From contig JAHDDR010000027.1 of NCBI GenBank assembly GCA_020629255.1, forward strand, positions 1-32,940: a stretch of DNA of 32,940 nt, in the 5' to 3' direction. This document shows, in pieces, positions 1-32,940 of this stretch (position 1 is the stretch's first letter; every line of letters begins with the position of its first letter). A program made the position numbers and the translations under genes. The notes below the pieces were generated by a model. It was given only the letters and a program-made list of their open reading frames with translations, was not told where the DNA came from and did not search any database. Source of the stretch: Saprospiraceae bacterium (GTDB taxonomy: Bacteria; Bacteroidota; Bacteroidia; Chitinophagales; Saprospiraceae).

Positions 1-61
1 GAAGAATGCCAAAATGAAATATTTAATATTTTTCATAATGAAATTGTTTATTAAAATTTGA

Positions 62-1498
62 TTAATCCATCCACCAAACCTTGGTGGTAAGAGCGTCTGC
101 TCCTTGAGCAGAAACAGCAGCTTGATAATTGCTTCCATTCAGTGTTTCTTCCTCGTTAGGGTATGTATAACGAGAAGGAATTTCTGATAAAGCCGCTTCA
201 AAAGCAGGAACTAATGTAGGAATTTTTGTTCTTCTCCATTCTGACCAAGCTTCGATTCCTTGAGCAAATAAAGCAATCCATTTTTGTTCTGAGATTAACC
301 TCAAACCATCCGTAGCATTATAAACTACATCTGGAGAATTGATATAACCAGAGAATCCACCATCAACTCCATTTGCTTCAAGAGATGCTCTTACACCTTC
401 ATTATAGTAAGATGCCGCATCTCCAGCAATTAAACCTCTGTGAGCTGCTTCAGCCATTAATAACTGAAGTTCGGCATAAGACATGAAGTAACCCGGAGCA
501 GTAGGCTCCAAATATAATAAACCTATAGAAGATACATTGTTCACATTCCAATCGTTGTTTGGAACATCAATATATCCAGAAGGCTTGCCTCTATATTCAC
601 CTAAGCTATTCGGTTGTGCATAGACAGGAAGACGTGGATCGTTCAAAGTCTTCAACATTTCCACTATAGCCTCATTTATTTTCCATTCTCCACGATTACC
701 AAACACAACGTTTTCATACAAAGGGTTGGCATCCGGATCATTTTCCAAATAAATTAACTTAGCTTCATTAGCGTTAGATGTGAAAACCATTCTATTATTA
801 ACAATGTCCTGTAATTGAGCCGTTACGTCTGTTTTACCAGAAATACGCATCAAAGCACGGAATTTTAAAGAATTCGCCATTCTTTTCCATCCAGTATAAT
901 CTCCTCCATATAAAATATCAGAAGAAGCACCAATATCACCTGTTCCGTCCAATAAAGTATTGGCTCTGTCTAGCATCTCTATTATTCCGTTGTACACAAC
1001 GTCTTGAGAATCATATGCTGGTGTAAAATTATTATCTGCCTCCCCCAACAACGCTTCTGTAAAGGGGATAGCTCCAAACACATCTGTCAAAACAGAGAAG
1101 CCATACGCTTGTAGAACAAGAGCAACACCTTGCATGTCTGTATTTCCTGATGCAGCTGCCAATTCTTCCATTTTCTTGGCATCTAAAATAACTGAGGCAT
1201 AGAATCCTTGCCAAACTGTTCCTTCTATTACAGAAACCCTAGGACTGTATCTTGCCTCGGCATTATATTGTACTTTAGCAAAATGCTGAGCCCAACATGC
1301 TCCCATATCACCACCAACAAATGTGCTGTTCATGATATTTTGAGCAATCCTTATTGTGTTGGTCAATACTAGTTCGGGTGGTACTTCGGCGGGAAAATTA
1401 GGATTCACGTTCAAATCCTCGAATCCTTTATCACAGGAACCAAAACCCAAAACCACCATGAGTAATATCAAATATATTTTTGAATATTTCATTTTCAA
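62..1498 (-). CDS. SusD/RagB-family nutrient-binding lipoprotein
   Basis: This is a surface lipoprotein of the SusD/RagB superfamily, which forms the lid of a SusC-type TonB-dependent transporter and captures glycans, peptides or other large nutrients. The 478-residue product begins with a short basic-hydrophobic signal and a lipobox LGFGSC, making Cys22 the predicted lipidated residue. The following DLNVNPNFP is typical of the SusD-like_2 branch, and the length fits that family. It lies 21 nt downstream of the susC gene on the same strand, so the two are almost certainly co-transcribed. No glycoside hydrolase, peptidase or regulator accompanies the pair in this window, so the substrate cannot be named. 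The assignment to the superfamily is firm; the substrate is unknown. Confidence 0.93.
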   Translation of the reverse strand: MKMKYSKIYLILLMVVLGFGSCDKGFEDLNVNPNFPAEVPPELVLTNTIRIAQNIMNSTFVGGDMGACWAQHFAKVQYNAEARYSPRVSVIEGTVWQGFYASVILDAKKMEELAAASGNTDMQGVALVLQAYGFSVLTDVFGAIPFTEALLGEADNNFTPAYDSQDVVYNGIIEMLDRANTLLDGTGDIGASSDILYGGDYTGWKRMANSLKFRALMRISGKTDVTAQLQDIVNNRMVFTSNANEAKLIYLENDPDANPLYENVVFGNRGEWKINEAIVEMLKTLNDPRLPVYAQPNSLGEYRGKPSGYIDVPNNDWNVNNVSSIGLLYLEPTAPGYFMSYAELQLLMAEAAHRGLIAGDAASYYNEGVRASLEANGVDGGFSGYINSPDVVYNATDGLRLISEQKWIALFAQGIEAWSEWRRTKIPTLVPAFEAALSEIPSRYTYPNEEETLNGSNYQAAVSAQGADALTTKVWWMD

Positions 1499-1519
1499 AA
1501 TGATTTATAACTAAATTAA

Positions 1520-4500
1520 TTAAAATGAGAATTTAAGGTTGAAGCCCATACTTCTAGCAGAAGGCAATTGACCAAATTCCTGTCCTTGTTCACCATCAGA
1601 ACTACCAAATGCTGTTTCAGGATCGATGTGAGGAACATTTCTATGAAGAATTGCCAAGTTTCTAGCAACAAAAGATACCTCAGCTCCCATAAAAGGAGTT
1701 TTATCCAACCATTTTTTAGGAATAGAATAACCTACTATCAACTGTCTCCATTTTACATAAGATGCATCGAAAACGGATCCTTCTACAACATCATTTCCAT
1801 AAGCTGTTTGGTTCCAAATTTTTGAAGAAACGGCTATGTTGTTAGGTTCCCAAACTGGTGCTTCTGCTGTACCGGTATTCATTACTCCAGCACCAACAAT
1901 ACCACCTTCACGACCTGTTAATGTTTCTTCCAGCACACCTGCATATCTACCCCAAGCATTCGTCATGGTATAAACATCTCCACCTTTCTTAATATCAAAT
2001 AAAGTACTTAATTTCAAGCCTTTATAATCCATACTTAAGGTAACACCTCCAGTCCAATCCGGTGTAACGTTACCCAAGATCTTACTGTCTCCAACTTTTG
2101 GCAAACCATTTTCATAAATGATATCACCATTTTCGTTTCTATCATACCCTGGTCCATACAATGAACCGAAAGGTTGACCTACTACAGCTTGTAAATCCAT
2201 ACTCCACTGTCCTCCTAATGTAATTGATTCCACATCGCCCAAGTCAAGTACTTCATTTTTGTTCTTAGCAAAATTGAAGTCGATTCCTAAGTTGAAATCT
2301 TTTGTTCTTACTGGAACTACACCTAAACGAAGTTCGATCCCTTTATTTGAGATTTTACCTACATTTATTAATTGGTCTGTAAATCCAGATGCAGCTGAAG
2401 ATTTAACTTCCAAAAGCAAATCTTTACTTAGTTGATCGTAGTATGTGAAATCCACACTCACTCTGTCATTGAATAATCTAGCATCCAAACCGAACTCGAT
2501 ACCTCTTGTTGTCTCTGGTTTCAATGCTGGACTGTTCAATGTGTTAGGATAAGATGCTTGGATTGTTGTACCGTAAGTTCCCAAGTTATAAGCTTGAGCT
2601 GTTCTGTAAGCAGCCAAGCCACTATCACTACCAACCAAAGACCATCCTCCACGAACTTTCAAGAAAGAAAGGATATTTGAGTTCACATCAACTAATTCGC
2701 TGATAACCGCACTCAAGGTAACAGAAGGATACAAGAATGAGTTATTGTCTATAGATAATACACTAAACCAATCATTACGTAATGTAAAGTCTAAGTAAAT
2801 GGCATTTTTGAATCCTATTTGACCGAATCCAAATAAACTATTCACTTTCTTTTTGAAAATACGATTTCCTATACCTGGAGTAACACCTGATTTAACATTG
2901 TTCAAGTTATATAAACCTGGTAGTTCCAACTGTTCTGCTTCACCCCAAACTAATTTGGTAGTTTCAAAACGTCTGTTTCCACCAAAGTTGATATTGAAAT
3001 CCAAATCTTCAGTAATGTCACGTCCATAAGACAATAATAGTTCGTTATTCAGTATTGCAACTTTTCTACTACTTTCATAATAGTATCCTTCAGGATATTC
3101 ATTGGTTTGTTTTGCTTTCTGAATAGTAATGAATTGATCAAATGCATCCACACTTGTTTTACCTCTAATGGAAAGTCCTTTGATTATTTCATAAGCAAGA
3201 TTAACATTACCAATTACACGGTTCTTGTCCAATTTATTCAAATTGTTATCCAATACCCAATATGGGTTATTTTGGTAAGTCGTATTCCAGTTCAATGGAG
3301 TACCTGCTACTGGAGTAGAAGCAGCAGCCATAGGAAGATTTTCATAATCTCTCAAAGCTGGGAAATCAACATTACGCCCAGACCAGATAAATTGTTGCAT
3401 TGGGTTTTCTCCTGTATAACCACCTGTTGGCAAGTTGTCACTTTTCGCTTTGATGTAGTTAACTGAAAGACCTGCAGATAATTTTTCTGTTAATTTCAGC
3501 TTCGAATTACCACCAATCGTATACTTGGTGTAATCCGTATTAGGAATCATACCTTTTTGATTAGACATACCTAAACTCAACCTGAAGTTAGCCATATCAT
3601 TTCCTCCTGTAAAGGATACGTTATTATTAGCTGTAACCCCTGTGTCGAAGAAGTCTCTTACGTTATTTGGTGTAGAAACCCAAGGAAGAGGTGCTCCATC
3701 ATTTTCATAAGAATTCCATTGTACGAAATTCAATCCTACATCTAGAGGGGGGCCCCAACTTTCATCCACAGTTGCTGAACCTGTATGTCCATCGATGAAT
3801 TCAAAGAAATCGCTACTAGCTCCCTGTCCGTAAGAATTTTGGAAATCAGGTAATACAAGAGGCGTTTCAAAAGAAGTAGAGGAGTTGAAGGTGACACCTA
3901 CTCCCTTACGTTTTGAACCAGTTTTTGTTGTAATAACAATTACACCACTTGATGCTTGAGCACCGTACAATGCTGCAGCATTAGGTCCTTTTAATACTGT
4001 AATCGTTTCGATATCATCTGGATTGATGTCTGCTACACCATTCGGGATATCAAAACCACCACTTGAGCCAGAATTACCATAGCTTGTGTTACTGATAGGC
4101 ACACCATCTACAACAAATAATGCTTGGTTACTACCTCCAATAGAAGTAACACCCCGCAATATGATTCTTGAGGAACTACCTACAGAACCAGAACTGTTTG
4201 TAATTTGTGCTCCAGCGACCTTACCACTTAATGCATTAACAAGGTTGGATTCCCTTGCTTGGGTAATGTCGTCACCATCGACTGTTTCTACAGCGTAACC
4301 GATGGATTTTTCACTTCTGGAAATGTTCAAAGCCGTTACCACGACTTTTTCCAAAAGTACCCCTTCAGAAAGGGTGAAATCTAGCGTATTAGACGCACCA
4401 ACTGTTTCTTCCAAATCAGTGTAACCTGTGTAAGTAACAAGGATAACATCTCCTTCATTAGCAGAGATGGAATAGGTACCGTCGTATTCTGTGACTGTAC

Positions 4501-4645
4501 CTTTATCGGTTCCCTTTACTGTTACATTAGCACCGATAAGGGGTTCTCCTGCATCATCTGTAACTGTACCCGTCACTGTCTTTTGTGCGAATACTGCAGT
4601 AAATGTCAGAAAAACCATACTTAAAATCAGTGAAAACTGTTTCAT
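1520..4645 (-). CDS. SusC/RagA-family TonB-linked outer-membrane transporter
   Basis: This is a TonB-dependent beta-barrel importer of the outer membrane, working with the SusD lipoprotein encoded next to it. The 1041-residue product has a signal peptide ending near AQ (residues 20-21). A carboxypeptidase-regulatory-like beta-sandwich follows (about residues 22-95, with KTVTGTVTDDAGEPLIGANV). Next comes a plug domain (about 110-240, containing the family signatures SGKVAGAQI, LRGVTSIGGSNQALFVVDGVPI in part, and LYGAQASSGVI). A long beta-barrel then ends in a terminal Phe (NLKFSF), as expected for Bam-assembled proteins. The start codon follows a signal-peptide-like MKQFSLILS. A possible -7/-33 promoter lies upstream at 4689-4720. 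No sigma/anti-sigma pair is adjacent, unlike many Sus loci. Confidence 0.95.
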   Translation of the reverse strand: MKQFSLILSMVFLTFTAVFAQKTVTGTVTDDAGEPLIGANVTVKGTDKGTVTEYDGTYSISANEGDVILVTYTGYTDLEETVGASNTLDFTLSEGVLLEKVVVTALNISRSEKSIGYAVETVDGDDITQARESNLVNALSGKVAGAQITNSSGSVGSSSRIILRGVTSIGGSNQALFVVDGVPISNTSYGNSGSSGGFDIPNGVADINPDDIETITVLKGPNAAALYGAQASSGVIVITTKTGSKRKGVGVTFNSSTSFETPLVLPDFQNSYGQGASSDFFEFIDGHTGSATVDESWGPPLDVGLNFVQWNSYENDGAPLPWVSTPNNVRDFFDTGVTANNNVSFTGGNDMANFRLSLGMSNQKGMIPNTDYTKYTIGGNSKLKLTEKLSAGLSVNYIKAKSDNLPTGGYTGENPMQQFIWSGRNVDFPALRDYENLPMAAASTPVAGTPLNWNTTYQNNPYWVLDNNLNKLDKNRVIGNVNLAYEIIKGLSIRGKTSVDAFDQFITIQKAKQTNEYPEGYYYESSRKVAILNNELLLSYGRDITEDLDFNINFGGNRRFETTKLVWGEAEQLELPGLYNLNNVKSGVTPGIGNRIFKKKVNSLFGFGQIGFKNAIYLDFTLRNDWFSVLSIDNNSFLYPSVTLSAVISELVDVNSNILSFLKVRGGWSLVGSDSGLAAYRTAQAYNLGTYGTTIQASYPNTLNSPALKPETTRGIEFGLDARLFNDRVSVDFTYYDQLSKDLLLEVKSSAASGFTDQLINVGKISNKGIELRLGVVPVRTKDFNLGIDFNFAKNKNEVLDLGDVESITLGGQWSMDLQAVVGQPFGSLYGPGYDRNENGDIIYENGLPKVGDSKILGNVTPDWTGGVTLSMDYKGLKLSTLFDIKKGGDVYTMTNAWGRYAGVLEETLTGREGGIVGAGVMNTGTAEAPVWEPNNIAVSSKIWNQTAYGNDVVEGSVFDASYVKWRQLIVGYSIPKKWLDKTPFMGAEVSFVARNLAILHRNVPHIDPETAFGSSDGEQGQEFGQLPSARSMGFNLKFSF

Positions 4646-4688
4646 ACCGTTAATATTGGTTTTAGTGATGAAATAAAAAATTAAGGCG

Positions 4689-4720
4689 GAAAATTAGTCA
4701 ATTATGGTTAAATATCACAA
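4689..4720 (-). promoter_or_regulatory. Possible promoter of the susC-susD operon
   Basis: Read on the minus strand, TAATTTTC (4689-4696) is one base from the Bacteroidota -7 consensus TAnnTTTG. A TTG (4718-4720) sits 21 nt upstream of it, where the -33 element is expected. This is pattern matching only, and the surrounding DNA is AT-rich, so chance is possible. Confidence 0.35.
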
Positions 4721-4799
4721 TTTGTTAACATTCTTCGTCAATATCTTCCATTTAGTTTGTCTTGTTCTGACATTACAACTTGCCATAAACGGACAAAAC

Positions 4800-5516
4800 T
4801 TATGGTTTCAACTGATTTAAATATAACTGGATTGTATTATGTAAGCCATAATATAATGCATCCGAAATGAGTGCATGACCAATTGAAACTTCCAATAAAT
4901 CAGTGACTTGAGTAGCAAAGTAGGATAGATTGTCCAAATTCAAATCATGTCCTGCATTGATACCCAAATCTATGTTTTTAGCCAACTCCGCACACTTTAC
5001 AAATGGTTGGATGGCATTTTCTTTATTTTTAAAAAATTCGTGAGCATAAGGTCCGGTATAGAATTCAATTCTATCCGCTCCGACGTCCTTTGCTCCTTCT
5101 ATCATTTCCTCAATGGGATCTATAAATATAGACACCCTGATTCCCTGTTCCTTTAAACGGGAAATGGTTTCTTTTAGAAAGTTTTTGTGTCGTATTGTAT
5201 CCCACCCTGCATCTGATGTCAGTGCATCTGGTGCATCAGGAACAAGGGTGCATTGATGTGGTGTGTTTTGTGAGACTAATTGAAGGAATCTTTCATTCGG
5301 ATTTCCTTCGATGTTGAATTCGGTAGTAACTATTTCTTTTAGGAGAGGAATATCAGCATAAGTTATGTGACGTTCATCTGGTCTGGGATGTACTGTTATC
5401 CCGTGTGCACCAAATCTTTCACAGTCTTTCGCTACTTGGATAAGATCCGGCCAATTATTTCCCCTCGAATTTCTAATAAGAGCTACCTTATTGATGTTTA
5501 CACTTAAACGTGTCAT
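4800..5516 (-). CDS. pdxJ: Pyridoxine 5'-phosphate synthase
   Basis: PdxJ is the cytosolic TIM-barrel enzyme that condenses 1-deoxy-D-xylulose 5-phosphate with 3-amino-2-oxopropyl phosphate to give pyridoxine 5'-phosphate, the last ring-forming step of DXP-dependent vitamin B6 synthesis. The 238-residue product matches the family's usual length. It shows the N-terminal signature SVNINKVALIRNSRG and the phosphate/active-site segment GAHGITVHPRPDERHI. The conserved internal EFYTGPYA and the C-terminal GINAGHDLN and SIGHALISDAL stretches are also present. The gene is monocistronic and diverges from the CPBP protease gene. A 6-bp inverted repeat (CCATAA/TTATGG, 4783-4805) overlaps its stop codon but has no T-run. 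No other pdx gene is in the window. Confidence 0.96.
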   Translation of the reverse strand: MTRLSVNINKVALIRNSRGNNWPDLIQVAKDCERFGAHGITVHPRPDERHITYADIPLLKEIVTTEFNIEGNPNERFLQLVSQNTPHQCTLVPDAPDALTSDAGWDTIRHKNFLKETISRLKEQGIRVSIFIDPIEEMIEGAKDVGADRIEFYTGPYAHEFFKNKENAIQPFVKCAELAKNIDLGINAGHDLNLDNLSYFATQVTDLLEVSIGHALISDALYYGLHNTIQLYLNQLKP

Positions 5517-5666
5517 AAATTGATTTGTCGACTCCTCTTTCCGATTTTTTTCAATAATGTTCAGTTATTTGCTAAAATCAATGCTTAATAATTGCCGAAA
5601 GGCATTTTAATTATTGCCTTTAATCGCTTTTTTATACTGTTTAGGTTATAGTTGTTTTTTATCATT

Positions 5667-5680
5667 GTGCAAAATTGCAC
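5667..5680. promoter_or_regulatory. 14-bp inverted repeat before the CPBP protease start
   Basis: GTGCAA-AA-TTGCAC is a 6-bp-arm inverted repeat with a 2-bp spacer, ending 7 nt before the ATG at 5688 and inside the pdxJ/CPBP divergent region. It has the size and symmetry of a dimeric repressor site. No regulator is linked to it here, so this is an observation rather than an assigned operator. Confidence 0.3.
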
Positions 5681-5687
5681 TTTCTTT

Positions 5688-6662
5688 ATGAATTTTCACT
5701 TAGATAATCGGATTAATGACAGTTCTGTGAACAAAAAAGCAAGGGAATTTTGTCGTTTACCCGACATTTTGGAAATTTCAGCCCTATTGCTCCTCATACT
5801 GCTGTGCAGCATATTGGTAGGTTTTTTCAGTCATTCCCTTACTACATCTGACGGGACATCTATCATGACACTTCTTCGGGATATGAATTTCGAGCAGATA
5901 AAAACGAATCGGGGACTTGTCCGAATAGCGTTGTTATTAAGCAATTTGAGCATGTTCCTTATTCCGGGCATTTTATGTTCGTTCATGCTTTATAAAAAAT
6001 ATGCCTTCCACTCTGTAAAGGCGGATGTGTTCCCCGCCCCCCTTTCTTCAGTTCTAGGGGTATTATCCATTATTATGGCTTTGCCTTTTGTGGCTTATTC
6101 TTTCATCATTAATCAAAAAATACCATTACCAGAATGGATGGTGGATTTGGAAAAAAACAATAACGAGTTAATATCATCCATACTGATGATGGAATCTCCT
6201 TTAGAACTCTTGGCTTGTGTTATTGTAGTTGCCCTTGTTCCTGCGATTGGAGAGGAGTGGGTTTTCAGGGGAATTTTACAGCACCGTTTGCAGGAAGGAT
6301 GGTTGAAAAAATTCCCTCATGTTGCAATATGGTTGACTGCCATTATTTTTAGTGCTGTACATGGGCAGTTCCAAGGTTTTTTGCCTCGGATGTTCTTGGG
6401 TGCTTTACTTGGATATATGTTTTTTTGGTCGGGAAGTCTTTGGCTTTCTATTTTGGGTCATTTTGTTAATAATGCTTTTCAGGTAGTGGGTTATTATTTC
6501 CTTTCCGACTCTGTTGAACAACTAGATATTTCGCAAGCTCCTGAAATTTTATGGTGGCAGGGTCTTTTTTCTCTATTAGTCGTTGTAGTTTTAATGTTTG
6601 GATTAAAAAAGGTATCTTCCGCTGACTCTGATACAAATGATAAATTGACAAAACATGAATGA
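5688..6662 (+). CDS. CPBP-family intramembrane metalloprotease
   Basis: This is an integral membrane protein of the CPBP (CAAX protease/bacteriocin-processing, Abi) family, glutamate/histidine-dependent intramembrane proteases. I place the start at ATG 5688, giving 324 residues. The frame is open from a TTG at 5652, but those extra codons run through the inverted repeat and add no recognisable domain. All three family motifs are visible. EExxxR appears as IGEEWVFRG (Glu189-Glu190), FxxxH as FSAVHGQ (His225) and HxxxN as HFVNNAF (His258, Asn262). Several hydrophobic helices precede and follow them. The stop overlaps the start of cdsA by 8 nt, so the two are co-translated. Its substrate is unknown; pairing with a lipid-synthesis gene suggests membrane homeostasis, which is inference. 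Confidence 0.9.
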   Translation: MNFHLDNRINDSSVNKKAREFCRLPDILEISALLLLILLCSILVGFFSHSLTTSDGTSIMTLLRDMNFEQIKTNRGLVRIALLLSNLSMFLIPGILCSFMLYKKYAFHSVKADVFPAPLSSVLGVLSIIMALPFVAYSFIINQKIPLPEWMVDLEKNNNELISSILMMESPLELLACVIVVALVPAIGEEWVFRGILQHRLQEGWLKKFPHVAIWLTAIIFSAVHGQFQGFLPRMFLGALLGYMFFWSGSLWLSILGHFVNNAFQVVGYYFLSDSVEQLDISQAPEILWWQGLFSLLVVVVLMFGLKKVSSADSDTNDKLTKHE

Positions 6663-7506
6663 CAAGAATAGGGATTTAATGATTAGAGGGCTGACTGCCC
6701 TTGTTTTTGTACCGACGGTTTTACTCGGTTTATTTTGGAACACTTATTCTTTCATTATTTTATTTTTGATTGTTTTAGTCGCTTGTTCTAAAGAATATTA
6801 TGATTTGATTTTCCATAATGATTATGACAGTCATTTTTTTCGTAGGAATTATGGAATTTTCTTGAGTTGTTTTATGTATTTTGCCATTGCCTTGAATAAG
6901 ATGTTTCCGGATTTTGTAACTTTCAAAATCGTGGATTTACCCTTTGCCATGTTACCCTTGGCATTTATGGCTTTTATTTACGAGTTATTTAAAGGCTCGG
7001 CTCATCCTTTTCGAAATATCGCCCTTGTTATTTCTGGAATTATTTATATCGGGGTTCCGATGATTCTTTTACAATTCCTTGCTTTTGACGGGACGAATGA
7101 TTATTTCAATACTAAAATTATTATTGGTTTAATTGTTATGAACTGGCTCAACGATTCGGGTGCTTATATGGTGGGGTCCAGGATAGGGAAAACTCCTTTG
7201 TTTCCAAGAATATCTCCAAAGAAAACTTGGGAAGGAACGTTGGGCGGTGTATTTTTCTGTTTAGTAACGGGATATTTATTTTCAATTTATTACCCCATAC
7301 TCAGCACTTTTGACTGGATGGCACTAGGTATCATTACTGCTATTTTTGGAACGTTGGGGGACTTGGTAGAATCTATGCTAAAAAGAAGTGTGAATAAAAA
7401 AGATTCAGGAAATTTACTCCCCGGGCATGGAGGCATGTTGGATCGTTTTGATGCTTTTATTTTCCTTTTGCCTTTTGCTGCTGCTTATGTTTATTTTGCC
7501 AAATAA
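6655..7506 (+). CDS. cdsA: Phosphatidate cytidylyltransferase (CDP-diglyceride synthase)
   Basis: CdsA is the multi-pass inner-membrane enzyme that converts phosphatidic acid and CTP to CDP-diacylglycerol, the branch-point precursor of bacterial phospholipids. The 283-residue product has many hydrophobic helices. It carries the family's conserved cytosolic segments NDSGAYMVGSRIGKTPLFPR and SPKKTWEGTLGG, and the C-terminal signature SGNLLPGHGGMLDRFDAF with its two aspartates. The ATG lies 8 nt inside the end of the CPBP protease gene, so the genes form a translationally coupled pair. The end faces the convergent W-repeat gene with only 13 nt between the two stop codons, which leaves no room for a separate strong terminator. 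Confidence 0.95.
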   Translation: MNDKNRDLMIRGLTALVFVPTVLLGLFWNTYSFIILFLIVLVACSKEYYDLIFHNDYDSHFFRRNYGIFLSCFMYFAIALNKMFPDFVTFKIVDLPFAMLPLAFMAFIYELFKGSAHPFRNIALVISGIIYIGVPMILLQFLAFDGTNDYFNTKIIIGLIVMNWLNDSGAYMVGSRIGKTPLFPRISPKKTWEGTLGGVFFCLVTGYLFSIYYPILSTFDWMALGIITAIFGTLGDLVESMLKRSVNKKDSGNLLPGHGGMLDRFDAFIFLLPFAAAYVYFAK

Positions 7507-7519
7507 ATAATTTCAATAA

Positions 7520-8080
7520 TTATAATTTTGGTGTTGTGTGATACATCACTGTAAATAATAAAGCCATTTTCATCGGGAAGGAAATTTCTTCATTTAATTC
7601 ATCAATAATTTCCCAGTCCCGTACATCACGTTCGTAGGTGGTGTACATTTCAAATTTACCGTATTTATCGTCGGATAATTCCCATTCTTCAAGATGGGTT
7701 TTAAACTTGCTTCTTAATGTTAAATTTATTGTACCGTCGGATATTCTCCACTCTGTAAAATCACCTCTCCATTTTGTTTTCATAGTAATGATTTCTCCGT
7801 CGCCCCGCACTTCCCACTGAGAAGGATCGTTGTGCCATTTCATTTTAATGGTTCCATATTCTTCTTCGAGTTCATACTCCCATTCTTTCCAATTATCCGT
7901 AGCACCCCAACGCAATTCTAATTCTCCTTCTATGTCTTCATCTGCTGTATAAATGATCCATTCTCTGTAGCTATCATCCCATGTAGCGCTAATTCCGTAG
8001 AGTTCTATTTCTTCATCTTGGCTATATAAATAGGAAGTCGTCAAACCTAACAAAAGGAATATTATCATTATCTTTTTCAT
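7520..8080 (-). CDS. Exported protein made of about six tryptophan-rich repeats
   Basis: I do not recognise this family. The 186-residue product has a signal peptide (MKKIMIIFLLLGLTTSYLYS, cleavage near residue 20). The mature part is almost entirely about six tandem units of 20-24 residues. Each has an alternating beta-strand half followed by a W-x(4-7)-W or F-x(6)-W half, as in IKMKWHNDPSQWEVRGD, MKTKWRGDFTEWRISDG and LTLRSKFKTHLEEWELSDD. Acidic residues and tryptophans are strongly enriched. The regular spacing suggests a beta-solenoid, a propeller-like fold or a repetitive sheet, probably in the periplasm or at the cell surface. It ends convergently with cdsA and has no obvious partner. 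The protein is likely real because the signal peptide and repeat periodicity are in one frame. Confidence 0.72.
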   Translation of the reverse strand: MKKIMIIFLLLGLTTSYLYSQDEEIELYGISATWDDSYREWIIYTADEDIEGELELRWGATDNWKEWEYELEEEYGTIKMKWHNDPSQWEVRGDGEIITMKTKWRGDFTEWRISDGTINLTLRSKFKTHLEEWELSDDKYGKFEMYTTYERDVRDWEIIDELNEEISFPMKMALLFTVMYHTTPKL

Positions 8081-8150
8081 ACCAACAATTTCGGATTAAT
8101 GCCTAAGAATATCAATATAAAAGAGCGGTTTAAAACAACTTTAAGAGTTA

Positions 8151-8750
8151 TTAGTATCCACAAGAAGAGAAAGAAGAATCCTCCCTTATTTTCCGTATCA
8201 ATTCTTTAAGATTTCCTTCTTCGGTTTTTTTTGCCATTTCAAAACCGCCTATCGTACTTTTGGAAAACAAAAACCCAAATTGAGGAGAAACGACGGTTGC
8301 TTTACACATGGGATTATCCCAATCTTTTTCTGTTATTCTATACACCAAATAATCAACACCTCCTACACTATACGTTTTATCTTCGACAAAAGCATCCAAC
8401 GTATCTTTTTTATAATGTTCCAAAGAATCTTTTTCTTTAAAAAATCGAGAGCGTTGTTTTATACATTTTTTGTTTTCAATATCCAATTCTAGTGTTTCAT
8501 AAAAAAAGGAAGGGTTTAATTCATTTTTAAATTTATTGATGATTTTAAATTTATTTCCTTTTTGCTTTTCTATTTTTTCTTCTATTTTTTGAACTTCAAT
8601 ATTATTGGGATATTTAATTTCTAATTCTTTTTTATCAAAGTCTTGTACATATTCGATTCTTTTTTCTTGTTTTTTCTCTTGTGGAGGAGTACAAGAAAAA
8701 ACAAGAAGAAGGAATAAAAAAAATGGGTTTATTTTATTTCTATAAATCAT
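8151..8750 (-). CDS. Uncharacterised lipoprotein
   Basis: This is a 199-residue lipoprotein of unknown function. I chose the ATG at 8750, so the product begins MIYRNKINPFFLF. The frame can be extended three codons to a TTG, but that adds nothing. The signal ends in a lipobox LVFSC, and the mature protein starts CTPPQEKKQ, with a Lys/Glu-rich linker that looks disordered. The remainder is charged, mixed alpha/beta, with a central SVGGVDYLVYRIT and a C-terminal block containing SPQFGFLFSKST. It has no motif I can assign. Codon use and base composition are as AT-rich as in the accessory region at 14.8-18 kb. It stands alone between the W-repeat gene and the accBC terminator. Confidence 0.7.
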   Translation of the reverse strand: MIYRNKINPFFLFLLLVFSCTPPQEKKQEKRIEYVQDFDKKELEIKYPNNIEVQKIEEKIEKQKGNKFKIINKFKNELNPSFFYETLELDIENKKCIKQRSRFFKEKDSLEHYKKDTLDAFVEDKTYSVGGVDYLVYRITEKDWDNPMCKATVVSPQFGFLFSKSTIGGFEMAKKTEEGNLKELIRKIREDSSFSSCGY

Positions 8751-8868
8751 CAAATTCAATTATAAATCCGGTATTTTTTATATTACTTTTCTTTCTCCGG
8801 TCGAAAACCGTTCTTAAATTCCTAAAATCCCTCCATGGCTTCGGGCATCCGCTAACGGTAAATTCATT

Positions 8869-8889
8869 TGAATATCTACCAGATATTCA
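8869..8889. repeat. Perfect 9-bp inverted repeat flanked by near-direct repeats
   Basis: TGAATATCT-ACC-AGATATTCA is a perfect hairpin with a 3-nt loop in the 304-nt gap between the lipoprotein gene (8750) and accC (9055). It is bracketed by similar sequences, CTAACGGTAAATTCATT before and TTAACGGATTTCATT after. No T-run follows on either strand, so a regulatory site or decayed repeat is more likely than a terminator. Apart from this hairpin and the accC terminator (8956-8993), I see only AT-rich sequence in this gap. Confidence 0.55.
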
Positions 8890-8955
8890 TTAACGGATTT
8901 CATTCACTATACTTGCGAAAAGAAATTCAATTCCCTTTAAATAAATATTCTTTAT

Positions 8956-8993
8956 AAAAATCCCGAATCTTCACCTATTTGAAAATCCGGGAT
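8956..8993 (-). terminator. Intrinsic terminator of the fabH-efp-accB-accC cluster
   Basis: On the minus strand, a 14-bp stem (two G-U wobbles) with outer arms ATCCCG/CGGGAT and inner arms TTTTCA/TGAAGA closes a 6-nt loop (AATAGG). It is followed at once by five T. It begins 62 nt after the accC stop codon and reads in the correct direction for that operon. Confidence 0.85.
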
Positions 8994-9054
8994 CATTCTT
9001 ATTTTATTTCTTGAATCCATTTGATTATTATCAATAAGATATCAAACCATAAAA

Positions 9055-10404
9055 TTATTCTTCATCTTTTTTCAAATCGAAACTCTCTAGGAATCCTGTA
9101 TGGAAATTCCCTTCCCGAAAACCTGGGTCCTTCATTAATTGTTGATGAAAAGGAACCGTAGTTTTAATTCCTTCTACGATAAATTCATCCAATGCCCGTT
9201 GCATTTTTTTGATGCATTCCTCCCGCGTCTGTGCTTTGCAAATTAATTTGGCAATCATAGAATCATAATAAGGAGAAACAGTATAACCAGCATATACATG
9301 TGTATCTACCCGTACTCCATGCCCCTTTGCACTGTGGAATGACTTAATCAATCCAGGAGACGGCCTGAAATTATTAAAAGGATCTTCTGCATTTATACGA
9401 CATTCCATGGCATGCATGGTGGGTATATAATTTTCTCCAGTTATTTTAATTCCGGCAGCCACTTTAATTTGTTCCTTGATCAAATCGTGATCTATTACTT
9501 CCTCTGTGACCGGATGTTCTACTTGGATACGTGTATTCATTTCCATAAAATAAAAATCACGATTTTTGTCCACCAAGAATTCTACTGTTCCTACTCCTTC
9601 ATAATTAATGGCTTTACCTGCTTTGATAGCAGCATCTCCCATTCTTTTTCTGAGTTCATCAGTCATGAATGGAGAAGGGGCTTCTTCAACCAATTTTTGG
9701 TGTCTTCTTTGAATAGAACAATCCCTTTCGGAAAGGTGTGCCACTGTACCATACTGGTCTCCGATGATTTGGAATTCAATATGACGGGGTTCTTCGATAA
9801 ATTTCTCGATATACATTCCATCATTGGCAAAAGAAGCTTTGGCTTCCGCCCTTGCCATGTTCCATTGTTCTTCGAATTCTTCCGGTTTCCAGATTACACG
9901 CATCCCTTTACCTCCACCACCGGCCGTCGCTTTCAGAATGACCGGATATTTAATTTTCTTAGCGATTTTCAGACCTTCTTTCACATCTTTAAGAAGCCCT
10001 TCCGAACCCGGAACCACAGGTACTTTTGCTTTAATCATGGTTTCTTTCGCCGTGACCTTATCCCCCATTTTACGGATCATCTCCGGTGTGGGCCCGATGA
10101 ATTTAATACCATATTCGGTACAAACTTCTGCGAAATCAGCATTTTCTGCCAGGAAACCATATCCCGGATGGATGGCATCTGCATTTGTAATTTCTACGGC
10201 TGCCATTATTTTCGGGATACTCAGATATGATTCGGCTGAAGATGCCGGACCAATACATACAGCTTCATCAGCGAAACGGACGTGTAAGCTATCTTTGTCT
10301 GCCGTAGAATAAACGGCGACCGACTTAATGTCCATTTCCTTGCAGGTACGTATGATACGCAAGGCTATCTCTCCCCTATTCGCTATTAATATTTTGCTGA
10401 ACAT
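9055..10404 (-). CDS. accC: Acetyl-CoA carboxylase, biotin carboxylase subunit
   Basis: AccC is the ATP-grasp subunit of acetyl-CoA carboxylase; it carboxylates the biotin carried on AccB with bicarbonate and ATP, feeding malonyl-CoA synthesis. At 449 residues it matches the bacterial subunit. It shows the N-terminal [20 protein letters not shown], the glycine-rich ATP loop [11 protein letters not shown] and the substrate segment [20 protein letters not shown]. The catalytic [15 protein letters not shown] and the C-terminal biotin-carboxylase domain ([15 protein letters not shown]) are also present. The gene starts 46 nt after accB and ends before a strong terminator, so it is the last gene of the cluster. 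The carboxyltransferase subunits are not in the window. Confidence 0.96.
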
Positions 10405-10450
10405 AGGTTGGTTTTAATGGTTTGAAAAAATTGCCTTTCTTATAAAGGTT

Positions 10451-10987
10451 CTATCCTTTGGGATCTACCAAGAACAATACTTGATCGTATTCTACCGGAG
10501 CAGCATCTTCGATCAACACCTTTACGATTTTTCCTGAGATTTCCGATTCGATCTCATTGAACAATTTCATCGCTTCTACGATACAAACCACATCACCTTT
10601 GGCAATGGTATCTCCTACTTTCACATATGGTGGTTTTTCCGGAGAAGCAGATCGGTAAAATGTTCCTACTATCGGAGATTTTACTTCCAAATAGTTAGAT
10701 GAATCTTCTTCTGCCGCTTCTTTTACCACTTCGGGTTGACTCACGGGAGCTGCAGCTTTAGGCTGTGCCTGTGGAGGTGCAGCTTGAGTCATAGGAGAAA
10801 TGTGTTGAACGGGAACCACCTGCGGTTGAGGTACCGAAACCACATGCGGCTCGGAAGACTTTCTTTTTCCCTTTTCATAATTCTTTGTACGGATGGTCAA
10901 TTTGAAATCGCCATCTTGCATAATGAATTCTGAAAGGTTCGACTTGTTCAACAACTTTACGAGTTCTTGTATATCCTTAAACTCCAT
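10451..10987 (-). CDS. accB: Acetyl-CoA carboxylase biotin carboxyl carrier protein
   Basis: AccB carries the biotin that shuttles CO2 between AccC and the carboxyltransferase. The 178-residue product has the usual three parts. The N-terminal helical segment (residues 1-40) comes first. A Pro/Ala/Gln-rich flexible linker (about 45-95, with several VPQPQVVPVQ-like stretches) follows. The C-terminal biotinyl domain begins EVKSPIVGTFYRSASPEKPP and contains EAMKLFNEIE, with Lys141 as the biotinylation site. The gene sits between efp (46 nt upstream) and accC (46 nt downstream) in the same orientation, an order common in bacteria where EF-P and the accBC pair are linked. The 46-nt leader contains several GGTT/CAACC short repeats but no clear structure. 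Confidence 0.96.
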   Translation of the reverse strand: MEFKDIQELVKLLNKSNLSEFIMQDGDFKLTIRTKNYEKGKRKSSEPHVVSVPQPQVVPVQHISPMTQAAPPQAQPKAAAPVSQPEVVKEAAEEDSSNYLEVKSPIVGTFYRSASPEKPPYVKVGDTIAKGDVVCIVEAMKLFNEIESEISGKIVKVLIEDAAPVEYDQVLFLVDPKG

Positions 10988-11033
10988 ACTTTTTTGGTTT
11001 GGTTGGTTGATTGATTAAAGTTGGATGTTGATG

Positions 11034-11597
11034 TTATTTGGCTCTTTCCACATAACTCGCTGTGCGAGTATCTATTTTCACTTTATCGCCTTCATTGATG
11101 AATAAAGGAACACGGATTTCGGCTCCGGTTTCCACGGTTGCCGGTTTTGTGGCGTTGGTTGCCGTATCTCCCTTTATTCCCGGTTCGGTGTAGGTAACTT
11201 CCAATATCATATACTGAGGCAGTTCCATCGTTAATGGAACATTACGAGCCGCATCGAAAAGTATATCTACATCCATCCCTTCTTTAAGAAGTTTAGGATT
11301 TTCGATTATTTTTTCGTCTATAGTTGCTTGTTCGTATGATTCGTTATCCATGAAATGGTATCCCATATCATCATTGTATAAATATTGTTGTTTTCTTCTT
11401 TCTACCCGAACATCGTCTAGTTTATGTCCAGCCGGCCAAGTATTATCTACCACACGACCATTGGTTAAGCTTTTGAGTTTGGTTCTTACGAAAGCCGGTC
11501 CTTTACCTGGTTTTACATGAAGGAATTCGACCACTTTGTAAACATCATTATTATAATTGATGCACAATCCATTTCTGATATCTGAAGTGCTAACCAT
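11034..11597 (-). CDS. efp: Translation elongation factor P
   Basis: EF-P binds between the P and E sites of ribosomes stalled on polyproline and promotes peptide-bond formation. The 187-residue length and three beta-barrel (KOW/OB) layout match the family: STSDIRNGLCINY at the start, VKPGKGPAF at the tip of domain I, and GDTATNATKPATVETGAEI in domain III. Lys32 in PGKGPAF is the position that carries the activating modification in lysine-type EF-Ps. No modification enzyme (EpmA/B or similar) is encoded here. The gene has its own -7/-33 promoter match at 11652-11683 and a hairpin with T-run in its leader. It can also be reached by read-through from fabH. Confidence 0.96.
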   Translation of the reverse strand: MVSTSDIRNGLCINYNNDVYKVVEFLHVKPGKGPAFVRTKLKSLTNGRVVDNTWPAGHKLDDVRVERRKQQYLYNDDMGYHFMDNESYEQATIDEKIIENPKLLKEGMDVDILFDAARNVPLTMELPQYMILEVTYTEPGIKGDTATNATKPATVETGAEIRVPLFINEGDKVKIDTRTASYVERAK

Positions 11598-11624
11598 TGT
11601 AAATGATTGATTATTTTTTTAAGT

Positions 11625-11640
11625 AAAAAGGGCTTCGCCC
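11625..11640 (-). terminator. Short GC hairpin with T-run in the efp leader
   Basis: On the minus strand, GGGC-GAA-GCCC followed by TTTTT lies between the proposed efp promoter and the efp start codon. It looks like a small intrinsic terminator. It may end fabH transcripts, act as a partial attenuator of efp, or simply be a leader hairpin. The stem is only 4 bp, so strength is uncertain. Confidence 0.45.
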
Positions 11641-11651
11641 CATTTCGTCCG

Positions 11652-11683
11652 CAAAGGTAACAATTCTATACCATTGTTAGAAA
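11652..11683 (-). promoter_or_regulatory. Proposed efp promoter
   Basis: On the minus strand TACCTTTG (11652-11659) is a perfect match to the Bacteroidota -7 box TAnnTTTG. TTTC (11680-11683), one base from the TTTG-type -33 element, lies exactly 20 nt upstream. It sits in the 100-nt gap between fabH and efp, giving a leader of roughly 45-50 nt. Confidence 0.55.
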
Positions 11684-11697
11684 TGTTAGCCCTTGAT

Positions 11698-12687
11698 TTA
11701 ATAGCCCCACTTGATAAGGACGGCTCCCCAAGTGAAACCTCCACCAAATGCAGTAAGGATGATATTGTCTCCTTTTTTGAATTTATCTTCCCATTCCCAC
11801 ATACAAAGCGGAATGGTGGCTGCCGTCGTATTTCCATATTTATGGATATTGACAGTTATTTTTTCCATCGGCATTTTTAAGCCATTCGCTACTGCTTTTA
11901 TGATTCTTTGGTTGGCTTGGTGAGGAATGACCCAAGCGACATCGTCTTTGGTCAAGCCATTTCTTTGCATCAGTTCTTCGACGACGGAGCACATTCCCTT
12001 CACTGCCGCCTTGAACACCGGTCTTCCGTCTTGGAAAACATATTGTTCTCTTGCCAAAGCTGTTTCGGGGGTAGTAGGTACCTTCGAGCCTCCGGCTTTG
12101 ATGTACAAATATTCCCTTCCGGCACCATCACTTTTTAAGATGGCATCTCGGAAGCCCACTTCTTCTTGTGTCGGTTCTAGTAATACGGCTCCGCATCCAT
12201 CACCAAAAATGATACAGGTAGCCCGATCTTCATAATCAATAATAGAGGACATTTTATCGCCACCTACTACAATTACTTTTTTATACATCCCAGTTTGGAT
12301 GAATTGCGAACCTACGGTTATGGCATAAATAAATCCGGAGCAGGCTGCTTTGAGGTCAAAACCGAAGGCATTTTTCAATCCTAATTTATCGCATAATGTG
12401 TTGGCTGTATCCGGCATCACCATGTCTGGGGTAACTGTGGCAAAAACAACGAGATCTATATCTTCTTTGGCTACTTTCGTTTTTTCCAGAAGTCGCCCTA
12501 CCGCTTCCACAGCCATATCAGACGTCGCTTTGCCTTCTCCTTTGAGGAGTCGTCGCTCAACGATACCTGTCCTTGAACGAATCCATTCATCGTTGGTATC
12601 GACCATTTGTTCCAAATCCTTATTGGTTAAGACATGTTCTGGCACCCAGCCTTGAACCCCTGTTATTGCAGCATTAAAATCCGGCAT
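11698..12687 (-). CDS. fabH: Beta-ketoacyl-ACP synthase III
   Basis: FabH starts type II fatty-acid synthesis by condensing acetyl- or branched acyl-CoA with malonyl-ACP. I place the start at ATG 12687, giving MPDFNAAITGVQGWVPEHVL and 329 residues, because homologues begin at this point. An in-frame ATG at 12714 would add nine residues (MYCKDEVSR). The thiolase-fold catalytic triad is visible: Cys116 in DLKAACSGFIYA, His in WVIPHQANQRII and Asn in HKYGNTTAATIP. The C-terminal glycine-rich loop is FGGGFTWGAVLIKW. The gene heads the cluster fabH-efp-accB-accC. The rpmF/plsX genes that often precede fabH in bacteria are absent upstream, where a LytTR regulator is encoded instead. Confidence 0.94.
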   Translation of the reverse strand: MPDFNAAITGVQGWVPEHVLTNKDLEQMVDTNDEWIRSRTGIVERRLLKGEGKATSDMAVEAVGRLLEKTKVAKEDIDLVVFATVTPDMVMPDTANTLCDKLGLKNAFGFDLKAACSGFIYAITVGSQFIQTGMYKKVIVVGGDKMSSIIDYEDRATCIIFGDGCGAVLLEPTQEEVGFRDAILKSDGAGREYLYIKAGGSKVPTTPETALAREQYVFQDGRPVFKAAVKGMCSVVEELMQRNGLTKDDVAWVIPHQANQRIIKAVANGLKMPMEKITVNIHKYGNTTAATIPLCMWEWEDKFKKGDNIILTAFGGGFTWGAVLIKWGY

Positions 12688-12845
12688 CCTACTTACTTCA
12701 TCTTTACAATACATGAACGGCTCAATACTAACCGTTCTCTTTGTTTGCCGAAAGTAAATAAAATGATTTGATTTAGAAAAAATCGAGTAACTTTTACTTC
12801 CATTTTAAAGAATCTATAAGGAATCTAAAGAGTAGACATTAGATG

Positions 12846-13547
12846 TTATTGGAACTGGGATAAAAATTCATTTCTATAACTTGAGCCAATGGGAAGTTTA
12901 TTTCCTTTTATCTTAACTTCGGCTTGGTTGTAGGAATCGACTTGGGAAATGGCAACCGCAAAAGAACGGTGTATCCGTACAAATTCATTCTGTGGAAGCT
13001 GTTCCATAAAAGATCCTATGTTTCCTTTTACGACTAGTTTTTCTTTGCTTTTGGTATGGATACGGACGTAGTCTTTTAGGCTTTCAATATAAAGGATCTC
13101 ATTTAAAACTATCTTATGATGGGTCTTATTGATATTGACAAAAATATGGTTGCTGGGTTCTTGTTTTTGGACTTGTGGAGCTGGGGCAGAAATTCTAGAT
13201 CTGTATCGATCCACCGCTTTGAGGAAACGATCAAAACTAATAGGTTTGAGGAGATAATCGACAATATCAAGATCATAGCCATCTAGGGCATATTCTCTAT
13301 ATGCTGTTGTGAGTATGATTGCTGGTGGAGATTTGAGGGACTTGATGAAATCCAGACCATTCAGAACGGGCATCCTGATGTCTAAGAATATCAAATCCAC
13401 TTCTACCTGTCTCAACATTTCGAAGGCTTTTACGGCACTATGGCAATGACTTACCACGTTGAGTTGATCGATCATGCCTGTATATTTCAACAATAGTTCA
13501 ATGGCCGGGGGTTCGTCATCTACTAATAGGCATCGGATTTCATTCAT
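12846..13547 (-). CDS. LytTR-family response regulator
   Basis: This is a cytosolic two-component response regulator. It has an N-terminal receiver domain (residues 4-120) with the acidic pair in LLVDDEPPA, the phospho-acceptor Asp56 in LIFLDIRMP and Lys101 in YLLKPISF. The C-terminal LytTR DNA-binding domain (about 138-233) includes ILYIESLKDYVRIHT and FVRIHRSFAVAISQVDSY. Length 233 fits the LytR/AlgR class. Its ATG overlaps the kinase stop codon by 4 nt (ATGA), so the two proteins are translationally coupled partners. LytTR proteins bind paired direct repeats. I looked upstream of the kinase gene and found only a weak match, so autoregulation is not shown by sequence. Confidence 0.94.
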   Translation of the reverse strand: MNEIRCLLVDDEPPAIELLLKYTGMIDQLNVVSHCHSAVKAFEMLRQVEVDLIFLDIRMPVLNGLDFIKSLKSPPAIILTTAYREYALDGYDLDIVDYLLKPISFDRFLKAVDRYRSRISAPAPQVQKQEPSNHIFVNINKTHHKIVLNEILYIESLKDYVRIHTKSKEKLVVKGNIGSFMEQLPQNEFVRIHRSFAVAISQVDSYNQAEVKIKGNKLPIGSSYRNEFLSQFQ

Positions 13548-14557
13548 TCTTCCAATTTTATTTTAAGGGATACATCAAACGATTTTTCTTCGTCTTTGAC
13601 GATACAATCATGTTTTGAAGGGTAAATCAAGTTGAGTTGTTTTCGGATATTTTTAAGTCCAATTCCTTTTTTGTATTCATCATTTAATTCGCCGATGTAA
13701 GCACTTTTGGTGTTCCATACCTTACACATTATATAATTAGCATTACTATTTATGTTCACTTTTATTTTGGGTGAATCAATATCCCCGCTGGCTCCATGCT
13801 TGAATGCATTTTCCACCACTGAAAGCAACAACAAAGGAGATACCGACACTTGTAAGTTTCCTGATGTTTCAAAATCCACTTGAAGGCGATCTCCGTAACG
13901 GATTTTTTCCAACTCAATAAAATTACCAATGGTATCTACTTCTTCTTTTAGGGCGACTCTTTCTTTTTGGCTCTTATATAGCACATAATCTAAAATTTCT
14001 GACAAACGAAGGATCATATCGGGAGCCTTGGGAGATTGATTTATCACATAAGAATATAAATTATTCAATACATTAAATAAAAAATGGGGGTTGAGTTGAG
14101 CCTTTAGAAATTTGAGTTCCGCTTCTGCCTTTTCTTTTTCCAACTCAAGTATTCTCCCTTTTTCATCTTGACGATCAAGATGGGTTTCCCATGCCAACAG
14201 TGCCATTACGGGAGAATAAAACTGGACGGCCTTTCCTAAATACCCTAAAAAAGAAAGATAGCTCGTATTTTTCAAATTCCTCATTTCATCAAACCAAAAA
14301 ATGCCCAAGGTTCTCCAAATAAAATATAATGAAAATGACGTTAGTAATAGGCTTAAAATAAATCCGACTATTTTTTTCTTATTATATAAATATGGAATTT
14401 GTATATGCCTTAATAAATAAAAGGCTGTCATATAAATAGCAATATTCGCCAGATTAATGATTAGGTAAGTGGGCGAAAACCACCCTCCGGACTTCATGTA
14501 TGTCCAAGTTAAATATATCCCTAACCAAAATAATGTATGTCTTACTACTGTTGGCAT
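13544..14557 (-). CDS. LytS-type (His_kinase family) sensor histidine kinase
   Basis: This is the membrane-bound sensor that should phosphorylate the overlapping LytTR regulator. The 337-residue product has four predicted membrane helices (about residues 9-21, 32-50, 62-82 and 104-125), a coiled-coil-like charged linker (128-150), and the His_kinase motif LKAQLNPHFLFNVLNNLYSY with phospho-acceptor His158. A compact ATPase domain follows, with an N-box VVENAFKHGA and a G-box GIGLKNIRKQL. There is no periplasmic sensor domain, so the stimulus is probably read within the membrane or by the helices. The start ATG is preceded at 4 nt by TATCTTTA, one base from the -7 consensus. The upstream gap contains the interleaved inverted repeats at 14619-14701. 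Confidence 0.93.
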   Translation of the reverse strand: MPTVVRHTLFWLGIYLTWTYMKSGGWFSPTYLIINLANIAIYMTAFYLLRHIQIPYLYNKKKIVGFILSLLLTSFSLYFIWRTLGIFWFDEMRNLKNTSYLSFLGYLGKAVQFYSPVMALLAWETHLDRQDEKGRILELEKEKAEAELKFLKAQLNPHFLFNVLNNLYSYVINQSPKAPDMILRLSEILDYVLYKSQKERVALKEEVDTIGNFIELEKIRYGDRLQVDFETSGNLQVSVSPLLLLSVVENAFKHGASGDIDSPKIKVNINSNANYIMCKVWNTKSAYIGELNDEYKKGIGLKNIRKQLNLIYPSKHDCIVKDEEKSFDVSLKIKLEE

Positions 14558-14618
14558 TTTCTAAAGATAATATAATCCAATACAAATATCTCTCCGAATC
14601 GACGTTTGAAACACAAGC

Positions 14619-14701
14619 GTATAAGAATAGGGCTTTTTTGTATAAAAATCATTGAAGAACAAAGTCAATTCGCATTCTTATACACTTATCCTTTGTTCTT
14701 C
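14619..14701. repeat. Two interleaved perfect inverted repeats in a divergent promoter region
   Basis: Arm A GTATAAGAAT (14619-14628) pairs with A' ATTCTTATAC (14674-14683). Arm B GAAGAACAAAG (14654-14664) pairs with B' CTTTGTTCTTC (14691-14701). All four arms are perfect, and their order A-B-A'-B' means the two stems interleave. This occupies the 221-nt gap between the sensor kinase (minus) and the Nudix-like gene (plus). It could be a paired operator, a switchable or pseudoknotted RNA, or a small palindromic element. Confidence 0.8.
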
Positions 14702-14778
14702 TACTTTAGTTGCATTAAAAATGAATCCTATTTTTCTTTGTTTCAGAAATTAGTTTTTCAGATAAAAATCCACTTTTC

Positions 14779-15334
14779 ATGAATCGATTATTTTTTTCTT
14801 TATTGTTCTGTTTTTTGAACTTCCTCCTAATAGGACAAGACACTGGCAATGATAGTTACACCATACAACGGTTACTCATTTATAATGATAAAGGTGAAAT
14901 ACTTTTAGAAAAACATAAAAATGGCTGGATGACTCCTGCATTAAGACAACATGAAAAAATATCCATCAATGAGGGATTAAAAAATTTAGCTGCTGAATTC
15001 GGATTAAAAATTTCTACTCCGCAATTGGCTGGAATTTTCATGTTTGTCCCAGAATATAAAAATAAATCTTCTCAAAGGCAACATTATTCTTGCAAGGTTG
15101 TAGAAGGTGAATTAAACATTCCTGAAGGAAAAATTGATGTTCAATGGTTCGAACCCTACAAGGCTATTGAAATGACTACCCAATACGAAATTAATTTTTG
15201 CTATCAGAGATATGACAAAGCAAATCATTGAGTTCCCAAAAATTATTTGGGGCGGTGCTTTCCTTTTATGGAAGGAAGATAAAAAAACACATTATAAATT
15301 ATCTGAGGGCTACTACCCGATTGCCCAATATTAA
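14779..15334 (+). pseudogene. Frameshifted exported Nudix-like protein
   Basis: As read, this frame encodes 150 residues and stops at 15231. It has a signal peptide (MNRLFFSLLFCFLNFLLIGQ) followed by a Nudix-like fold with a degenerate Nudix box: GWMTPALRQHEK leads into EGLKNLAAEFGL, where most catalytic acids of the consensus REUxEExGU are lost. The C-terminus appears to continue in the next frame. After the T5 run at 15195-15199, removing one T joins the frames. The sequence then continues FAIRDMTKQIIEFPKIIWGG and on to a stop at 15332-15334. That tail resembles the normal ending of Nudix-type proteins (QI-x-P-x-WGG-x-F). So the gene is either broken or affected by a one-base sequence error; the intact product would be about 184 residues. 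Function is unknown. Confidence 0.7.
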
Positions 15335-15398
15335 TAACCTTTACTCTGAACAATTGATATCATAAATCATTTTTAATCACTTTTAAAAATCCAAAATC

Positions 15399-16529
15399 AT
15401 GTTTCATTCTAATAAAAATATTTTTCTTTTATTCTTTTGTTTCATTTTTTCTCTACCCTCGTTCGGGCAAACTGAAGATGAAAAAATAAAAGCAGCTGTC
15501 AATGATTACATACAAGGCACTTCCTATAACAAGGTGGAACAAATAAAAAAAGCATTTTACGAAGAAGCAAATTTATATTTGGATCACAAGGAAAAATCCT
15601 TATATATTGTTCCTATTTCAGAATATGCTTCTTGGTTCGAAAATAAAAAAGAAGGCGAATTTAATGGTAGAATCGGAAATTTAATTTCTATCGATCGATT
15701 TCATAATATTGCTACGGCAAAAGCGGAGATTTTAATTCCTAGCAGCAATTTAAGGTTCATTGATTTATTTCTTTTAAAAAAATTAGATGGCGAGTGGAAA
15801 ATCATCAGCAAGACTGCGGCTAGGGAGGATAGTAATAAAAGTGGAAAACGAATTTTATTTATCACTTCAAACACGGATCACTATGGCGATACCGATTTAA
15901 AAACAGGAAATAGTTTTTCTGAAATTGTTATCGCTTACAATACTTTTTGGGAAGCAGGATATATTGTAGATTTCGTAAGTCCAAAAGGTGGGGCTATTCC
16001 TTTAGCATATATTAATACTTCTGAAGAATTACACAAAAAATACATTTATGATGCTGATTTCATGTACCAATTAAAACACACAAAAGCACCAGAGGATGTC
16101 GATCCAAAAAAATACGAAGCGGTTTATTATGTAGGTGGCGGAAGTGCGATGTTTGATGTACCCATCAATGAAGAAATACAAAATATATCTATGGAAATTT
16201 ACGAAGAACAAGAAGGAATTATTTCTTCCGTTTGTCATGGAACGGCGGGCATCGTTCATTTAAAAACCAAAGATGGGAAATATTTAGTGGAAGGAAAAAA
16301 TGTAAACGGATATCCTGATGTTTATGAAAACCAAGAAGCGGATTATTTTAAAACGTTTCCTTTCCTCATCCAAAAAACAATTAATGAAAGAGGTGGCAAT
16401 TTTAAATATTCCGACAGAAGCTCTGCTCATGTAGAAGTGGATGGGCGATTGGTCACCGGGCAAAATCATTTATCTTCGGAAGGCGTTGCCAAGAAAATCA
16501 TCGAACTTCTTGAAGAAAACGAAAAATAA
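15399..16529 (+). CDS. Exported NTF2-like/DJ-1-PfpI fusion protein
   Basis: The 376-residue product has a signal peptide (cleavage near SFGQ, residue 24). An N-terminal cone-shaped NTF2/Lumazine_bd_2-like domain follows (about 26-142, with IKAAVNDYIQGTSYNKVEQI and DGEWKIISKTA). The C-terminal domain is a DJ-1/PfpI, Hsp31-like domain (150-372). The latter keeps the expected features: GKRILFITSN at the start, Glu175 in the GNSFSEI region, VDFVSPKGG, VYYVGGGSAMFD, and the nucleophile elbow SSVCHGTAG with Cys279-His280. Such domains are glyoxalase III-type, chaperone or peptidase-like enzymes, normally cytosolic. It is followed after 22 nt by a beta-lactamase-fold gene in the same direction, so they probably share a transcript. 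The exact reaction is not evident. Confidence 0.85.
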   Translation: MFHSNKNIFLLFFCFIFSLPSFGQTEDEKIKAAVNDYIQGTSYNKVEQIKKAFYEEANLYLDHKEKSLYIVPISEYASWFENKKEGEFNGRIGNLISIDRFHNIATAKAEILIPSSNLRFIDLFLLKKLDGEWKIISKTAAREDSNKSGKRILFITSNTDHYGDTDLKTGNSFSEIVIAYNTFWEAGYIVDFVSPKGGAIPLAYINTSEELHKKYIYDADFMYQLKHTKAPEDVDPKKYEAVYYVGGGSAMFDVPINEEIQNISMEIYEEQEGIISSVCHGTAGIVHLKTKDGKYLVEGKNVNGYPDVYENQEADYFKTFPFLIQKTINERGGNFKYSDRSSAHVEVDGRLVTGQNHLSSEGVAKKIIELLEENEK

Positions 16530-16551
16530 TTTACGATTAAAACAAACTACC

Positions 16552-18018
16552 ATGTTGAACGTATCATTTCTTAGAATTTCTATTTCATCTCTTTTATTAT
16601 TTATTTCTCCATTTCTTCTCCTATCACAAAACAAAGTGGAAGAAATTGAAAACCTCGTAAATTATTGTCATGAGAAAGGAATTCTAAATGGGACATTACT
16701 TGTTGCAGAAAAAGGCGAAATCATTTATCACAAATCATTAGGTCTTGCAGATTTCGACAACAACATTCCTCTAACAGAAAACACTCCGCTTTGCTTGGCT
16801 TCCATCACCAAACAATTTACGGCCATGGGCATCATGATATTAGAACACCAGGGAAAAATTGAATATTCCGACTCTTTAAAAAAATTATTCCCTGAGTTCC
16901 CAACATACATGCACGACATCACTGTTCGGCAACTCTTACAACATACCTCCGGATTAAAACGAACACACTATGAATATAGTGATAGTTTAATAAATGATAA
17001 TATTTATGAAAACATCAAAAAATCGGTTGATGATAAATTACTTTTCACGCCTAATAGTGATTTAAGATATAGCAATTCTGCTTTTGTTATTTCTGCCATG
17101 ATTATCGAAAAAGTTTCTGGCGAAACGTATGAGTCATTTTTAAAACAACACATTTTTGACCCTTTAGGCATGACGCGTACTTTCGTTTATAAAGCGGAAG
17201 ATCAAAAAAGAAAAGACATCGCTATTGCATTTGATGGTTTTGGAAATAAAGACGATTACAATATATTTACTTATGGTTCTGCGGGTATTTATTCTACCCC
17301 CGAAGATTTATTTCGGTGGTGCCAATCTTTTACCACAGATAAAATCATTCCTTCTTCTTCGAAAAAAGAAGCCTTCGAACCTGCCGTTTCGAATGACGGA
17401 AAATTATTGGAATATAAAATCAGAAACAACACTTGGAGTTACGGATTAGGTTTGGCTATTTATAGAGATAGTTTGGAAGGAGTCGTCGGGCACTCCGGAG
17501 CATACGGCGGATTTTTCAACCTTTTAATGAAAGACATGAAAAATGACACAGAGGTCATCCTCCTTACAAATAACGGAAGGCTCTTGCCCCTCTTCGATTT
17601 CGGTTATGCCATACAGGACATTTTAAGGAACAAACCTTACACCCTACCAAAAACATCTATTGACCTTGCTATTCGAGAAAAATGTTTTGATGATTTGGAT
17701 AAAGGCATTGAATATTACCATCATTTAAAAAAGAATGATCCGAATAAATATAATTTCGGAAATGAACATGAATTAAATCGATTGGGTTATGCCTTTCTTC
17801 AAAAAGAAAGATTCGACGATGCTATTACCATTTTTAAATTATTAATTTCTGAATTTCCCAAAGCCTACAATCCTTATGATAGCTTGGGCGAAGGGTATTA
17901 TATGAACAAACAATACAAGTTATCCATTAAGTTTTATAAAAAATCTCTTGCCTTAAATCCAGAAAATTCGAACGCTGAAAAGATGATTTCGAAAATTAAG
18001 GCAGAAATGAAAAAATAA
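16552..18018 (+). CDS. Exported beta-lactamase-family serine hydrolase with C-terminal TPRs
   Basis: I chose the ATG at 16552, which gives a signal peptide (LLLFISPFLLLSQ) and 488 residues. The frame is open further upstream, but that stretch overlaps the preceding gene. The class C/PBP-like fold is clear: SxxK as ASITKQF (Ser84, Lys87), YxN as RYSNSAF (Tyr173, Asn175), HTSGL, and HxG as GHSGAYGG (His314). The last 90 residues form tetratricopeptide-like helices (ELNRLGYAFLQKERFDDAI and SLGEGYYMNKQYKLSIKFY). This domain pair is common in Bacteroidota beta-lactamase-related proteins, which usually act as esterases or peptidases rather than antibiotic-resistance enzymes. The stop is embedded in the start of a bidirectional terminator. 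Confidence 0.9.
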   Translation: MLNVSFLRISISSLLLFISPFLLLSQNKVEEIENLVNYCHEKGILNGTLLVAEKGEIIYHKSLGLADFDNNIPLTENTPLCLASITKQFTAMGIMILEHQGKIEYSDSLKKLFPEFPTYMHDITVRQLLQHTSGLKRTHYEYSDSLINDNIYENIKKSVDDKLLFTPNSDLRYSNSAFVISAMIIEKVSGETYESFLKQHIFDPLGMTRTFVYKAEDQKRKDIAIAFDGFGNKDDYNIFTYGSAGIYSTPEDLFRWCQSFTTDKIIPSSSKKEAFEPAVSNDGKLLEYKIRNNTWSYGLGLAIYRDSLEGVVGHSGAYGGFFNLLMKDMKNDTEVILLTNNGRLLPLFDFGYAIQDILRNKPYTLPKTSIDLAIREKCFDDLDKGIEYYHHLKKNDPNKYNFGNEHELNRLGYAFLQKERFDDAITIFKLLISEFPKAYNPYDSLGEGYYMNKQYKLSIKFYKKSLALNPENSNAEKMISKIKAEMKK

Positions 18019-18056
18019 AAAAAATGCCTCTTGATAAATCGAGAGGCATTTTTTTT
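18017..18056. terminator. Bidirectional intrinsic terminator between convergent genes
   Basis: ATGCCTCT and AGAGGCAT form the core stem. It extends inward by TGA/TCG (one wobble) to a TAAA loop and outward by a run of A against a run of T, giving up to 18 bp. T-runs therefore follow the stem on both strands, serving the hydrolase gene (plus, stop at 18018) and the 557-residue gene (minus, stop at 18076). Confidence 0.92.
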
Positions 18057-18075
18057 ATTTTTTGAAAGGATGTCA

Positions 18076-19749
18076 TTACTTACACTCGTCTGTATATATT
18101 TTTGCAGCACGAACGTGATCAGCTTCTTCATTTCTCAATTTACCATCCAAATACATCTGACTTAATTTAGAACAGTCTTCATACAAAGCAGCCATTTTCT
18201 TTTTGAATTTCATGACAAAAGACAAATCACCTGTATTATGTAATTTATCTTCGTTTGCTTTTTTCACAACGACGAATTCATCATGTCCTTCTTTTGTCGT
18301 CGGATAAAAATATTGCCGATGAGCCATCACTGCAATTTTATCAGAATGATAAAGCATTTGATAAATTATTCTTTTTCCTTTCGTCATCAATGCAGAACCC
18401 AGACCTACCGCATCTGCGGCAGCGTAGGTTTGTCCATTAAAATGGAAGCCGCTAATATTTTTAGGATTCAAATCACTCACTACTTTTTGCCCATCTTTCT
18501 CATAATGAAATTCTACGCCGCTCTTAGATTTACTACCAAACTTAGGAGAACTCGGACTACCCGACGGAAAAACAAAAGTACCTTCATACTTCGTACCGGC
18601 CAAATCCACCATATAGCCTTCGGATATCACACCTCCCATTGATGTACCGCTCGTTGAAGCCGGAACCTCATCAAAAAATCCGCCTTCAAAACCAGAATCG
18701 GGTGCTTCGGCAGATGACAAATCCGGAAGATATTGTCTATCCATACCTTCGTTTACTTCCAAATCTTTTTCTAGAATCACCATTTCTTTGCCAAGCTCTG
18801 CCGTCCTGAATTTTTTCACCCCTACATTTTTAGCTTTTGCATGATATTTTCCGGCATCCAGCCAACCCATCCACAATGAAGCAACTGCAGCATTAAAAGC
18901 TCCTGCAAAATGAACTTTCTTTTCTTTCTTATTCGATGCATCGTATTTTTTAGTCAGTGACGCCCAATATTCGATAGCTGCTTCAATCTCACTTTTTGCA
19001 CCATCAGAAGCACCATCCTCTTTATATGATGCAAAAGCTTTTTCAACGTTCGCTATATGTTTTGACATATTCGCATCCTCATCCGATCCTTTCAATAAGA
19101 AAAATTCGATTTTTTGTTCTTTTTTGGCATAGTCGTATTTATCGCGAATAGTAGTTTCCAACTTTTCCATTTCGGAAGTAAAAACACGATTCAATCCATC
19201 CATATAAATAGATGCTTTACTCGATTCATACGCCTTAGACATGATGACCCTAGTTTTGTACCCTTTGCCATAACCATAAGTAAAAGTTACATCATTCGAA
19301 GTAATATCCTCTTCCATAACTTTACCCGAAGCATCCTTGATAGTATAGGTTATCGGCAACATGGCACTTATCACTTTATAATGCTCTTTTACTGTTACGG
19401 CTTTGCTCCCTGTTCCCTTTTTTATGTCTCGTGATTCATTGGCATCACCCAAAATTTCTGATGCTCCCACTACGATTTCAATATTAAAGTGACCGCCTTT
19501 TTCAACTCTTTTCTTGCCTGTGAAATTGAAATTTGCCTTTAAAAATTTGCTTGGCATCACATTCATTTTTGTCCAATCAGACTTAGATCCTTTTACAGTT
19601 ACTGAGTAGGTCTGCATTTCTGGAGCCATCGGTTCATTGGGTAAATCCACATAAGAAATAGTAGATTTCTGTACTTTCAAACTTTGAGCCGTTAGCCCCA
19701 AGCACATTAAAAGCATAAGCGTTGTTACAAGTAGATTTGTTTTTTTCAT
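18076..19749 (-). CDS. Exported protein of unknown function
   Basis: I do not recognise this 557-residue protein. It has a signal peptide (MKKTNLLVTTLMLLMCLGLTAQ). About residues 25-190 look like a beta-rich region, with SYVDLPNEPMAPEMQTYSV and YGYGKGYKTRVIMS. A helical, Lys/Glu-rich middle follows (195-345, including AAIEYWASLTKKYD and GAFNAAVASLWMGWLD). Residues 355-560 contain DLAGTKYEGTFVFPSGS, then FGSKSKSGVEFHYEKDGQKV and SDLNPKNISGF. This C-terminal part resembles surface or stress-response domains with short beta-hairpin repeats, but no family is assigned. It ends with a helical tail containing two cysteines. It is transcribed alone, and an 85-nt palindrome lies 20 nt upstream of its start codon, likely in its leader or promoter. 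Confidence 0.75.
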   Translation of the reverse strand: MKKTNLLVTTLMLLMCLGLTAQSLKVQKSTISYVDLPNEPMAPEMQTYSVTVKGSKSDWTKMNVMPSKFLKANFNFTGKKRVEKGGHFNIEIVVGASEILGDANESRDIKKGTGSKAVTVKEHYKVISAMLPITYTIKDASGKVMEEDITSNDVTFTYGYGKGYKTRVIMSKAYESSKASIYMDGLNRVFTSEMEKLETTIRDKYDYAKKEQKIEFFLLKGSDEDANMSKHIANVEKAFASYKEDGASDGAKSEIEAAIEYWASLTKKYDASNKKEKKVHFAGAFNAAVASLWMGWLDAGKYHAKAKNVGVKKFRTAELGKEMVILEKDLEVNEGMDRQYLPDLSSAEAPDSGFEGGFFDEVPASTSGTSMGGVISEGYMVDLAGTKYEGTFVFPSGSPSSPKFGSKSKSGVEFHYEKDGQKVVSDLNPKNISGFHFNGQTYAAADAVGLGSALMTKGKRIIYQMLYHSDKIAVMAHRQYFYPTTKEGHDEFVVVKKANEDKLHNTGDLSFVMKFKKKMAALYEDCSKLSQMYLDGKLRNEEADHVRAAKIYTDECK

Positions 19750-19769
19750 AATAATATTAATTGGATTTA

Positions 19770-19854
19770 ATCATTCTTTGAGGCACATGGAAATACAAAT
19801 ATTCCATATCCAAAAAATGAATATGAACATTTGTATTTCCACACGAAGAATGAT
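19770..19854. repeat. 85-bp imperfect palindrome upstream of the 557-residue gene
   Basis: Outer arms ATCATTCTT (19770-19778) and AAGAATGAT (19846-19854) are perfect. Inner arms GGAAATACAAAT (19789-19800) and ATTTGTATTTCC (19829-19840) are perfect too. A further ATATTC/GAATAT pair is possible at the tip. The stems are separated by short asymmetric internal loops. The remaining 185 nt up to mnmG (20040) hold no gene or structure that I can support. Confidence 0.8.
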
Positions 19855-20039
19855 GGTAAATAAAAATTCTCTTAAGCCCGTAGTATTAAGCCATGTTCAA
19901 TTGCCATGCAAATTTAATATAAGATCCGAATTATATCCCTAGCAATCTTTGAATGGCAGGAAAAAACACATGAATGGCTCGTATGAATGTATGAGTGGAA
20001 ATTCCTAGATGTATTTACAAAGCAGAAAAAATCAAAGAT

Positions 20040-21905
20040 TTACCGTCCCAAATGTACCAACAGTATCGATATATCGCTTGGGCTTACGCCTGATATTCTA
20101 CTGGCTTGACCAATAGTCATGGGTTTGAGTTCTGTCAATTTTTCTCTGGCTTCAGCCGACAGTGCCTTCAAATCCTTATAATTGAAATCCGTATGCAATT
20201 TTACCGATTCCAAGCGGTTCATCTTCTCGACCATCTCTTGTTCCTTTCTGATATAGCCTTCATACTTCATTCCTATTTCGGCAGAAGTAACAAATTCGGG
20301 ATCTTGTCGGGACAAGTATTCATCCAGCTCCGAAAGATGCAGACGTATCGATTCCAAATCTATGAAAGGTCTTGAAAGCACTCGATCCAATTTCAATTTT
20401 TGCTTGAGAGGAGCCGACTTTCTGCTTTCCAAATAAGTATTCAATTGGTCGGGGCTGACACTCAATTCTCTAACGAATTGTTCGATTTCCTTGATTTTCT
20501 CCTCCTTCAATGCCACCCGTTCCATACGGTCTTCCAAGAAATTCATTCCTATTTTATGTACGACCGGAGTAAGGCGTAAGTCAGAATTATCCTGACGGAG
20601 CAAAATACGGTACTCCGCTCTAGAGGTAAACATCCGATAGGGTTCCTTTGTGCCTTTATTCACTAAATCATCAATCAATACCCCAATGTATGCCTCCGAG
20701 CGTTTTAGGATGAAAGGTTCTTCTTCCCGAATCGCCAAATGAGCATTGATTCCAGCCACCAAGCCTTGAGAACCCGCTTCTTCATAACCCGTAGTACCAT
20801 TAATTTGACCGGCAAAAAACAGGTTCTTTACCAAGCGGGTTTCCAAATTGGGTTGGAGTTGGGTGGGTTGGAAGAAATCATATTCAATGGCATATCCCGG
20901 ACGGAACATTTTTGCATTTTCGAATCCTGGAATGAGTTGCATGGCTTTGTATTGAACCTCTTCAGGCAAGGAAGAAGAAAAACCATTCACATAGATTTCT
21001 ACAGTGTTCCAACCCTCTGGTTCCACAAACAACTGGTGTCGATCCTTATCCGAAAAACGTTCGATTTTGTCTTCTATCGAAGGGCAATAACGAGGACCCA
21101 GTCCTCGAATCCGACCATTGAACAAAGGTGAACGATCAAAGCCGGTTTTTAATATTTCGTGTACTTTGGCATTAGTATAGGAAATATGACAAGGCCTTTG
21201 TTTTGTTAATTTCGGTGTATCGGTATAGGAAAATTTACCCGGATTTTCATCGCCAGGTTGTAGTTCCATACGATCCCAATCCAAGGAACGACCATCCACA
21301 CGGGGAGGCGTACCCGTCTTCATCCTTCCCGCTTCGAAACCAAGTGATTCCAATTGTGCCGTAATACCTGTAGCCGCTTTTTCGCCAGCCCTGCCTCCTC
21401 CGAATTTCTTTTCTCCTATATGAATGATACCATTCAGAAATGTACCATTGGTGAGGATAACCGATTCGGATTCGATTTCAAGACCGAGGCTCGTATAAAC
21501 TCCCCGAGCTACTTTATCCTTTACTATGATTCCCGTTACCATTTCTTGCCAAAAATCAATATTGGGATGAGCCTCCAGCATTTCCCGCCATTTGGCAGCA
21601 AAAAGCATTCTATCACTTTGGGCACGCGGGCTCCACATGGCGGGTCCTTTGGATTTATTCAATAGTCGGAATTGGATCATGGTATGATCGGTTACAATTC
21701 CCGAATACCCCCCAAGGGCATCTATTTCCCGTACGATTTGACCCTTAGCCACTCCGCCCATTGCCGGATTGCATGACATTTGGGCTATGGTATTCATGTT
21801 CATGGTTACCAATAATACTTTTGACCCCATGTTCGCCGCAGCTACTGCTGCTTCACAACCGGCATGTCCAGCCCCTACCACAATTACATCGTATTTCGGA
21901 AACAT
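20040..21905 (-). CDS. mnmG: tRNA uridine-5-carboxymethylaminomethyl modification enzyme
   Basis: MnmG (GidA) is the FAD- and NADH-dependent cytosolic partner of MnmE; together they install the cmnm5/nm5 group on wobble U34 of certain tRNAs. The 621-residue length is typical. The Rossmann FAD motif is [19 protein letters not shown] near the start. Conserved MnmG blocks follow: [48 protein letters not shown] in the form [13 protein letters not shown], and [18 protein letters not shown]. The C-terminal helical tRNA-binding domain ends [20 protein letters not shown] perfect -7 box (TATTTTTG, 21958-21965) lies upstream. mnmE is not in the window. Confidence 0.96.
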
Positions 21906-21957
21906 CTTTTTTATTATTTGTTATCGCAACTGAAAAGTTCGCATTTCTAATAACTTA

Positions 21958-21965
21958 CAAAAATA
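21958..21965 (-). promoter_or_regulatory. Possible -7 box for mnmG
   Basis: TATTTTTG on the minus strand matches TAnnTTTG exactly, 52 nt upstream of the mnmG start. No convincing -33 element is found at the usual 19-21 nt distance, so this is tentative; transcription could instead run on from the lptF-type gene. Confidence 0.35.
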
Positions 21966-22003
21966 CGGAATATCCAACGAAAAAAGGGAAGATCCGGTTC
22001 CCA

Positions 22004-23086
22004 CTATTTTTGAGCTTTGTTGACAAGGATAAATGCAACCACCAAAAATAGTATGGAAGGCAACCACACCGACAGCATCGCAGGCATATCACCATTAATA
22101 CTTAACGTGGTACTGAATTGGAATAGGAATATATAAAGAGAACCCAATCCGACTCCCAAAGCCAAATGCCACCCCATTCCTCCCCTCACTTTACGAGAAG
22201 ACAATGCCATTCCTATAATTGTTAAAACAAATACTATAAAGGGTTGTGCCAAGCGGCGGTGCAGCTCTACTTCGTACAAGGCTGTACCCCCCGCTCCCCG
22301 GGATCGCTGCCTTTGAATGTATTTCCAAAGTTCTAGGCTTGTCATGGCATCTTTGGCATTGTCGTAGGAAATAAAATCGTCGGGAAGGAGATTGATCTCC
22401 ATCATTTTTTCTTCTCCTTCATCTATTATTTCTTCCAAGCCGTTAAATGTCCTTTCATAATAATTGATGAGTTTCCATTCTTTTTCTTTGGGCAGTGCTT
22501 TTATTTTATCCGCAGATAAGATAGAAATGAGTTCACCTTCTTTGAACTGTTCTATCATGACATCATGGGCGATGCTGTCTTTTTTGGAATATCTTTTTAT
22601 AAATACTTTAGACGATTTGGACGTAAATAAATGGACATTTTTGGTTTTGCCCTTATCTGTCATTCTGTATATGTATGTGTTTTCGAAATTGGTCCGGATT
22701 TTACTTCCCTTCGGAATAATATAATTATTCAATGCCATATTGAGTGCTGCTAATATCGTAGCCGCTACCATATAAGGATACAACAATCGGGTGAAACTCA
22801 TGCCCGTATTTATCATCGAAATAATTTCTGAATTGTATGCCATTCTTGAGGTAAAGAAAATAACTGAAATGAGACAAAATAAAGGCCAAATCAATCCGAC
22901 AATGAAGGGGATGAAAAACAAATAATATTCGAATAATATTTTATCAAGAGGTGCATCGTTTTTAATGAAGTTGTCGAGGTGATCACTGAAATCGACAACG
23001 CATGCCAACATCGATATGATAACGACGACGAAGAAAAACGTAGAAAGATATTTTCGAATAATATATTTATCCAGAATTTTAAACAT
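22004..23086 (-). CDS. LptF/LptG-family LPS export permease
   Basis: This is an inner-membrane permease of the YjgP/YjgQ family, which pairs with LptB to extract lipopolysaccharide from the inner membrane and pass it to the periplasmic bridge. The 360 residues match LptF/LptG length. The N-terminus KILDKYIIRKYLSTFF is characteristic. Two to three membrane helices lie before residue 120. A periplasmic beta-jellyroll region follows (about 130-265, with NVHLFTSKSSKVFIKRYSKK), then three helices at 275-358. The sequence does not let me separate LptF from LptG. The start is 4 nt after a perfect -7 box. The gene precedes mnmG by 98 nt in the same direction. Confidence 0.9.
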   Translation of the reverse strand: MFKILDKYIIRKYLSTFFFVVVIISMLACVVDFSDHLDNFIKNDAPLDKILFEYYLFFIPFIVGLIWPLFCLISVIFFTSRMAYNSEIISMINTGMSFTRLLYPYMVAATILAALNMALNNYIIPKGSKIRTNFENTYIYRMTDKGKTKNVHLFTSKSSKVFIKRYSKKDSIAHDVMIEQFKEGELISILSADKIKALPKEKEWKLINYYERTFNGLEEIIDEGEEKMMEINLLPDDFISYDNAKDAMTSLELWKYIQRQRSRGAGGTALYEVELHRRLAQPFIVFVLTIIGMALSSRKVRGGMGWHLALGVGLGSLYIFLFQFSTTLSINGDMPAMLSVWLPSILFLVVAFILVNKAQK

Positions 23087-23090
23087 GCCA

Positions 23091-23098
23091 CAAATTTA
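23091..23098 (-). promoter_or_regulatory. -7 box directly before the LptF/G-type gene
   Basis: TAAATTTG on the minus strand is a perfect TAnnTTTG box whose last base is only 4 nt from the ATG at 23086. If used, transcription would begin at or next to the start codon, giving a leaderless message. The -33 region shows no clear TTG. Confidence 0.5.
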
Positions 23099-23189
23099 GT
23101 CCCTTATCGTTTAGAATGTATAAAATGATGTATCATTATATTTTCTTTGGCATTTATTTCGTTTTAACAGGACTTATTGATTATCTGAT

Positions 23190-23861
23190 ATGACCGAAAA
23201 ACTTTTTCGTTTTCTTATTATAGGAGCATTCATCATTATTTGGGGACTGAGTTTTTTTACGTCCATTTTCCAACCTGATTTTTTTGAATATATCGTTCAA
23301 GAGGATGGTTGGATCGAGAATTGTACTGTCGTTATCATTTTTGCAGCCTTACTCATGATGGTTTGGCGTTTCATTCGATTAGTCAAGATAAAATCTTGGT
23401 TATGGAGGGGGACTACTTTTCTCATCATCGCTCTCCTCACTTTTGGTTTTGGAGAGGAAATTTCTTGGGGGCAACGTATATTCGATCTACCTTCCAATGA
23501 TTTTTTCGCCCAACATAATACCCAACAGGAAATCAACTTACACAATTTAAAATTGGGAGGGATAAAATTGAATTTTTTGATCTCCCAGACTTTCACGGTT
23601 GCCTTTTCCTTGTATTTGTTGTTATTGCCATATCTCTATCGGAAAAAAGAAAAAATGGCTACATGGGTGGATCATGCCGGCTTGCCAATTCCCAAAACAT
23701 CACAGATATTAGGAATATTCCTCCCTTTACTTCTGGTTTTGGTGATGCCCCACTCTCAAAAATGGGAAGTGCTTGAAATTTCATTGGCTTTGGGTGGTTT
23801 CTGGATACTTTCATTTCCTATTAACAAAAATAAAATCTACTTGGAAGGAAAGAAACCCTAA
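23190..23861 (+). CDS. Multi-pass membrane protein with GEEISWGQR motif
   Basis: This is a 223-residue integral membrane protein of unknown function with about six predicted helices. Its most telling feature is a cluster of polar, probably conserved residues around a loop after helix 3: FGFGEEISWGQRIF (about 85-98), followed by NTQQEINLHNLKLGG (110-124). Paired Glu, Trp, Gln/Arg, Asn and His in a membrane protein suggest a metal- or lipid-headgroup-binding active site, but this is inference. I recall similar EEISWGQ...NLHN patterns in hypothetical bacterial proteins without a known role. The gene diverges from the lptF/G-type gene with a 103-nt shared upstream region, and it is followed by the structured non-coding stretch at 23862-24126. 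Confidence 0.78.
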   Translation: MTEKLFRFLIIGAFIIIWGLSFFTSIFQPDFFEYIVQEDGWIENCTVVIIFAALLMMVWRFIRLVKIKSWLWRGTTFLIIALLTFGFGEEISWGQRIFDLPSNDFFAQHNTQQEINLHNLKLGGIKLNFLISQTFTVAFSLYLLLLPYLYRKKEKMATWVDHAGLPIPKTSQILGIFLPLLLVLVMPHSQKWEVLEISLALGGFWILSFPINKNKIYLEGKKP

Positions 23862-23902
23862 AAGCGAACTTACGCAAACATTTTGTATTTTGACAAAATC
23901 AA

Positions 23903-23946
23903 AAATTTTAATTTTGAATAATTTGAACAAATCAAAATTAAAATTT
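23903..23946. repeat. AT-rich 14-bp perfect inverted repeat
   Basis: AAATTTTAATTTTG (23903-23916) and CAAAATTAAAATTT (23933-23946) are perfect complements. Inside them ATTTG (23921-23925) and CAAAT (23928-23932) extend the stem across a 4-nt bulge to a 2-nt loop. It starts 42 nt after the stop of the upstream membrane-protein gene and is the strongest structure in this 254-nt non-coding gap. A 14-bp palindrome AAAAACCGGTTTTT follows at 24013-24026. Confidence 0.75.
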
Positions 23947-24093
23947 ATTTAAAAAAACAGAATATATCTACACCTTAAGATATAAACACTTTAATATCAA
24001 AGACTTACAATAAAAAACCGGTTTTTATTTGCATTTACGTTAAAAACAGCCTTATATTTAGATATAAATAATTTGGTTTTATTTGGTTAGGGC

Positions 24094-24126
24094 TGAGGTA
24101 GTGATTATCGCTACCTCATTTTTTTT
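24094..24126 (+). terminator. Strong rightward intrinsic terminator
   Basis: TGAGGTAGTGA-TTA-TCGCTACCTCA forms an 11-bp stem (one wobble) with a 3-nt loop, followed by eight T on the plus strand. It overlaps the stop codon of the minus-strand TPR gene, but on that strand no T-run follows. It therefore belongs to a plus-strand transcript: either a long 3' UTR of the 23190-23861 gene or an independent small RNA. Confidence 0.85.
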
Positions 24127-26284
24127 CCCATTCTTGAGCCTTCAGCATATCATTTTCTGCTTCCTTTTCTTTACCCATTTCATAGTACAATCTGGCTCTG
24201 TTGCGATGTAAAATAGCTCCGGGATCTTTCAAGATACCAAAATTGAAACTTTCCAAGGCTTCCTCCCATTTTCCTTTCGACCATTTGAGCAAACCCAATT
24301 CGTTGTAAATCATGCCCACCTTTTGTTTGTTGGATATTTCTGCTTCGAATAAAGCCTTCTCCAGCAAATTCACCGCATTATAATAATTTTCTTCATCAGG
24401 CATATTCTGGGAAAATAATCTTGAATATCTGATATAAGCCGAAGAAAAATCAGGTTGGGAAAACCATTTTTTTATGCTTGAATCTCCTTCATTCCGATAA
24501 GCCAGTCCCTCCAAAGTGGAGAGCTTGTCAAAATCCAAGGTTCCTTTTGCATGCTCTCCGAGCATCATATACGATAAGCCCCGGGCTTTGATGGCTTCTT
24601 TATCTGATGAATTATTTTCGATGGCCTTACTGAGGTAAGAAATTGCTCCATTCCAATCGCCTACATTGAAGAAAGCAATACCATGCTGCCTTTGGAATTC
24701 GGGTTCTTGTGGTGCTCTGAGAATAGAAATAGAAGACAATGCCAAAGCCATTTCTGCATCCCCCTCCAACAATCGGATGGCTGCCGCATTATAGGTAGAA
24801 TATGTATGGGTGATGCCTAATTTTTCGGCAATCTGTAAATTCCTGAGCGCTTCATCTTTACGACCTTGTTCATAAAGCAATCGAGCCTTCAATACATAGA
24901 TTTCTTCTTTGGAAGGTTCCAATTCCAAGGCTCTATCCAAAAGTCTAAGGCATTCTTCGTGGGAGTAGCGTTCTAATTGGTAGTTTACTTCGGCTGTGTA
25001 ATACATCATTTCCGCAGAAAAGTTGAATTGTGCCGTTAGTTCAGATAATTCCAATGCCGCTTCTTTTTTTAATCCCGAGCGAAAGAGGAACCAAGCAATC
25101 CGCCCTTGGATCATCGGATTGTTCGGATGCAATCCTTTTTCTTTTATTAAGATATCTCCGGCTTCTTTTTTCTCCCCCACTTCCAAGTGAGCCATCGCTT
25201 TTAGAGAACTCGCTTCCAAATACAACAAATGAGTGAAAGGAATGGAAGAACACTCTCCTATCGCATCTCTGAACTCTCCTTTTTTATAATGGATATTTGC
25301 CCTTTGCAAAGCTAGGTTTTCTTTTAGAGGATCATCTGGCAACAGAAGACTTTCGGCTAAATTGGCTTGGTCTATCGCCTTGTCCCAATCGCCTTCTTTC
25401 GAAAAAATACGGCTCTTTATCCAAGCAATCTCTGCCGGATTATATGCCATCTTTTCCAGTTCCAAGGCATGGTTTTTTGCCGGTGCCAATTCATTGAGTT
25501 CGATATGGCAAATAGCCAGATTCCTAACAGCAAAAGAAATATCTTTTTCATCTTTTACTTGGGTAAAATAAGGAATGGCCTTATCGTATCGAGTGTTATA
25601 CATGTGGGTGAGCCCCCTTTCGAAATTCAGGTGATCGCCCAAGGTTCCCTTTTCTTCCATATCATCCAATTCGCCCTCCAATTCCTTCATCTTACCTAAT
25701 TCGTATAATAATTCGGCTCGTTCTTGACGATATAATGGATCATTATCCAAGGCAACAACCGTATTCATATAACCCAGGGCTTCTTCCAGTTGATTGAGAT
25801 TTCTATGGGCGATGGCCAAATCGTAAGTATACCAAATTCGATAATAATCATCGGTATCGTTCCAATTTTCGGAAATCAGAATGACGGCATTCTGTAGGTC
25901 GGACAACGCCCCCCTTGAGTCTCCCATTTCCGTCCGGGCTTGTCCTCGGCGGGCAAATGCTTCGTGGTCGGAAGGATCGCTTTCCAATACATTCGAAAAG
26001 GCTCTTTCGGCAGGAATATATTTTTCGAGATTGAATGCACAAACGCCTATATTGAAATGGCAGTTGATGCAATCTTTACCTACTTCTGTTTGTTTATCCA
26101 ATTTTCCGCCCGGACATAAGGCTATCGCTTTCACATAGGATTCTGCTGCTTTTTTGAATTCTTCATCGGCTTGTTTATTCTTGCCGTCGTTGTACCAATT
26201 CGCAATCTCGATGGCGTTCTGTGCTTGGAGGGAAAAGAACAAGAATACCACCCCAATTGTGAGTGTGAGGGTTTGCATCTTCAT
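24116..26284 (-). CDS. Large exported TPR-repeat protein
   Basis: This 722-residue protein has a signal peptide (LTLTIGVVFLFFSLQAQ) and then tetratricopeptide repeats nearly end to end. Examples are HEAFARRGQARTEMGDSRGA, RNEGDSSIKKWFSQ-containing helices, and the final KAQEWEKK. TPR superhelices are protein-binding scaffolds; here it would act in the periplasm or at the outer membrane. One curiosity is GKDCINCHFNIG (Cys72-x-x-Cys75-His76), which matches the c-type haem motif CxxCH but sits at the start of a TPR helix. No enzyme domain is visible. It is a stand-alone gene; the partner is unknown. Confidence 0.88.
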   Translation of the reverse strand: MKMQTLTLTIGVVFLFFSLQAQNAIEIANWYNDGKNKQADEEFKKAAESYVKAIALCPGGKLDKQTEVGKDCINCHFNIGVCAFNLEKYIPAERAFSNVLESDPSDHEAFARRGQARTEMGDSRGALSDLQNAVILISENWNDTDDYYRIWYTYDLAIAHRNLNQLEEALGYMNTVVALDNDPLYRQERAELLYELGKMKELEGELDDMEEKGTLGDHLNFERGLTHMYNTRYDKAIPYFTQVKDEKDISFAVRNLAICHIELNELAPAKNHALELEKMAYNPAEIAWIKSRIFSKEGDWDKAIDQANLAESLLLPDDPLKENLALQRANIHYKKGEFRDAIGECSSIPFTHLLYLEASSLKAMAHLEVGEKKEAGDILIKEKGLHPNNPMIQGRIAWFLFRSGLKKEAALELSELTAQFNFSAEMMYYTAEVNYQLERYSHEECLRLLDRALELEPSKEEIYVLKARLLYEQGRKDEALRNLQIAEKLGITHTYSTYNAAAIRLLEGDAEMALALSSISILRAPQEPEFQRQHGIAFFNVGDWNGAISYLSKAIENNSSDKEAIKARGLSYMMLGEHAKGTLDFDKLSTLEGLAYRNEGDSSIKKWFSQPDFSSAYIRYSRLFSQNMPDEENYYNAVNLLEKALFEAEISNKQKVGMIYNELGLLKWSKGKWEEALESFNFGILKDPGAILHRNRARLYYEMGKEKEAENDMLKAQEWEKK

Positions 26285-26416
26285 CGATCTTAGTTTTTGT
26301 TTCTGTGTGCTAATCCATATAGCACTAAACTATGATTTGATCAAGAATACTGCCAAAACATATAAATTATTATAAATTGTTTTAATTTCTAATGCATCTT
26401 TCAATAATACCCCATA

Positions 26417-27274
26417 TTACTCTTCATCTTCATCTTCATCAAGAAGAAAAGTACCACAATATTTACAATATTCTGCATCATCATCATGCCCTTCTTTGCT
26501 ACATGATTTGCAAGCTTGCGTGTTACTGCTTTCATCTGATGATCGAATCAATTCTGAAGAAACGATGCCTGTTGGAACAGCGATGACAGAATAACCCATA
26601 ATCATGACAACTGCTGCCAAGAATTGTCCGAAAGGTGTGATGGGGCTGATGTCTCCATACCCGACTGTTGTCAAGGTAACAATGGCCCAATAAATACTTA
26701 CTGGAATATTAGCAAAGGCTGGGTTCGCCTCTCCTTCTACAAAATACATGATGGAGCCCAAGATGGTTACCGATAAGAGAATAAAAACCAAGAAAACAAA
26801 AATCTTCTCTTTGCTTCTTCTCAAGGATATCAAGATAATATTACTTTGCCTAAGGAATTTTGTGAGCTTGAATATCCTAAAGACCCTGAATAATCTCATA
26901 GCCCGGATAGATAGCAAATATTGTGCTTGAGAACTCACTAATAATAAACCGATATAAGATGGTAGAATGGCTAGCAAATCTATGATTCCAAAAAAACTAG
27001 TGGCATATTTCAAGGGTTTGGCCACTGAATATAACCTAAGAACGTATTCTATGGTAAAGAATATAGTGAAAATCCATTCGAGAACATGAAAAAGAGTAAT
27101 ATACTTCTGGTTTAACCAATCCACGCTCTCCAGCATCACTACAATAACACTCAAGACGATAAAGACCAGAAGGATAATGTCAAATATTTTCCCCTTGGGT
27201 GTATCTGCCTCGAAGATAATCTCATGTATTATTTCTTGTAAAGGAGAAAGTTTAGCACTTTTTGGATTAGACAT
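26417..27274 (-). CDS. Voltage-gated potassium-type channel with C-terminal zinc ribbon
   Basis: This 285-residue membrane protein has the six-helix Kv channel plan: S1 about 31-49, S2 62-82, S3 95-113, S4 120-140, S5 158-178, pore loop 193-210 and S6 213-240. S4 carries regularly spaced basic residues (SIRAMRLFRVFRIFKLTKF), as in a voltage sensor. The selectivity filter is TTVGYGD (about 202-208), so potassium selectivity is expected. The cytosolic tail holds CKSC (255-258) and CKYC (270-273) with His263 between, a likely zinc ribbon, and then a very acidic end (DEDEDEE). The zinc knuckle may assemble or gate the tetramer, which is inference. The gene is transcribed alone, divergently from the CHU_C protein. 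Confidence 0.92.
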   Translation of the reverse strand: MSNPKSAKLSPLQEIIHEIIFEADTPKGKIFDIILLVFIVLSVIVVMLESVDWLNQKYITLFHVLEWIFTIFFTIEYVLRLYSVAKPLKYATSFFGIIDLLAILPSYIGLLLVSSQAQYLLSIRAMRLFRVFRIFKLTKFLRQSNIILISLRRSKEKIFVFLVFILLSVTILGSIMYFVEGEANPAFANIPVSIYWAIVTLTTVGYGDISPITPFGQFLAAVVMIMGYSVIAVPTGIVSSELIRSSDESSNTQACKSCSKEGHDDDAEYCKYCGTFLLDEDEDEE

Positions 27275-27496
27275 TGTTATTTTTTTGTCTTAAAAAATGA
27301 TACTAGCAACATTCTTAATGGAAGAAAATGATCTTCTAACATGAGAAAGAAGCTATAATCATACAATTCAACATCAAAATTAGGAGATTTTATCGTATAA
27401 ATCGACGAAACAATAAGACATTTAGACATACAAAAAAGCTTTATTTTTCGTTTTGTATTTGCAATTGTACATCCCCGAAGTAATATCAACAATGAT

Positions 27497-27504
27497 TATC
27501 TTTG
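27497..27504 (+). promoter_or_regulatory. -7 box directly before the CHU_C-domain gene
   Basis: TATCTTTG matches TAnnTTTG exactly and ends 4 nt before the ATG at 27509, again predicting a leaderless or almost leaderless transcript. No good TTG lies 19-21 nt upstream. Confidence 0.5.
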
Positions 27505-27508
27505 CAAC

Positions 27509-29287
27509 ATGAATAAATTCTATTCGAATATTTTTTACTTTTTGGTGTCTTTTTGGGTGCTATTTCTGTGTGTTTTCTCACCCAAGCATTTATCCTCCCA
27601 AATTCCTCCCTCAGATTTCATCTGTGTGGAAAACGATACGCTCCGATGGACCGTACCTAATATTTCTTGTGGTCCATTTGTTTCCTATGACATATATTAT
27701 AGTAATAATCTAGCTGGCCCTTATACCTTATTACAAAGCGTAAATGATCCGCTACAAAATGATTTTTTCCATATGAATGCCAACAGTGCAAACAATACTT
27801 GGTATTACTATATAGAGAATAATTTTGATTGCCCAGGTTTATCGCCACTTCCCTCAGACACTTTAGACAATCGAGATCCAGACTTCCCCCCTATTGATGC
27901 CGTTACTGTTAATAATGGGTTAGTAGAAATTTTTTGGACACAAAGTGAGGCTCCGGAAACGGCGGGATATATTATTTACAAAAAAGGATCGGATGGTAAT
28001 TTTAGTCCTATAGATACCATTATGCCCGAAACAACGACCTATTATCTGGATAATTCTTCAAACCCTTCTGATGGTTCTGAAGAATACACCCTACTCGCTA
28101 TCGATGGTTGTGGAAATACCAGTATTTTCAATACAGCCCCACAGGCTTCTATTTTTTCAACAGTAGAAATTGATCCTTGTACACAATCGGCTAGCATCAA
28201 TTGGAACTTGTATAAGAACTGGACGGAAGGAATCGAAAAACATGAAATATGGGTCTCGGAATCGGGTTCACCTCTTGTTGCTGTAGATACGCTACCCGCA
28301 TCGGACACCACTTATATTTATGGGGGCTTGGATGATGCTACATCTTATTGTTTTTTGGTAAGGACGTATCGAAACAATAGCGACTTTTATTCCGAATCCA
28401 ATGAAATTTGTTTAACGACGAGCATCGTACAACCTAACCGAAATCTGACTTTGCAATCTGTTTCTTTCACACCAGATGACGACATCGAATTAATCTGGTT
28501 TTGGGATACCCAAGCAGAAATTAATACCGTAAATATCCGAAACAGCGATTCTAATTCCAACTACACTAACGTTCAGTCTATGAACCCGGATTTCCCTTTA
28601 GAAGAACGGGACACTTTTTATGTGATGAATCACCAAGGAAATAATGGTAAAGAATTTTATCAAATACAAACCATTGATGATTGTGATAGCAGTGCTATTT
28701 CTAATTATGGGGCTACCATTTTTTTGAGTGGAGAATCGCTGGAAGACCAAACCAATCAATTAGAATGGACTCCTTTTGATATTGAAAATGGAACAGTCTT
28801 AGAATATCGAATTCATAAGGTAACGGATGTGGATGAACAGGTGATTGCCCAAGTGCTTCCCGAAGAACTATCATATTGGGATCCGAATATAGAAAACATT
28901 TATGATTCGAATGCTTGTTATTTTATTACTGCTGTCGGGTATGTACTCATGGACAATGGCGTTGCTTTACAGTCTTTTTCCAGATCCAATACGATTTGTC
29001 TGGAACAATTTGCGAATATCCAATTTCCGAATGCTTTTGCTCCAAAAGGTAAAAATACCATTTTCAAACCTTTGATTGCTTTCCCGGGTTTAATTGCTCA
29101 ATATGAATTACGAATTTTCGACAGATGGGGTAAATTGGTTTTTGAAACCAACAACCCTGAAGAAGGATGGAACGGAGAATTCAAAGGCAAACCAATGCCT
29201 AACGGCATGTATATAACTACAATGAGAATGACACAAAGTGACGGAAAAGAAAAACAATACGAAGGCCCCGTCATGTTAATTCGATAA
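27509..29287 (+). CDS. Secreted protein with C-terminal CHU_C/gliding-type sorting domain
   Basis: The 592-residue product has a signal peptide ending about residue 31 (KHLSSQ). Several fibronectin type III-like beta-sandwiches follow, for example VNNGLVEIFWTQSEAPETAG around 145-165 and CTQSASINWNLYKNWTEG around 225-245. The C-terminal domain (about 500-592) begins FANIQFPNAFAPKGKNTIF. It continues YELRIFDRWGKLVFETN, EEGWNGEFKGKPMPNGMYI and GPVMLIR, which is the CHU_C/gliding motility-associated signature. In Bacteroidota this domain directs export through the type IX secretion system (type B signal) and surface attachment. The FN3 modules suggest an adhesin or matrix protein. It diverges from the channel gene and converges on the 29311 gene. 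Confidence 0.93.
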   Translation: MNKFYSNIFYFLVSFWVLFLCVFSPKHLSSQIPPSDFICVENDTLRWTVPNISCGPFVSYDIYYSNNLAGPYTLLQSVNDPLQNDFFHMNANSANNTWYYYIENNFDCPGLSPLPSDTLDNRDPDFPPIDAVTVNNGLVEIFWTQSEAPETAGYIIYKKGSDGNFSPIDTIMPETTTYYLDNSSNPSDGSEEYTLLAIDGCGNTSIFNTAPQASIFSTVEIDPCTQSASINWNLYKNWTEGIEKHEIWVSESGSPLVAVDTLPASDTTYIYGGLDDATSYCFLVRTYRNNSDFYSESNEICLTTSIVQPNRNLTLQSVSFTPDDDIELIWFWDTQAEINTVNIRNSDSNSNYTNVQSMNPDFPLEERDTFYVMNHQGNNGKEFYQIQTIDDCDSSAISNYGATIFLSGESLEDQTNQLEWTPFDIENGTVLEYRIHKVTDVDEQVIAQVLPEELSYWDPNIENIYDSNACYFITAVGYVLMDNGVALQSFSRSNTICLEQFANIQFPNAFAPKGKNTIFKPLIAFPGLIAQYELRIFDRWGKLVFETNNPEEGWNGEFKGKPMPNGMYITTMRMTQSDGKEKQYEGPVMLIR

Positions 29288-29310
29288 TATTTAAACAAAC
29301 TATTCGTTTT

Positions 29311-29517
29311 TTATGCCAAACCAAAACCACCGGTACACACACCGAAACCGACAATAAAATAGATGGCAGAAAATATCAATAATTTTTTTGCCAAACTCCG
29401 ATTGGATTTCCATTTCACCAAACCTACGATTAGTGCAATAATTGCTGGTAAATGACATACTAAATAAATAATGATGACCATAGCCAAGAGACCTTCCATG
29501 TTATCCATCCAAAGCAT
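29311..29517 (-). CDS. Small two-helix membrane protein, copy 1
   Basis: This 68-residue protein (65 if the internal ATG at 29508 is used, which aligns better with its paralogue) has two hydrophobic helices. A conserved basic turn separates them: HLPAIIALIVGLVKWKSNRS then LAKKLLIFSAIYFIVG. It is clearly paralogous to the 63-residue protein encoded at 29713-29904 in the same orientation. The two share HLPAIIALI, VKWKSNR and LAKKLL exactly. It lies downstream of the radical SAM operon and ends 23 nt from the CHU_C gene stop. Function is unknown; its size and charge suggest a membrane accessory subunit. Confidence 0.75.
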   Translation of the reverse strand: MLWMDNMEGLLAMVIIIYLVCHLPAIIALIVGLVKWKSNRSLAKKLLIFSAIYFIVGFGVCTGGFGLA

Positions 29518-29577
29518 ATAATAATGTTTTTTCTTATACCAATTTTAGTTTATAAAGTCGCATTAGCATAAATTATA

Positions 29578-29675
29578 TACATAAGAATCCATCTCAAAAT
29601 ATCTTTTGTTTTGAGAACGTGCCTTATGATGTTATATGTCATTACAAAAATATTTTTGAGCCGGATTCTTACGTA
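29578..29675. repeat. 98-bp element bounded by 25-bp inverted repeats
   Basis: Left arm TACATAAGAATCCATCTCAAAATAT (29578-29602 overall) and right arm ATATTTTTGAGCCGGATTCTTACGTA (29650-29675) are inverted copies with about three mismatches and one extra A. A 47-nt centre lies between them. A perfect palindrome CAAAAATATTTTTG (29645-29658) overlaps the right arm and contains a -7-like TATTTTTG on both strands. The element lies between the two paralogous small membrane genes. It has the look of a miniature inverted-repeat (MITE/REP-type) element, but no flanking target duplication is evident. Confidence 0.75.
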
Positions 29676-29712
29676 ACTCGACACTCTTCTTAAAAAATCT
29701 AAACGAATATCA

Positions 29713-29904
29713 TCATTTAATAAGAAACCACCCTACAATCAGCCCTATAACAAAATAAACCCCTGCAAACATCAATAATTTTTTTGCTAAATTTCGATTG
29801 CTTTTCCATTTTACCACCCCAGCAATTAATGCAATTATCGCTGGCAAGTGGCTAATAAAATAAGTAATCCCTATTGCAGCCAACATACTTTCTATAATGT
29901 TCAT
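29713..29904 (-). CDS. Small two-helix membrane protein, copy 2
   Basis: This 63-residue protein is the closer of the two paralogues to the radical SAM gene; its start codon lies 11 nt after that gene's stop, so it belongs to the operon. It starts MNIIESMLAAIGITYFISHL and has two helices separated by the same VVKWKSNRNLAKKLL turn as copy 1. The pair probably arose by tandem duplication; the 98-bp inverted-repeat element now lies between them. Both are real by conservation to each other, but no family is recognised. Confidence 0.8.
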   Translation of the reverse strand: MNIIESMLAAIGITYFISHLPAIIALIAGVVKWKSNRNLAKKLLMFAGVYFVIGLIVGWFLIK

Positions 29905-29915
29905 TTCAATTATAA

Positions 29916-31304
29916 TTATATAGTTTTCAATTTCTCTAAATATTCTTTTTTGTCATCCCGATAAAACAAGTTCATGGTCTCGAAAGGGATTATTTTATAA
30001 TCTTTATTGACAATATGGACACATGATTTTTTAATTGCCCTTACATCGAAATTATGGGCATCAATAAATTGCATGATTATAATTCTGAACAAATTATCAT
30101 ACCCTAAATTCGGCGCTTCGACAAATGGCAAACAACACAACAAGGAATGTAATTCTGTCGATGCTTTTTCTGTTGAAATTCCCGTACTAAAAATATCGAA
30201 CATTTTTTGGTGTAATGCCTCGTCCTGTTCATAGACAATCGTATTTTTACTATTGTCTAATAAATCTGCGGGATTGATGAATCTTGTTAAAGGTAAGGCT
30301 TTTCCATCTAATTTCAAAACATAGCCCATCACTAAAGCATCTGGATTACAAGGTACTGGAATTAAATCGTCTGCTTGGAAAATTTCGGTTTGTTCTAGTA
30401 TTTTACGCCTTACCTCAGTTAGTGTTATCCGATCGGTTTGTTCATTGAAATTATCCAACCGCCCTGCAATTTGTGTCGGTTGAAAAGTAACACCTCGCAC
30501 ACATTTTTGCTGCAAAGCAAAATCAATGATTTTTCCTATTTCATCATCATTCATTCCTTTTTGCAAGGTAACGACTAGCGTGGTGGAAAGATTTAATTGA
30601 TTTAAATGCTCTAATGCTTTTTCTCTGATTTTTGAAAGTTCCGCTCCCCGCATGGATTTCAAAACCTCCTCTTTAAAAGAATCGAATTGAAGGTAAATTT
30701 CAAAATCGGGTGTATAACTTTTTAATTTTTTCGCAAATTCGAAATCCTTGGCAATTTTTATTCCATTTGTATTTAGCATCAAATGTTTGATGGGTAGTGT
30801 TTTTGCATAATCCAAGATTTCAAAAAATTGTGGGTGTACGGTGGGTTCTCCTCCACTAATTTGTACGACATCAGGTTCTTTTTCATTTTCAACAATGGTG
30901 TCTAACATTTTTTTCACTTCATCTAACGTTCGGTGTCGACCATAACTGGGCGAAGAACAAGCATAACAGGTTGGGCAAGTCAGATTACAACGGTCGGTGA
31001 CTTCCACTACGGTAAGGCAAGAATGCTGTTCATGGTCGGGACACAAGCCGCAATCATAAGGGCAACCATAATGGGTTTTTGTATTGAATTTAAATGGTGT
31101 TTCTGATGGTTTATTATAATTTCTGATATTTTTATAATATTCAATATCGTCAGCAATTAAAACTTTTGACGCTCCATGCTCGGGACACCGTTTCAGCATG
31201 AACACTTTTCCATCTTCAAAAACAATTTTAGCATCAATTCTTTTCAAGCATTCTGGACAGAGGCTCAATGTAAAATCATAATATGTATATTTCCTAATCG
31301 GCAT
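29916..31304 (-). CDS. Radical SAM protein of the COG1964/tetraether-synthase (Tes/MJ0619) type
   Basis: This 462-residue protein carries an unusual set of cysteine motifs. Residues 16-43 hold CPEC and CPEH, a rubredoxin- or zinc-like knuckle. A first CxxxCxxC is CPYDCGLC (81-88), with Cys96 nearby. The canonical radical SAM CxxxCxxC is CNLTCPTC (106-113), followed by SGGEPTVHP (SAM-binding GGE). The N-terminal knuckle plus two cluster motifs is the pattern of COG1964. In archaea that family includes tetraether lipid synthase and MJ0619-like enzymes, which join or methylate unactivated carbons. This gene overlaps the Lgt-like gene by 11 nt, so the two products are likely functional partners. 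The specific reaction is inference; a lipid substrate is plausible. Confidence 0.85.
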   Translation of the reverse strand: MPIRKYTYYDFTLSLCPECLKRIDAKIVFEDGKVFMLKRCPEHGASKVLIADDIEYYKNIRNYNKPSETPFKFNTKTHYGCPYDCGLCPDHEQHSCLTVVEVTDRCNLTCPTCYACSSPSYGRHRTLDEVKKMLDTIVENEKEPDVVQISGGEPTVHPQFFEILDYAKTLPIKHLMLNTNGIKIAKDFEFAKKLKSYTPDFEIYLQFDSFKEEVLKSMRGAELSKIREKALEHLNQLNLSTTLVVTLQKGMNDDEIGKIIDFALQQKCVRGVTFQPTQIAGRLDNFNEQTDRITLTEVRRKILEQTEIFQADDLIPVPCNPDALVMGYVLKLDGKALPLTRFINPADLLDNSKNTIVYEQDEALHQKMFDIFSTGISTEKASTELHSLLCCLPFVEAPNLGYDNLFRIIIMQFIDAHNFDVRAIKKSCVHIVNKDYKIIPFETMNLFYRDDKKEYLEKLKTI

Positions 31305-32040
31305 AATTCATTTTTCTTTTCATAAAAAGGATAATATAATACATCCAACACACAAGACACAACCACTGGATGCTACTCAAATCTAAAATAAAAAATGTAT
31401 TGGGTTTTAAAAATTCTATAAAAAATCGAAATCCAAAATAGGAAAGCATAAATATTTTAAATATTGCCCCATTTTCAAAACTATTACTATTTTTCATTTT
31501 TAAAATTACAAAAAACAATAACAACAAAAAGATAAGCTCATACAATGAAGTCGGATGTCGCAGCAAACCATCTCCCAAATCCATTCCGGTAAAAAAAGTG
31601 GTTTCCTTCCCGTAAGTGAATTCTTTTATTCCGCTTAAAAAACACCCTATTCTTCCAATAAAAATTCCTACAATAATAGGTAAAGTAAATAAATCACCGG
31701 AAGATGTTTTCTCTCCTATTATTTTTTTAGATATTTCGACACCTAATAAACCACCGAACAAACCTCCCATTATGGTTTTGGAATTTAATAATTGCACCAA
31801 TGTTTCTTGACTAAAGGAGAAAAATGGCATTTCTAAAAATCCGATAATCCTAGAACCTAAAAATGCTCCGATGACGGCTCCTAAAATTATGGACAACCTA
31901 TTTTGATCAGAAATTTTATCCGATACTTTTTTTCTTAAAAATAAATAATATTGAAAACCAACAATAAAAGCAAGGTACTCTAAAACAAGGTGTACATTAA
32001 TGGCTGTTCCGAAAATTTGGGGTTCGTAGGGTATTGTCAA
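31294..32040 (-). CDS. Lgt-like integral membrane protein (prolipoprotein diacylglyceryl transferase family)
   Basis: This 248-residue, about seven-helix membrane protein belongs to the Lgt superfamily, whose founder moves diacylglycerol from phosphatidylglycerol to lipoprotein cysteines. Shared features are FIGRIGCFLSG (residues 128-137), RHPTSLYEL (161-169) and the C-terminal RFFIEF (205-210), matching the conserved Arg/Glu of Lgt. However, the catalytic HGG(x)xG region is replaced by IMGGLFGGLLGVE (90-102), with no histidine. It is therefore probably a divergent relative with a different acceptor or function rather than the cell's housekeeping Lgt. It overlaps the radical SAM gene by 11 nt and the preceding TPR/membrane gene by 4 nt, implying coordinated synthesis of all three. 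Confidence 0.85.
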   Translation of the reverse strand: MTIPYEPQIFGTAINVHLVLEYLAFIVGFQYYLFLRKKVSDKISDQNRLSIILGAVIGAFLGSRIIGFLEMPFFSFSQETLVQLLNSKTIMGGLFGGLLGVEISKKIIGEKTSSGDLFTLPIIVGIFIGRIGCFLSGIKEFTYGKETTFFTGMDLGDGLLRHPTSLYELIFLLLLFFVILKMKNSNSFENGAIFKIFMLSYFGFRFFIEFLKPNTFFILDLSSIQWLCLVCWMYYIILFMKRKMNYAD

Positions 32041-32681
32041 AATTTATGATTTAATTGCATCCAACATTTAAATCCATGTATTAATTCCATCGTTAAGACC
32101 AGTCCTAGTGCAATAAAAAATATAGCGGTCCTTAACCACTGGACCATTTCCAAATATTCTTTATAAAATGTTCCTACAATTAAAATTTCGAAAAGGGCGA
32201 CAATAGCTGCCACAAGAAAGAAAAGAATCGAAACCGCTTTGGATATTTGTATCCAACGGGGTTTATTAAAAAACAAAGAAAAAAACAAGTGATTACTATA
32301 TCGCTTATCCTTTGGGTTCATTTTCACCAACTCTTTTAAAATATAAGAGGACTCCTTATATTCCATTAATCGAATAAGAGAAGCCGCTTTCCAAAATAGA
32401 GCATCTTCATAATATTGCCTCCCTTGTTCTATCGGAATTTCTTCGGCAAGAGCAGCCGAAATCATCTCAGGACTCACATCCACTACCCTTTTCGAATCCT
32501 GTATTTCATATAAGGCCTCTAAATAAACATGCAACATATCCAAACGTTTCGGCTCGGATAAATGATAGAGATTTTCTTCGTTTCTTTCATAGAATTGGAT
32601 AATCTCCGACCACGCCCTTTTAGGAATATTCTTAAAAGCGGTATACGTCTGATATGATATGGTCGATTTAGATATCGGCAT
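32037..32681 (-). CDS. TPR-like protein with two C-terminal membrane helices
   Basis: First gene of the Lgt-like/radical SAM operon; its stop overlaps the Lgt-like start by 4 nt (ATGA). The 214-residue product has no signal peptide. About 130 residues form helical, TPR-like repeats (HVYLEALYEIQD and ALFWKAASLIRLMEYKESSY followed by ILKELVKMNP), so they are likely cytosolic. Two membrane helices follow at roughly 149-170 and 184-203. The layout suggests a membrane-tethered scaffold or adaptor for the downstream enzymes. No family is recognised. Confidence 0.78.
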   Translation of the reverse strand: MPISKSTISYQTYTAFKNIPKRAWSEIIQFYERNEENLYHLSEPKRLDMLHVYLEALYEIQDSKRVVDVSPEMISAALAEEIPIEQGRQYYEDALFWKAASLIRLMEYKESSYILKELVKMNPKDKRYSNHLFFSLFFNKPRWIQISKAVSILFFLVAAIVALFEILIVGTFYKEYLEMVQWLRTAIFFIALGLVLTMELIHGFKCWMQLNHKF

Positions 32682-32840
32682 TATTCTCTATTCGTTGCAT
32701 CTGTAAAATACTAATTTTTACGGTTCGAATCCAGCCCTCTTTTGTTATTTTTTCCTAAAATCTTTTGACACCTACTAAAAATTAAGCCGTAATGTATTCA
32801 TTCAGAATACCATCTATTTATTAACTTGTTCCTCATACGC

Positions 32841-32848
32841 TAAATTTG
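32841..32848 (+). promoter_or_regulatory. -7 box directly before the last gene
   Basis: TAAATTTG matches TAnnTTTG and ends 6 nt before the ATG at 32855. TTTA lies about 20 nt upstream where a -33 element would be. It predicts a leaderless or nearly leaderless message. Confidence 0.45.
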
Positions 32849-32854
32849 TTATCC

Positions 32855-32940
32855 ATGTTGAAGAAAATTTTGAAAATTCTAGGAATTATATTACTACTAC
32901 TTCTTATAACCGCCCTCGTTTTAGGTTTGGTTTATAGAAA
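32855..32940 (+). CDS. Start of a membrane-anchored or exported protein (partial)
   Basis: Only 28 codons are inside the window. The visible sequence is a basic start (MLKKILKIL) followed by one strongly hydrophobic helix (GIILLLLLITALVLGLVY). This fits a signal anchor or uncleaved signal peptide, as in AsmA-like or beta-lactamase-like proteins of Bacteroidota, but nothing here decides between these. The -7 box 6 nt upstream supports the start. Confidence 0.6.
   Translation, partial: MLKKILKILGIILLLLLITALVLGLVYR

Follow-up and report, generated by a model that had tools for sequence, protein, structure and literature searches.

We report a conserved bacterial system of three parts, namely LgtX, a paralogue of the Lgt family, a COG1964-type radical SAM protein (rSAM) and between one and three mini-membrane proteins that carry a cysteine close to their C-terminus. 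The association of these parts is well supported by gene linkage, by co-occurrence and by conservation of the cysteine, and they occur in Bacteroidota as well as in Actinomycetota. Tentatively, we favour a reading in which the cysteine would be lipidated by LgtX and the lipid or the resulting adduct modified by rSAM. The joint occurrence, in many bacteria, of two proteins resembling lipid enzymes with tiny cysteine-bearing membrane proteins suggests an undescribed attachment or alteration of a lipid on a membrane protein, and no description of such a system was found in the literature searched. The window, i.e. the whole analysed stretch of 32,940 nucleotides from a Saprospiraceae bacterium (contig JAHDDR010000027.1), carries the locus presented in Table 1.

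Table 1. Genes of the LgtX/rSAM locus in the window
Feature	Coordinates	Strand	Remarks
Membrane protein, 214 aa (originally predicted as 'TPR')	32037..32681	-	neighbour overlapping the LgtX gene, outside the conserved system
LgtX (Lgt-family paralogue), 248 aa, TTG start	31294..32040	-	PF01790; without His103
COG1964-type radical SAM protein (rSAM), 462 aa	29916..31304	-	PF04055 and PF23545 matches
Mini-membrane protein copy 1, 63 aa	29713..29904	-	two hydrophobic segments, no Cys
Mini-membrane protein copy 2, 68 aa	29311..29517	-	two hydrophobic segments; end ...IVGFGVCTGGFGLA; family Cys is residue 61

The original prediction of three overlapping genes was confirmed on the minus strand, with overlaps of 4 nt between the genes of the 214-aa protein and LgtX and of 11 nt between those of LgtX and rSAM (ORFs of the window). 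The range 29916-32681, which had been taken for the whole operon, leaves out the two mini-membrane protein genes directly downstream, the first of which follows the rSAM stop codon after a gap of 11 nt. Hydrophobic segments were called by a simple hydropathy script in place of a trained predictor. Against the family profile, copy 1 reached 44.8 bits and copy 2 81.7 bits; only copy 2 keeps the C-terminal cysteine of the family, and its absence from copy 1 counts against the reading that we favour. The 214-aa protein had been regarded as a TPR protein and as the scaffold of the system, but no TPR family matched it: the comparison with Pfam gave no family above cut-off and only a sub-threshold DUF202 match, that with NCBIfam zero matches. 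The role as scaffold was rejected, as a homologue was detected at none of the 80 named Bacteroidota loci, which include strains of Maribacter, Winogradskyella and Lacinutrix.

At 76 of these 80 loci the LgtX gene lies upstream of the rSAM gene, at 66 of them within 100 nt or overlapping; the 76 include ORFs hidden by longer overlapping ones, without which the count is 74/80. No LgtX was found on the strand of rSAM across the 21 kb of locus L095, nor within 3.5 kb upstream of rSAM at locus L037, and both loci count against the favoured reading. Clustering of the neighbours at the 80 loci revealed only the Lgt-like gene and small membrane proteins as consistently adjoining rSAM. Among 296 Bacteroidota genomes drawn, the LgtX clade was present in 24/24 genomes with the rSAM clade compared to 1/272 without it, a count which rests on up to five candidates per genome in one scoring and up to nine in the other, and on clade lines of at least 396 bits for rSAM and at least 166 bits for LgtX that were set after the gaps had been seen. 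Two genomes below both lines were counted as negatives, G192 with an rSAM (206 bits) adjacent to an LGT homologue (72 bits) and G162 with a Tes-like protein (206 bits). Both genes are present on different contigs in G131 and G367. The exception G092, with LgtX but no rSAM, counts against the favoured reading. The pair was also detected on three actinobacterial records. Chance neighbourhood is ruled out by the linkage and the matching phylogenetic profiles, and the claim that the Lgt-like protein and rSAM work together is supported by the conserved linkage and a nearly complete co-occurrence, also across contigs. As a whole, the original observation is partly confirmed and its interpretation partly supported.

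LgtX of the window matched PF01790 with 94.8 bits (cut-off 24.9), and with 53.4 bits it stayed below the cut-off of 118.9 for TIGR00544, the equivalog of prolipoprotein diacylglyceryl transferase (Lgt). For its predicted model (pLDDT 85), Lgt 5azb was the only PDB match at E≤0.001 (E 1.4e-6, probability 1.00, TM 0.62). LgtX resembles Lgt (5AZB/5AZC) in the PF01790 match, in the predicted fold and in the residues R143, G154, E202, Y235 and R239, which are kept in 99/99 unique relatives. It differs in the TIGR00544 score, in the position of H103, which is never His among the relatives aligned, in a Cys at the position of Asn146 (99/99 unique relatives) and mostly in a His at that of Tyr26 (96/99). 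In the window, the RHPTxLYE motif (RHPTSLYE) and the loss of H103 (Met) were found as predicted; the Arg and Glu residues said to be kept are present at R143, R239, E202 and E243, but E151 is replaced by Phe. According to the part of PMC13251419 available, Y26, H103, R143, N146, G154 and R239 are essential in E. coli Lgt. From this set LgtX has R143, G154 and R239, while Y26 is mostly and H103 and N146 are always lost; judged from these replacements, its activity could be lost or changed, which counts against lipidation by LgtX. The inactivity implied by the missing catalytic His is nevertheless weakened, because the same excerpt gives Y in Firmicutes Lgt and W in Actinobacteria Lgt in place of H103, and the loss of this residue is thus not in itself a loss of activity.

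At least two PF01790 genes were present in all 24 genomes of the rSAM clade, so that LgtX is additional to another Lgt (the counts 25/26 and 41/270 from the per-genome PF01790 listing were read by eye). LgtX as the sole Lgt of the source genome was rejected, since a second PF01790 gene is located at C146. The excerpt of PMC13251419 already reports second Lgt copies that are divergent or presumed weak, among them MSMEG_5408 of M. smegmatis with a presumed low Lgt activity. It combines Y26H and N146C as is typical for LgtX, a likeness drawn from the excerpted description alone and a lead only.

The mini-membrane proteins, the third part of the system, had been overlooked in the original prediction. 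A small membrane protein with a Cys near the C-terminus, mostly in the form [GS]-x-C, is encoded at 76 of the 80 named loci. The motif was detected in 124/144 small ORFs near the pair with at least two hydrophobic segments (122/140 deduplicated), compared to 2/48 control ORFs elsewhere in the same loci, which may include non-genes. In 91 short downstream ORFs not selected for Cys, the best conserved column is the Cys (88/91); the rows of alignment A4 were chosen for a C-terminal Cys, and the invariance of this residue in A4 adds no independent evidence. Codon-position differences of 161/74/374 in 15 pairs indicate that the ORFs are real genes; the pairs were hand-picked as close relatives, with some loci in more than one pair, and their ungapped comparison started at the Cys. 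Over 111 loci (114 minus the duplicates L013=L023, L136=L068 and L139=L099), a [GS]xC protein was found in 95 and a Cys within the last 16 residues in 101. Among the ten loci without a Cys protein, the sequence is cut off in L027 and L068, L132 is a Tes locus without LgtX, and in L131 and L165 such proteins are present and were missed by the ORF caller. No mini-protein was found beside rSAM in L018, L088, L095 and L137, which counts against the favoured reading, and none with a terminal Cys beside rSAM in L164.

The orientation proposed below agrees with a net charge of +3.6 in 63 two-segment ORFs and of +2.4 in 33 three-segment ORFs for the loop before the last helix, against tails close to 0; 3-14 residues follow the Cys. 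Mini-proteins are similar to type-II signal peptides of lipoproteins in a positive segment, a hydrophobic helix, a small residue two before the Cys and the location of the Cys at the predicted periplasmic end, but the signal stands at the C-terminus of a protein with two to three helices. The classical lipobox has G, A or S at position -1 before the Cys. This is not the case for the mini-proteins, where I, V and T predominate at -1 (eight commonest residues in 124 motif-bearing proteins: I 52, V 27, T 12, S 8, L 7, A 6, M 5, F 4), and this deviation counts against lipidation of the Cys. A profile of the 2-TM type gave hits at E≤1e-4 in 13 genomes, all with rSAM; the hits adjoin it, apart from three in G307 that lie on a different short contig. 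Genomes without rSAM yielded four weak hits, in ORFs of 326-548 aa and with E 1.2e-4 to 7.2e-4, which look like chance. The idea that many proteins across the genome bear a C-terminal sorting signal was rejected, since in genomes with rSAM the profile detected none outside the system; this search comprised up to 20 candidates per genome, with the three-helix type outside the profile, and motif-only proteins would escape it. The same parts are present in other branches, on Mycobacterium plasmids, whose small proteins contain CTGLNP close to the end, and in L131, L129 and L130 with small proteins ending in ...GGMC, ...FGAC and ...FGSC.

rSAM matched PF04055 (1.8e-26) and the N-terminal zinc ribbon PF23545 (5.1e-21). 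The predicted N-terminal CxxC/CxxH knuckle and two CxxxCxxC motifs are present as C16xxC19-x20-C40xxH43, C81xxxC85xxC88 and C106xxxC110xxC113, each at 80/80 named loci, and H91, which joins C81, C85 and C88 as ligand of the N-terminal cluster, is likewise kept at 80/80. The family of the window rSAM thereby retains the ligands of three metal sites of Tes (tetraether lipid synthase, GDGT-MAS; MJ0619), which it also resembles in domain order: the mononuclear Fe site C-x2-C-x20-C-x2-H, the N-terminal cluster C-x3-C-x2-C plus His and the RS cluster. MJ0619 and archaeal tetraether synthase had been named as two members of the family; in the part of PMC9433317 available they are one and the same protein. 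The solved Tes 7TOL is the only close structural relative of rSAM (4.5e-75); the structure model of rSAM itself was too poor for use (pLDDT 58.3).

The analogy to Tes holds for these ligands and is weakened by other results. The best NCBIfam profile was the radical SAM (seleno)protein TrsS (NF045646; 339.9 bits in a match spanning almost the whole length, cut-off 490), the Tes profile (NF045702) gave 300.7 bits (cut-off 450), and neither cut-off was reached, whereas a separate protein at L132, from another genome within this phylum, passes that of Tes with 493.8 bits. In an unrooted tree, for which the program warned of long branches, 29 LgtX-linked rSAMs are separated by a 95/84 branch from Tes and methyltransferase-linked rSAMs. 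The identification of rSAM as tetraether synthase was rejected on these grounds. Met439 and Tyr459 are described, in the portion of the source available, as completely conserved across 1000 archaeal Tes homologues; in rSAM, Met411 aligns with Met439 at 80/80 named loci, and the position of Tyr459 is Ile in 79/80 with one gap. The equivalent of Met439 is absent from other LgtX-linked branches, and Cys470 of Tes is Glu in rSAM. Unlike Tes, which has Ser at the position of C319, rSAM contains additional C96, C390 and C391 and is accompanied by LgtX and mini-proteins at most loci. Profiles and tree placed rSAM in no family with a known non-lipid substrate; such a placement had been named as a finding that would speak against the original prediction, as had a lack of conserved linkage. 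Identity to the parts of the window is 58-90% for rSAM, 38-70% for LgtX and 19-53% for the mini-proteins.

In the mechanism we propose, the last helix of the mini-protein would run from the positively charged cytoplasmic loop to the Cys at the periplasmic face, as a type-II signal peptide placed C-terminally. LgtX, which shares its fold and phospholipid-binding arginines with Lgt, would move a glycerolipid (or an acyl group) onto this Cys. Since the residue at -1 is rarely G, A or S, cleavage by signal peptidase II is not expected, and a small, uncleaved proteolipid with the lipid at its C-terminal end would result. The cytoplasmic, Tes-related rSAM may carry out C-H activation on the lipid prior to transfer, or on the adduct, and yield a lipid outside the use of the housekeeping Lgt. 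The presumed location of rSAM and Cys at opposite faces of the membrane counts against this mechanism. It is rather doubtful whether it represents a new class of protein lipidation, in which a dedicated paralogue of Lgt, with Cys and His in place of Asn146 and Tyr26, would load the lipid onto an uncleaved C-terminal lipobox-like Cys and a Tes-related rSAM would make or finish this lipid by C-H activation.

Free membrane lipids might be the product instead, with rSAM coupling or alkylating acyl chains like Tes, LgtX only binding and presenting phospholipid and the mini-proteins acting as anchors or lipid chaperones. This alternative is the nearest to the original reading. The structural relation to Tes and its retained metal sites speak for it, as does the conservation of rSAM above that of LgtX and the mini-proteins, which is expected for an invariant lipid or small-molecule substrate. 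We consider it unlikely, because it leaves the near-invariant Cys without a role and because rSAM falls below the Tes cut-off, apart from Tes on the tree, with the replacements of Tyr459 and Cys470 and no Met439 equivalent in other LgtX-linked branches. Moreover, archaeal Tes by itself produced GDGT in a methanogen, according to the part of PMC8941075 available, and there needs no partner of the LgtX type. The C-terminal Cys of the mini-proteins makes a lipidated mini-protein likelier as the product than a free membrane lipid.

It is similarly improbable that rSAM modifies the mini-protein itself in a RiPP-like manner, e.g. by a thioether at the C-terminal Cys, with LgtX acting later or only binding. 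Small, variable and often tandem genes beside rSAM do look like RiPP precursors, and the Cys is their most constant residue; however, hydrophobic proteins of two to three helices are unusual as such precursors, the mini-proteins are far less conserved than rSAM, and the top family matches of rSAM are TrsS and Tes and include no peptide maturase. Less probable still is a pathway of redox, metal or small-molecule chemistry without a lipid, which may apply to the TrsS-like branch; LgtX would then be a membrane scaffold put to a new use, with Cys and His at its site. This alternative would agree with the top profile being TrsS and not Tes, with the replacements of Asn146 by Cys and Tyr26 by His, and with TrsS-like relatives on five plasmids, which adjoin a methyltransferase, unlike LgtX-linked rSAM, and several of which have redoxin or thioredoxin genes nearby. 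No Lgt was found near the relatives on these five plasmids, which counts against lipidation by the LgtX/rSAM pair. The five Lgt residues kept in all LgtX relatives and the consistent neighbours of rSAM argue against the non-lipid pathway. For TrsS, no function was found in the literature searched, where in the parts available it appears only in a table.

Our results join two questions, bacterial Tes homologues, which are known but have no known role in the excerpts of PMC9433317 and PMC8941075, and divergent second Lgt copies. In one branch of COG1964-type rSAMs, the enzyme is accompanied by a dedicated paralogue of Lgt and by a candidate acceptor whose Cys is near-invariant. If our reading is true, tiny membrane proteins of about 65 residues would receive a lipoprotein-like modification at the C-terminus by means of radical chemistry. 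The genera with the system include Maribacter, Tenacibaculum, Flavobacterium and Mucilaginibacter.

The three minus-strand ORFs of the original prediction are present in the window, and an ORF check confirmed that they overlap by 4 and 11 nt. By Pfam analysis, the predicted radical SAM protein with its N-terminal knuckle is indeed a radical SAM enzyme (rSAM) carrying an N-terminal zinc-ribbon-like domain. Its top two NCBIfam scores, with the radical SAM (seleno)protein family TrsS (339.9, cut-off 490) and with archaeal tetraether synthase, Tes (300.7, cut-off 450), do not reach the cut-offs, and Tes (7TOL, 4.5e-75) is its sole close relative among solved structures. The Lgt-like protein, here termed LgtX as a member of a specialised Lgt paralogue clade, belongs to PF01790 and falls short of the lgt equivalog TIGR00544; for its predicted structure (pLDDT 85), E. 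coli Lgt is the single PDB match at E<=0.001. A second PF01790 gene lies on a different contig of the assembly (L022, G000:C146). Its product is also divergent, with Y26 replaced by Asn, H103 by Tyr and N146 by Cys (E. coli Lgt numbering). In genome G001, assigned to the same genus, rSAM shows no difference from that of JAHDFN010000300.1, a Saprospiraceae MAG, throughout the last 300 residues (loci L013 and L023), so the window probably stems from this family. The TPR identity of the third protein could not be upheld, as no Pfam family scores above its cut-off and no NCBIfam match was obtained, and its suggested role as scaffold of the system was abandoned, since homologues occur in 0 of 80 named Bacteroidota loci.

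Features in and beside the operon of the window
Feature	Position	Strand	Remarks
Ion channel	26417-27274		voltage-gated type (PF00520, PF07885); zinc-ribbon-like C-terminal tail, zinc-ribbon Pfam matches under cut-off
CHU_C type IX secretion domain protein	27509-29287		gene convergent with the mini-protein genes
Mini-protein copy 2	29311-29517	-	family Cys kept
Mini-protein copy 1	29713-29904	-	11 nt past rSAM; no Cys at all
rSAM	29916-31304	-	462 aa
LgtX	31294-32040	-	248 aa
Gene labelled TPR	32037-32681	-	214 aa

Ten rSAM orthologues served as queries in a collection scan; of the 578 relatives, the best 80 (at least 73% identity) are the named loci. The proposed neighbourhood check revealed conserved linkage: in 76 of the 80, a same-strand Lgt-like gene is located upstream of rSAM, overlapping it or at most 100 nt away in 66; two of the other four have at most 309 bases of upstream sequence. 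Among 296 evenly drawn Bacteroidota genomes, including that of the window, the rSAM profile matched 26 at E<=1e-20, 24 of them with at least 396 bits. The Lgt-like profile scores show a gap from 166 to 72 bits, and the 25 genomes above it include all of these 24. In G131 and G367, both genes co-occur though on separate contigs. At least two PF01790 copies are found in 25 of the 26 rSAM-positive genomes versus 41 of the 270 others (Fisher 1.7e-17). The one further genome above the gap, G092, has an LgtX-type gene (L172) with Gln encoded at the Y26 position, no rSAM match in the genome and no mini-protein nearby; this gene may be a relic.

A component missing from the original prediction is a group of small membrane proteins with a Cys near the C-terminus (mini-proteins). 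Neighbour clustering of the 80 loci detected a small protein of about 66 aa directly after rSAM in 55, and rarer families of 90 aa and 96 aa in 7 loci each. The small ORFs from a directed search have two or three hydrophobic segments and divergent sequences with alike C-terminal ends, in which a positive loop and a helix lead into mostly [LI]-[IV]-[GS]-x-[GS]-x-C, with a short tail of a few residues behind the Cys. A [GS]xC mini-protein is present in 74 of the 80 loci and a different C-terminal Cys pattern in 2 more; in the remaining 4 none was found, two of these having at most 84 bases downstream. Close to the LgtX/rSAM pair, the motif occurs in 124 of 144 such ORFs, compared with 2 of 48 in other parts of these loci. 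Among 91 short downstream ORFs, no column is better conserved than this Cys, which 88 of them have. Codon-position differences of 161/74/374 across 15 chosen gene pairs indicate that these ORFs are protein-coding genes. Since the loop preceding the last helix has a mean charge of +3.6 and +2.4 and the tails are near zero, the C-terminus should be periplasmic and thus on the side towards which, according to PMC4728403, E. coli Lgt presumably opens its active site. For six example mini-proteins, no Pfam or NCBIfam family reaches its cut-off. A profile of the two-TM type (E<=1e-4) matched 13 of the 296 genomes, all rSAM-positive; the matches adjoin rSAM, except for three tandem copies in G307, which lie on another contig, the one with rSAM ending at the break. 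In the remaining rSAM-positive genomes, other mini-protein types or none were found. Besides the window with its two copies, several other loci have two or three in tandem.

The 99 unique LgtX proteins compared all keep R143, G154, E202, Y235 and R239; all have Cys in place of N146, and 96 have His in place of Y26. The predicted loss of the catalytic histidine holds insofar as the H103 position is never His; according to PMC13251419, an Lgt cannot be called inactive from this loss alone, and M. smegmatis MSMEG_5408 is reported to have Y26H and N146C, with low activity presumed. The ligands of the Fe site, N-cluster and RS-cluster of Tes are kept by rSAM in all 80 loci. Tes Met439 corresponds to Met411 of rSAM but to T or K in the other LgtX-linked branches, and the Tyr459 position is Ile. 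The actinobacterial-type and L131 rSAMs are without the N-cluster cysteines.

In the rSAM tree, all 29 LgtX-linked proteins are separated by a 95/84 branch from Tes and the methyltransferase-linked rSAMs. From this tree, which is unrooted and has long branches, a single origin is no more than likely. The LgtX tree recovers the same three groups, namely Actinomycetota with L131, L129 with L130, and the main Bacteroidota clade. Of the 15 ordinary Lgts, 14 are set apart from LgtX by a 100/100 branch; the one placed with LgtX is the divergent, long-branched Lgt from the genome of the window.

We tentatively prefer a reading in which LgtX would attach a lipid, made or finished by rSAM, to the mini-protein Cys, because the most constant mini-protein residue is a Cys in a signal-peptide-II-like setting and because LgtX, as an Lgt, retains its phospholipid-binding arginines. 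rSAM is conserved far more strongly (58-90% identity) than the mini-proteins (19-53%), as would suit one unchanging lipid carried by diverse proteins. Against lipidation count the alteration in LgtX of three residues on which E. coli Lgt depends, a -1 residue before the Cys that is not small, the opposite membrane faces of rSAM and Cys, and the lack of one part in a few loci. Lipid coupling with no protein acceptor involved and direct modification of the mini-protein as a peptide are less probable alternatives, and a pathway not concerned with lipid is slightly less probable still.

No description of the LgtX/rSAM/mini-protein system was found in searches of open-access PubMed Central papers. 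Outside Bacteroidota, the sequence search covered a plasmid collection, where rSAM matched 10 records and the Lgt-like protein 5, one of each being from the bacteroidete Persicobacter. On M. branderi and M. avium plasmids, LgtX is followed by two small proteins and rSAM; the small proteins carry GGLCTGLNP, VGVCTGLNP, AGICTGLNP or AGYCTGLNP a few residues from their ends. In Nonomuraea, LgtX and rSAM overlap, and a terminal-Cys protein was sought at this locus and not found. The locus L131, which comes from a distantly related genome of the same phylum as the window, encodes LgtX, a 140-aa ORF ending in GGMCIFLPQPL, and rSAM. M. vanbaalenii and four haloarchaea have plasmids (L166, L167, L169, L170, L171) in which a TrsS-like rSAM is followed by a methyltransferase gene; the stretch covered contains no annotated Lgt, and the plasmid search gave no Lgt-like match there. 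These rSAMs are a separate branch with a different partner. PMC8941075 and PMC9433317 already describe Tes homologues in bacteria, with no role assigned. The product of L132:8364-9818 (G162, window's phylum), a gene with no Lgt-like gene seen within 3.5 kb, passes the NCBIfam Tes cut-off (493.8 versus 450) and is a candidate bacterial tetraether synthase.
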